A stretch of DNA of 49,717 bases from Candidatus Gastranaerophilales bacterium (lineage in GTDB: Bacteria; Cyanobacteriota; Vampirovibrionia; Gastranaerophilales; Gastranaerophilaceae): positions 1 to 49,717 of the forward strand of contig CALUQL010000007.1 of assembly GCA_944322895.1 (NCBI GenBank), in the 5' to 3' direction. The notes under the pieces are model-generated. The model did no database searches. It was not told the origin of the DNA and saw nothing but the letters and a program-made list of their open reading frames with translations. Shown piece after piece: positions 1 through 49,717 of this stretch. Every line of letters begins with the position of its first letter. Position 1 is the first letter of the stretch. The position numbers and the translations under genes were made by a program.

Positions 1-345
1 GTTGGCTTTGTTGGCTCAGTTGGCTTTGTCGGCTCAGTTGGTTGAGTCGGCTCAGTTGGCTTTGTTGGCTCAGTTGGCTTTGTCGGCTCAGTTGGTTGAG
101 TCGGCTCAGTTGGCTTTGTTGGCTCAGTTGGTTGAGTCGGCTCAGTTGGTTGAGTCGGCTCAGTTGGCTTTGTCGGCTCAGTTGGCTTTGTCGGCTCAGT
201 TGGCTTTGTCGGCTCAGTTGGTTGAGTCGGCTCAGTTGGCTTTGTTGGCTCAGTTGGCTTTGTTGGCTCAGTTGGCTTTGTTGGTTCAGTTGGCTTTGTC
301 GGCTCAGTCGGCTTTGTCGGCTCAGTCGGTTGAGTTGGCTCCGGA
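1..345 (-). repeat. 18-bp tandem repeat array coding for TEP-T[K/Q]-P
   Basis: About 19 copies of an 18-bp unit run in phase with the coding frame. Two main variants mix along the array: one encodes TEPTKP (codon AAG) and one TEPTQP (codon CAA). Synonymous CCA/CCG changes also occur. The array is open at the left window edge, so the full copy number is unknown. Such arrays expand and contract by slippage or unequal recombination. Confidence 0.95.
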
Positions 346-2045
346 GTCTTTGTTGGTTCCGGTTTTGTAATATCGCCACATGGTTTTAGTGTTGCACAAT
401 GATTTATTCTGTAGTTGAATTGTGGTAATTTTAGTTCAACACCATCTTCAAACCTAGAAATACCATTTTTATCAACAAAACTGTAATCCATCATTCTATC
501 AATATTTATTGAAGAATTTTGTATTATTTCTTCCAATGTTTTGCCTTCTGTATCAAAACCTGGATTTACATCAAATACACCATATTTGTGTATTCCATTC
601 TTATCTTCATATTCAGTTGTAAAAATATCTAAATTAGCATAAACAACTTGTTGCATAATATTTTTGGAAAATTCTTCACTATAATCAATGCTTGAATTTA
701 GAACTAATTCTCCATTTTCAACAACTGCAAATCTACCTTCTCCATTTGGTGATGAGTAGTATTGTAAAACATCTTGAAGAGTGTATATATCACCAGCATC
801 CATTTTGCCATCAGTGTTTTTATTGTCTTTAATCAGAATAATTCTATCATTTTGCCCTTCTTTAACTGCAGCGGGGGATATTTGATAAACGATACCATCT
901 TTATCTGTTTTAGTCATATCTGCATTATGTGCTTGAGTTCTTAATGTAGTAACAGAAGGAAGAACCAAACCAATCATTTCTTTATCTGTATTTTCATCTA
1001 AAGTTCTGTTTAAATCAGTGATGCTACCTGATGTAAGAATGTCATAAAAGTTCATATCATCAAGTACATTTTCAAAATTTTCAGCGTTTTCAGGAGAATT
1101 TACTATTGCATATACGATGTCTCTGTATGCTTCATCTGAAATATCATCTCCATATTGTCCATATATCAAATCAGATAAAGAAGAATATTCTCCTTCTAAT
1201 AGCTTGTCAGAATCTTCAACAACGCTTGCTATTGTGTCTTTCGGAAAATATGAATCCATAGAATAACAGAAATCAGCGTTTTCAGGTTGTTCTGCTTGAA
1301 CTTGATATACCACAGATGAAGGAAGAGTAATTAATCTTGTATCTAAAACTTGATCAGAACTTGATTTACCTTTGTATAAATTTAAATTACTTATTTTCTC
1401 ATAGCTTGTGGCATTTTCACCTAATTCTGCCTGAATGAATTCTGCTAATCCCGGATTTGATTGAATAGTTTCATCAATCAATTTATTGTAAATAGCAGTT
1501 TTTTGTTCGCCTTCATATGAATTTAGTGCATTAGAATAAACTTTCTCAATGATTTCACCTAGCGTTGCACCTTCGTCAGCTAATTCAGATTCTTTTTCTG
1601 TAATAGTTACAATGACTGAACCAGACTCGTTTGTAGGAACATCTTTATCCGGCTTTAGCAAAATAACCCCATCAGAGTTAGTAAAATAAAATTCTGTTAC
1701 AGGAAGTGATTGTAATGATATATCAGCCAGATATGTTTTATCTTGAATATCAGATGATTTTATTGCATCAATTTTATTTGCAATATCGTCTGCACTTTGG
1801 TTTTCTGTGCTATTTTCAACTATATTAGACTCTACAGGTGGGACAGTTGATTGTTGTGTATTGCATCCTGCTAAGCCAAGTCCCATTAAAGCTGCTGTTC
1901 CAGCCAATCCTATTCTTTTTAGATTGTCTGGACCGTTTCCAAAAGCGATTGAATTCGTTTTTGCTGTGTTATTAGTATTATTCTGCTTGTTTGTTCTTTT
2001 TATTATACTATATTGTGTATTTGCCGAAATATTACTAATTCTCAT
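1..2045 (-). CDS. Partial lipoprotein-like surface protein with Pro/Thr/Glu hexapeptide repeats (3' end outside window)
   Basis: I read this frame by reverse-complementing the stretch; it is open from an ATG at 2045 to the window edge, at least 681 codons. AAAGGAGT lies about 8 bases upstream of the ATG. The first 45 residues are Asn/Thr-rich and contain a Phe-Gly at 35-36. A hydrophobic segment then ends in a lipobox-like LAGC near residue 61, so the protein may be lipidated, with an unusually long n-region. The middle has no domain I recognise, apart from an EF-hand or dockerin-like loop near residue 405 (DNKNTDGKMDAGD). The visible end is about 115 residues of TEPTKP/TEPTQP repeats, typical of a wall- or surface-spanning stalk. 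Function is unknown. The antisense open frames over the repeat are by-products of it. Confidence 0.8.
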   Translation of the reverse strand, partial: MRISNISANTQYSIIKRTNKQNNTNNTAKTNSIAFGNGPDNLKRIGLAGTAALMGLGLAGCNTQQSTVPPVESNIVENSTENQSADDIANKIDAIKSSDIQDKTYLADISLQSLPVTEFYFTNSDGVILLKPDKDVPTNESGSVIVTITEKESELADEGATLGEIIEKVYSNALNSYEGEQKTAIYNKLIDETIQSNPGLAEFIQAELGENATSYEKISNLNLYKGKSSSDQVLDTRLITLPSSVVYQVQAEQPENADFCYSMDSYFPKDTIASVVEDSDKLLEGEYSSLSDLIYGQYGDDISDEAYRDIVYAIVNSPENAENFENVLDDMNFYDILTSGSITDLNRTLDENTDKEMIGLVLPSVTTLRTQAHNADMTKTDKDGIVYQISPAAVKEGQNDRIILIKDNKNTDGKMDAGDIYTLQDVLQYYSSPNGEGRFAVVENGELVLNSSIDYSEEFSKNIMQQVVYANLDIFTTEYEDKNGIHKYGVFDVNPGFDTEGKTLEEIIQNSSINIDRMMDYSFVDKNGISRFEDGVELKLPQFNYRINHCATLKPCGDITKPEPTKTPEPTQPTEPTKPTEPTKPTEPTKPTEPTKPTEPTKPTEPTQPTEPTKPTEPTKPTEPTKPTEPTQPTEPTQPTEPTKPTEPTQPTEPTKPTEPTKPTEPTQPTEPTKPTEPTKP

Positions 2046-2052
2046 ACTAATT

Positions 2053-2060
2053 ACTCCTTT
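2053..2060 (-). promoter_or_regulatory. Ribosome binding site of the lipoprotein-like gene
   Basis: AAAGGAGT on the minus strand ends 7 bases before the ATG at 2045. This strong site fixes the start of the partial gene. Confidence 0.8.
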
Positions 2061-2217
2061 AAGTAAGATACTTACAAAGATAAATGTCAAAAAAAGTAAA
2101 AATTGCGAAATCTAAACTTTATTTTACTTTTTTTTTACATTTATTAACATTAAATCTTTGTCAATAATCTTGTAAAGATAAGAAAATCTATATACAATGA
2201 TAAGAGGAACAAATATA

Positions 2218-2442
2218 ATGGGCAAGTCAAAAAAGAGAATTTTTAATAAAAATACAGATTTAAAAGGTAGTACTTTAAAAAGAGAGGATATTGTATCTCA
2301 GGTTCTTTCTGATATAAGGTCTAATAGTTTAAATGATAAAACAAAAAATTTTATTGGACTATTTGGTATAACAATAGAAGAACTCTCCGAAGCTGGTGCT
2401 GCTTACGAAGAGTTGTCCGCTGTTAAGCATTTAATATATTAA
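2218..2442 (+). CDS. Small hypothetical protein, 74 aa
   Basis: I chose the ATG at 2218 because AAGAGGAAC sits about 9 bases upstream; the in-frame ATG at 2197 has no such site. The product starts with a lysine-rich stretch (MGKSKKR) and continues as a mixed-charge, probably helical protein with an acidic, Ala-rich end. It has no signal peptide, no membrane segment and no motif I recognise. It ends 5 bases from the convergent hisS stop. It could be a small cytosolic or nucleic-acid-associated protein, but nothing in the sequence proves it. Confidence 0.55.
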   Translation: MGKSKKRIFNKNTDLKGSTLKREDIVSQVLSDIRSNSLNDKTKNFIGLFGITIEELSEAGAAYEELSAVKHLIY

Positions 2443-2447
2443 TTATT

Positions 2448-3668
2448 TTATATTAATTCTTCTATTGTTTTTTTAGTTTGTGTTGAATCTGAAAGATTTT
2501 TTACTGTCAGATATTCATTCTTTATTTCATCCTCGCCAAGAATAATTGCAAAATTTGCTATTTTAGCTGCTTTTTCAAGCTGTTTCGCAAACTTTCTTGA
2601 TGTATAATCGAATTCTGCCGATAAGCCTTTTCTCCTTAATTTATCAACAAGTTTTATTGCTTCAATTTGATTATCAGATACAACAAAATAATCAATTTTT
2701 GGTGATTCTAATTTTGGTATTAATGCATTTAATCTTTCAACACCCATAGCCCAACCAACAGCTGGTGTATGTGGACCACCAAGAGTTTCTACTAATCCGT
2801 CATATCTTCCGCCACCACATACAGCATTTTGTGATCCTAAATTATTTGACTTTATTTCAAATACTGTTCTTGTATAATAATCTAATCCTCTTACTAAAAA
2901 AGTATTTTCAACATATTTTATATTTAGTGCATTTAAATATGATTTTAATTTTTCATAGTGATTAGAGCAATCATTACATAATTTTATTCCTGATACTGAT
3001 TCTTTCAAATGATTTTCTTCAAATAATTTATTGCAAGTTTCATTTTTACAATCGAGTATTCTTAAAGGATTCTTTTCATAACGATTTCTACAATCTTCAC
3101 ATAAACCGCTTAAAAATGGTGCGATTGCCTTCTTTAATTGTTCCTTGTATTCTTTTCTGCAAACGCTACAACCTAAAGAGTTTATTTCAACTACTAAGTC
3201 ATTTAATCCCAATCCTTTTAAAAACTCTGTAGCTAAAACGATACACTCAACATCTGCAGAAGCATCTTCTACGCCAAACATTTCTACACCTATCTGGTGG
3301 AATTGTCTTTGTCTTCCAGCTTGTGGTCTTTCATATCTAAACATTGGACCTTTATACCAAAATTTTATAGGTGGACTTTCTCTGTAAAAATTATGTTCCA
3401 AATATGCTCTTACAACACCTGCTGTATTTTCAGGGCGTAATGTTATGCTTCTGTCACTTTTGGTAAAAGTGTACATCTCTTTATTAACAATGTCTGTTGT
3501 ATCGCCAACCCCACGTTCGAATAATGATGTATCTTCAAATATAGGGGTTCTTATTTCTTTAAAATTAGCTTTTGAAAATACTTCATTTGCAACTTTTTCT
3601 ATGTTTTGCCAATTTGATATTTCTTCAGGTAAAATATCTTTTGTTCCTTTTTGTGCTTTTATACTCAT
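2448..3668 (-). CDS. hisS: Histidyl-tRNA synthetase
   Basis: This class II aminoacyl-tRNA synthetase charges tRNA-His. Visible signatures are TLRPENTAGVVRAY, motif 2 (FRYERPQAGRQRQFHQ), the histidine-specific LVRGLDYYTRTVFE, and motif 3 (GWAMGVERL). A C-terminal anticodon-binding domain follows. The length, 406 aa, is normal for bacteria. The insertion domain between motif 2 and the HisA-type motif carries several Cys pairs (CSVC, CEDC, CNDC), as in clostridial-type HisRS, and may bind zinc. AAGAGGTT lies upstream of the ATG. It is convergent with the small gene on its left. Confidence 0.97.
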   Translation of the reverse strand: MSIKAQKGTKDILPEEISNWQNIEKVANEVFSKANFKEIRTPIFEDTSLFERGVGDTTDIVNKEMYTFTKSDRSITLRPENTAGVVRAYLEHNFYRESPPIKFWYKGPMFRYERPQAGRQRQFHQIGVEMFGVEDASADVECIVLATEFLKGLGLNDLVVEINSLGCSVCRKEYKEQLKKAIAPFLSGLCEDCRNRYEKNPLRILDCKNETCNKLFEENHLKESVSGIKLCNDCSNHYEKLKSYLNALNIKYVENTFLVRGLDYYTRTVFEIKSNNLGSQNAVCGGGRYDGLVETLGGPHTPAVGWAMGVERLNALIPKLESPKIDYFVVSDNQIEAIKLVDKLRRKGLSAEFDYTSRKFAKQLEKAAKIANFAIILGEDEIKNEYLTVKNLSDSTQTKKTIEELI

Positions 3669-3763
3669 AATTAACCTCTTTTGAACAAATTATATAATAA
3701 ACATAAATTAACTTGCTATGTTTATATATGTTAAAATTACAAAAAAAGAGTAGTGAGTTTTTC

Positions 3764-4681
3764 ATGCTTAAAAGAATATTGATAAATACATTATTGATTC
3801 TTCTTGTTTTGTCTTTAGTTGAATTTTATTCTTTTAATAAGACTAAAATCGAAAACGAAAACTTTAAAAGACAGGCAGATAGACTTGAGGCAAATAGTAC
3901 AAGGCAATATAAAACAAAATATAGATTGTTAAAACCATTTAATACTGAAATTTATAGAAATTCCTTCATAAAAGACAATTCTAATAATATTATTTGGTTT
4001 GGATGTTCTTTTGCGGAAGGTGCAGGTTTAGATGATAATCAAACACCGTGTTTTAAAATATCTGAGTTGACCGGAAAAAGCTGTATTAACAAGGCAAAAG
4101 GTGCTACAGGTACCCAATTTATGTATTATCAAATTATTGATGATAATATTATGAATGATGTAAAGTCTGCCGACTATGTTATTTATACTTTTATTTGGAA
4201 TCATATTCAAAGATTATATAACTATCAGGTTAATCCGCTTATAGATATGTTTAATTTGCGTTATAAAATTATTGATGGAAATTTAGTTGATATAACACCT
4301 CAATTTAATCCATTATATTCTTCTTTCTTTGTTAAAAGAATTCTTAATAAAATTATTTATGAACAAGCTAAAGAAGAAAGTTATAATTTCAAATTATTTA
4401 ATAAAATTATGAAAGAGTCTTATAATATTTCTCAAAAAAGGTATCCTAATTCAAAATTTATTTTTATTGAATTTCCGGAATTGTCGAAAAAAGAGTTACC
4501 TGATTATGAAGTCAAAGAACTTGAATCATATGGCATAAAGGTTGTTAGAGTCAAAGATATAATCGGAAATATTGATATATATGACCCAAAATACTGGCTT
4601 CCGGATAATATACATCCGACAGAACAAGCTTGGGATTTGATTCTTCCAATTATCGTTGAAAAATATATGACTAATGATTGA
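3764..4681 (+). CDS. SGNH/GDSL-like membrane-anchored protein (copy 1)
   Basis: The protein begins with a hydrophobic helix (about residues 2-20, from MLKRIL) that probably anchors it in the inner membrane with the rest outside the cytoplasm. SGNH block I is WFGCSFAEGAGL, with the nucleophile Ser after GC instead of the usual GD. The C-terminal DNIHPTEQAW gives the Asp and His of block V. Known relatives are esterases or polysaccharide O-acyl-modifying enzymes; the substrate here is unknown. The frame is open upstream to a TTG at 3713 and an ATG at 3728; I prefer 3764 because the membrane segment starts there, although the ribosome site is weak. It overlaps the convergent kinase gene by 11 bases. 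A paralogue lies at 7088-8071. Confidence 0.75.
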   Translation: MLKRILINTLLILLVLSLVEFYSFNKTKIENENFKRQADRLEANSTRQYKTKYRLLKPFNTEIYRNSFIKDNSNNIIWFGCSFAEGAGLDDNQTPCFKISELTGKSCINKAKGATGTQFMYYQIIDDNIMNDVKSADYVIYTFIWNHIQRLYNYQVNPLIDMFNLRYKIIDGNLVDITPQFNPLYSSFFVKRILNKIIYEQAKEESYNFKLFNKIMKESYNISQKRYPNSKFIFIEFPELSKKELPDYEVKELESYGIKVVRVKDIIGNIDIYDPKYWLPDNIHPTEQAWDLILPIIVEKYMTND

Positions 4682-6347
4682 ATGGAATACTTATTGTAAA
4701 CTCTGTACCAGTATTTTCTTGTGATGTAAAAGTAATATTTCCTTTATGTAGTTCTATGATTTTTTTTGAAATAGAGAGTCCTAATCCAGTACCAATACCA
4801 ATTTTTTTTGTCGTAAAGCCGACATTGAAAATCTTATTTTGAACATCTGTTGGAATGCCTGCACCATTATCTTTTATTTTTACGTACAAAAACTTATCAT
4901 CAAATAAAGTTGTAATTATAATTTTTCCTGATTTATTATCCATAATACTATGGCAGGCATTAACTAATATATTCATAAAAACTTGGTTTAACATATTTAC
5001 GCTACATAACAACGGTGGTAATTCTGAATATTGTTTTTCAATAGTAATATTGTCCTTAATTTCATGGGCTATTAGTTTTAATGTTAAATCTAATTCTTTA
5101 TTTATATCAGCTTCTTGAAATTCTGCTTCATCTAAACGGACAAATCGTTTTAAAGATTTAACTATATTGGAAATTCTTTTCGTTGCTTCAATATCGATTG
5201 AATTTAAATCTCTTAGAATTCCAAGTTGACTATTAGATATTGTTTCTGATGAAGATAATATTTTCTTTATTAATGTATTATTTGAATTGATTGAAGCAAG
5301 GGGTGTATTAATTTCGTGTGCGACTCCTGATACTAACTGTCCAATAGATGCCATTTTCTCTGTATTTATTAATTGCATTTGGGTATTTTTTAGTTCGTTT
5401 AAGGTTTTTTGAAGTTTTTTATTTTTCTTGTTCAATTGTTGAATTAGTCCTGCTTGTATTATAGAACTTGCTAATTGAACTGAAATTGATTGTAATATTT
5501 CCTTGTTATCGTCTAAATTGAATTTTTGTTTTGTAAGTGTGACTATAATCCCAAGTAATTTATTTTTATTATATACGGGAATGATAATTCGTTTTATTCC
5601 TTTTGTCAGAAACTTTTCAGAGTTTAAAAATTCTTTTAAACAATTTGAAACTACGATATTTTTGTTTTTAATCTGAGTAAGAATTTCATCCTCATATTCG
5701 GTTAATGAATTAATTTCAACATCATTTTTTAATACAGAATATTTAATTCTGAAGCCATTTTTTTCTTTCATAGAAAAATATGTTTTATATGAACCTAATA
5801 AATTATGAATTTCTTCCAATGTAGAAGATAATATCGATTCTATATCATTTGTTTCTCTAATAACAAGTGAAATTCTGTTTATTATTCCCATTTTTAATAC
5901 TTGTGCTTGGGCGTGTTCTTGTAGTTTAGCAAATTTATCGGTAGACTTTTTTTCTTCTTTGTATAAATCTTCCAGCTTTTTGTATTTATTTTTTATAGAT
6001 TCTATTTTATCAATTGTTGTGATGTCTTTGAATATTACAATTTTATATTTTTCGTATTTAAACGTATGTATATAGTAATATTTATATTCGTCATTGATAT
6101 CTTGATATGTACAAATTGTGTGAAAATTTTCTTTTGATTGTAGTAGAAAATCAATTGGGGTCTTGTTTATAATATTCTCCATAGAAAGAAAACATAGATT
6201 AAAGTTGAAATGTTTTTTAAATTTTTCTATATTTTCAAAATTATTAAATTCAGCAAAAAAGGTAGTATTCTGAAAAACAACATTATTGTCATTTGAAAAT
6301 ACACAAACTGCATCTGAAAAATTATTAAAAAAATCTATATTGTTCAT
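4671..6347 (-). CDS. Soluble sensor histidine kinase with PAS-like and GAF domains
   Basis: The 558-aa protein has no membrane segment. Residues 1-110 look PAS-like, a coiled coil follows at about 112-145, and 155-300 look like a GAF domain. A second coiled coil leads into HisKA with the phospho-accepting His near residue 344 (GVAHEINTP). The ATPase domain shows an N box (NILVNACHS), G1 (DNGAGIP) and G2 (GTGLGLSIS). It would sense a cytoplasmic signal and phosphorylate a response regulator, but no regulator gene is nearby, so it is an orphan kinase. It begins 6 bases after the PAP2-like gene, with AGGAAAT upstream, and is probably co-transcribed with it. Confidence 0.9.
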   Translation of the reverse strand: MNNIDFFNNFSDAVCVFSNDNNVVFQNTTFFAEFNNFENIEKFKKHFNFNLCFLSMENIINKTPIDFLLQSKENFHTICTYQDINDEYKYYYIHTFKYEKYKIVIFKDITTIDKIESIKNKYKKLEDLYKEEKKSTDKFAKLQEHAQAQVLKMGIINRISLVIRETNDIESILSSTLEEIHNLLGSYKTYFSMKEKNGFRIKYSVLKNDVEINSLTEYEDEILTQIKNKNIVVSNCLKEFLNSEKFLTKGIKRIIIPVYNKNKLLGIIVTLTKQKFNLDDNKEILQSISVQLASSIIQAGLIQQLNKKNKKLQKTLNELKNTQMQLINTEKMASIGQLVSGVAHEINTPLASINSNNTLIKKILSSSETISNSQLGILRDLNSIDIEATKRISNIVKSLKRFVRLDEAEFQEADINKELDLTLKLIAHEIKDNITIEKQYSELPPLLCSVNMLNQVFMNILVNACHSIMDNKSGKIIITTLFDDKFLYVKIKDNGAGIPTDVQNKIFNVGFTTKKIGIGTGLGLSISKKIIELHKGNITFTSQENTGTEFTISIPFNH

Positions 6348-6353
6348 TATTTC

Positions 6354-6803
6354 CTATTGAAAAAGATAAAAATGATTTACAAAGGATATATATATTCCCA
6401 AAAGAGCCCCTACAAAAACCTCAAAAGGTGTATGCCCCAATAATTCTTTTAATCTTTCAACCGGCATTGGTTTATTTGTATAGAAATCTTCTCGAATTTT
6501 ATTTAAACAAGCAGCAATTTTACCTGTTGATCGTCTTAAACCGGCTGCATCATACATTACAACAAGCGAATAACCTATTGCAATGGCAAATTCAACAGAA
6601 TCAAAACCACATATAAGTCCAACGGTTGTAGACAGTGCAATAACACCTGCAGTATGGGAACTTGGCATTCCTCCAGTTGTAGCCAAGACTTGGAAATCTA
6701 TGTCCTTTGTCTTTATGTAATGGCCTATGAACTTTAATAATTGAGCTAAAATAGCTGCTTCGATACCATTAATAATTATTTCATAACTTGTGTTTAAGAA
6801 CAT
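6354..6803 (-). CDS. Divergent PAP2 family protein (DUF212)
   Basis: This 149-aa integral membrane protein carries the family signatures GGMPSSHTA, YDAAGLRR and GHTPFEVFVGALLG. The family is related to phosphatidic-acid phosphatases and is common in cyanobacteria and Firmicutes. The substrate is not established, although the position beside ispA suggests a polyprenyl phosphate or lipid phosphate. The ATG at 6803 overlaps the end of the broken ispA copy by 10 bases. That suggests the ancestral arrangement was ispA directly coupled to this gene. Confidence 0.9.
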   Translation of the reverse strand: MFLNTSYEIIINGIEAAILAQLLKFIGHYIKTKDIDFQVLATTGGMPSSHTAGVIALSTTVGLICGFDSVEFAIAIGYSLVVMYDAAGLRRSTGKIAACLNKIREDFYTNKPMPVERLKELLGHTPFEVFVGALLGIYISFVNHFYLFQ

Positions 6804-7070
6804 TTATTTATCCCTTCGGAAATCTTTTCTACTATTCTTATTAAAATCTCAGATTTAATATTATTTGAATTTAGTATATCACAAGCTTTATCACAAAGGA
6901 ATAGTGCTTGTTTTTTTGCTTCATCTATTCCATACATAGAAACGTATGTTGATTTTTCTGCGTTTATATCTTTTCCCGGAGTTTTATCAATTTCTTCCAA
7001 AGTTGCAGTTACATCAAGGATATCATCATATATTTGAAAAGCATGACCGTAATATTGTGCAAATTTTGTT
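6794..7070 (-). pseudogene. Fragment of a second ispA copy (3' end only)
   Basis: Positions 6818-7070 repeat the 3' part of the complete ispA (8121-8373) with 9 differences in 253 bases and no gaps. The fragment encodes the second Asp-rich motif (QIYDDILD) and the rest of the C-terminus, but lacks the N-terminal two thirds and any good start; a TTG at 7000 is the only internal option. Six of the nine differences are synonymous and the frame is intact, so both copies diverged under selection. Its stop overlaps the PAP2 start, marking it as the probable original 3' end of ispA. Confidence 0.92.
6818..7070 (-). repeat. 253-bp direct repeat, copy A (ispA 3' region)
   Basis: This is about 96% identical to 8121-8373 in the same orientation. 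Similarity stops sharply at both ends: beyond 7070 the sequence leads into the SGNH gene terminus, and below 6818 the two ispA tails differ. Confidence 0.95.
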
Positions 7071-7087
7071 GTAATTGCAATTTCTAT

Positions 7088-8071
7088 TTATAGTTTCAAT
7101 TTATTTGCTAATAAAGGTACAATTATATCCCAAGCTGCTTCAGAAGGGTGTTGTCCATCTGATATCTTATATTTATCTTTAGAAAAGTCTATATTAGTTA
7201 ATTCAGATAAATATACTATTTTGATTTTATTACTAATTAAGTCTTGTTCTATTTGTTTAATTAAATAATCTCCATTATAAACAAATATTACAAAATTTGT
7301 ATTAGGACAAATTTCTTTCAGTTCATTATTTGTTTCTACAAAATGTTGTAAAAGAAAATTTTTCTTATTTTTATCTAATAAAATAATTCCATCATTATAT
7401 TTAAAAGTTTTGTCTGTATTTATAAAATATAAATTTCTCAAGATATGTGAACTCCAAAACAAGAAATCAAAATCAGATATAGGAATAAGTCTGGTATTTT
7501 TTTTGTCATATTTATAAAACATAGCGTATGTGTCGAAAAAATCATTTGGTTTATACAATCTGAATATATGATCATCTATAAATGTGTATATTACAAATTC
7601 AGGTTCTTCTAATTTTTTTTTATTTAATAAATTTTCTAACTGGTATTGAACGTGATATAACATATGTTGTATTCCGTATCCTGCTAAACCTTTATTGTAA
7701 ACAATTCTATTTGTTTCTTTTTGAAGTTTAAAAGATAAAGTTTGATTATCGTTAAGACCGGAACCAAAAGTAAATGAGCATCCATATAATAAAATTGGTT
7801 TTTTCTTATATACTGTTTCATCAAAAATAGTTTTTCTAAAAATAATTCTTTCGCTTTTTCCTTTTCCCTCATCTGCAAGTTTTATAGCTCTACTAAAATT
7901 TGATATTGGAAAAATAAATATGTCATTCACAAAATTTAGATTTTCATATATATATGTTTTTTGAGAAATAGAAATTTTTTTCCATTTATTGTAAACATAG
8001 TAGTCACAACATAAGTACAATAAAAAAGTCAATATTATATTCATAAATATTATTTTTTTTAAATTTGTCAT
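7088..8071 (-). CDS. SGNH/GDSL-like membrane-anchored protein (copy 2)
   Basis: A single N-terminal hydrophobic helix (about residues 9-25) precedes an SGNH-like domain. Block I is YGCSFTFGSGLNDNQT and block V is DGQHPSEAAWD, giving Ser, Asp and His of the expected triad. It shares the GCSF..G.GL.DNQT and AWD.I.P patterns with the protein at 3764-4681, but the two are clearly diverged, so this is not a recent local duplication. The gene sits between the complete ispA and its broken second copy, which suggests that it arrived by recombination into ispA. Any activity (esterase or acyl-transfer related) is inferred from the fold only. Confidence 0.78.
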   Translation of the reverse strand: MTNLKKIIFMNIILTFLLYLCCDYYVYNKWKKISISQKTYIYENLNFVNDIFIFPISNFSRAIKLADEGKGKSERIIFRKTIFDETVYKKKPILLYGCSFTFGSGLNDNQTLSFKLQKETNRIVYNKGLAGYGIQHMLYHVQYQLENLLNKKKLEEPEFVIYTFIDDHIFRLYKPNDFFDTYAMFYKYDKKNTRLIPISDFDFLFWSSHILRNLYFINTDKTFKYNDGIILLDKNKKNFLLQHFVETNNELKEICPNTNFVIFVYNGDYLIKQIEQDLISNKIKIVYLSELTNIDFSKDKYKISDGQHPSEAAWDIIVPLLANKLKL

Positions 8072-8099
8072 ACTTTATTCTGAATGAATATATGTTTTT

Positions 8100-8993
8100 T
8101 TAATGCTTACCTAGGATTTTGGAAATCTTTTCTACTATTCCTATTAAAATTTCAGATTTAATATTATTTGAATTTAGTATATCACATGCTTTATCACAAA
8201 GGAATAGTGCTTGTTTTTTTGCTTCATCTATTCCATACATAGAAACGTATGTTGATTTTTCTGCATTTATATCTTTCCCCGGAGTTTTTCCAATTTCTTC
8301 CAGAGTTGCAGTTACATCAAGGATATCATCATATATTTGAAAAGCATGACCATAATATTGTGCAAATTTTGTTATATCTTCAAGCTGTTTTTCATTAGCA
8401 CCTGCAATTATAGCACCTGAACGAACTGCTAATTTGAAAAGCCTTGCTGTTTTGTATTCATATATAAAATCAAGAGTTTCTTTAGATATTTTCTTTTTTT
8501 CTGAATCTATATCGACAATTTGCCCGGAAATAATTCCATCAACCCCTGCGGCCATAAAAAATTCGTTAAGAACTTTCAGTATTGTTTCAGGTTTAACCGA
8601 GGATGGTGTTTTATCTATAATAATTTTTGGTGCGAAACTTAGAAGAGCATCGCCAGCTAAAACTGCTGTAGATTCACCAAAAACTTTATGATTTGTAGGC
8701 TTTCCTCTTCTGAAATCATCATTATCCATGCAGGGTAAATCGTCATGAATTAAACTTTGACAATGTAGCATTTCAATTGCTGTAGCAGTTGGAATAATTT
8801 GTTCTATAGATGCGCCTAAAATAGTTGCTGTTTCTATTGCCATAACGGGTCTTAGTCTTTTTCCGCCGGCAAGAAGTGAATATTTCATTGATTTATATAT
8901 GTTTTCAGGGTATATAACTTCAATATATTTATCTATATGCACATCTACAATGTTTTTTAATTGATTATATTTTTCTTTTGCCAAATCGTTCAT
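8100..8993 (-). CDS. ispA: Polyprenyl diphosphate synthase (farnesyl/geranylgeranyl type)
   Basis: This enzyme condenses isopentenyl diphosphate with allylic diphosphates to make C15-C20 prenyl chains. All family motifs are present: GGKRLRP, the first Asp-rich motif in HDDLPCMDNDD with RRGKPTNH after it, GQIVDI, and the second Asp-rich motif QIYDDILD followed by GKTPGKD. The length, 297 aa, is normal. The last few residues (ISKILGKH) differ from the broken copy (ISEGINKCS), as expected if this 3' end was replaced by recombination. It starts 4 bases after rsgA, so the two are one transcript. Product length cannot be told from sequence alone. Confidence 0.95.
   Translation of the reverse strand: MNDLAKEKYNQLKNIVDVHIDKYIEVIYPENIYKSMKYSLLAGGKRLRPVMAIETATILGASIEQIIPTATAIEMLHCQSLIHDDLPCMDNDDFRRGKPTNHKVFGESTAVLAGDALLSFAPKIIIDKTPSSVKPETILKVLNEFFMAAGVDGIISGQIVDIDSEKKKISKETLDFIYEYKTARLFKLAVRSGAIIAGANEKQLEDITKFAQYYGHAFQIYDDILDVTATLEEIGKTPGKDINAEKSTYVSMYGIDEAKKQALFLCDKACDILNSNNIKSEILIGIVEKISKILGKH
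8121..8373 (-). repeat. 253-bp direct repeat, copy B (inside complete ispA)
   Basis: This is the partner of 6818-7070. The two differ at 9 positions, giving two amino-acid changes (Gly/Asp in the GKTPGKD region and Gly/Arg near the C-terminus). Confidence 0.95.
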
Positions 8994-8997
8994 AAAT

Positions 8998-10005
8998 TTA
9001 TTCTATTTCATCCTTATACATATTTTGTTTTAATGTTTTTCTTGAAACCGCTCTTTTTTTGTGTGAAATCTTTGCCATTATTTTGTTTTGATTGAATTTT
9101 GTATTTTTCTCATCTTTTATTGATTCTTTTGAAATTCTTTCTTCGTATTCTTTAGCTTCCGTTACAAATTTCTTGTAACTTTCAAATCGTGTTTCATCCA
9201 TGTCCGTTGTGATTTCTTTATAAGAACATCCGTCTTCATTTATGTGCAAACAATCTTTATATTTGCAAACATAATCGTAGTCTTTCATTTCTACAAATAG
9301 ATTTTTTATTTCACTTGGTAATATAAAATCAAATTTTAAGTGCGAAAAACCAGGAGTATCTACAATAAATGTGTTTTTTTGAACTTCAATTAATTCACAA
9401 TGTCTTGTAGTATGAACACCTTTCTTTGTTTTATCACTAACAGGAAGAGTTCTTTGCTTTGGTGTATTTAAAATAGCATTTATTATTGAAGATTTACCAA
9501 CACCTGAAGCTCCACAAAGAATTGACGTATTATTCTCTAATATAGGTTCAATTTGATCAAGTCCTGTTTTTGTTAGTGCAGATGTAAAAATAACTTGATA
9601 ATTTAATGGTATATAAATATCAATAATTCTTGCTTTTAAATCATCAAATTCTTCTATGTCTTCTTTGTTAAAACATAAAATCGGTTTTAGTTTATGATAT
9701 TCACAGTGTGCAATATATCTGTTCAGTTGTTCAAAATTCAAATCTGGTTCTTTTAAAGCAGATACAATAATTACTTGTGATACATTTGCTACTTTAGGTC
9801 TTGAAATTAATGTTTTTCTTTCCTGAATTTCAGAAATAAAGGCTTGAAGGGAATTTTTGTCAAGTTGTTCAAGTTTAACATAGTCTCCCGTATAAACTTG
9901 GGCTTTTTGCTTTTTTAAAACAGTTCTTAGTTTTGCTTCAATAATTCCGATTGAAGTCTCAACATAATAAAAATCTGAAAATATCTTAATTACACGCCCT
10001 ATCAT
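8998..10005 (-). CDS. rsgA: Ribosome small-subunit biogenesis GTPase RsgA
   Basis: This circularly permuted GTPase acts in late 30S maturation. An N-terminal OB-fold (about 1-70) is followed by the permuted G domain: G4 NKED, then the P loop GASGVGKSS, a switch region with KKGVHTTRH, and G3 DTPGFSHL. The C-terminal zinc site is formed by CKYKDCLH and a further Cys. The 335-aa product has a basic tail (about the last 40 residues) that may bind rRNA. It is the first gene of the minus-strand operon and lies 111 bases from the divergent pnp. Confidence 0.96.
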   Translation of the reverse strand: MIGRVIKIFSDFYYVETSIGIIEAKLRTVLKKQKAQVYTGDYVKLEQLDKNSLQAFISEIQERKTLISRPKVANVSQVIIVSALKEPDLNFEQLNRYIAHCEYHKLKPILCFNKEDIEEFDDLKARIIDIYIPLNYQVIFTSALTKTGLDQIEPILENNTSILCGASGVGKSSIINAILNTPKQRTLPVSDKTKKGVHTTRHCELIEVQKNTFIVDTPGFSHLKFDFILPSEIKNLFVEMKDYDYVCKYKDCLHINEDGCSYKEITTDMDETRFESYKKFVTEAKEYEERISKESIKDEKNTKFNQNKIMAKISHKKRAVSRKTLKQNMYKDEIE

Positions 10006-10116
10006 AGTCTAGATATTACAACAATAATAAATAAAATGGAATAAATATACATAAATAAATATTTAAGTTATAATATTAAGCGAAAATAGAAGTGTATAAA
10101 AAGAAAAGAGAAAAAC

Positions 10117-12252
10117 ATGGTAGAAACAAAGAAAATTGAAATACCTGTAGGCGGCAAAGTTGTTACAATTGAAACAGGTAAGTATGCGAAATCAGCTACC
10201 AGCTCAGTTACTGTGAGATGTGGAGATACAATGTTATTTGTACATTGTTGTGTAAGCCCTGAACCAAGAGTTGGTATAGACTTTTTCCCATTATTGATTG
10301 ATTATGAAGAAAGAATGTCTGCGATAGGCAGAATTCCCGGAGGATATAACAGAAGCGAAGGTAAAGCAAGTGATAAGGCTATATTGGTATCAAGATTGAT
10401 TGATAGACCTATTAGACCTTTATTCCCCAAAGGATATAGAAATGATATTCAAATAGTAGCGCAATTGTTTAGCTATGATCAACAAAATCAACCTGATACT
10501 TTAGCTATGTTAGGTGCTTCTGCTGCTTTAATGTTATCAGGTGCACCATTTGAAGGTCCTATTGGTGCCGTTAGAGTTTCAAAAATTGATGGTCAGTTAA
10601 TTGCAAATCCAACACACCAAGAAGCTGATAAATCTAACTTGGATATTGTTGTTGCAGGTACACATGACAGCGTTATTATGGTTGAAGCCGGATGTAAATT
10701 CGTTACTGAAGATGAAATTATGGAAGCTGTTGAATTTGCACAAGTTGAAATTAAGAAACAATGTGAAGCGCAACTTCAATTTGCTCAAGATTGCGGTGTT
10801 GTCAGAGAAGAGTTTGTAAATCCGTATGATACAACAGAACTTAAAAATTTAATTAACGAAGTTGCACATGATATGATTTTCGACGCATATCATAATTTTG
10901 ACAGAAAATATAGACAAGATAAGCTTGATGAAGCGAAAAAACTTGTAAAAGAAAAAGTTGAAGCACTTCCTGAAGATCATTATATTCACAAGATTATAGA
11001 AGAAACTGGTATTGACTTTGTTGCAGAAGAATTTAAAGCTGCAGAAAAGAAAATAATGCGTGCTATGATTTTAGATGAAGGAGTTCGTGCAGACGGAAGA
11101 AAACCTAATGAAGTACGTCCTATTTGGTGTGAAGTTGGTGTTATTCCAAGAGCTCACGGTAGTGCCGTATTTACAAGAGGACAAACTCAAATATTATCTG
11201 TTGCAACATTGGCAGGTCCTGGTATGAAACAAGAACTGGACGGTGTAGATCCTGAAACAGAAAAATATTACATGCATAAATATATTTTCCCAGGATATTC
11301 AGTAGGCGAAGTAAAACCATTAAGAGGTCCTGGAAGAAGAGAAGTTGGTCATGGAAATTTAGCTGAAAGAGCAAATGTACCAGCACTTCCATCTCAAGAA
11401 GAATTTGGTTATACAATAAGAGTTACTTCTGATGTATTAGAATCAAACGGTTCAACATCAATGGGTTCAACTTGCGGCTCATCAATGGCTTTAATGAATG
11501 CAGGTGTTCCTGTAAAATGTATGATAGGTGGTGTTGCAATGGGTATGATTACAGAGCCCGGACGTGAACCTGTCGTATTAACTGATATTCAAGGAATAGA
11601 AGATTTCCTTGGAGATATGGATTTTAAAGTTACAGGAAATGATGACGGTATTACAGCTCTTCAAATGGATATGAAAGCAAAAGGTATTGCTAACGATACA
11701 TTGAGAAAAGCTTTAGCACAAGCAAAAGAAGGAAGACTTCACATTTTGTCAAAAATGAGAGAAGTTATTACAGAGCCAGCTAAAGAACTTTCACCATATG
11801 CACCGAGAATATTTACAATGACTATTCCAACTGAGGATATCGGAACTGTAATCGGACCTGGAGGAAAAAATATAAGAGGTATAATTGAAGCTTCAGGTGC
11901 AGAAATAGATATTCAAGATGATGGCAGAGTTACAATAACTTCAAACGACAAAGAAGGTGCCGATATAGCAAGACATATGATTAGCCAAATGACATTTAAA
12001 CCTGTTGAAGGTTTAGTATGTAAAGGTAAAGTTGTTAAAATTGTACAATTCGGTGCATTTATAGAATTGGCTCCAGGAAAAGACGGAATGGTTCACATAT
12101 CTCAAGTATGCAAAGAAAGAATTGATACAATTGAAGGAAAACTTAATGTTGGTGATATAGTAACTGTTAAAATTATAAAAATTGATGATAGAGGTAAAGT
12201 AAGCTTAACTATAAAAGGTGTTACGGAAGAAGAAGCCGCTAATTGTCTGTAG
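10117..12252 (+). CDS. pnp: Polyribonucleotide nucleotidyltransferase (PNPase)
   Basis: PNPase degrades RNA 3' to 5' by phosphorolysis. The 711-aa protein has the full order: a first RNase PH-like domain (with FFPLLIDYEERM), a helical linker, a second RNase PH domain (EGVRADGRKPNEVRP; STSMGSTCGSS), a KH domain (IGTVIGPGGKNIRGI) and an S1 domain (GKVVKIVQFGAFIEL). AAGAGA lies just upstream of the ATG. A terminator hairpin follows, so it is probably transcribed alone. Confidence 0.97.
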   Translation: MVETKKIEIPVGGKVVTIETGKYAKSATSSVTVRCGDTMLFVHCCVSPEPRVGIDFFPLLIDYEERMSAIGRIPGGYNRSEGKASDKAILVSRLIDRPIRPLFPKGYRNDIQIVAQLFSYDQQNQPDTLAMLGASAALMLSGAPFEGPIGAVRVSKIDGQLIANPTHQEADKSNLDIVVAGTHDSVIMVEAGCKFVTEDEIMEAVEFAQVEIKKQCEAQLQFAQDCGVVREEFVNPYDTTELKNLINEVAHDMIFDAYHNFDRKYRQDKLDEAKKLVKEKVEALPEDHYIHKIIEETGIDFVAEEFKAAEKKIMRAMILDEGVRADGRKPNEVRPIWCEVGVIPRAHGSAVFTRGQTQILSVATLAGPGMKQELDGVDPETEKYYMHKYIFPGYSVGEVKPLRGPGRREVGHGNLAERANVPALPSQEEFGYTIRVTSDVLESNGSTSMGSTCGSSMALMNAGVPVKCMIGGVAMGMITEPGREPVVLTDIQGIEDFLGDMDFKVTGNDDGITALQMDMKAKGIANDTLRKALAQAKEGRLHILSKMREVITEPAKELSPYAPRIFTMTIPTEDIGTVIGPGGKNIRGIIEASGAEIDIQDDGRVTITSNDKEGADIARHMISQMTFKPVEGLVCKGKVVKIVQFGAFIELAPGKDGMVHISQVCKERIDTIEGKLNVGDIVTVKIIKIDDRGKVSLTIKGVTEEEAANCL

Positions 12253-12274
12253 TCTTTAAGATAAATTAAAATAT

Positions 12275-12312
12275 ATAGCCTAAAAGTTCCAATCGTAGAA
12301 TTTTTAGGCTAT
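12275..12312 (+). terminator. Hairpin after pnp
   Basis: An 11-base stem (ATAGCCTAAAA / TTTTAGGCTAT) closes a 16-base loop and is followed by a weak T-rich tail. It lies between pnp and the patatin gene. Confidence 0.7.
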
Positions 12313-12339
12313 TATTTATTGTATAAGTGAGGTTTAGTT

Positions 12340-13542
12340 TTGGAAAATTCAATTAAATATAATTGTATATTTGGTGGTGGCGGAGTTCGAGGAATGTGCT
12401 ATATAGGTGTATTAAAAGCACTGAAAGAATTGGATATAGAACTTGATAATATAGCAGGCTCGTCAGTTGGTGCAGTATTTGCCGGATTATTAGCCGCAGG
12501 ATATAACGAAAAAGAAATACAAGAAATGTTTTTTAATTTCAATTTTAATATGTTTAGGGATATTAATATAAATTTATTTAACACTGATATTTCCTTAAGT
12601 AAAGGTGAAATATTTCTTGATTGGTTAAGAGAGAAAATAGGCAAAAAAGTTTTGGGAGACAGATATCGTGAAAATTCAAAGGTAAAATTTAAAGATTTGG
12701 ATAGAAATTTACATATTTTAACTTTAGATATAAATACTAATACTCCATATATTTTCTCAAAAGAAAATACCCCGGAAGAAGAAGTAGCCTTCGCGATAAG
12801 AACATCAGCATGTATGCCGGGATTAATGAAACCAATAAGTATAGGCGAAGCAATACTTGTAGATGGTGATTTGATAAAGAGTTGGGCTGGTTGTAATATT
12901 TATAATGATTTAAATACTTCTAATAATAGAATTTTAGAATTTAGATTAGAAGGTACAAAGGATAGTACAGATATAAAGAATCCATTAGATTACCTAAATT
13001 CTGTAATAAGTACAATTTGGTATTTGTGTACTGAAAATGTTTATAATTTGAATCATGAAAATGATAGGTATGACTATATTATTTTAGATGCCAAAAATGT
13101 TATTTTGTTCGATTTTAATATAAGTCAAGAAGAAAAAGAAAAGTTAATATATCAAGGTTATCAATCAACGATAAATTATTTTACGAAAACTATTATTGAT
13201 AAAAAGAAAAAAGTTTTAAACTCATATAAAAAAATACAACAAAATTTTAGATTTCTGAGAAATGCAATAATAAAGAATAAGCCGATTGATGCTCTTTTTA
13301 CAATAAATGAAGTTTTGTCTACAATGTATGAAGATACAAAGTATATAGATATATCAATATATTATAAAATTAAAGAATTAAAAGAAGGTCTAATTGCAAA
13401 TACAAAAAAACAATTTTTATTTTCAAGAAAAATAGATAATGAGACACAAATTAAAGAAAGATGTGATTTTGTAAAAATGCTAGTAGATGAAAGAATAAAT
13501 GAAATAGAAGAATATATAAAAAGATATTGTAAAAAATGTTAA
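12340..13542 (+). CDS. Patatin-like phospholipase
   Basis: The N-terminal half is a patatin domain. The oxyanion loop is GGGGVRG, the nucleophile elbow is GSSVG (Ser42), and the catalytic Asp is in VDGD near residue 175. It would hydrolyse acyl ester bonds in lipids. The C-terminal 190 residues are Lys/Glu/Ile-rich, probably helical, and match nothing I know. The start is TTG, chosen because GTGAGG lies about 8 bases upstream and no ATG precedes the catalytic loop. The length, 400 aa, is longer than the minimal domain. Confidence 0.88.
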   Translation: MENSIKYNCIFGGGGVRGMCYIGVLKALKELDIELDNIAGSSVGAVFAGLLAAGYNEKEIQEMFFNFNFNMFRDININLFNTDISLSKGEIFLDWLREKIGKKVLGDRYRENSKVKFKDLDRNLHILTLDINTNTPYIFSKENTPEEEVAFAIRTSACMPGLMKPISIGEAILVDGDLIKSWAGCNIYNDLNTSNNRILEFRLEGTKDSTDIKNPLDYLNSVISTIWYLCTENVYNLNHENDRYDYIILDAKNVILFDFNISQEEKEKLIYQGYQSTINYFTKTIIDKKKKVLNSYKKIQQNFRFLRNAIIKNKPIDALFTINEVLSTMYEDTKYIDISIYYKIKELKEGLIANTKKQFLFSRKIDNETQIKERCDFVKMLVDERINEIEEYIKRYCKKC

Positions 13543-13619
13543 GATTGAGTACATGACCTAACAAATTATTTTATAATTGCATTTTATATTTGTGAGAAGC
13601 AATAAGAGTGGAGTATTAA

Positions 13620-14471
13620 ATGTCAAAAGACGGTATATTGGAAACATCACAATACAAAATTTCTCAAGAGAGAGATATTAGTATTGCTGTGTTTAAGATA
13701 GTTGACGGAATAAAAGATATACTAGAAGAAGATAGACAGCAAAAACAGCCTCTTATTCTATCTATAAACGAGAAACTGATAATAAAAACAGTAAAAGAAT
13801 TTTTAACGAATAAACATAAACAATGTTTAATTGGAATAACGGGTGAATCAGCATCAGGTAAGACTACATTAGTGAATTATGTTTCAAAAGCTTTAAGAAA
13901 GAAATTATTTAATGAGACATATACGACATTATGTTGTGATGATTATTATAAAGATACATCTGAAGAATTAAAAGCAGCAGGTAGTTATGAAGAATTATAC
14001 AAAACAGGTTTTAGTTTTGATAAGCCTGATGCTATAAATCTGGATTTAATGCGTGCTCATTTGATAAGTTTGAAAAACGGATGTGGTGTAAATGCCCCTG
14101 AATATGACTTTGTAACTTGTGAGAGTATTCCAAATCGTGCCTATAAAAATCCTACACGCGCAATATTGGCAGAAGGTTTATATGTATTAGGTGATGAGCT
14201 AGTTGATTTATTTGATATAAAAGTATATGTATTTACTCCTTTTGAAAAAATAAAGGAACGTTGGTTTACAAGAGCAATATTGAGAGGGAAGACAGGTAGT
14301 GCCGCCGAACATCAATTTAATGATGTAAATACAACCGCGCAAATATATATAAGACCAACAATGCAGAATGCAGATATTGTAATTAATGGTCTAACAAGTG
14401 CAGAATATATAGAAGAAATTACAACAAAAGTTATTAATCTGATAAATGATGTAGTTAATTTTTATAAATAG
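13620..14471 (+). CDS. Uridine kinase / phosphoribulokinase family ATPase
   Basis: A P loop (GITGESASGKTT) is followed by CCDDYYKD, typical of the uridine kinase family, and by AEGLYVL and RAILRGKTG regions that match the Walker B and lid parts. About 70 N-terminal residues precede the P loop, which plain uridine kinases lack. It probably phosphorylates a nucleoside or related small molecule, but the substrate is not certain. GTGGAGT lies upstream of the ATG, and a strong terminator follows. Confidence 0.8.
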   Translation: MSKDGILETSQYKISQERDISIAVFKIVDGIKDILEEDRQQKQPLILSINEKLIIKTVKEFLTNKHKQCLIGITGESASGKTTLVNYVSKALRKKLFNETYTTLCCDDYYKDTSEELKAAGSYEELYKTGFSFDKPDAINLDLMRAHLISLKNGCGVNAPEYDFVTCESIPNRAYKNPTRAILAEGLYVLGDELVDLFDIKVYVFTPFEKIKERWFTRAILRGKTGSAAEHQFNDVNTTAQIYIRPTMQNADIVINGLTSAEYIEEITTKVINLINDVVNFYK

Positions 14472-14492
14472 ATAAAGGAAATGTTAAAAAGG

Positions 14493-14528
14493 ATTTGCAT
14501 TTTTGTAAAAAAATGTAAATTTTTTTTT
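14493..14528 (+). terminator. Intrinsic terminator after the uridine-kinase-like gene
   Basis: A 12-base stem (ATTTGCATTTTT / AAAAATGTAAAT, one G-U pair) with a 4-base loop runs directly into eight T residues. The remaining 180 bases before the next gene show no further clear structure. Confidence 0.85.
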
Positions 14529-14710
14529 ATTTTTATTCGAAAAAAATTAAAGAAAGAAATTGTAAATCCGATAAAATAATCAGTAATATCAATGTTTTAT
14601 AAATAAGCAAGGTAAAGACGAGGCTATTTATAATATTAAAGTAATAGGCAATAAATATTATTCAAATGTTTTAGTATTAATGTAGTCTTGTCATAGCAAG
14701 GAGAATTTTT

Positions 14711-14995
14711 GTGGCGAAACCCAAGGCTAAGGCGACACTACAACTTCATATAAATAGGGTAAGGAATTTTTTGAATTTCACTAGAGCATTCTTGAAAAAG
14801 AATAACCCAATAAAGATATTTATAGCAAGTACATTGGCTTATATTAAAGATATTGCGACAGTGAAACAAAAACTAAAAAAAATCGAGTACCGTATTAATT
14901 ATGAAAAATACAAACTAAAAAAAACAGAACTGATTCTTGCGCAGAATTCAGAGCATGTGTTTTTAAAAGGCAGGTCACTTAATCAAACAAGGTAA
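14711..14995 (+). CDS. Small basic hypothetical protein, 94 aa
   Basis: The start is GTG with AAGGAG about 8 bases upstream. The product is very basic (Lys/Arg/Asn-rich) with one mildly hydrophobic stretch near residues 34-46 and a helical, coiled-coil-like second half. I recognise no family. It lies 5 bases before the next small gene and is very likely co-transcribed with it. A role in binding nucleic acid or a partner protein would be a guess. Confidence 0.6.
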   Translation: MAKPKAKATLQLHINRVRNFLNFTRAFLKKNNPIKIFIASTLAYIKDIATVKQKLKKIEYRINYEKYKLKKTELILAQNSEHVFLKGRSLNQTR

Positions 14996-15000
14996 AATCA

Positions 15001-15339
15001 ATGGGATTTTTAATTGCATTTAGTAGAAAGATGTATCTAACATCATACATAAATAAGCTTGAAAGTAAGTTAAATGATATAACTACACAAAAGCTTAATC
15101 TTACAGATACTATTTCACAATTAACAAGTCAAATAAGTGATATTGGAAATACGGATTCGCCTGCCGTAAAACAGTTGGAGGCAAGAAAAGTAGAGTTAGA
15201 AAATTTAGATAAACATTTGGAAATGAGAATGCAAAAGGTACAAACTCAATTGCAAGCTGCAAATACAGAATTGCAATCTGCTGACCAAATGTTGCAACAA
15301 AATCTACAACGTTCGTTCTCGTATAATGCCGGCGGTTAA
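15001..15339 (+). CDS. Small coiled-coil protein, 112 aa
   Basis: After a short hydrophobic N-terminus (MGFLIAFSRKMY) almost the whole product is predicted coiled coil. It has regular Leu/Ile/Met heptads, is rich in Gln, Ser and Thr, and ends in a Gly-rich tail. It resembles secretion- or appendage-associated helical proteins in style but has no diagnostic motif. AAGG lies upstream. A perfect terminator hairpin follows, closing the two-gene unit. Confidence 0.65.
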   Translation: MGFLIAFSRKMYLTSYINKLESKLNDITTQKLNLTDTISQLTSQISDIGNTDSPAVKQLEARKVELENLDKHLEMRMQKVQTQLQAANTELQSADQMLQQNLQRSFSYNAGG

Positions 15340-15362
15340 TTTATAAAAAATAAAATATAATT

Positions 15363-15392
15363 AAAAAGGGAACATAAGCTTGTTCCCTTTTT
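15363..15392 (+). terminator. Strong intrinsic terminator
   Basis: A perfect 12-base stem (AAAAAGGGAACA / TGTTCCCTTTTT) with a 6-base loop ends in five T. It separates the small-gene pair from the fatty-acid operon. Confidence 0.92.
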
Positions 15393-15395
15393 AAT

Positions 15396-15423
15396 TTGAC
15401 AAATAACATCTTCTATTTAAAAT
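15396..15423 (+). promoter_or_regulatory. Sigma-70-type promoter of the yceD-rpmF-plsX-fab operon
   Basis: TTGACA at 15396-15401 and TAAAAT at 15418-15423 are 16 bases apart. The expected transcription start falls within a few bases of the yceD ATG at 15432, so the leader would be nearly absent. Confidence 0.6.
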
Positions 15424-15431
15424 AAGAAAAT

Positions 15432-15923
15432 ATGAATATAAAGATATCAGAGATAGAGAATATAGATAATAAGATTAAAGATATAAACTTTTCAGAAATT
15501 TTTGAAGAGTTTAATAAAGATGTTCCAGTAGAAGCGAAATTACGAATAGAAGTAATTGGTACATATATAAAAATAAGTGGCAGAATAAAAGCTAAGTTAA
15601 ATTTAGTATGTGATTTATGTTTAAAAGAGTTTACAAAAGAATTTGAATTTAAAGTTGAAGAGTTTTATACAAAGTATGGCTTAAATCCCAGTAATTCCGA
15701 TGAGTTTGAGATAAAACAGAATAGTTTTATAGAAGAACTAAATGGAAAAGATGAGATAGATTTGTCAGATTTTGTTTACCAAAGTGTAATATTGCATATA
15801 CCAAATAAGCTTGTTTGTGATATAAATTGTAAAGGGAGTGAAATTGTTAATAAATATATAAAAACTGATTTCACAGATCCAAGATTAGAAGTATTTAAGA
15901 ATATAAAACTAGAAAAGGAATAA
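15432..15923 (+). CDS. yceD: YceD/DUF177 family protein
   Basis: The 163-aa protein contains the family region with CDLCLKEF (two of the conserved Cys) and a second pair near the end (LVCDINC). YceD is linked to rRNA or ribosome accumulation and lies directly before rpmF in most bacteria, as here (4-base gap). The ATG has only a poor AAGAAAA upstream, and the promoter is so close that the mRNA may be leaderless. Confidence 0.88.
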   Translation: MNIKISEIENIDNKIKDINFSEIFEEFNKDVPVEAKLRIEVIGTYIKISGRIKAKLNLVCDLCLKEFTKEFEFKVEEFYTKYGLNPSNSDEFEIKQNSFIEELNGKDEIDLSDFVYQSVILHIPNKLVCDINCKGSEIVNKYIKTDFTDPRLEVFKNIKLEKE

Positions 15924-15927
15924 AATC

Positions 15928-16131
15928 ATGGCAGTACCAAAGAAAAGAACAGGTAAATCAGCACAAGCAAAAAGAAGAGCAAATTGGAAAGGATCAGTTC
16001 CAGAAACAACAATTTGTACAAATTGTGGTGCAACTGTATTAACGCATACAGTATGTATGGAATGTGGAACATATAAAGGCGTAAAAGTAAGCAAAAAGGC
16101 TGAAAAGGCAGAAGTAAAAGACGCTGAATAA
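15928..16131 (+). CDS. rpmF: Ribosomal protein bL32
   Basis: This short basic protein starts MAVPKKRTGKSAQAKRRA, typical of L32. A zinc ribbon is formed by CTNC and CMEC. The length, 67 aa, includes a charged tail (KKAEKAEVKDAE) somewhat longer than in many bacteria. The order yceD-rpmF-plsX is the common bacterial one. Confidence 0.97.
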   Translation: MAVPKKRTGKSAQAKRRANWKGSVPETTICTNCGATVLTHTVCMECGTYKGVKVSKKAEKAEVKDAE

Positions 16132-16162
16132 TAACAAATAGAAAATGGGGATATAGGAAAGT

Positions 16163-17221
16163 ATGACTAGGATAGCTATAGATGCGATGGGAGGAGATTA
16201 TGCTCCTAAAGCGGTAGTAGAGGGTGCTGTATGGGCGGCAATGGAATATAATATTCCCATTGAGTTAGTGGGTAAGTTGTATGACATTGAAAGAGAGCTT
16301 GACCGTATTGATCAGGAAGGAATAGTTGTAGGCGGAGGAATGTTTGCAGCTAAAAAAATAAAGGTTAATACCAAAAAGCTTGATATAAAAAAGACTCATG
16401 CTTCTGAAGTAATAGAAATGGGTGAAGCTCCAGGACAAGCAATTAGAAAAAAGAAAAATTCCTCTATAGTACTATCCGTTAATGCTGTAGTGACAGGAAG
16501 TTCAGATGCCGTTGTTGCAGCGGGTTCAACAGGTGCAGCTATGGGTGCAAGTCTTTTTGGACTTGGAAGGCTTCACGGTATAGAAAGACCCGCAATCGCA
16601 ACTGTATTACCCACAATGAAAGGACCTTTGGTTTTAATGGACTCAGGAGCAAATACAGATTGTACTCCTGAGATGTTATATCAATTTGGTATAATGGGTT
16701 CTACTTATGCAAAATCTGTTTTAGGAATAGAAAATCCTAGAGTAGCGTTATTGAATATTGGAGAAGAAGCAGGTAAAGGTGATGAACTTGCTAAGGATAC
16801 ATATAAGATATTCGAGGAAAATAAAGATAAATTAAACTTCATAGGAAATGCGGAAGGAAAAGAAATTTTCTTAGGCAATTGTGATGTTATAGTTTGTGAT
16901 GGTTTTGTCGGAAACGTAACATTAAAAACAATTGAAGGTGTTGCTAGAATGTTCTTCTATATGGTTAAGCAAGAATTTTATCATGATCCGATTACAAAAA
17001 TGATAGGATTCTTCGTTAGACCGATATTAAAGAAAATGTATGCAAAAGTTAATTATGAAGAATTTGGTGGTGCATTATTACTTGGTGTAAAGGGAATAAC
17101 TGTTATTTGTCACGGACGTTCTTCTGCTTATGCTATTAAAAATGCTGTGAAAGTTGCTTATAATGCAGTAGAAGCCGGCGTAAATAAAAGTATTGCATCT
17201 TATTATGGGGAGATAGAATAA
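16163..17221 (+). CDS. plsX: Phosphate acyltransferase PlsX
   Basis: PlsX moves an acyl group from acyl-ACP to phosphate, feeding acyl phosphate into phospholipid synthesis. The sequence starts MTRIAIDAMGGDYAP and contains GSSDAVVAAGSTGA, VLMDSGANTDC and CDGFVGNVTLK, all typical of the family. At 352 aa it is of normal size. AGGAAAG lies upstream. It links fatty-acid and membrane lipid synthesis in this operon. Confidence 0.96.
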   Translation: MTRIAIDAMGGDYAPKAVVEGAVWAAMEYNIPIELVGKLYDIERELDRIDQEGIVVGGGMFAAKKIKVNTKKLDIKKTHASEVIEMGEAPGQAIRKKKNSSIVLSVNAVVTGSSDAVVAAGSTGAAMGASLFGLGRLHGIERPAIATVLPTMKGPLVLMDSGANTDCTPEMLYQFGIMGSTYAKSVLGIENPRVALLNIGEEAGKGDELAKDTYKIFEENKDKLNFIGNAEGKEIFLGNCDVIVCDGFVGNVTLKTIEGVARMFFYMVKQEFYHDPITKMIGFFVRPILKKMYAKVNYEEFGGALLLGVKGITVICHGRSSAYAIKNAVKVAYNAVEAGVNKSIASYYGEIE

Positions 17222-17222
17222 A

Positions 17223-18221
17223 ATGAATATTCCAATAAAAATTGCAGGATTAGGGTTTCAAGTGCCAAAAACTGTAATTACTAATGATGATTTAACAAAA
17301 ATAATTGATACATCAGATGAATGGATAAGAACAAGAACCGGTATTGAACGAAGACATGTTTTGTCTGGTAATGAGACTGCAGTTGAAATGGGAATTGGTG
17401 CAGCCAAAAAAGCATTGGAAAAAGCAAAAATTAATGTTGAAGATATTGACTATATTATTGCTGCTGCCAGTTTAGGTACTCATATATATCCATCTTCTGC
17501 TTGTGAAATTCAAGCAGCCATAGGTGCTGTAAATGCAGCTTGTTTTGATATTACTGCTGCATGTTCAGGTCTTATATATGGAATGGGAATTTCCAGTGGT
17601 TTAATAAAATCAGGCATGGCAAAGAATATATTGGTTGTTGCTACAGATGCTGTTTCAAGATGTTTAGATTGGACAGATAGAGCTTCTTGTGTTCTTTTTG
17701 GTGATGGAGCTGGAGCTATGGTCTTAACAGTTTCAGAAGATGGTCAAGATGACATACTTTCAATTGATTTAAAAGCAGAAGGTCATTTAGGTGATTTTAT
17801 AAAAATGGCAACTCCTGGTAAAAATTGTCCTTTGGTTGCGCCAAATGAAGAACCTAAAATGTATGTAAAAATGGATGGTAAAGAAGTTTATAAATATGTT
17901 GTCACTAAACTTCCTGTTTACATTGAAGAATGCGTTGCAAAATCAGGTCTAAATATGAATGAGATTGATTATTTAGTACCGCATCAAGCAAATATGAGAA
18001 TAATAGAAGCTTTAGAAAAACGTTTAGAATTTAATCCGGAAAATGTTATTTCTAATATAAAAAATTATGCAAATACCTCTGCTGCATCTATTCCTATTGC
18101 ATTAGTTGAAGCAATTGAAAGTGGGAAGATGAAACTTCCTTGTAGTGCAATTTTGACAGGATTTGGAGCTGGTATGACTGTTGGTACAACTGTAGTAAGA
18201 TTAAGAGAAGGAATTGCATAA
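17223..18221 (+). CDS. fabH: 3-oxoacyl-ACP synthase III (FabH)
   Basis: FabH starts type II fatty-acid synthesis by condensing acetyl-CoA with malonyl-ACP. The catalytic Cys is in ITAACSGLIYG, the His in PHQANMRI and the Asn in NYANTSAASIP. The 332-aa length is normal. The ATG lies right after the plsX stop, and the stop overlaps the fabD start (TAATG), so translation is coupled. Confidence 0.97.
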   Translation: MNIPIKIAGLGFQVPKTVITNDDLTKIIDTSDEWIRTRTGIERRHVLSGNETAVEMGIGAAKKALEKAKINVEDIDYIIAAASLGTHIYPSSACEIQAAIGAVNAACFDITAACSGLIYGMGISSGLIKSGMAKNILVVATDAVSRCLDWTDRASCVLFGDGAGAMVLTVSEDGQDDILSIDLKAEGHLGDFIKMATPGKNCPLVAPNEEPKMYVKMDGKEVYKYVVTKLPVYIEECVAKSGLNMNEIDYLVPHQANMRIIEALEKRLEFNPENVISNIKNYANTSAASIPIALVEAIESGKMKLPCSAILTGFGAGMTVGTTVVRLREGIA

Positions 18222-19162
18222 TGAAGAAATTTGCTTTTATATTCCCAGGACAAGGTGCTCAAAAAGTAGGAATGGGAATGGATTTATATCAAAATTCTCC
18301 TGCAGCAAAAAAAGTTTTCGACACTGCAAATGAAATTCTTGGCTATGATATTGCTGAGTTATGTTTTAATGGTTCTGAAGAAGATTTAATGAAAACAATA
18401 AATTCTCAGCCTTGTATACTTACAGTTTCACTTGCAGCACTTGAAGCACTTAGGGAACAGATTAATATAAATCCTGTATGTTGTGCTGGTCATAGTTTAG
18501 GTGAATATGCTGCGTTATATGTTGCAGGCGCAATAGATTTGAAAACAGTTCTTAATTTAATACAAAAAAGAGCTAATTTAATGAATAAATCAGCTGAAGC
18601 AACTAAAGGAGGCATGGCTGCTGTCCTAGGTTTAGATGATGAAACTGTTATTAAAATTACAAAAAACTTAAGTAATGTATATGTTGCAAACTTTAATTCT
18701 CCTGGTCAGGTTGTAATTACCGGAGATAAGGATGAAATAAATAAGAGTCTTGATTTATTTAAAGAAGCAGGAGCAAAGAGAGTAATTCCTTTAGCTGTAT
18801 CTGGTGCATTCCATTCTCCTTTGATGGTTGAAGCAGGTAAAGAATTTTCTGATTTTGTAAATCAATATGATTTTAGAAATGTTGATGTTCCTGTATTTAC
18901 AAATGTTGATGCAAAACCAACATTTGTAGGTGCGGAATTAAGAAACAAATTACCAATGCAGATAAGTGCTTCTGTAATGTGGACTCAAACAATTAATAAA
19001 ATAGCACAAGAGTATACTACTAATTTTATAGAAATAGGTCCAGGTAAAGTGCTTGCTGGTTTAAATAAAAAGATTGGATCAGAACTCAACACTTTAAATA
19101 TTTATGATTTTGAATCACTAAATAGTGTAGTAGCTGAAATAAAAGAAAAGGAGCTTGTGTAA
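18221..19162 (+). CDS. fabD: Malonyl-CoA:ACP transacylase (FabD)
   Basis: FabD loads malonyl groups onto ACP. Signatures are FPGQGAQKVGMG at the start, the active Ser in GHSLGEYAA, and the later SGAFHSPLM that carries the catalytic His. At 313 aa it is of normal size. TAATG overlaps occur at both ends. Confidence 0.97.
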   Translation: MKKFAFIFPGQGAQKVGMGMDLYQNSPAAKKVFDTANEILGYDIAELCFNGSEEDLMKTINSQPCILTVSLAALEALREQININPVCCAGHSLGEYAALYVAGAIDLKTVLNLIQKRANLMNKSAEATKGGMAAVLGLDDETVIKITKNLSNVYVANFNSPGQVVITGDKDEINKSLDLFKEAGAKRVIPLAVSGAFHSPLMVEAGKEFSDFVNQYDFRNVDVPVFTNVDAKPTFVGAELRNKLPMQISASVMWTQTINKIAQEYTTNFIEIGPGKVLAGLNKKIGSELNTLNIYDFESLNSVVAEIKEKELV

Positions 19163-19890
19163 TGTCAGAAAATAAAGTTGCATTGGTTACAGGTGCATCA
19201 AGGGGTATTGGTAAAGCATGTGCAGTAGAACTTGCAAAAGCTGGTTATGATGTAGCTATAAGTTATGCTGGAAATGATGAAGCTGCAAATAAAACTATAG
19301 AAGAATTAAAGTCATTAAATGTTAATGCAAAAGCATACAAATTTAATGTTGCAGATAAAGATGCTTGTGTAAAAGCAGTAGAAGATGTACTTTCTGATTT
19401 CTCAAAAATAGATGTTTTAGTAAATAATGCAGGAATTACTCGTGATGGTTTGTTTATGAGAATGAGTGCAGAAAACTGGGATGCTGTTATTAACACAAAC
19501 TTGAGTAGTGCTTTTTATATGACAAGTCCAATAATTAGAACAATGATAAAACAACGTTCAGGATGTATTATCAACATGTCTAGTATAGTTGGACAATATG
19601 GAAATGCTGGTCAGGCGAATTATTCTGCTGCAAAGGCAGGATTGATAGGTTTTACAAAATCATTGGCTAAAGAACTTGGTTCAAGAAATATAAGAGTTAA
19701 TGCAATTGCTCCGGGATTTATCCAAACTGATATGACTAAAGACTTAGATACGGAAAAAATGGTAGAACATATACCATTAAAGAGACTTGGTCAACCTGAA
19801 GATATTGCAAAAACCGTTAAATTCTTAGCTGAAGATGCAACATATATAACTGGGCAAGTAATAGGTGTTGATGGTGGTCTTGTTATATAG
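19162..19890 (+). CDS. fabG: 3-oxoacyl-ACP reductase (FabG)
   Basis: This NADPH-dependent short-chain reductase has TGASRGIG (cofactor loop), NNAGITRD, a catalytic Ser in NMSSIVGQYGN and YSAAKAG with the catalytic Tyr and Lys. It ends in GQVIGVDGGLVI as usual. At 242 aa the length is normal. It is the last gene of the tightly overlapping fabH-fabD-fabG part. Confidence 0.97.
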   Translation: MSENKVALVTGASRGIGKACAVELAKAGYDVAISYAGNDEAANKTIEELKSLNVNAKAYKFNVADKDACVKAVEDVLSDFSKIDVLVNNAGITRDGLFMRMSAENWDAVINTNLSSAFYMTSPIIRTMIKQRSGCIINMSSIVGQYGNAGQANYSAAKAGLIGFTKSLAKELGSRNIRVNAIAPGFIQTDMTKDLDTEKMVEHIPLKRLGQPEDIAKTVKFLAEDATYITGQVIGVDGGLVI

Positions 19891-19899
19891 TTTACAAAT

Positions 19900-19927
19900 T
19901 TGCAAAAATATATGTAAATAGTATAAT
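19900..19927 (+). promoter_or_regulatory. Candidate promoter of acpP
   Basis: TTGCAA (19900-19905) and TATAAT (19922-19927) are 16 bases apart. The site lies in the 89-base gap between fabG and acpP, so the carrier protein may have its own, stronger transcription. Confidence 0.55.
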
Positions 19928-19979
19928 AAATTAAGAATGATAAAAATTAAGTATTAGTTAAAAATGAGGTAGAAAAAAA

Positions 19980-20213
19980 ATGAGTGACGTACTAGAAAGA
20001 GTAAAAAAAGTTGTAGTTGAACAATTAAGTGTTGATGAAAGCTCTGTTACTCCTGAAGCTAGTTTTACAGCAGATTTAGGTGCTGATTCTTTAGATACAG
20101 TTGAACTAGTTATGGCTTTTGAAGAAGAATTTGGATGCGAAATTCCTGATGAAGATGCAGAAAAAATAGCTACAGTTCAAGATGCAGTTAATTACATTGA
20201 AGCAAATTCTTAA
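19980..20213 (+). CDS. acpP: Acyl carrier protein
   Basis: This acidic 77-aa protein has the phosphopantetheine site [19 protein letters not shown], with Ser in DSLD. It carries growing acyl chains for FabD, FabG, FabF and PlsX. GAGG lies upstream of the ATG. Its own promoter and a hairpin after it suggest expression separate from its neighbours. Confidence 0.98.
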
Positions 20214-20238
20214 TCGCTCAATAATTAATTAAAATTTT

Positions 20239-20273
20239 AATGAGGGGTTCTTGGTTTGCAAGTTCTCCTCATT
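20239..20273 (+). promoter_or_regulatory. Hairpin between acpP and fabF
   Basis: AATGAGGGG pairs with CTCCTCATT (one G-U) and an inner CTTG/CAAG pair closes a GTTTG loop, with a 2x2 T mismatch between. There is no good T run after it. It could be a weak terminator, an RNA-processing site or a regulatory structure that lowers fabF relative to acpP. Confidence 0.55.
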
Positions 20274-20305
20274 CAATTATAAATAGATATTTATAGGTGT
20301 ATGAA

Positions 20306-21565
20306 ATGACAAAAAGACGAGTAGTAATAACTGGTATGGGTGTTGTATCTCCATTTGGTGTAGGAGCCGATAAGTTATGGGATGGAGTTGTAAACGGAAA
20401 GAGTGCTATATCCAAAATTGAAAACATGGGTGATATGACAGGTCATACTGTTTTAATAGGTGGGGAAATAAAGGAATCTGTTTTTAATCCTGTTGATTAC
20501 TTCGAGCCTAAAGAGGCAAAAAGACTTGATAAATTTTTACAATATTCGATAGTTGCAGCAAGAGAAGCAGTTTCTGATTCTGGTATAAAAGAATCTGATA
20601 TTGATCCATATAGACTTGGTGTTATAGTTGGCAGTGCTGCAGGTGGTTTCCATACAATAGAAAAGAGTTATGAAGCCATGTTGAATAAAGGTCCTACAAA
20701 ATGTTCTCCATTTACAATACCAATGTTAATATGTGACATGTGTGCAGGTAAAATTTCTATTGAGTTTAGTGCAAAAGGTGTAAACAAAGCGATTGTTACG
20801 GCTTGTGCGACTGCTGCACATTGTATTGGAGACGCTTTTAGAACTATACAATATGGTGAAGCTGATGCTGTAATTGCTGGTGGAAGTGAAGCTGCAATTT
20901 GTACAATCGGTCTAGGTGCTTTTACTGCGGCTAAAACACTTTCAAAAAGAAATGATGAACCTACTAAAGCATCAAGACCATACGACAAAGATAGAGATGG
21001 TTTTGTAATGGCAGAAGGTGCTGGTGTTTTAATTCTTGAAGAACTAGAACATGCTAAAAAACGCGGTGCAAAGATTTATGCTGAAATTATAGGTTATGGT
21101 CAAACAGGTGATGCTTATGATGTTGTTGCACCACATCCTGAAGGTTTAAGTGCTGCAAAAGCTATGGAATTTGCTTTAAAAGATGCTGAAATAAGCGCAA
21201 AAGATGTTCAATATATTAATACTCATGGTACAAGTACTCATCTTGGCGATATTGCTGAAACTAAAGCGATTGCAAATGTTTTTGGTGACAGAACTTCAAA
21301 TCCAAATCTAAGAGTAAGTTCTACAAAATCTGAAACAGGTCATATGCTTGGTGCGTCTGGTGCTGCTGAATCAGTAATTTGTATAAAGGCAATTAATAAT
21401 GATATGGTTCCACCTACAATTAATCTTGACAATTTAGATGAAGAGGTTGCGGATTTGAATTATGTACCAAATAAAGCTGAGAAAATGAATATTGATATAG
21501 CTTTGACTAACTCTTTTGGGTTTGGTGGTCACAATGCAGTATTAATATATAAAAAATATAAATAA
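20306..21565 (+). CDS. fabF: 3-oxoacyl-ACP synthase II (FabF)
   Basis: FabF elongates acyl-ACP with malonyl-ACP. The catalytic Cys is in TACATAAHCIG, and the two His are in NTHGTSTHLGD and SETGHMLGASGAAE. I chose the ATG at 20306 (MTKRRVVITGMG), which matches the family start and has AGGTG about 8 bases upstream, over an in-frame GTG at 20297. The product is about 419 aa. A terminator follows. Confidence 0.97.
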   Translation: MTKRRVVITGMGVVSPFGVGADKLWDGVVNGKSAISKIENMGDMTGHTVLIGGEIKESVFNPVDYFEPKEAKRLDKFLQYSIVAAREAVSDSGIKESDIDPYRLGVIVGSAAGGFHTIEKSYEAMLNKGPTKCSPFTIPMLICDMCAGKISIEFSAKGVNKAIVTACATAAHCIGDAFRTIQYGEADAVIAGGSEAAICTIGLGAFTAAKTLSKRNDEPTKASRPYDKDRDGFVMAEGAGVLILEELEHAKKRGAKIYAEIIGYGQTGDAYDVVAPHPEGLSAAKAMEFALKDAEISAKDVQYINTHGTSTHLGDIAETKAIANVFGDRTSNPNLRVSSTKSETGHMLGASGAAESVICIKAINNDMVPPTINLDNLDEEVADLNYVPNKAEKMNIDIALTNSFGFGGHNAVLIYKKYK

Positions 21566-21587
21566 CGTAGATAATTAATAGTTTTAG

Positions 21588-21624
21588 AACACATACAGTT
21601 TCTTTTATCTGTATGTGTTTTTTA
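21588..21624 (+). terminator. Intrinsic terminator after fabF
   Basis: ACACATACAG pairs perfectly with CTGTATGTGT across a 10-base loop, followed by a T run. It ends the fatty-acid cluster. Confidence 0.9.
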
Positions 21625-21718
21625 TATTTCTTAATATTAATTAAAAATTTGTCATTTTATAAATAAAAAAATTTTTTATAAAAATATCGACTTTAAAAAA
21701 TTATAGGGAGGATATTTT

Positions 21719-22867
21719 ATGACTGTAAATTTAGTTGGCGGTATTGATTATACAAAATGGGGTAATATCGAATCATCTTCGATAAACTCGTCGCGTAATA
21801 AAAATCTTGATACGAGTTCGATTAAATATGAAGATGATACATTCGTCTCGTCAAGTGAAAAGTGTACAGATGGGAAAGATGATGGTAAAATTGGTTTTTT
21901 CTCTGCCATTGGAAACGCTATTAAAGGGGTTGGAAAAACTATAGTCAATGGCGTAAAGGGAATGTTCACAGATTCTGAAGGAAAGTTTTCTTTGGGTAAA
22001 ACGCTATTAAGTGTAGGTACAGTAGCGGCTTGTATAGCCTTCCCAGCCGTTGGTATTGCCGCTTGTGCTATAGGTGGAACAATGGGGGCTATTCAGGTCG
22101 GCAAAGGAATATATAATGCTGCTACTGCGGAAACTGATGCAGAGGCAAAAGAAGCTTGGCAAAACATTGGTGGTGGTGCATTTACAGTAGCAACATCTGC
22201 AGTTGGTGCAAAAGCAGGAATAAACGCAGTTAAGGCAACATCTACTGCAGGAGCCGGTGGAACGAGTGCATTAAGTCAATTGGATGATGCAGCTTCTTTA
22301 GGACAAAAAGTTTCAGCATTAGGTAAAGATATGATTTCTTCAACCACAAATCGAGCAACAAGTATAAAAAATGGAGTTCAAGGTTTTGTTTCAAATACTA
22401 AAACTGCAATGTCTGATATTAAAACAGTATATAATGAAACACCATATGCTCAGGCTAAAGCAGCATTAAAAGCTGCAAAAAAATCAGGAAATGCTGATGA
22501 TATAGCAGCTGCAGAAGCTGCATTAAAACAGGCAAAATCTGATATGAGTAATGCTTCAAAACAAATTTGGGATGATGTTAAAACTTCAGCAAAAACAAAA
22601 GGTTCAGAGTTGTGGAGCAGTATTAAAGGAAAAGTAACTAAAGAAAATGCTTCCCAAGTTTGGGATAGTCTAAAAACAAATGTTAAAAATATAAGCTTAA
22701 AAAACATTGGTTCAAAATTATCAGGCACAGCAAAAAGTATATATTCTGAGTTGGTTAACGATTCATCGACATATGCTCAAGTTGTTCAAAAGTATGGTTA
22801 TGATAATGTTGCGCAAGTCTTACAATATGTTGCAGGAATTACTTTTGCTGGTGAAGAGGCTGTATAA
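21719..22867 (+). CDS. Hypothetical Gly/Ala-rich protein with a membrane hairpin
   Basis: The 382-aa product has a Ser/Asn-rich start and a short DGKDDGKIG stretch resembling a calcium-binding loop. Two adjacent hydrophobic Gly/Ala-rich segments follow, at about residues 95-140, then a Gly/Ala region near 145-165. The rest is a long Lys/Ala/Ser-rich helical part. There is no classical signal peptide. The layout recalls secreted or polymorphic-toxin carrier regions, but no toxin domain is visible, so function is unknown. GGGAGG lies upstream of the ATG. A perfect hairpin shared with the convergent gene ends it. Confidence 0.75.
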   Translation: MTVNLVGGIDYTKWGNIESSSINSSRNKNLDTSSIKYEDDTFVSSSEKCTDGKDDGKIGFFSAIGNAIKGVGKTIVNGVKGMFTDSEGKFSLGKTLLSVGTVAACIAFPAVGIAACAIGGTMGAIQVGKGIYNAATAETDAEAKEAWQNIGGGAFTVATSAVGAKAGINAVKATSTAGAGGTSALSQLDDAASLGQKVSALGKDMISSTTNRATSIKNGVQGFVSNTKTAMSDIKTVYNETPYAQAKAALKAAKKSGNADDIAAAEAALKQAKSDMSNASKQIWDDVKTSAKTKGSELWSSIKGKVTKENASQVWDSLKTNVKNISLKNIGSKLSGTAKSIYSELVNDSSTYAQVVQKYGYDNVAQVLQYVAGITFAGEEAV

Positions 22868-22881
22868 CAAAAATATAGAAG

Positions 22882-22915
22882 AAAAGAGAGGAAGTTTAAA
22901 CTTCCTCTCTTTTTA
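22882..22915. terminator. Bidirectional terminator
   Basis: AAAGAGAGGAAGTTT pairs with AAACTTCCTCTCTTT, with T runs on both strands. It lies between convergent genes and can serve both. Confidence 0.9.
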
Positions 22916-24514
22916 TATTGAGTTAATATCATCAACTACATTTGTTATTGCTTTTACTTTAAATAACTTACAAAGTCCCTCAATTAAAACAGGATTAATA
23001 ATATTGGGGCAACAAGGACCAAGAAAAATATTTTTTATGTCTAAATAAATAAAGTTAAATATATGTGCAATTGTTGTTGTATTGCAATCTGTTATAAATA
23101 CACAAATTTCGTCTTTTATTGTTGGTATATTCTGAGTTAATTTTTCTATTATTTTATAAACTACTGAAAAATCGAAATATGAGTTAACGTGCCATATATT
23201 CTCTCGGTTAAAGTTATATGAGAATGAAATAATATAGTTATCTATAGGGCAATTTTTAAGAAATTCATTTATATATTCATTTGATTGATTGAATTGGTCT
23301 ATTAGTCCAATAATGAAAACTTTTTTTATTTCTTTATTTTGAAATTTATCTGATATTAAATTTATTTTTTCATTAATTTCTGATTCATTGTAGCCGATTT
23401 TTATTTTATTTATTTCTTTGTCTTTATCAAATCCTTTAGAATCGAGTGCATAATTGATTAGCGGTTCAAAATTATTATTTTCTATTTTTGCAATGCCAAA
23501 TGCAGGATATTTTTCTGAAGTATAAATTTGTCCTCTTATTACGTCAATTTTTGGTACTGCATTTCCTGAAATGTATATTGGTCCGGGAAATGATGCAAAA
23601 TCCAGCTGAAAATTATTATCTGATTTTTGGTAGTGTCCTACTAAATTGGTAAATTTGTTGAATTCTTTGTATTGAAATGCACTTATCATTTCGTGATGTG
23701 TATAAACATTAATATTTAAACCGTCAACGGCAGTAAGTATCTTTTCTAAATCAAGGAAACTGTTTCCTGAAACAAGAATAGCTTTACCTTTTTTCTTGCG
23801 TAGTGGTACATTTATTTCGCTAACAGGGCCATATTTATCAATTATGGTTGAGTATAGTAATTTCATAATTTTGTAATTGCATTTTGAAAAATTTTTTATA
23901 ACTGATATTAAATCTTCATCACTTAAATCAGGGAAATTGGTTGTATTTAGTAATTTTAAAACTTCATTTTTTGCTTCAGGAAAATCTATTTTTAAGTTTT
24001 TTAATTCTATCAAACAATTACAAGCATTAAATACAAGATTAATCATTATCTCATATAGATTTTTTTTATTTTTCTCAAATTTGATTTTTTTAAATTTTTC
24101 TTGAATATTTTTTTCTTTTTCATTTAATGCTTTTAAAATAATTTCTCTTGACGAATAGTTTTCATCTGGTTCTATAATCAATTCAGGTTTTTTGTTTGCT
24201 TTCTCGCAAGCAGAAATGTACATTTTTTCGAGCATTTTTTTATTATTGTATAAATCTTCTATAATAACGAAAAAGCTTTCTTTCCTGAAGTCAAGATTTA
24301 CAATCAGAATTGATATAAATTCTATTACTTTATCTGTGTATATAGACATATCTATTTCTAGTTTTTTTAGTTTTTCAATGTAAAAGACTATTTGTTGAAG
24401 TTCTGAAACAAATAGTTCTTTTATTGCTGTAACATATGGATCAAAAGCAAATACTGTTGGAGTATTTGCACCAACACATAATGAGTCATAGTAGTTAAAA
24501 AATTTATTCATCAT
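22913..24514 (-). CDS. Hybrid-cluster-protein (Hcp/prismane) homologue lacking cluster ligands
   Basis: The second half of the 533-aa product is colinear with hybrid cluster proteins: KYGP, then AILVSGNSFLDLE for ILISGHDLKDL, INVYTHHEM for VNVYTHGEM, the FPGPI segment, and IKNIFLGPCCP for VKNIVTGPTAP. The family binds a 4Fe-4S and a 4Fe-2O-2S cluster and reduces NO or hydroxylamine. Here the N-terminal Cys motif is missing. By my alignment to remembered Hcp sequences, most hybrid-cluster ligands are replaced: His by Asn251, Cys by Ala319, Leu404, Tyr433 and about Tyr446, and Glu by about Asn478. Only Glu275 remains. The protein therefore probably carries no hybrid cluster, and its role is unknown. 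It begins 7 bases after a glutaredoxin gene, in an apparent operon. Confidence 0.85.
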   Translation of the reverse strand: MMNKFFNYYDSLCVGANTPTVFAFDPYVTAIKELFVSELQQIVFYIEKLKKLEIDMSIYTDKVIEFISILIVNLDFRKESFFVIIEDLYNNKKMLEKMYISACEKANKKPELIIEPDENYSSREIILKALNEKEKNIQEKFKKIKFEKNKKNLYEIMINLVFNACNCLIELKNLKIDFPEAKNEVLKLLNTTNFPDLSDEDLISVIKNFSKCNYKIMKLLYSTIIDKYGPVSEINVPLRKKKGKAILVSGNSFLDLEKILTAVDGLNINVYTHHEMISAFQYKEFNKFTNLVGHYQKSDNNFQLDFASFPGPIYISGNAVPKIDVIRGQIYTSEKYPAFGIAKIENNNFEPLINYALDSKGFDKDKEINKIKIGYNESEINEKINLISDKFQNKEIKKVFIIGLIDQFNQSNEYINEFLKNCPIDNYIISFSYNFNRENIWHVNSYFDFSVVYKIIEKLTQNIPTIKDEICVFITDCNTTTIAHIFNFIYLDIKNIFLGPCCPNIINPVLIEGLCKLFKVKAITNVVDDINSI

Positions 24515-24521
24515 ATAAAAC

Positions 24522-24788
24522 CTAAATCCCTAATAATTTATCTAATTCACCTGTAGTATTTAGCCTTTTTAAGTCATCATAACCGCCAATTCTTTTCTCG
24601 CCAATGATGATTTGAGGCATAGTAACTCTATCTTTTATACCGTAATATTTTCCTAGTTGATTACGGTATTCTTCTTCATTTTCTGTAATATCAATTTTTC
24701 GATATGTGAGACCTTTTTCGTTTAAAAGCATTTCTGCTTTTTTACAATATGGACAATAATCTACAGAATAAATAACTATATCTTTCAT
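24522..24788 (-). CDS. grxC: Glutaredoxin
   Basis: This small thiol oxidoreductase of 88 aa has the dithiol site CPYC, the cis-Pro loop TMPQI and the GGYDDL glutathione-site motif. I chose the ATG at 24788 (MKDIVIYS), with AGGTG upstream, over an in-frame GTG 9 bases earlier. It reduces disulfides or glutathionylated proteins in the cytosol. It is followed within 7 bases by the Hcp-like gene, and co-transcription suggests a shared redox context. Confidence 0.94.
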   Translation of the reverse strand: MKDIVIYSVDYCPYCKKAEMLLNEKGLTYRKIDITENEEEYRNQLGKYYGIKDRVTMPQIIIGEKRIGGYDDLKRLNTTGELDKLLGI

Positions 24789-24866
24789 ATAAAACACCTG
24801 ATAAAATGTAATACATTTAGATTATCCGGTGAATATATAAATAATTTATTAGCCGTATGAATATAG

Positions 24867-25640
24867 TTAATTGCTAATCCTGGAAATTAAGTCTTCAATA
24901 TTTTTCTTTTCATCAGAAGGTAAATCAAAATTTAAATAATCTTGAAAATATTCAATAGCACTTTCTTTATCATTTCGTGCTAAAAATAAAATGCCTAATT
25001 TTTTATAAGAAGGATGGAAATTTTCGTTGCATGAAATTGCTTTTAAGTGATTAGAAATAGCTTTATCTGTATTGTCGTTAGCTTCATAAGTTATGGCTGT
25101 TTGATAGTATAAAACAGCATTATCAGTAACTTTTTCTAATACATTTTCATAATTTTCCGCAGCACTGTCATAGTCACCAAGTTCAAATTGAATGTTTCCT
25201 AAATCCCAATATGCATCAACATTATCTTCATCTATATCTAAAATTTCAAATAATTGATCCATTGCCAAATCATATCTGCAGTCCTCAACATAAAAACGAG
25301 ACAAATAATGCTTCAATGCAATTTCTTGAGGCATAAGCGTTACACCATTTTCTAATAAATTTATAGCCTCAATAATGTTTTTGTTCCTATAATATACATC
25401 TGCAAGATTTATATATGTTTGTACAGATTTTGGATTAAAAGATAATGCTTTTAAAAAATATTCTATAGCTAAATCATCTTTAGCCAATTTAGCATAACAC
25501 AATCCGATATTATTAAGAATATTGGGGTTATTTTTGTCCTCTTCTAATGCTTTAAGGAATGATTCAACAGCTTTTTCATATTCTGTTGCCTTAAAAGCAT
25601 CTAATGCTTGTTGTAAGTTGATATTTATTTCATTTTCCAT
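24867..25640 (-). CDS. Tetratricopeptide-repeat protein
   Basis: The 257-aa protein is built of about six to seven TPR units, with recurring A...Y..A...F/L.KAL...P patterns (for example NILNNIGLCYAKL and ALSFNPKSVQTYINLADVYY). There is no signal peptide if the ATG at 25640 (MENEININ) is used; upstream codons would add an implausible hydrophobic stretch. TPRs act as protein-binding scaffolds, and the partner is unknown. It is divergent from yebC, with 46 bases between the starts. Confidence 0.88.
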   Translation of the reverse strand: MENEININLQQALDAFKATEYEKAVESFLKALEEDKNNPNILNNIGLCYAKLAKDDLAIEYFLKALSFNPKSVQTYINLADVYYRNKNIIEAINLLENGVTLMPQEIALKHYLSRFYVEDCRYDLAMDQLFEILDIDEDNVDAYWDLGNIQFELGDYDSAAENYENVLEKVTDNAVLYYQTAITYEANDNTDKAISNHLKAISCNENFHPSYKKLGILFLARNDKESAIEYFQDYLNFDLPSDEKKNIEDLISRISN

Positions 25641-25686
25641 ACTTTTATTGTAATATAAAATAAAAAAATATGAAAGGATATAATAT

Positions 25687-26439
25687 ATGTCAGGACACTC
25701 AAAGTGGTCAACAATTAAACACAAAAAAGCTGCTGTTGATGCAGCAAGAGGAGTTACATTTCAAAAATTTTCAAGAGAAATAATTGTTGCAGCGAAAATG
25801 GGCGGAGCTGATCCAAGTGGTAATTTTAGATTAAGAACTGCTATTGATAGAGCTAAAGCCGCAGGACTTCCAAATGATAATATAAAAAGAGCTATTGAAA
25901 AAGGTGCCGGCGGGGGTGGTGCTGATAATGTAGAAGAATTAACTTATGAAGGTTATGGCGCAGGTGGTAGTGCTATATTTATAGAAGCAATGACTGATAA
26001 TAGAAATAGAACTGCCGGAGACATCAGAAGCTTTTTCTCTAAATTTGGTGGTAATTTAGGTGAAACTGGTTGCGTTGGTTGGATGTTTAAGCAAGTAGGT
26101 GCTATTGAGTTTCCTAAAGAAAATACAGAGTTTGAAAAATTATTTGAAGCAGCTATTGAAGCTAATGCTCAAGATGTTATAGATGAAGATGATGTTTATA
26201 AAGTAATTACTTCTCCAGAAGATTTTCAAGCTTGCGTTGAAGCTCTTGAAAAGAATGGGTTTAAAGGTTCTTCCGCAGAATTAACAAGAATTGCTGAAAA
26301 TACAGTTGAGGTTACAGATGAAAAAATCGCAACAAATATTTTGAGATTGATGTCTAAATTAGAAGAACATGATGATGTACAGAATGTTTATTCTAATTTT
26401 GATATATCTGATGAGTTAATGGAAAAAATTGATATATAA
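25687..26439 (+). CDS. yebC: YebC/PmpR (TACO1) family protein
   Basis: The protein opens with [15 protein letters not shown] and contains [26 protein letters not shown] and [23 protein letters not shown], all diagnostic. Family members are transcriptional regulators or act in translation through proline-rich or stalled sequences; which applies here cannot be told. At 250 aa it is full length. A strong terminator follows. Confidence 0.96.
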
Positions 26440-26470
26440 AAAGAAGCCCTTTTATAGGGCTTCTTTTATT
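26438..26470. terminator. Bidirectional terminator after yebC
   Basis: AAAGAAGCCC pairs with GGGCTTCTTT over a short TTTTATA loop, with T-rich tails on both strands. It sits between convergent genes. Confidence 0.9.
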
Positions 26471-26478
26471 TTCTATAT

Positions 26479-26883
26479 TTAAGCATTTTTTGCTGCATCA
26501 ACTATACTTCCTATTGCAATGGCAGCGTGAGCCAATCCGCCAGCAATACCAAACGCTAATCCAAGAGCGGGATTAACAGATGCTAAACCTATAGCTAAAG
26601 CTGAAAACCCAATATCAGAAGCCATTTGTCCAAAGAAGAATTTTGCACCTTTTTTTACATCACCATTTGCTAGTTGTCCTAACCCTGGATATAATGCAGA
26701 CGCAATCCCTACTCCGATTTTTTTTGCAGTAGAACCTTTTGGCTGTTCTGTTGCATGCGTTGATGATAGAGTAACTGTATCTACCGGATCAGAAAGATCA
26801 ACTTTGGGTTGATTATCCTTTATTGAAGAAGTTGCATTTGGCACTTGTATGTTCTGTAGATTACTAACATTTTTTATATCCAT
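26479..26883 (-). CDS. TM2-like small membrane protein
   Basis: The first 50 residues are polar and disordered (Asn/Ser/Thr/Asp-rich). The rest holds hydrophobic segments including ALYPGLGQLANGDVKKG, which matches the Pro-Gly-x-Gly-Gln and basic turn of TM2-type domains, and then a Gly/Ala-rich membrane stretch. TM2 proteins are small inner-membrane proteins of mostly unknown role. GGAG lies upstream of the ATG at 26883. At 134 aa it is typical in size apart from the long polar leader. Confidence 0.7.
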   Translation of the reverse strand: MDIKNVSNLQNIQVPNATSSIKDNQPKVDLSDPVDTVTLSSTHATEQPKGSTAKKIGVGIASALYPGLGQLANGDVKKGAKFFFGQMASDIGFSALAIGLASVNPALGLAFGIAGGLAHAAIAIGSIVDAAKNA

Positions 26884-26935
26884 TTTTTCTCCTTTTAGTT
26901 ATGTTATATATAAAACAAAAACAAGGAAAAAATTG

Positions 26936-27448
26936 CTAGTATTTAATTTTTATAATTTTTGAAAGAAAACTTGAATTCATTTTGCTTTTTGCGCATTTTT
27001 GTTTAAAATCTTCTAGCTCTATGCCAACTTGTGAGTATAATTCATAAATAACATCAGAGGCTCTTTCTTCTTCTGTTTCATATTGTGCTCTTATTTTTTC
27101 CAGTTCACCATAGTCTAAGAACTTTCCACCACAAGAGTAACATTCGTCAACCTGAATTTCTTTTTTTGCACTGGCATAATTTTTAACCATTTTTTGACCA
27201 CAAAGCGGACAAGTTCTGAAATCTGTTTCATCAACATTTTTAAATTTTTTATTTTCGAATACAGATATTAAAGGAGAAATATCTTCCTTATTTTCATCAA
27301 ATTTTTCAAGTTCTCTATTATCAAAAAATATACCGCCACAGCCATTTGCACAAACATCGATATTTATACCTTGTTCGGGCATATAGATTTTTTTCATCTT
27401 TTTTCCGCATGCAGGACAGTCAATTTCAAATTCAGTATTATCTTTCAT
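26936..27448 (-). CDS. Double zinc-ribbon protein (zf-TFIIB type)
   Basis: Two zinc ribbons are clear. The first has CPACGKKM and CANGCGGIFFDNRELEKF; the second has CPLCGQKM and CYSCGGKFLDYGELEKI. The GG.F.D..ELEK ending is the hallmark of the COG3809-like zf-TFIIB family. A Glu-rich helix and a basic tail follow (170 aa in total). It probably binds a protein or nucleic acid partner; no specific function is established. Confidence 0.85.
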   Translation of the reverse strand: MKDNTEFEIDCPACGKKMKKIYMPEQGINIDVCANGCGGIFFDNRELEKFDENKEDISPLISVFENKKFKNVDETDFRTCPLCGQKMVKNYASAKKEIQVDECYSCGGKFLDYGELEKIRAQYETEEERASDVIYELYSQVGIELEDFKQKCAKSKMNSSFLSKIIKIKY

Positions 27449-27504
27449 ATAAACCTCTTTTCTAATATTGTTAATTTTAACATATTTTTTAAAAAAGTTT
27501 AATT

Positions 27505-27536
27505 AAAAAAGGTCTTAGATTAACTAAGACCTTTTT
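27505..27536 (-). terminator. Intrinsic terminator of the SLH gene
   Basis: On the minus strand AAAAAGGTCTTAG pairs with CTAAGACCTTTTT around a short loop, followed by T residues. It lies just after the SLH gene stop. Confidence 0.9.
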
Positions 27537-27553
27537 CTAGAAAATGATTTTAT

Positions 27554-29584
27554 TTATTGTTCATTGCATCCAAAAGCAATAGTTACTTTTTCTCTTGGAT
27601 TAATTGATGAAACTTTCATACCATTAGGATCAACTAAATAAGTAATTTCATCACCTGTATATTGGAATAACCCCATAGTACCAGATAAAGCAGTTCTTGT
27701 TGCGTCAACAGGTGCTTTGACTATAGCTTTACCTACGTCAAGGTAGCTTCTACCTGCCGCTTTAAATTCACCTTGGAATATTTCACCTGTACCTACACCA
27801 ATTCCGCTTACTGTTTGTTCAACTGCATTACTTGCACTTACAATAGCACCACCAACAGTTCTTCCTACAGTACCAAGTAAACCACCTGTCCAAGTGAATG
27901 GGAATTCAACTATACGTGCAAGTGCATTTGGTTTTTTAACCTTGTTTACTTGTGCTGTTAAAATTTGGTTTGGTAATTCTGCTTTACATTTTCCAAATTT
28001 AATTGTATTGAATGATAATTTAATTGCACCTTGGCAGTGTTTTGTTGGTCTTACTACTTCAAGAACTTTACCGTCGACTCTTGAACCTGCAGGGAATTCT
28101 ACGCCATCAATAGTAACAGAATCAATTGTTGTAGCTGCGAATCTATCACCAACATTAGCTGATTTTGCACTGATTTCATCATTAAATGTAAGTTGAAGTG
28201 TAGGTATAGTTACTACTTCTTCGCTTTCGTAATATGCTTTTTTAGGTTCACATCCGCAATCAGATGCTACATCGTCAGTCTTACTATAGCCCATTGCAAC
28301 TCTGACATTTTCTAACATTGACGCAATTTCAGCACGGCTAGCATCTTTGTTTGGTGCAATTTCTTTAGGATTTGGAAATTCAGATATACCGCCTGACTCT
28401 AAAACTTTTGCAACTGGTACTTTTGCCCAGTTTGGTACTGTATTACCATCACAATATTGGCTTAATACTGTTTCAGCTTTACATTCATCCATTGGACAAT
28501 TTATACCCTTTGCCATTATAGAGAATGCTTCAGCTCTTGAAATTGGCTGATTTGGTTTGAACATATTGTTTGGGTATCCTGTCATTAGACCATTAGCAAC
28601 AGCCTTTGCAATTGTTTTATTTGCCCAATGTGATTCAGGCACGTCTTTAAACATATTTGTAGCGCAAGATACATCATCATTCAAATTAAAACCTTTTACA
28701 ACTAAAGTAGCCATTTCTGCTCTTGATACAGGTAAGCTCGGTTTATATGTTCTATCAGGATAGCCGGCTATAATATTATTTTCTGTTAATGTATTGATAT
28801 CACAGCTTGCCCAATAACCATCGGGAACATCTTCAAATGCGCTTGCAATAGGTGCTGCTCCACCTGTCATTGCTGAGTATTCAAATGGTTCCATTGATTT
28901 TTTTATTGCTTCCATACTTGTATTTGTATGAATTTGCATTGGACATCCTGCTCCATCAATATTTTGCGGATTTCTATCTACAGGAATACCTGTTGCACAT
29001 GGTGGATTGTCTAAGCAAGGTAATGGTGCAGCAGCACCTGTCATACTACCATCATCACAGCCACATCCTACGGTAGTTGTTTGAGCTTCTGCAACAGGAA
29101 CACCTTTAAATGTTGACATTGAGTCATCACCTAAGAATAAGCCATTGTTTCTTTCTCCTACAACTTGGTTATTACCGTAAATGGCATTTGGGTAAGCATA
29201 AACTTGTTGCTGAAATTTCTTACCATCTGCAGGTTGTGGGCATACTGCACATGTTGGTGTTGAAGGCTGTGGACATTGTGCTATTGAAGGGCACGGATTA
29301 CAATCTTGTGCTACCGGTTTACAGGTATCACAGTCTTTTTTCTTTGCACAAGGGTCACACGGTTCTTCTTTTTTTGGTTGACAAGTACAACTATCTATAT
29401 CATTTAGGCATTTTGGACATTTTGCTGTTTGTGGTGTCACAGGAGAAGGGCATCCAGACAAAGGGCAAGCTGCCAAATGTTCATTTGACATTTCAGTTGC
29501 TGTTTCTTGTGTAAAACCTGCATTTGTACCTGCTAATACACCGATTGTTACAACGGCGGCAAGTGTCATTTTGTTTAATTTCAT
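27554..29584 (-). CDS. Cys-rich S-layer-homology (SLH) surface protein
   Basis: The start at 29584 has a strong AAGGAGG and gives a signal peptide (MKLNKMTLAAVVTIGVLAGTNA). The mature N-terminus, about residues 35-125, is extremely Cys- and Pro-rich with repeated CxxC pairs. Three SLH repeats follow, each with an F.DVP..W-like start and a SRAE ending (VSRAEMATLV, ISRAEAFSIM, ASRAEIASML). The last 200 residues contain a beta-rich region and a Gly-rich segment. SLH domains bind cell-wall polymer or outer-membrane-linked peptidoglycan, so this is likely an abundant envelope protein. The Cys-rich region may form disulfides or bind metal. Total length is 676 aa. Confidence 0.9.
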   Translation of the reverse strand: MKLNKMTLAAVVTIGVLAGTNAGFTQETATEMSNEHLAACPLSGCPSPVTPQTAKCPKCLNDIDSCTCQPKKEEPCDPCAKKKDCDTCKPVAQDCNPCPSIAQCPQPSTPTCAVCPQPADGKKFQQQVYAYPNAIYGNNQVVGERNNGLFLGDDSMSTFKGVPVAEAQTTTVGCGCDDGSMTGAAAPLPCLDNPPCATGIPVDRNPQNIDGAGCPMQIHTNTSMEAIKKSMEPFEYSAMTGGAAPIASAFEDVPDGYWASCDINTLTENNIIAGYPDRTYKPSLPVSRAEMATLVVKGFNLNDDVSCATNMFKDVPESHWANKTIAKAVANGLMTGYPNNMFKPNQPISRAEAFSIMAKGINCPMDECKAETVLSQYCDGNTVPNWAKVPVAKVLESGGISEFPNPKEIAPNKDASRAEIASMLENVRVAMGYSKTDDVASDCGCEPKKAYYESEEVVTIPTLQLTFNDEISAKSANVGDRFAATTIDSVTIDGVEFPAGSRVDGKVLEVVRPTKHCQGAIKLSFNTIKFGKCKAELPNQILTAQVNKVKKPNALARIVEFPFTWTGGLLGTVGRTVGGAIVSASNAVEQTVSGIGVGTGEIFQGEFKAAGRSYLDVGKAIVKAPVDATRTALSGTMGLFQYTGDEITYLVDPNGMKVSSINPREKVTIAFGCNEQ

Positions 29585-29886
29585 TTTTCCTCCTTGTTCA
29601 TAAAAGAAATGTACAGGCAAACATTTCTTTTTATCTGTTATTTTTATATCTGTTTTTATTTATAATATTTCTATCTTTGAATTATGATATGTTAGCTACT
29701 CTCTATTCATTACCTTTTAATACAATAGTTATGGCTAATTACTTTTAATTTAAAATTTGAATTATAATAATAATTTAAAATTCATATAAATAAGGGATAT
29801 TTTTGAGGTAAATCATCATACTACAAGTTGATGTTAACTCTGTTGATAAGGTTAAAATATAGATATAGTTTGGTAGGTAATTATTA
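29585..29886. other. Intergenic region upstream of the SLH gene
   Basis: About 300 bases of very AT-rich DNA lie between divergent genes. Apart from the SLH ribosome site at its left end I see no convincing promoter pair, hairpin or RNA gene. Confidence 0.5.
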
Positions 29887-30012
29887 ATGAATTTAAATGA
29901 AAGTTGTCTGCTTGGTTTCTTGATTAATCCCGATGAAATTAGCGATTTGTATAATATATTTTTGAAGAATATTGAAGAAATTGAAAAAACTTCCAAAATA
30001 GATAATAATTAA
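29887..30012 (+). CDS. Possible small protein, 41 aa
   Basis: The frame MNLNESCLLGFLINPDEI..., 41 codons in all, has TAGGTAA about 8 bases before the ATG. It ends 19 bases before the CHASE2 gene. It is acidic and amphipathic. It could be a real small gene or a leader peptide for the downstream cyclase; coding is plausible but unproven. Confidence 0.4.
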   Translation: MNLNESCLLGFLINPDEISDLYNIFLKNIEEIEKTSKIDNN

Positions 30013-30031
30013 ATTATCTATTGGAGATTTT

Positions 30032-31903
30032 ATGAACAAAGTTATTAATTTTATACATAGACATCGTTATGATATTTTCTTCTCTTTTATTTTGCTTCTG
30101 ATTTGTATTTTTAGTTTTGTTTCTCTTCAAAATAATGAAACAAAAAATTTAATTAGAACGCTTGAAAATAAATCTTTTGATATAAGGCAAAATATTATAT
30201 CGAAGAGTAAGAAGGTAAATAAAGATATTATAATTGTTACAGTTGATGATCCTTCTTATGAATATTTAATCGAAACATACGGTGATTGGCCTATACCAAG
30301 AAATGCTTATGCTGAAATTTTAGATTATATACAGGCTCAAAAGCCAAAATATGTAGCTTTTGATTTGTTGTTTATTAAATCTTTGAATAGAATTCCAAAC
30401 AGTGATAATCAGCTTATTGAAGGCTTTAAAAAATATAAAAATACTTATACTGCATTTAATTTTGATGATTATTCTTTCGAATTAAGAAAACCTCCTCAAA
30501 TAGATGAAAAAGTTAAATCGAAAATTAAAGTTTTTTCAGATGATTTTCATCCATACAAATTTACTAATTGTCGTATAATCATGTCTGAAATTATTGCTGC
30601 TACAGAAAATATTGGGCATATAAATACTCCAAAATCAGATGATGGCTTTACTAGAACTGTTCCGATTCTTGTGAAATATCCTAAATATAATCAGCAAGAT
30701 TATACGGAAATACAAGATGATTATTATCTTTATATGACAGTTAAAATGATAATTGATTATCTAAATAAATATGAAAATCAAAATATAAAGGATTTGGTTA
30801 TAGATTCTAATAATAATCTTATTTTAGGGCATAAGAAAATTCCATTGACCAAAAATGGTGAAGCTATTTTAAATTGGTATGGTAAAAGTGGAACAGAAGT
30901 CGATACAACATTTAAATATGTTTCTTTTTGGGAAATTTTTAAGTCTATTCAAGCTGAAAAAGAAGGAAAACAAGGTATACTACCAAAAGATTTATTCAAA
31001 GATAAAATCGTGTATATTGGTACAAATGTATTTGCTCTTTCTGATATAAAAACTGTTCCAACAAGTAAATATTTACCAGGCGTAGAAATTCATGCAACAT
31101 TATTTAATAACATATTGGATAACTCGTTAATACATAATGCATCACTTCCCTATAATATATTAATTTCTATTGTACTTTCTGCTGCAGTTGCATTTACTGT
31201 TTTTCGAATTAGGTCTGTATATGTGTCTTTAATTTTATTTTTATTTTTGACTATCGCATATTTATATTTTACTACTTATGTTATGGAAAAATATAATGTT
31301 TGGGTTTGGCTAGTAATTCCTATTGCTTGTTCAATTTTTGTATTTATTTGCTCATTTATAATAAAATATCTTTTAAAATCAAGAGATTTTGAATATACAT
31401 ATAAGCTTGCTACTACAGATGGGTTGACTGAACTATATAATCATCGTTTCTTTCAAGAAAAAATAAGACAGAAAATTGAGCAAGCTGAAAAAAATAAAAC
31501 TAATTTTTCTTTGATATTAATTGATATAGATTTTTTCAAAAAATTCAATGATAGATATGGTCATCAAGCAGGTGATGCAGTTTTAAAGCATGTTGCCAAT
31601 ACCCTAAAGAAAAATGTTCGTGCAGAAGATTTCGTTTGTAGATACGGCGGTGAAGAGATGACTATTATTCTAAATAATGTGAATAATGAGATTGCAGTTA
31701 GAACTGCACAGGAAATTTGTAAAATAATAGCCGAAAAGAAATATGAATTGACTCCAGAGTTGGAAGTAAATATTACGATAAGCTTAGGTGTTTCAACTTA
31801 TCCTGAAAATGGAAAAACGTCAACAGAACTTATTGAATATGCGGATAAATGTTTATATAAAGCAAAGGAAAACGGACGTAATCAAGTTGGTTTTATAGTT
31901 TAG
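30032..31903 (+). CDS. CHASE2-domain diguanylate cyclase
   Basis: A membrane segment at about 14-32 leads into a periplasmic CHASE2 domain (about 40-365, with VTVDDPSYE and FKDKIVYIG). Three membrane helices (about 374-450) and a GGDEF domain follow. The active loop is RYGGEEM (539-543), a functional GGEEF-type variant, and the product-inhibition site RAED lies five residues upstream. It should make cyclic di-GMP in response to an extracytoplasmic signal. TGGAG lies upstream. No cyclic di-GMP effector is visible nearby. Confidence 0.94.
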   Translation: MNKVINFIHRHRYDIFFSFILLLICIFSFVSLQNNETKNLIRTLENKSFDIRQNIISKSKKVNKDIIIVTVDDPSYEYLIETYGDWPIPRNAYAEILDYIQAQKPKYVAFDLLFIKSLNRIPNSDNQLIEGFKKYKNTYTAFNFDDYSFELRKPPQIDEKVKSKIKVFSDDFHPYKFTNCRIIMSEIIAATENIGHINTPKSDDGFTRTVPILVKYPKYNQQDYTEIQDDYYLYMTVKMIIDYLNKYENQNIKDLVIDSNNNLILGHKKIPLTKNGEAILNWYGKSGTEVDTTFKYVSFWEIFKSIQAEKEGKQGILPKDLFKDKIVYIGTNVFALSDIKTVPTSKYLPGVEIHATLFNNILDNSLIHNASLPYNILISIVLSAAVAFTVFRIRSVYVSLILFLFLTIAYLYFTTYVMEKYNVWVWLVIPIACSIFVFICSFIIKYLLKSRDFEYTYKLATTDGLTELYNHRFFQEKIRQKIEQAEKNKTNFSLILIDIDFFKKFNDRYGHQAGDAVLKHVANTLKKNVRAEDFVCRYGGEEMTIILNNVNNEIAVRTAQEICKIIAEKKYELTPELEVNITISLGVSTYPENGKTSTELIEYADKCLYKAKENGRNQVGFIV

Positions 31904-32016
31904 TTTGTTATTTATATTTATTTACAAAAATATATTCTTCTATCAATTTAATAAAAAGTTAATACTTTATATCTATAAGTAAGTGAGTAATATTTTATTT
32001 TAGTAAAGGAGATTAT

Positions 32017-32268
32017 ATGAGTACCACAGCATTAAATAGTATAAATAAACCTCAAACACCAATACAGGTTATGCAAAGACAACAAGAAATTAGAAAAATT
32101 GTTAGAGAAGAAATAAAACGTGCAGAAAAATTGAAAGAACTTGAACAAAAACACAAAGCGGGTGAAATTTCTGATTTCGAATATAAAGCGCAGAAATTTT
32201 TACTTGAAGCCCCAGTTGTATTAGATAAAGCTCAAAAAACTGGTGTTGTATACTCAACAACTGCATAA
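32017..32268 (+). CDS. Small hypothetical helical protein, 83 aa
   Basis: An excellent AAAGGAG site lies about 6 bases before the ATG, and a perfect terminator follows, so this is a separately transcribed gene. The product has a polar start, then a highly charged helix (residues 25-55, rich in Arg/Lys/Glu) containing a short-linker pattern AGEISDFEYKAQK. No family is recognised. Good expression signals suggest an abundant small protein. Confidence 0.7.
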   Translation: MSTTALNSINKPQTPIQVMQRQQEIRKIVREEIKRAEKLKELEQKHKAGEISDFEYKAQKFLLEAPVVLDKAQKTGVVYSTTA

Positions 32269-32279
32269 TAAAAATTTAG

Positions 32280-32305
32280 GAGACCGCATTAAGCGGTCTC
32301 TTTTT
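32280..32305. terminator. Bidirectional terminator
   Basis: GAGACCGC pairs perfectly with GCGGTCTC around ATTAA, followed by TTTTT. It separates the small gene from the convergent rubrerythrin gene. Confidence 0.93.
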
Positions 32306-32846
32306 AGTAATTTATAACAGTTTCAAAGAAATATGCTTTTGGATGTTTACATACTGGACATATTTCAGGGGCTTTTTCACTTTCAACATGATGACCACAA
32401 TTTGCACATTCCCAAACAATTTTTTTATCTCTTGCAAATACTTTGTCGTTTTTAACGCTTTCAAGTAATTTTCTATATCTTTCTTCGTGAGTTTTTTCTA
32501 TTTTTGCAACCATATCAAAAAGAACAGCTAAATCATCAAAACCTTCTTCTTTTGCTTCTTTTGCAAATGTTGCATACATGTCTGTCCATTCATAGTTTTC
32601 TCCATCTGCGGCATCTTCTAAATTTTTGAGAGTTTCTGGAATAGAACCGTTGTGTAAATATTTAAACCATATTTTTGCGTGTTCTTTTTCATTATTTGCA
32701 GTTTCTTCAAAAATCTTGCTGATTTGAACAAATCCTTCTTTTTTTGCTTGTGAAGCATAATATGTATATTTGTTTCTTGCTTGTGATTCACCTGCGAAAG
32801 CTGTCATTAAATTTTGTTCTGTTTTACTTCCTCTTAATTCTGGCAT
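32304..32846 (-). CDS. Rubrerythrin
   Basis: An N-terminal ferritin-like diiron domain has the Glu ligands in [18 protein letters not shown] and [12 protein letters not shown]-terminal rubredoxin domain has CANCGHH and CPVCKHP. It reduces peroxide in anaerobes and microaerophiles. The ATG at 32846 ([10 protein letters not shown]) has AAGGAG upstream and matches the family start. At 180 aa it is full length. Confidence 0.96.
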
Positions 32847-32999
32847 ATAATTCTCCTTTTCATTATTTAAAGATATTAATAAATTTCTCAAAAAAAATCA
32901 AATAGAATATGTAAACTTTTTATTACATATTTTGTATAAATAGCACAAAATATGTTTCAATAAACTTATATGATATGTGTTTATAGTTGGGGTTAAATT

Positions 33000-35408
33000 G
33001 TGAAAGTTAATGGTATTAATTCAGTAAATATTTTGCAGAAAAATAATTTTTCATCTAACAGAACTAACCGTGAGAATTATTTTTCAAAAACTCAGAATAT
33101 TGAAATTTCAAATGTTTTTTACAAACCTGTTTCTTTTGGCAGAACTTGGGCAGAGCACAAAAGTTGGGGGGCTGTTGTTGATCCTAAAACAAAAGAAACT
33201 TCATTCAAAATATTAACTTATCCTGATACTAAAAAAGTTGAAGTAACTGTTGAAAAAAGAAATAATAAAAATCTAAAAAAGACTTATCAATTAAAAAATA
33301 TGGGTAATGGAGTTTTTGCAACTGATAAAAAAATTCCAGCTGGAGAAGTATCACATGGAGATAAATATTACTATACCTTATATAAAGGTAATGGAGAAGT
33401 TGCTCGGGTAAAAGATCCCTATTCTTTCAGACAGGAAAGTTTACTTGGAGCTTCTACTGTTTATGACCATTCTTTATATGAGTGGAATGATGGTGATTGG
33501 TATAGAAATAATAAAAATAGAATATCAAGATTGGCAAATAAACAAAATCAATTAACTAGTGTTGATGAAGCGAGAATTTATGAATTCAATACTGCAAGTT
33601 TGACAAAGAAAGGTACATTTGAAGGTGCTAAAGCTATTATTAAATCTTTGCCTCAGCTTGGATTTAATGCGATAGAAATCATGCCTGTAGAAAATACTTA
33701 TTCATTTAACTGGGGGTATGATGGTGTTGATAAAATGGCTCCATCTGAACATTTGGGTGGTCCAGATGCTTTGAAATCTTTAGTTGATTTTGCTCATGAA
33801 CAAGGTTTAAATGTAATTATGGATATGGTTCCAAATCATTTAGGGCCTGATGGTGCATCATTATTAAAGACAGGACCTTATATTAAAGGAAACAACTGCT
33901 TTGGTGAAGCATTTAATTTTGAAGGTCAAAACTCAAGATATGTTAGAGATTATATTGTCAATGCAGCAATGAACTGGATAGATAATTATCATTGTGATGG
34001 TCTAAGATTAGATATGACAAAGTTTATGGAATCAGATTATACAATGAAACAAATTGCTGCAGAAATTAACTACCATAAACCTGATGCATTTTTAATTGCG
34101 GAAGATGGAAGAAGTTCTATTAGTGTAGATGATAATGGTAACTTCTGGAATAATTACGATGAACCACATGATAAAAGGGTTGTAAATCCGTTAAAACCAT
34201 TTGAAAGTGGAATCGGACAGTCAGAACAAGTTCATTGTGATGTGATAGAAAATATCTCAAATGGCAGAACTACAATTGGGCGTCTCGGCTATGATAGTGA
34301 ATGGGATTTTAATTATTATCATACTTTAAAAGATGGACTATATGGTATCATAAATTTAGATAGATTTGAAAAGGCTTGTTATTGTTCTCAAGATAGAGTC
34401 AAATATGTTATGAGTCATGATGAAATCGGCAATTTTGAAGGTTCCAGATTGCTTGCAAAATTAATGGTTCCTATGCTTCATTTAAATGACCATATTGTCC
34501 TTAGTGATGAAGATAAAGAAAGAGCTCTCGCTTTAAAAGAAAAAAATGGTACACGTATAGAAGATACAACAAGAACTGTTACGTTACAGAAAGCACAATT
34601 TGCTGCAGAAAAACTTGCTATTCTTTTACAAACAGGAAAACTAGAAAGATATAATACAGAAGGTATTAATTATAAAAAATGGGTTAATGCTATAGAGCAA
34701 GCATTTAAAGATGAAGTACTTGAACCAAACGGAATTAAAAGAAATTCTGGTATTACTTTTGATAGCTTGAAAATGGCATATACAAGAAGCTTTGACAAGA
34801 ACAAGATGGCATTAGCCAGAACATATTCTATTCCCGGACCTAAAATGATATTCCAAGGTGATGAAAGAGCTGATTTGACTCCGTTTAGATTCTTTAGAGA
34901 GTTTGATTCTGTTAAAAATGAAGATTATTTGTATGTTGAAAAAGGTTATAAACCAGGAAAACCCGCTCTTCAAGAGTCAACATTCGGTAATATAAAATAT
35001 TCATCTAACGGAAGAACAATGATGAATAAATTTAGAAATCTTACAAGAGATCTAAATAGTATCAATGCTGAAAATTCAGCATTAACAAATGGTGTAATAA
35101 TAGCGAAAAATACTGTAAAACACCAAGCTTCACAAGTATTTGCTACTCATTCAAAAGATTTTGATAACGGAAACGAAATATTTGCAGTTACCAATTTTAA
35201 TGATTCAGATTACCCAAGATACAATGCTGCTGAATATTATATTAAATTCCCGGAAGGTGAATGGGTTGAAATTTTAAATACCGATGATAAAAAATATGGT
35301 GGAACAGGTAATTTCGCAAACTCAAGCGTTATTCACTCTGATAATGTGAACAATGTTCCAATAAAGCTTGCCGGTGAATCAACTATTATATTTAAACGTG
35401 TAAGATAA
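33000..35408 (+). CDS. GH13 alpha-glucan enzyme, branching-enzyme-like
   Basis: A CBM48-like N-terminal domain (about 50-150) precedes a GH13 barrel. The catalytic residues are visible: nucleophile Asp338 in DGLRLDMTK, acid Glu368 in AEDGR and the stabilising Asp474 in SHDEIG. The C-terminal beta domain ends in ILNTDDKKYGGTG, as in glycogen branching enzymes. TreZ-type trehalohydrolases are an alternative. The start is GTG with GGGG upstream. The first 45 residues are an Asn-rich leader ending in SFG, shared in style with two other proteins here. At 802 aa it is long for the family, partly because of this leader and an insert around 500-590. Confidence 0.85.
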   Translation: MKVNGINSVNILQKNNFSSNRTNRENYFSKTQNIEISNVFYKPVSFGRTWAEHKSWGAVVDPKTKETSFKILTYPDTKKVEVTVEKRNNKNLKKTYQLKNMGNGVFATDKKIPAGEVSHGDKYYYTLYKGNGEVARVKDPYSFRQESLLGASTVYDHSLYEWNDGDWYRNNKNRISRLANKQNQLTSVDEARIYEFNTASLTKKGTFEGAKAIIKSLPQLGFNAIEIMPVENTYSFNWGYDGVDKMAPSEHLGGPDALKSLVDFAHEQGLNVIMDMVPNHLGPDGASLLKTGPYIKGNNCFGEAFNFEGQNSRYVRDYIVNAAMNWIDNYHCDGLRLDMTKFMESDYTMKQIAAEINYHKPDAFLIAEDGRSSISVDDNGNFWNNYDEPHDKRVVNPLKPFESGIGQSEQVHCDVIENISNGRTTIGRLGYDSEWDFNYYHTLKDGLYGIINLDRFEKACYCSQDRVKYVMSHDEIGNFEGSRLLAKLMVPMLHLNDHIVLSDEDKERALALKEKNGTRIEDTTRTVTLQKAQFAAEKLAILLQTGKLERYNTEGINYKKWVNAIEQAFKDEVLEPNGIKRNSGITFDSLKMAYTRSFDKNKMALARTYSIPGPKMIFQGDERADLTPFRFFREFDSVKNEDYLYVEKGYKPGKPALQESTFGNIKYSSNGRTMMNKFRNLTRDLNSINAENSALTNGVIIAKNTVKHQASQVFATHSKDFDNGNEIFAVTNFNDSDYPRYNAAEYYIKFPEGEWVEILNTDDKKYGGTGNFANSSVIHSDNVNNVPIKLAGESTIIFKRVR

Positions 35409-35414
35409 AATATA

Positions 35415-35443
35415 GTAATAGGTTTCTGGGTAATAGGTTTCTG
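35415..35443. repeat. Short tandem direct repeat
   Basis: The 14-base GTAATAGGTTTCTG occurs twice with a 15-base period just after the GH13 stop. The purpose is unknown; it may be a slippage product. Confidence 0.8.
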
Positions 35444-35470
35444 AGACATTGAGACGGAGAAAATTTAATA

Positions 35471-35519
35471 AAAAATCAAACAAACAGTAAAATTTAGGTT
35501 GTTTTTTTGTTTGATTTTT
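35471..35519 (+). terminator. Terminator after the GH13 gene
   Basis: AAAAATCAAACAAA pairs perfectly with TTTGTTTGATTTTT over a loop of about 20 bases, ending in a T run. Confidence 0.8.
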
Positions 35520-35614
35520 ATGTTACACTCACTATAAGAAAAGTGCTGAAATTTTAATTTTTATCGTTGAATAAAACTATAAAAATAATATTTAGAACAA
35601 TGTTTGTGAAAATA

Positions 35615-35646
35615 TAAAAAGCCCTTCTGCTGTTTAACAAAAAAGG
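35615..35646 (-). terminator. Terminator after tRNA-Arg
   Basis: On the minus strand AAGCCTTTTT pairs with AGAAGGGCTT (with G-U pairs), followed by TTT. It lies just after the tRNA. Confidence 0.65.
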
Positions 35647-35663
35647 CTTGTTTTGAAAAAATC

Positions 35664-35737
35664 TACCCCTGACACGATTCGAACGTGCGACGCCTTCCTT
35701 AGGACGGAAGCGCTCTATCCAGCTGAGCTACAGAGGC
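35664..35737 (-). tRNA. tRNA-Arg (anticodon CCU)
   Basis: The minus strand folds into a complete cloverleaf: acceptor GCCTCTG with CAGGGGT, D loop AGCTGGATAGAGC, anticodon stem CTTCC/GGAAG around GTCCTAA, and a T arm with GTTCGAATC. The 3' CCA is not encoded. Confidence 0.96.
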
Positions 35738-35826
35738 AAATATCTATATTACTATTATACTATAAATTTCATAAAAAAGAGAAACAATTATTTTGTTTCT
35801 CTTTTTTTGTATTTTGTTATATCGAT

Positions 35827-36558
35827 TTAAACAGCAACTTGTTCTTCTTCTTCTTCTTCTTCTAAAAATGTTTCAAATGCTGATTTGAATGGATTACTTG
35901 AAAAAATATTTGTTTCATATACTTCGATTTCATTATTTTTATCTTCAATATCACCAGCAGTTTCTAATGTTAATGAACTTTCTTTTGTATCTTCTTTTTC
36001 TGCATTATAGTTTTTTGTAGTGTTTATTAAACCTGTTAAAGTTGTAATAAATTCTTTTACTCCTTCTAAAACTGTTGTATTTGGAGCTGTAAAACTAGTT
36101 AATTTGTTTGCATCAGATTTTATCGCTTCCCATTCATCTGTTAGCTTACCCTCTTTTGTATTTGATGAAGCATTTGGATCTAGAGAATTAACATATTTTA
36201 CTGCAGCTTCAGTATATTCTTTATCAATGTCTTTCTGTATATTTTTTACTTCTGTCTTTGTTTCTTCTTTTGATTGTATTGTATTATTAGTTGTTATTTC
36301 AAATGAGTCTGCTTCATAGTATTTTGAATTATCTTGAGCTTTTTTTGTTTGCATTGCTTCTTGTATTGCTGCGTTCAATTTTACAGTGTCAATGCCAGTA
36401 CATTCATTGTTTTCGTCATATGTGTAATATGCTTCAACGTTAATTCCTAATTCTAATGCTTTAGCTACAATCGGATTATTTTGTTGTTTTTCTTTTGATT
36501 TTGATGTGTTAACTAATTTACTATCTTGTGTTGTTAAATTAATTCTTTCTAATACCAT
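35827..36558 (-). CDS. Hypothetical acidic protein with a poly-Glu end, 243 aa
   Basis: The start at 36558 (MVLERINLTTQD) has AGAGGATA upstream; codons above it would form an unlikely hydrophobic leader. The product is polar, Asn/Thr/Lys/Glu-rich and mostly disordered or helical, with FETFLEEEEEEE near the C-terminus, encoded by a GAA run. A short stretch (ALELGINVEAYYTYDEN) recurs in style in other secreted bacterial proteins with calcium-loop repeats, but I cannot name a family. Confidence 0.65.
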   Translation of the reverse strand: MVLERINLTTQDSKLVNTSKSKEKQQNNPIVAKALELGINVEAYYTYDENNECTGIDTVKLNAAIQEAMQTKKAQDNSKYYEADSFEITTNNTIQSKEETKTEVKNIQKDIDKEYTEAAVKYVNSLDPNASSNTKEGKLTDEWEAIKSDANKLTSFTAPNTTVLEGVKEFITTLTGLINTTKNYNAEKEDTKESSLTLETAGDIEDKNNEIEVYETNIFSSNPFKSAFETFLEEEEEEEQVAV

Positions 36559-36855
36559 CTTTATATCCTCTTTTTTATCTCGTACTAATATAAAAAAAAA
36601 ATGATATAGAAAATTGCTATAAAAAGTATATAAAAAATATAACAAAATGGCTAATGTCTTATTATTACTGAATTGTGAAGTATATATATTGCTTAATAAT
36701 TCTTAATAATTGATATATTTTTTATAATTTGTACTATTATTTATTTCATTATCTTATCAAAATAGTTGAATATAAAAATTTAATAATAATTTAATATCAT
36801 TTATTATCTTTATAATGTATTATATTTATTATTAGTCTTTTGAGGAAAGAAATTT
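36559..36855. other. AT-rich intergenic region before glmS
   Basis: The 297 bases are over 80% A+T. GAGGAAAG just before the glmS ATG is its ribosome site. I see no hairpin or riboswitch (no glmS ribozyme core). Confidence 0.5.
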
Positions 36856-38703
36856 ATGTGCGGAATAGTTGGATATGTCGGTTGTGGTGATGTTGTAAGT
36901 GTTCTTTTTAGAGGGTTAACAAATCTTGAATATAGAGGTTATGATTCAGCTGGTATTGCGCTTCAGGATCAAGGTGAAATAAAAATATATAAAACACTAG
37001 GTAAATTAATAAATTTAAAAAATGAATTAGAAGAAAGAAAAGGAGAGCTAAAACGTCCGACAAGTGGTATTGGTCATATAAGATGGGCAACCCATGGAAG
37101 TCCGTCATTAGTGAACGCGCATCCTCATACTTGCAGTTGTGGAAGGCTAGTTGTGGTGCACAATGGAATTATTGAAAATTATAAAGAATTAAGAACAGAA
37201 TTATTAAACAAAGGTTGTGAATTTAGATCACAAACAGATACAGAGACTATTGCACATTTAGTGGCAGATGAGTATGCAAAGGCAAAAAATTTAGAAATTG
37301 CAGTTAGAAATTCTGTAAAAAAACTACAAGGAGCATATGCTATATGTGTAATGCATAAAGATGTTCCTGATTTAATTGTTGGTGCACGCAAACATGCTCC
37401 CATGCTTGTTGGTGTTGGAGATGGAGAAAATTTTATAGCAAGTGATACTCCGGCTATTATTGAATATACAAAAAGAACTATATATTTAGAAGATAATGAA
37501 ATCGCTGTTATTACAAAAGACACCGTTAAAATTACAGATATCAATGGAAAAGTTATTACTAAAAAAGTGGAGATATTACCTTGGGAACCAGTTGCATTAA
37601 GTAAATTAGGCTACAAACATTTCATGTTAAAGGAAATTCATGAACAGCCAGATGTAATTAGAAATGTGTTAAATGGTAAATTATATGATATAGACGCACC
37701 GATAGTTTTAAATGAGGTAAAACTTGATAGGGATGGCCTAAAGAAACTTAATAAAATACAAATTATTGCGTGTGGAACTTCATTGCATGCTGCATTAGTT
37801 GGAAAGTATTTAATTGAAGATTTTGCTGGTATTTCTGTAGACGTTGAAGCATCAAGTGAATATATATACAGAAAAACGACTACTGATTTTTCGACATTGG
37901 TAATTGGGGTTTCACAATCAGGGGAAACAGCTGATACAATAACTGCAATTAAACAAGCAAAAGAGAAAAAGTCACATGTATTGATAATTACAAATCGTCC
38001 AGATTCAAACATGGCGAGATTGGCCGATAGTTTAATTCCAGTAAATGCTGGTATAGAAGTTAGTGTTGCAGCTACAAAGTCGTATACGGCTCAATTAATC
38101 TCATTCTATTTATTGGCAATTCATCTGGCAGAAATTAAAGGTTCTTTAGATAATTCATATTTGAAAAATTTAAAGCATGAATTAATACAACTACCGACAA
38201 AAATTGAAGAAGTATTATCCAATACGTCTGAAATACAAGAATGTGCCAGAAGATTCTCTTCATACAAAAATTTTATATACATCGCTAGAGGAGTTAATCT
38301 AGCTACGGCATATGAAGGTGCATTAAAATTAAAGGAAATAAGCTATATTAATGCTACAGGTTATGCTGCTGGTGAACTTAAGCATGGACCAATTGCAATG
38401 CTTGATGAAACCATGCCTGTATTGTCTATATTGATTCCAGGAAATATCACATATGAGAAAATACTTTCTAACAGTGAAGAAGCAAAAGCAAGAAATGCGA
38501 AACTAATTGCTTTAACATCATCAACAGATAGTAATATCGATGCTTTGTTTGATATTGTGCTTCGAATTCCGCATGTAAGCGAAATATTATCGCCGGCAAT
38601 AACTTGTGTACCATTGCAATTATTGGCATATTATATTGCTGAGTTTTTAGGTAAAGATGTTGACCAGCCAAGAAATCTTGCAAAATCAGTAACGGTAGAA
38701 TAA
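36856..38703 (+). CDS. glmS: Glutamine-fructose-6-phosphate aminotransferase
   Basis: GlmS makes glucosamine-6-phosphate for peptidoglycan and LPS. The mature N-terminus CGIVGYVG supplies the catalytic Cys. EYRGYDSAG and HNGIIENY follow in the glutaminase domain. Two SIS domains (SQSGETADT; ATKSYTAQ) form the isomerase part, and the protein ends LAKSVTVE as usual. At 615 aa it is normal. Its stop overlaps the ATG of a 50-codon ORF (TAATG). Confidence 0.97.
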   Translation: MCGIVGYVGCGDVVSVLFRGLTNLEYRGYDSAGIALQDQGEIKIYKTLGKLINLKNELEERKGELKRPTSGIGHIRWATHGSPSLVNAHPHTCSCGRLVVVHNGIIENYKELRTELLNKGCEFRSQTDTETIAHLVADEYAKAKNLEIAVRNSVKKLQGAYAICVMHKDVPDLIVGARKHAPMLVGVGDGENFIASDTPAIIEYTKRTIYLEDNEIAVITKDTVKITDINGKVITKKVEILPWEPVALSKLGYKHFMLKEIHEQPDVIRNVLNGKLYDIDAPIVLNEVKLDRDGLKKLNKIQIIACGTSLHAALVGKYLIEDFAGISVDVEASSEYIYRKTTTDFSTLVIGVSQSGETADTITAIKQAKEKKSHVLIITNRPDSNMARLADSLIPVNAGIEVSVAATKSYTAQLISFYLLAIHLAEIKGSLDNSYLKNLKHELIQLPTKIEEVLSNTSEIQECARRFSSYKNFIYIARGVNLATAYEGALKLKEISYINATGYAAGELKHGPIAMLDETMPVLSILIPGNITYEKILSNSEEAKARNAKLIALTSSTDSNIDALFDIVLRIPHVSEILSPAITCVPLQLLAYYIAEFLGKDVDQPRNLAKSVTVE

Positions 38704-38855
38704 TGATTACAACAAAAACTGTAAAAATCAAAAAGCCTCATAAAACAACAAGTGAGTATATTGAAGCGGAACTGGAAAAATTAGGTTTTGATGTTTTACG
38801 TTGGGCAATTGTTGATGAAGACAGTCACTTCTATATTCTTTCCATTTCCTATTAA
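38703..38855 (+). CDS. Small protein coupled to glmS, 50 aa
   Basis: The ATG overlaps the glmS stop in a TAATG arrangement, which indicates translational coupling. The product starts MITTKTVKIKKPHKTT and contains ELEKLGFDVLRWAIVDED, giving a compact alpha/beta pattern with good coding-like composition. It is too short for usual ORF cut-offs. Function is unknown; a role linked to GlmS is suggested only by position. Confidence 0.6.
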   Translation: MITTKTVKIKKPHKTTSEYIEAELEKLGFDVLRWAIVDEDSHFYILSISY

Positions 38856-38923
38856 TTAATTTAATTGTAAGGTTAATCAATTTTACAAAATTAATTGTTT
38901 TTATATGATAGGGAATGTTGTGT

Positions 38924-40006
38924 ATGAACATAAATACAGGATTAATAAGATATCAGAATTATTTAAATCCATTATTGAATAATGTAAAACCAGCAACACA
39001 ATTTGGAGTATCTAAAAATGCTTTAACTGCTGATACTTTTCAAAAAAGTAAAGTGGAAAAATCTGATAGTCATGCTTGTGAAGAAATTGGCAATCGTTTT
39101 AGTGAACAAAAAATACGTCATATATTTGATGAAGTATATTCTGATGTCATAAAAACTATAACAAAAAGCAATCCGGTATTAAATGAAATAAGATTTAAAA
39201 AACCGGAAATATTATTCAGTGATGCTGAAGAATCAAGTCAAACTCAAGCTTCATATTCTTTTAATGATAATGTGTTAAAGATTAACAAGAAAATAATTGA
39301 TAATGATTATTTTCTTATCTGTCAAAAAGATGAAAATGCTTCTATTAGTGAGGTTTTTTGGAATGTTACATTTGGTGAAGATACAGATATACTTTTAGGA
39401 AAAATAAAAGAAGATGTACCTGACGCGCAAGCCGTCAAACTTACAGATGACGAGAAAGAACTATATTTACGCAGTGTATTTGCACATGAATTAAGACATT
39501 TTGTTCAATCACATTTGATGGCATCAACCGATGAATGTTATCAAATATATAAAGACGCACATAATGAGAAAAAGAAACAAGTTTATGAGACGTCTCTGGA
39601 AATAATTAGTCTAAGCAAAGAAATACAAGAAATCGAACCTGATTTTGTACCTCCTCAAATAGATATGAGTGATTTCAGTTATGCTTTAAACTATAAACCC
39701 CAAAAGATACTGGATAAAGATACCACAATTAAGTTCTCAATATTACCTGATGATACAAGATTTTTATCTGTAAGAAATAATCTTTTGCCAGATGAAATAA
39801 ATGGCTTACAAGGAATAGGAAGAACAGATGAGTCAAGTTATGAAGAATATCTTTCATCGATGATTGAAATAGATGCTTTTAATTTTCAAAGTGAGTATCT
39901 TTTAAAAATATCAGGTGACGAAAATAAAGAAGTAAGAAATGATGTTCTTTGTTCTTTGTACAGTATTCTTTGTTCGTTACTAGAAACTGGTTTAGCTGTC
40001 AATTGA
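38924..40006 (+). CDS. Putative zinc metallopeptidase-like protein (HExxH)
   Basis: I chose the ATG at 38924 because AGGGA lies 9 bases upstream; the ATG at 38915 directly abuts that site. The central motif FAHELRHFVQSH (HELRH at 188-192) is a zinc-peptidase HExxH. A downstream MIEIDAFNFQ (near residue 315) could give the third ligand as Glu. The N-terminus is an Asn-rich leader ending in QFG (27-28), like the GH13 and lipoprotein-like proteins here. There is no classical signal peptide. The overall family is not recognised and the substrate is unknown. Confidence 0.7.
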   Translation: MNINTGLIRYQNYLNPLLNNVKPATQFGVSKNALTADTFQKSKVEKSDSHACEEIGNRFSEQKIRHIFDEVYSDVIKTITKSNPVLNEIRFKKPEILFSDAEESSQTQASYSFNDNVLKINKKIIDNDYFLICQKDENASISEVFWNVTFGEDTDILLGKIKEDVPDAQAVKLTDDEKELYLRSVFAHELRHFVQSHLMASTDECYQIYKDAHNEKKKQVYETSLEIISLSKEIQEIEPDFVPPQIDMSDFSYALNYKPQKILDKDTTIKFSILPDDTRFLSVRNNLLPDEINGLQGIGRTDESSYEEYLSSMIEIDAFNFQSEYLLKISGDENKEVRNDVLCSLYSILCSLLETGLAVN

Positions 40007-40024
40007 TAGTGACTTTATAATTTC

Positions 40025-40645
40025 TTATAGGTAATTTAATAATTCACTTAGATTATTTTTATCTATTATAACATTTGCATTTTCTTTTAGAATTGGTTTT
40101 GCGCAGAATGCAACTTTTTTAGATGCATATTGAAACATGCTTAAATCGTTAGCTCCATCCCCTACAACAAGCGTGTCAGTTTCAGATATATTTAAAAGAG
40201 ATTGAAGTCTTTTTAACATTTTTCCTTTGCTGTCCGAAAACATCATTTCACCGCCTAGAAGACCTGTCATTTCTCCATTTTTAAAGTGTAATATATTGGC
40301 AAACTGAGCATCAAAGCCCAAATGATTTTGTGCAGGAATTGTAGCTGTTTCATAACCTCCTGAAAAGCATACTACTTTATAATTCATTTTATGTAATTCT
40401 GTAATTGTTTCTTTTGCTCCATTCGTATATGGCAAGTTTTTACATATTTGAATAACTTTATCTTCTTTTGCACCTTTTAATAAAGAAACTCTTTTAACAA
40501 GACTTTCAAAAAAATCGATTTTCCCTTCCATTGCCTCAGTTGTGATTTGTTTCATTAATGCTTCCAAATTATATTCACGAGCAATGAATTCTAAAGTTTC
40601 TCCTTGCATTAAAGTAGAGTCAAAATCAAAAACAGCTAATTTCAT
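40025..40645 (-). CDS. serB: Phosphoserine phosphatase (HAD family)
   Basis: HAD motif I is VFDFDSTLMQGET, motif II CFSGGYETA, and motifs III and IV are in SKGKMLKRL and VGDGANDLSMF. The SerB-like spacing and the small cap domain fit phosphoserine phosphatase, the last step of serine synthesis; a related HAD phosphatase is possible. At 206 aa it is normal. It is convergent with the HExxH gene and divergent from the GT35-like gene. Confidence 0.9.
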   Translation of the reverse strand: MKLAVFDFDSTLMQGETLEFIAREYNLEALMKQITTEAMEGKIDFFESLVKRVSLLKGAKEDKVIQICKNLPYTNGAKETITELHKMNYKVVCFSGGYETATIPAQNHLGFDAQFANILHFKNGEMTGLLGGEMMFSDSKGKMLKRLQSLLNISETDTLVVGDGANDLSMFQYASKKVAFCAKPILKENANVIIDKNNLSELLNYL

Positions 40646-40823
40646 TATTTTTTCCTTTTATATTTTAAACTGATTATATTAAACAAAACCAATAAAAACA
40701 ATAATCTTGAAGAATATACGTTTAAAATGTAAAAAACTTGTAGAGAAAAAGTTGCTTTTTTGTTATCTTGTTGATATAAGTTAGAAGATGGTAAATAAAT
40801 GTTCAGAAGATAAAGGAGAACCA

Positions 40824-42512
40824 ATGGGACTACCAAATGTAGCATATTTTTCGATGGAAATCGCAATTGACCAATCAATAGCAACATATTCTGGCGGTTT
40901 AGGATTTTTAGCAGGCTCTCATATGTTGTCTGCAGGTTATCTTCAAATGCCAATGGTTGGTGTGACAATGTTTTGGTCATACGGTTATTACAACCAAAGA
41001 ATTGGGGAAGATGGTAACGTAGAAGTTGCTTATATCAGAAAACATTGTGATTTCTTAACAGACATAAACGAATCTGTTGAAGTTGAAGTTTATGGTGAAA
41101 AAGTAAAAGTTAAAGCTTATAAACTAGAACCTGGTATCTTTGATACTTGTCCTGTTTATTATTTAACTACAGATATTGAAGAAAACTCAGAATGGGCAAG
41201 ATCAATATCACACAAATTATATGATGGAAATGAAAAAATAAGAATTGCCCAAGAAACTGTTTTAGGTATTGGTGGTATTAGATTATTACAAAAAGTTGGA
41301 TACAATTTTGATTGTGTTCATTTAAATGAGGGGCATGCCCTTCCTGCTGCTTTTGAATTGTTAAATCAATACAACGGCGATTTAGCAAAAGTAAAAGAAA
41401 AAGTTGTATTTACTACTCATACACCTGTTTCTGCAGGTAATGAAGTTCATTGGGTAGATAATTTATTAAAAGGTGGATTCTTTGCTGGTCGTTCTAGAGA
41501 AGAAGCTGTTAAACTTGGTGGCGAACAATTCTCTTTAACCGTAGCAGCATTGAGAATGTCAAGATTGGCTAACGCTGTATCTCAGTTACACGGTTTGGTT
41601 TCAAACAAAATGTGGAATTGGGTAGACGGAAGATGTCCTATTAGAGCTATTACAAATGCCGTAAATCTTCATTACTGGCAAGATGACAGAATGAAAACTG
41701 ATAATCTTGAAGCTTTACTTGAAGCAAAGAAAGAAATGAAAAAAGAAGTATTTGACTTTATTGCAAATACAGTTGGTAAAAGACTTGATCCAAACGTATT
41801 AACAATTACTTGGGCAAGAAGATTTGCTGACTATAAACGTGCTTGGTTAATTTTCATGGATGAAAATAGAATACTTAAGCTATTAAATGAAAATAAAGTT
41901 CAATTAATTTTCGCTGGTAAATTCCATCCTGATGATGTTATCGGTAAAGAAATGTTCAACAAAATTTTAAGAAGTTCTTATTCAATGAAAAATGTTGTTG
42001 TACTTACCGGTTATGAACTGGATCTAAGTGGAAAATTGAAAAGAGCTTCTGATATTTGGTTAAATACACCTTTAAGACCGTTTGAAGCATCAGGAACTTC
42101 AGGTATGTCAGCTAATGCAAACGGTGCACTTCACTTATCAACATTTGATGGTTGGACAGTAGAAGGTACATTCCCTGGAATTAACGGTTATACAATAGAA
42201 TATCCTGGTTTGGATGATAATATTCCTTGGGAAGAAAGACATAAAAAAGACTATGAATGTATGATGAGCATAATTGAAGACCAAATTATTCCAACATACT
42301 ATAATGATAAAGTAAAATGGGCTACAATGATGAGACAAGCAATCAGAACAGCAGATGCTTATTTCAATTCAGACAGAATGGTTGTTGAATATTATAACAG
42401 ATTATATAAACCAATAGCTCATGGTGCTGATGAGGGTGGTATTTCAGGACAAGAGTATCAAGCGGCAACAGCTCCGGCTTCTGATGCTTGGACTTTCTCA
42501 AATATCAAATAA
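40824..42512 (+). CDS. GT35 alpha-glucan phosphorylase homologue lacking the PLP lysine
   Basis: The ATG at 40824 (MGLPNVAYFSME) has AAGGAG upstream and gives 562 aa, the short phosphorylase type. Family motifs are intact: YSGGLGFLAG, HLNEGHALPAA, FTTHTPVSAGN, WARRFADYKR and GKFHPDD. At the pyridoxal-phosphate site the usual GTSGMK or GTGNMK reads GTSGMSANANGA, with Ser429 where the cofactor Lys should be. Normal phosphorolysis of glycogen depends on that cofactor, so this may be a non-phosphorylase, a regulatory glucan binder or a modified enzyme. With the GH13 gene it points to glycogen metabolism. Confidence 0.88.
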   Translation: MGLPNVAYFSMEIAIDQSIATYSGGLGFLAGSHMLSAGYLQMPMVGVTMFWSYGYYNQRIGEDGNVEVAYIRKHCDFLTDINESVEVEVYGEKVKVKAYKLEPGIFDTCPVYYLTTDIEENSEWARSISHKLYDGNEKIRIAQETVLGIGGIRLLQKVGYNFDCVHLNEGHALPAAFELLNQYNGDLAKVKEKVVFTTHTPVSAGNEVHWVDNLLKGGFFAGRSREEAVKLGGEQFSLTVAALRMSRLANAVSQLHGLVSNKMWNWVDGRCPIRAITNAVNLHYWQDDRMKTDNLEALLEAKKEMKKEVFDFIANTVGKRLDPNVLTITWARRFADYKRAWLIFMDENRILKLLNENKVQLIFAGKFHPDDVIGKEMFNKILRSSYSMKNVVVLTGYELDLSGKLKRASDIWLNTPLRPFEASGTSGMSANANGALHLSTFDGWTVEGTFPGINGYTIEYPGLDDNIPWEERHKKDYECMMSIIEDQIIPTYYNDKVKWATMMRQAIRTADAYFNSDRMVVEYYNRLYKPIAHGADEGGISGQEYQAATAPASDAWTFSNIK

Positions 42513-42533
42513 TTAATTTTCTTAAATAACAAG

Positions 42534-42562
42534 AAGAGGACTTTTTATAAAGTCCTCTTTTT
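42534..42562 (+). terminator. Terminator after the GT35-like gene
   Basis: AAGAGGACTTT pairs perfectly with AAAGTCCTCTT across a short loop, then TTTG. Confidence 0.92.
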
Positions 42563-42578
42563 GTGTTCTAATATAGAT

Positions 42579-43115
42579 ATGAAAAGCTATCTTAGAAAAA
42601 TCTCTATGGAGAAAAGAACAAAATTATGTACTGAGGAACTTAGTAATAAGATTTTAGCTAATCTTTTTTCTTTAGATGAATATAAAGATGCTAAGAATAT
42701 AATGTGCTATTATCCATTAAAATTTGAGGTTCAGCTTCAGGCATGTTTATATGATAACTCTAAACATTGGTTTTTACCAAGAGTCAATGATAAAGAATTA
42801 GAAGTCTGTTCTTATTGTGAATCTGAATTAAAAAAAGGAAGTTTTGGAATATTAGAACCTTGTGGGAATAAAATTGATTCGTTTCAAAATATTGATTTGA
42901 TTATAATACCTGCAGTAGCTGCTGATATAAATGGATATAGGATTGGATATGGTAAAGGATATTATGATAAATTTCTTTCTTCAGTCATTACAACTGCAAA
43001 AAAAATTATACCCATATATTCAGATTTATTATATTCAACTATTTATCCTGATAAGCATGACATTAAAGCGGATATAATTGTTACTGAAAAAGAAGTATTG
43101 AAAATTTATTGTTAA
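42579..43115 (+). CDS. 5-formyltetrahydrofolate cyclo-ligase
   Basis: The C-terminal RIGYGKGYYDKFL is the family signature, preceded by DLIIIPAVAADINGY and a substrate region KKGSFGILEP. The enzyme recycles 5-formyl-THF in folate metabolism. I prefer the ATG at 42579 (MKSYLRK), giving 178 aa; a TTG at 42561 is an alternative, but it overlaps the terminator. No ribosome site is obvious, so a leaderless or very short-leader transcript is possible. Confidence 0.9.
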   Translation: MKSYLRKISMEKRTKLCTEELSNKILANLFSLDEYKDAKNIMCYYPLKFEVQLQACLYDNSKHWFLPRVNDKELEVCSYCESELKKGSFGILEPCGNKIDSFQNIDLIIIPAVAADINGYRIGYGKGYYDKFLSSVITTAKKIIPIYSDLLYSTIYPDKHDIKADIIVTEKEVLKIYC

Positions 43116-43191
43116 AAAGCCCTTAATAAATTTGTTTCATTTGATTTTTAGGGTAAAATTATAATAGGTAATTATAAATTGGGGATATAGA

Positions 43192-43293
43192 ATGGAATTT
43201 TTTAGAAGAAATCGAAAAGCCATATTATTAGTATTGTTAGTATGTTTAGTTGCTTGGTTCTTTGGGGCTGGATTGATTTTCTTGTTGTTTTAA
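43192..43293 (+). CDS. Small membrane protein, 33 aa
   Basis: GGGGATATAG lies directly upstream of the ATG. The product has a basic start (MEFFRRNRK) and one long hydrophobic helix, a typical small single-pass membrane protein. It ends 16 bases before the M23 peptidase gene and is probably in the same transcript. The start recalls the N-terminal anchors of periplasmic foldases, but no further domain follows. Confidence 0.6.
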   Translation: MEFFRRNRKAILLVLLVCLVAWFFGAGLIFLLF

Positions 43294-43309
43294 TAATTGA
43301 TGGGCGAAA

Positions 43310-44440
43310 ATGCATATTAGTAAGCGAGTTTTATTAGTTTCTATATTTTTAGCTTTTGTGACATTTGTTTGTGTTGCAGATTGTTCGTATGCAAATAATG
43401 CTCAGCAAATAAAAAGAGTTGAACAAAAAAGAATAGAAATAAAAAATAAAATAAGATCACTTGCAAGGCTTGAAAGACAAGAGGCAAATAAACTAAGTCG
43501 AAACCAACAAAAATTAGAAAAAAATCAAAGAGAATTGAAGCAATCAAAAGAAGAATACAGCGAAAAACAGACAACAATATCTAATCTTCAAGATGAATTA
43601 AATTCTTGTCTTGCTCAGTATAATAAAAGACAAAATGCTTCTGCTGAAAGAATTAGATGTATATATAAAACCAAACATACACTTATTTTAGATTTGTTAA
43701 TATCAACAAATAGTATAAGTCAGTTTTTGGATAGAATTTATTATCAAAATCTTATAATTCAGTCTGATAAGAAAAAAATGCAACAATTAAGATCAGAAGC
43801 TAAAAAAATTGCACTTTTAAAACAACGTTTAGAACTCGAAAGAAGGCAACTATCAAGAATTATACGCGATATTGACAGAGAAAATTCAAACATCAAAGTT
43901 ACTATTCGTCAAAATAAATCGATGATAGAAAAAATCCAGAAAGATAAGAGAGCTTATGAACGTTCTGAACGTGAATTGATGAGACAATCTGCAAATTTGA
44001 CATCAATGATCTCAAAAACAACAAAAAATAGTGGTGTTAATGTTTCTAGTGGATTTATACTTCCTGTTGCAGGTAGAGTTACCTCTCCATTTGGATGGAG
44101 AACTCATCCAATATTTAAATCAAAAATATTCCATACAGGTATTGATTATGGTGTGCCATATGGAACTCCAATCAAAGCTGCAAACTCAGGTAAAGTAATT
44201 TACTCCGGTTGGTATGGCGGATATGGTAAAGTTGTAATTCTAGACCACGGTTCTTGTACTGGTGCACCAACTACGACTTTATATGCACATATGTCACAAC
44301 AAAAAGTTAGCGTAGGTCAAAATGTTGTCAGAGGTCAAACTATAGGTCTTGTTGGTACAACAGGTTATTCTACAGGTCCACATTTACATTTTGAAGTTCG
44401 TATAAATGGTAAACCTCAAAATCCCAATAATTATTTATAA
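43310..44440 (+). CDS. EnvC-like murein hydrolase activator (M23 peptidase)
   Basis: A signal peptide (about residues 1-29) is followed by a long coiled coil (about 30-230) and a C-terminal M23/LytM domain. The zinc ligands are seen in FHTGIDYG (His275, Asp279) and HLHFE (His358-His360). This makes it a candidate active endopeptidase or amidase activator in cell separation. At 376 aa it matches EnvC-like proteins. The ATG at 43310 follows GGGCGAAA. It lies 11 bases before the LptD-like gene. Confidence 0.93.
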   Translation: MHISKRVLLVSIFLAFVTFVCVADCSYANNAQQIKRVEQKRIEIKNKIRSLARLERQEANKLSRNQQKLEKNQRELKQSKEEYSEKQTTISNLQDELNSCLAQYNKRQNASAERIRCIYKTKHTLILDLLISTNSISQFLDRIYYQNLIIQSDKKKMQQLRSEAKKIALLKQRLELERRQLSRIIRDIDRENSNIKVTIRQNKSMIEKIQKDKRAYERSERELMRQSANLTSMISKTTKNSGVNVSSGFILPVAGRVTSPFGWRTHPIFKSKIFHTGIDYGVPYGTPIKAANSGKVIYSGWYGGYGKVVILDHGSCTGAPTTTLYAHMSQQKVSVGQNVVRGQTIGLVGTTGYSTGPHLHFEVRINGKPQNPNNYL

Positions 44441-44451
44441 GGTAATGAAAA

Positions 44452-46629
44452 GTGAATAAAAACATTCTTTTTATAATATTAATAATATTTTCAATATCTG
44501 TGAATTCTGCTTTATCTGTAGATTATTATCCTGAACTTGGAATAGATCCTTTTTATTCATCTTTAAATCCTACTTATATTGATAATGAGGAAATGCCAGA
44601 AAATCAAGATTCGATTGTAAATATAATAAAGAAGAAAAAGCAGGAACGTAAGGCGAAAAAACAAAAAGAAGCTACTAATAAAGAAATTGAGCAAAAACAA
44701 GAATCAGCAAAGACTATAGAAAAAGATATGGTTCAGGACATAAATAATGTCATAAAAAATGACTTGGAAGAAAATAGTATATCTGATATTCCTGAAGATG
44801 CTTTCATTTCAAAACCAAAAAAAAGCTTAACAAAAGTTGAGCTTGAAAAAGAATTAAAAAAAGAAGAACGAGAAAAACAAAAAGAATTAAATAAGTTAAA
44901 ACAAAAGGATGAAAATAAGTCTTTTTTTGACGAATTATTTCCTCTTCGAAAGAAGAAAATAGAAAAAAAGGAGAATATACAAAAAAAAGAACCGGAAATA
45001 GAGTTAACGGCTGATTATATGGAGTATTTCCCTGATAGATATGAAGTTGAAGCAGTAGGAAATACAAAAGTCGTGTTTAAAATGCAAAATATGACTTTAA
45101 CTGCAAATAAAATAATTTTTAATTATGACAAAAATATTTTAAAAGCAAGTGAAAATGTTGTTTTAACTACGCAAGAGTCTGTTACTGAAGGTGACTTTAT
45201 AAGAATCGATTTGAGTATGCCAAGTGGTTATGTTGAAAATCCCATAACCAGGTTGGAAGATATTCATTTGTCAGCAAAAGAGGCTCTGATATTTTCCGAT
45301 AGAATCGAAGAAAATGATGGTGTAGCAAAAATTTTAAAAGATGAAGTATTAAGTTTAGGCGCTAGATCTTTTGCATCATATGTAGATCAAAGTAGGCTAT
45401 TTCAACAAAGACCAAGTAAAATGAGTGCTGAAGCGAAAGGTGTATATAAATTAAAAGCAAATAAAATTATTATAGATTCAAAAGACGATCACGAAGTAAT
45501 TACTATACAAAATGCTGATTTATATTTAAAAAACCATAAAATAGCAAAAGTACCATCAGTAAAGATAGTAACAAATAAAACTCATTCAAATATAGAAAGT
45601 AATTTCCCAGAAATTGGCTCACAAAGTATGTTAGGATCACATATTGGTCCTGCTGTAGTATTAAATGTTCCAGGTGGGTCAACACTAAAATTAGCACCAA
45701 TATTAACATATAAAAATGACAAATTAGGGATTGGTGGTATAGCTCGTTTTAGAAATCAGTATAATATGACTGAAGTAGCATATGGAACATCAAAAGACGA
45801 ACTGCTTATTCGAGGAAGACATAAACTTGCGCCTGGTTTACAATTAAATTATTCTAGATTTACAAACCAAAATGAATGGTTTTTAGGTTATAGAATGCCG
45901 AAATATTCAGGACAACTTACATATTCCAGAACAGATTTTGTAAAAGATTTAAATTTGCGTTTTTCACAGATGTACTCAGCTGGAGTATTTATTGATAACA
46001 GAAAAAATGTAGATTGGGGAGACGCTGAAGGTCGTTTTAGATGGATGACTCAAACATATAAACCAATTTATAAATATGAAAATGAAGAAGGCAATATAAG
46101 TTTGAATCTTGGGTTGGTTGCACAGACATCTGCTGCCGTATATACATCAGGCGATACTGTTGGTTTATTCAGAGTTGGTCCTTCATTAAATACAAAAGTA
46201 GGACCTTGGAATCAAGCTTTAATGTACTATCAAACTGCTTCTGCAGGACAATCTCCGTTTTATTTTGATAGATATAGATATGGTCGTTCAAATCTAGTCT
46301 TAATTGAGAGTTTAAAAGTATGTAAGTATTTAACAGTAGGTTATATGGCTTCACTAGCGATGAATAGTGATTACAAAAATGATGATCTATTCCAAGAAAA
46401 CAGAATACTTGTTAGTATAGGTCCTGAATATGCAAGGCTAACAATTGGTTATGATTCAATGCGAAGGAATACAATGTTTATACTTTCTATGTTAGTTGGC
46501 ACCAAAGACTCTGATATAGAATTTAAGAAAACAATCCTGAAAAATCCTGATAAATTTGGGAAAGAAAAATCTAAACAAAAGAAATCCAAGAAGAAAGATT
46601 ATAAAAAATACGTACCTAAGAATGTTTAA
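44452..46629 (+). CDS. LptD/OstA-like outer-membrane protein
   Basis: A signal peptide (MNKNILFIILIIFSISVNSA) precedes a long Lys/Glu-rich linker (about 55-175). An OstA-type domain (from about 180, with ADYMEYFPDRYEVEAVGNTKV and LTANKIIFNY) follows, then a beta-barrel-like C-terminus with many Tyr/Arg/Gly strands. LptD inserts LPS in the outer membrane. The charged linker is unusual and the tail is very basic (KSKQKKSKKKDYKK). The start is GTG, 12 bases after the M23 gene. The last 4 bases overlap the convergent PLD gene. Confidence 0.85.
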   Translation: MNKNILFIILIIFSISVNSALSVDYYPELGIDPFYSSLNPTYIDNEEMPENQDSIVNIIKKKKQERKAKKQKEATNKEIEQKQESAKTIEKDMVQDINNVIKNDLEENSISDIPEDAFISKPKKSLTKVELEKELKKEEREKQKELNKLKQKDENKSFFDELFPLRKKKIEKKENIQKKEPEIELTADYMEYFPDRYEVEAVGNTKVVFKMQNMTLTANKIIFNYDKNILKASENVVLTTQESVTEGDFIRIDLSMPSGYVENPITRLEDIHLSAKEALIFSDRIEENDGVAKILKDEVLSLGARSFASYVDQSRLFQQRPSKMSAEAKGVYKLKANKIIIDSKDDHEVITIQNADLYLKNHKIAKVPSVKIVTNKTHSNIESNFPEIGSQSMLGSHIGPAVVLNVPGGSTLKLAPILTYKNDKLGIGGIARFRNQYNMTEVAYGTSKDELLIRGRHKLAPGLQLNYSRFTNQNEWFLGYRMPKYSGQLTYSRTDFVKDLNLRFSQMYSAGVFIDNRKNVDWGDAEGRFRWMTQTYKPIYKYENEEGNISLNLGLVAQTSAAVYTSGDTVGLFRVGPSLNTKVGPWNQALMYYQTASAGQSPFYFDRYRYGRSNLVLIESLKVCKYLTVGYMASLAMNSDYKNDDLFQENRILVSIGPEYARLTIGYDSMRRNTMFILSMLVGTKDSDIEFKKTILKNPDKFGKEKSKQKKSKKKDYKKYVPKNV

Positions 46630-48380
46630 ATTTTTTGAAAACAACCAACATCTTGTTCATCAATTTTATTATCAAAATTGTTATCAATACCGTCATAGCA
46701 AGAACCAATTGATTCAAAGGATTCTGCCCTTGGATCAAAGTATCCATATTTGTTTGGAATTTTATCCCATAGATACAGAAATGTTTCTTTGAAATACTGA
46801 GTAATTTCCCCATCATAAATAATTAAAACATTCTCATCATTTTTAATATTCGCACTTTTTGTTAGATTCATCGAACCAATGATACTTATCTTATCATCAA
46901 TAAACATAGCTTTCATATGCATTTTCCCTGCATAGTTTTCAGTTTTTACTTTTATACCTGCCTTTCGTAAGTCTTTGTGTATAGAGTATTTTGAATGTGC
47001 ATTTGTTGCATCATTAATGATTTTTATTTCTACTCCATTATTATGTGCTTTAATAAGTGCATTTTTAATATTCTGATGTGTAATAAAAAATATAGGAATG
47101 TAAATATATTTTTTTGCATTTAATATGATGGGAATTATTTCATTTTCTATTATATTATCTTGAGGAGAAAAAAGGATTTTCATCATAATGTCATTATTAA
47201 ATGACACATTTTGTTTATTACTTCGAATTTTTTTTGTATGGAATTGACCATTATACATTTGATTAAATTCTCTGGTAAAAATATCTGCTGCTTCTTTTGA
47301 TTTTATTAAAATTGAATAATTTGCATTAAAACCAGTCATATCTGTACTTGTCAAATTCGAAGAGCCAGTCCAAACTTTACTTTTATCAAAAATGAAAAAT
47401 TTATTATGCATTATTGCAGATGAATTATTCTTTTCATATTCCTCATCCGTACGAAAATTCTTTAAATATCTCTTAAGTTTATAAATGTCTGGATATGTTG
47501 TTGAAGCTTTTTTGTCAAAATCACTAATCCATCTTATTTTAACTCCTCTTTTCTGGGCGTTTAAAAGAGAATTAAATATTTCAGGTTGATTATTCATTCC
47601 ATATATTGCAAAATCAATAGAATATTTAGCATTGTCGATTTCTCTTTTTAATGTTAAACAAGCTAAAGAATTACATTTTAAATTTGGTTTATAGATAGTA
47701 TTTAAATCTTGAAAGAATATCTCTATATTATATTTTTTAAGATATGATAATTTATTATTTAAATTTATATTTTTTTTATTATTAGAGGAAATAATACCTA
47801 TATTATTAATAGATATTTTTTTATAACCAAATTTTTCCAATTGAGAAACATGGATAAGTTTATAGTCGTCAAGAATTATATTACTGGCTTGTTCTAAACT
47901 TTGAAATTTTTTTGTTTTTATATTGTAAACAAAATATTCTTTGAGATTGAATTTATTTAAACTTTCAATCAAGCTTTTTTGAGTTTCTTCATTCTTGTCA
48001 AATACTAAGTTTTCATCAAGTAGCATCTGTGAATATTTTTTATTATTAATATAAATTTTATTATTTTTTATAACAACAAACTTGTTTTCTAAATTTTTCT
48101 TTGCAAAATCAAGTGTCTTTAGCTCAAGAAATAATTTTTCAATATTGGTCAATCTTTTTAAAATTGGATATTGATTAAGATCTGAGTTTGATTTTATAAA
48201 ATATACATCATTTATAAGTAATGGTTGATTTTCATCTAAAATATAATTTCTATTATAATCAACATAAATAGTATCAGGTGATTTAACCTTATATACTTTA
48301 TGTTTATTGTACAATTGCCTATGACAAAATGATAAAATAATTGTAATAATAAAAATACATAATAAAAGGTTCTTTTTCAT
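46626..48380 (-). CDS. Phospholipase D-family protein with MopE-like metal-binding tail
   Basis: A signal or anchor helix (about residues 3-19) precedes 200 residues of unknown fold. Two HKD motifs follow: MHNKFFIFDKSKVWTGSSNL (His325) and MHMKAMFIDDKISIIGSMNL (His488). Both lie in a PLD phosphodiesterase arrangement. The C-terminus ends in CYDGIDNNFDNKIDEQDVGC (561-580), the Cys-flanked Asp/Asn repeat of MopE-type putative metal-binding sequences. It is likely exported and acts on phospholipids or nucleic acids outside the cytoplasm. At 584 aa it is longer than minimal PLDs. Confidence 0.9.
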   Translation of the reverse strand: MKKNLLLCIFIITIILSFCHRQLYNKHKVYKVKSPDTIYVDYNRNYILDENQPLLINDVYFIKSNSDLNQYPILKRLTNIEKLFLELKTLDFAKKNLENKFVVIKNNKIYINNKKYSQMLLDENLVFDKNEETQKSLIESLNKFNLKEYFVYNIKTKKFQSLEQASNIILDDYKLIHVSQLEKFGYKKISINNIGIISSNNKKNINLNNKLSYLKKYNIEIFFQDLNTIYKPNLKCNSLACLTLKREIDNAKYSIDFAIYGMNNQPEIFNSLLNAQKRGVKIRWISDFDKKASTTYPDIYKLKRYLKNFRTDEEYEKNNSSAIMHNKFFIFDKSKVWTGSSNLTSTDMTGFNANYSILIKSKEAADIFTREFNQMYNGQFHTKKIRSNKQNVSFNNDIMMKILFSPQDNIIENEIIPIILNAKKYIYIPIFFITHQNIKNALIKAHNNGVEIKIINDATNAHSKYSIHKDLRKAGIKVKTENYAGKMHMKAMFIDDKISIIGSMNLTKSANIKNDENVLIIYDGEITQYFKETFLYLWDKIPNKYGYFDPRAESFESIGSCYDGIDNNFDNKIDEQDVGCFQKI

Positions 48381-48527
48381 AGTTTTTATTATAAATCAAA
48401 TAAAATACATATAGTTAAACGAGTATTTCAACGTTGTATATTATATTTTATTTAATGCGTTGTAATATGTTCTATTTGAACGTTTTAGAAATTAACATAT
48501 TAAGTAGTGTTTTATTATGGTGGTATT

Positions 48528-48863
48528 ATGAATAATTCAAAAGTTATAATTGGTAGAACAATAAAAAGATTTAGACAAAAAAAAGGTGTAACACAGCTTT
48601 TTTTGGCAGAAAAAGTTGGAGTTTCAGAAAAACAAATATCTAAAATTGAGACTGGTATACATTATCCTAAATTTGAAAATTTTGTAAAAATTTTAGAAGC
48701 ATTGGACATTACTTTAAAAGATTTTGCGGATGATATTCAACAAGATAAAACAATATCACAATCAAAAAAAAATTTTATGAAGATAACAAACAAACTTTCG
48801 GATTCTGAACTTGATATACTTACTACAATAGCGAAACAAATAGAAAAACTAAAGAAACAATAA
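48528..48863 (+). CDS. XRE-family helix-turn-helix regulator
   Basis: The N-terminal domain (residues 9-65) is a classic HTH_3: IGRTIKRFRQKKGVTQLFLA then VSEKQISKIETG and PKFENFVKILEAL. The C-terminal part is helical and may dimerise. The ATG at 48528 (MNNSKVII) has GGTGG upstream. At 111 aa it is a typical phage or element-type repressor or a general regulator. It stands about 100 bases before tRNA-Ser, at the edge of a possible integrated element. Confidence 0.88.
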   Translation: MNNSKVIIGRTIKRFRQKKGVTQLFLAEKVGVSEKQISKIETGIHYPKFENFVKILEALDITLKDFADDIQQDKTISQSKKNFMKITNKLSDSELDILTTIAKQIEKLKKQ

Positions 48864-48967
48864 TGTAAAAAAATAAAAACACAACTAATTGACTATGGTA
48901 TTTATGTTTGATATAAATAATAAATAGCACAATATATATAGCAATTTGAAAATCAAGATAATACTAA

Positions 48968-49057
48968 GGAGAGGTGTCCGAGTGGTTTAAGGTGCAAACC
49001 TGGAACGTTTGTGCAGGGGAAACTCTGCCGTGGGTTCGAATCCCACCCTTTCCGCCA
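48968..49057 (+). tRNA. tRNA-Ser (anticodon GGA) with encoded CCA
   Basis: GGAGAGG pairs with CCTTTCC in the acceptor, with a D arm GTCCGAGTGGTTTAAGG. The anticodon stem CAAAC/GTTTG surrounds CTGGAAC, a long variable arm GCAGGGGAAACTCTGC is typical of Ser, and the T arm has GGTTCGAATCC. The 3' GCCA includes the CCA end. Confidence 0.96.
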
Positions 49058-49465
49058 TTTATTTTAATCATTATTATATGTATATTGATAATTTTTTTGA
49101 TACATTTTTCTATAATCATTAATATAGTTTAACAGGACATTTTGGATAGGTATTTATAGCCAAAAGAGCAAAGTTGTTGGGAGTTTGAGGCTAATTTATA
49201 GTATTGAGATTTGGGGGTCTTTTCTTGCACTTATGTCTCAATTTTTGCACTAAATTTCACTAATATTTTGGAATATTAAATTTAATTTGGCAGCTATCTC
49301 GCAGGGTATTTGAATTTCAACCCTGATACTTTTAGTGCTAAAATTGTCCGGTTTGAATTGCTTCTGGTTTGATATGTGTCGAAATGTCTCTGAGATTGAG
49401 ACAAGACACTTGATGTTTTTCAAAAAGAGAGCGATTAATGTCAATGCAAACAAAAGGAGCATACA
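49058..49465. other. Non-coding stretch after tRNA-Ser with palindromes
   Basis: The base composition becomes clearly richer in G and C than elsewhere. It holds the perfect palindrome TTTTAGTGCTAAAA (about 49328-49341), the distant inverted pair TGCACTAAA / TTTAGTGC, and TGTCTC-TGAGATT-GAGACA near 49384-49402. These look like operator or attachment-type elements. A minus-strand open frame of 78 codons (49250-49486) overlaps them, but its coding status is unclear. Confidence 0.5.
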
Positions 49466-49666
49466 TTGACAGAGAAAGACTATCAATTATATGGAACAAG
49501 AATTTTTAATTTGAAGACACAAGAAATTGGTCTATTAATTTGTATTTGGAAAAATAAGTTTGCCGATGGTGATGTAGATTTTGCAACCTGTGTGGATAAA
49601 CAAGGCAAAAGATATAATATAGCCTTGGATTATATTAAGGAGATTGAAGATGAATTCCCTGTCTAA
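49466..49666 (+). CDS. Small hypothetical protein, 66 aa, TTG start
   Basis: AAAGGAG lies 6 bases before the TTG at 49466. The 66-aa product has a compact beta-rich style (YGTRIFNLKTQEIGLLICIW) and an acidic end. It overlaps the next gene by 17 bases, a packing typical of phage or element genes. No family is recognised. Confidence 0.65.
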   Translation: MTEKDYQLYGTRIFNLKTQEIGLLICIWKNKFADGDVDFATCVDKQGKRYNIALDYIKEIEDEFPV

Positions 49667-49717
49667 TCAAATTCAATTTACACCCGAGAAATGTAAACAA
49701 ATAGCACTCGCAAGATT
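49650..49717 (+). CDS. Start of a further gene, cut by the window edge
   Basis: The ATG at 49650 has AAGGAG inside the end of the previous gene. The visible codons read MNSLSNQIQFTPEKCKQIAL and continue out of the window. Too little remains to assign a product. Confidence 0.55.
   Translation, partial: MNSLSNQIQFTPEKCKQIALAR

Follow-up and report, generated by a model that had tools for sequence, protein, structure and literature searches.

A full-length relative of the hybrid cluster protein without most of its cluster ligands, possibly a glutaredoxin-linked dithiol protein, in Gastranaerophilaceae

The window, by which is meant the whole stretch of 49,717 nucleotides of a Candidatus Gastranaerophilales genome that was analysed, carries a gene for a full-length homologue of the hybrid cluster protein (Hcp), in which the ligands of the hybrid cluster have been replaced almost throughout. 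The family to which this protein belongs is under purifying selection, has gained two cysteines near the former cluster, and in about half of its members is encoded directly downstream of a gene for a glutaredoxin-like protein. The reading we tentatively favour, with less than full conviction, is that a metalloenzyme fold has here been turned into a glutaredoxin-linked dithiol protein: a full-length Hcp descendant may have stopped building the hybrid cluster and been kept for a different job, the old cluster pocket becoming a thiol site. If true, this would be a new functional class in the Hcp/CODH superfamily, with thiol chemistry replacing the cluster. Searches of the open-access literature turned up no account of a ligand-less Hcp family from these bacteria.

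The identity of the window protein as a full-length Hcp-fold homologue is firm, being supported by sequence searches, structure alignment, and hhalign; its biochemical job is what we infer. In the structure alignment, it shared 19-22% identity with Hcp of D. vulgaris (1e1d/1e2u) and E. coli (7de4). The whole fold and the length are like those of these class I/II proteins, but the window protein keeps only one of the seven hybrid-cluster ligands (one His, two Glu, and four Cys) and none of the four N-terminal cysteines, has two new cysteines, and lacks 12 residues around Cys459. Its predicted model is poor at residues 297-305 and 317-343. Against the TIGR01703 profile (hydroxylamine reductase), the score was 191.9 bits, below the curated cut-off of 360.8. 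The gene and its two upstream neighbours are as follows.

22913..24514, minus strand: ligand-less Hcp-fold gene, 533 aa; the true start is possibly Met2, at 24511
24522..24797, minus strand: glutaredoxin gene, 91 aa, with a CPYC motif, 7 nt upstream of the ligand-less gene on the same strand
24867..25724, minus strand: TPR-repeat gene, upstream of the glutaredoxin gene; an uncertain part of the unit

The original prediction, that of an Hcp homologue with an intact 533-aa frame and nearly all cluster ligands lost, was borne out by three aligners, by the structure alignment, and by inspection of the codons. The ligand positions were mapped with phmmer, MAFFT, and hhalign (44 members of the family against five ordinary Hcps). 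They are listed below with ligand numbers (Cys312, Cys406, Cys434, Cys459, and Glu494) that we take to be those of D. vulgaris Hcp; every codon was confirmed in the nucleotide sequence.

23762..23764, minus strand: Asn251, at the former His ligand position
23690..23692, minus strand: Glu275, the single ligand position unchanged in the window protein
23558..23560, minus strand: Ala319, at the former Cys312 position
23300..23302, minus strand: Ile405, at the former Cys406 (persulfide) position
23216..23218, minus strand: Tyr433, at the former Cys434 position
23177..23182, minus strand: Ser445/Tyr446, where hhalign places the 12-residue deletion that takes in the Cys459 ligand
23081..23083, minus strand: Asn478, at the former Glu494 position

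All three aligners agreed with the prediction that the Glu of the HHEM motif, Glu275, is the only ligand left. The proposed replacements Asn251, Ala319, Tyr433, and Asn478 were likewise recovered, Leu404 had to give way to Ile405, and Tyr446 was found in the Cys459 column by one MAFFT run, a gap by the other, and the deletion by hhalign. In neither the hhalign nor the MAFFT alignment did the set of Cys, His, and Glu ligands stand at the cluster site, Glu275 alone being in place. The N-terminal four-cysteine [4Fe-4S] motif, also predicted to be gone, was absent in all four columns. According to PMC10502027, every Hcp class described has the same seven ligands, and the C-cluster ligand positions of Ni,Fe-CO dehydrogenase map onto Hcp ligands; by this equivalence, the corresponding His and Cys columns of Hcp are also replaced in the window protein.

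The same loss was found throughout the family. A total of 146 members were aligned, these being distinct full-length sequences with tandem copies included, not one per genome; a gene at a contig end (L002), a truncated frame (L021, 3072-4538), and a partial sequence (L178) were set aside. None of the seven ligands was retained in 99 members, one in 37, two in nine, and three in one. By position, His was retained in six, the first Glu in 33, Cys312 in two, Cys406 in one, Cys434 in two, Cys459 in eight (with uncertain alignment), and Glu494 in six. An importance of the single retained Glu275 is not supported. Residues at most of the former ligand positions vary freely among members, position 478 being mostly Asp (82/146) or Asn (36/146). 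Within the N-terminal motif, the first two cysteines were found in none of the 146 members and the last two in 123 each, the latter pair being absent from the genus of the window and some near genera. A hybrid cluster retained through substitute ligands is highly improbable: the overall fold is kept and Glu275 is present in the window protein, but six of the seven ligands are replaced, the stretch of 12 residues with Cys459 is missing, and the replacements differ from member to member. This possibility was rejected on the ligand counts of the 146 members and the hhalign deletion.

Matches to the window protein were obtained in 141 of the 146 genomes of its family (the one containing the window included) and in 125 of the 126 of good quality, some of the 141 possibly representing ordinary Hcp only; genome G055, with a weak match and an ordinary Hcp, is a likely case. 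Upon searching ten genomes again with a family profile, no match was found in seven, including G254, G258, G282, and G030 (97-99% complete), and therefore the ligand-less protein is not universal in the family. Two members found later, L188 and L189, are outside the 146; each retains one of the seven ligands and has Cys at both 477 and 501. As judged from record titles, several genomes with the ligand-less protein are metagenome bins from animal gut.

Against five relatives, the dN/dS ratio of the window gene was 0.054-0.070 by NG86, two of these comparisons being close to synonymous saturation; YN00, which could be computed for three relatives, gave 0.039-0.049. Long open frames were found throughout the family, a few of them carrying one stop. 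A decaying pseudogene, the reading to which ligand loss alone might point, can practically be dismissed and was rejected, given a dN/dS of about 0.04-0.07 and long open frames across the family. The original prediction would have fallen had intact orthologues been absent; since intact relatives are the rule, that objection is removed. With its cluster motif gone and its coding sequence under purifying selection, the window protein qualifies as a pseudoenzyme.

Conservation of the replaced positions, a point on which the prediction had left itself to be checked, was graded across the order: zero to three of the seven ligands are kept within the family of the window (f1), and the sister families f2, f11, f12, f13, and f15 fall into two sets. 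A total of 12 distinct full-length Hcp genes from f11 (two), f12 (nine), and f13 (one) were checked; these are similar in length to the window gene, but all 12 have seven of seven ligands. In f15 and f2, of which three and four genomes were sampled, the full-length protein is partly stripped, with three ligands in L202 and two each in L205, L198, L207, and L208. Among these five, Cys at the 501 position was found only in L202, and Cys at 477 in none. One f2 genome has the ordinary short form only, and another a fragment only. Outside f1, no match was found in three genomes of the order, G309 (99% complete), G306 (88%), and G302 (78%). All class-level matches outside the order whose ligand columns were checked are ordinary Hcps.

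In a tree of 45 rows from which the ligand columns were excluded, the intact Hcps formed one group (support 100/99), including the ordinary Hcp on contig C30 of the same assembly as the window. The f1 proteins formed a single clade (100/100) outside this group, where the partly stripped f15 and f2 proteins also lie; the latter keep two to three ligands, and their loci, as far as sampled, have no glutaredoxin-like gene. No firm branching order among f1, f2, and f15 was obtained (73/61). If the root lies among the intact proteins, a single origin of the stripped lineage follows; this conclusion is provisional, as the outside position could be helped by long branches. In L202 and L205 of f15, the partly stripped gene lies directly after what is presumably an rpoC-like gene; together with the location of part of f1 near rpsL/rpsG, this is no more than suggestive of a shared old locus. 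A selected and widespread ligand-less family with partly stripped sisters records a route leading away from a complex metal cluster and towards a different kind of active site, and a Prismane/Hcp label in these genomes should not be read as evidence of NO or hydroxylamine chemistry.

Two cysteines were gained in f1 and a third conserved one was inherited, the codons of the first two having been checked.

23084..23086, minus strand: Cys477 codon, adjoining the former Glu494 position, one residue before it
23012..23014, minus strand: Cys501 codon, in a loop whose sequence in the aligned ordinary Hcps is GPT or GPN
24206..24208, minus strand: Cys103 codon, conserved and inherited

Column 477 is Cys in 139 of the 146 members and Phe or Tyr in all six ordinary Hcps aligned; column 501 is Cys in 138 members and Thr or Asn in the ordinary Hcps. 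Both cysteines are missing in seven members, Cys501 alone in one, and Cys477 alone in none. On the tree, five changes were counted at 477, and 501 changed in the same direction in four of them and never in the opposite one (sign test for joint change, p=0.125, underpowered with so few events). Coupling analysis, taken as weak support only, placed the 477-501 pair at mfDCA rank 112 of 135,481 in a noisy list with many artefact-like top pairs; the two N-terminal cysteines were coupled with each other (mfDCA rank 203, MIp rank 4) and not with 477 or 501. Since both cysteines follow predicted consecutive strands (470-474 and 495-498, with one helix between), which end just before them, their closeness in space is plausible. 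Cys103 is Cys in 130 of the 146 members and is missing in 11 that keep both 477 and 501. It had been a candidate for a third gained cysteine on the first 72 family rows, and was rejected when the larger alignment gave Cys in four of the six ordinary Hcps.

The main rival to thiol-redox chemistry at this place is a new metal site at Cys477 and Cys501, that is, some other metal centre (Zn, mononuclear Fe, or a [2Fe-2S] cluster) held with the help of, for example, His294 or Cys103 and delivered by the glutaredoxin-like protein; we regard it as somewhat unlikely. The joint conservation of the two cysteines is in keeping with it, as is position 294, which is His in 115 of the 146 members and Asn in the six ordinary Hcps aligned. 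According to PMC10502027, Mm HCP C67A had lost both normal clusters and may have held an Fe-type cofactor of unknown kind. Position 294, however, is Gln in 25 of the 146, position 478 is mostly Asp or Asn, and Cys103 is dispensable in the 11 members mentioned above, so that no strict third or fourth ligand can be named.

In 76 of 143 members, the next gene upstream, on the same strand, is glutaredoxin-like; it lies within 30 nt in 73 of these 76, and the other 67 members have no such gene at that place. Three of the 146 members had too little upstream sequence to be counted. In 30 further loci (27 distinct genes, including L188, L189, and the f15 and f2 loci), none was found. The window glutaredoxin scored 61.9 bits against Pfam Glutaredoxin (cut-off 22.9) and 86.7 against NCBIfam TIGR02181, just under the cut-off of 90. 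Two types of neighbour, 21 window-like and 55 of another type, are related by profile comparison (97% probability), and all 12 scanned with Pfam, four window-like and eight of the commoner type, exceeded the Glutaredoxin cut-off. In all eight of the commoner type, Glutaredoxin gave 28.6-51.7 bits but GST_N_3, an N-terminal domain of GST, scored higher, and for this reason 'glutaredoxin' is a simplification for that type. The neighbours carry CPYC or, with a single cysteine, CPYS (12/76). The usual Fe-S carrier glutaredoxin is of the CGFS type, and the motifs found speak against the rival of a new metal site.

Presence of the neighbour showed no clear link to the cysteine pair, being found in three of eight members without the full pair and in 73 of 135 with it. 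L028 and L053 (genus g9) lack Cys103, Cys477, and Cys501, and the adjoining glutaredoxin-like gene is CPYS; other CPYS neighbours accompany intact cysteine pairs. The gene pair occurs in at least two neighbourhoods, which we take to be one of fatty-acid genes with the TPR gene and one of ribosomal rpsL/rpsG with a UDP-GlcNAc epimerase-like gene. The TPR gene occupies that place only in the genus of the window and a few others. Because the pair persists while its surroundings change, it is the best clue to function, and the ligand-less protein and its glutaredoxin-like neighbour make a concrete gene pair for testing.

The original prediction had proposed a new role, structural, regulatory, or with another cofactor. 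That the protein must do something else holds; the range of roles is narrowed to thiol redox, which is preferred, or a new metal site, because two new cysteines are jointly conserved and a glutaredoxin-like neighbour is present in about half of the members. A structural or regulatory pseudoenzyme acting through protein binding only, its cysteines stabilising the fold, is unlikely. It would account for the free variation at most former ligand positions and for the half or so of the members without the neighbour, but a stabilising disulfide is improbable in a protein of an anaerobe that is expected to be cytoplasmic, and the repeated gene pairing would be left without explanation.

Under the preferred thiol-redox reading, Cys477 and Cys501, each following one of two consecutive strands of the former cluster domain, would constitute a redox-active dithiol/disulfide pair, which the adjacent glutaredoxin-like protein might reduce or with which it might exchange thiol adducts. 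The candidate targets of the protein would be reactive nitrogen, a persulfide, or a client protein. Several results weigh against this reading: the 67 members and L188 and L189 that have no adjacent glutaredoxin-like gene, the missing link between that gene and the cysteine pair, the single-cysteine CPYS neighbours, the higher GST_N_3 scores of the commoner type, and the outcome of the search for glutathione ligase. As to the route, it is possible, though less likely than not, that a metal-free dithiol enzyme arose within one order by stepwise shedding of ligands (seven; two to three; zero to three, mostly zero), two new cysteines near the same pocket taking over in the family of the window and receiving electrons from a glutaredoxin-like protein. 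Among 19 relatives, 11 of them of the genus of the window and including its own genome, the glutathione ligase profile PF04262 gave no match, and no hit to TIGR01435 reached its cut-off, although two of the relatives matched it weakly and in part; glutathione may still be used, since TIGR01435 also stayed under cut-off in all 14 control genomes.

The genome of the window also encodes ordinary Hcp. On contig C30 (L001), a 514-aa short Hcp of the same superfamily was identified, differing from the window protein in having the four N-terminal cysteines and seven of seven ligands, and on contig C143 (L002, 1-1604) a second ordinary Hcp gene is cut by the contig end. The 131-aa gene just upstream of the latter presumably encodes an Rrf2-type regulator. 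That both kinds of protein occur in one cell would suit a partner, chaperone, or decoy for ordinary Hcp, a very unlikely role: ordinary Hcp was detected in only 54 of 142 family genomes (E<=1e-90), whereas the ligand-less protein had a match in 141 of 146. On this count, the ligand-less protein is more widespread than, and not dependent on, ordinary Hcp, and a role as its subunit is unlikely.

Tandem ligand-less genes were observed in L056 (5920-10785, three genes), L060 (429-3688, two genes), and G051:C220 (two genes). The two copies in L060 overlap by 4 nt, which suggests that these paralogues are translated together and may assemble into a hetero-oligomer. In L205, two tandem genes (46-2531; 394 and 353 aa) with near-identical N-termini lie downstream of the f15 Hcp-like gene. 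Within the window, 27554-29620 on the minus strand encodes a protein of 688 aa that has S-layer homology domains and a stretch rich in cysteine and proline.
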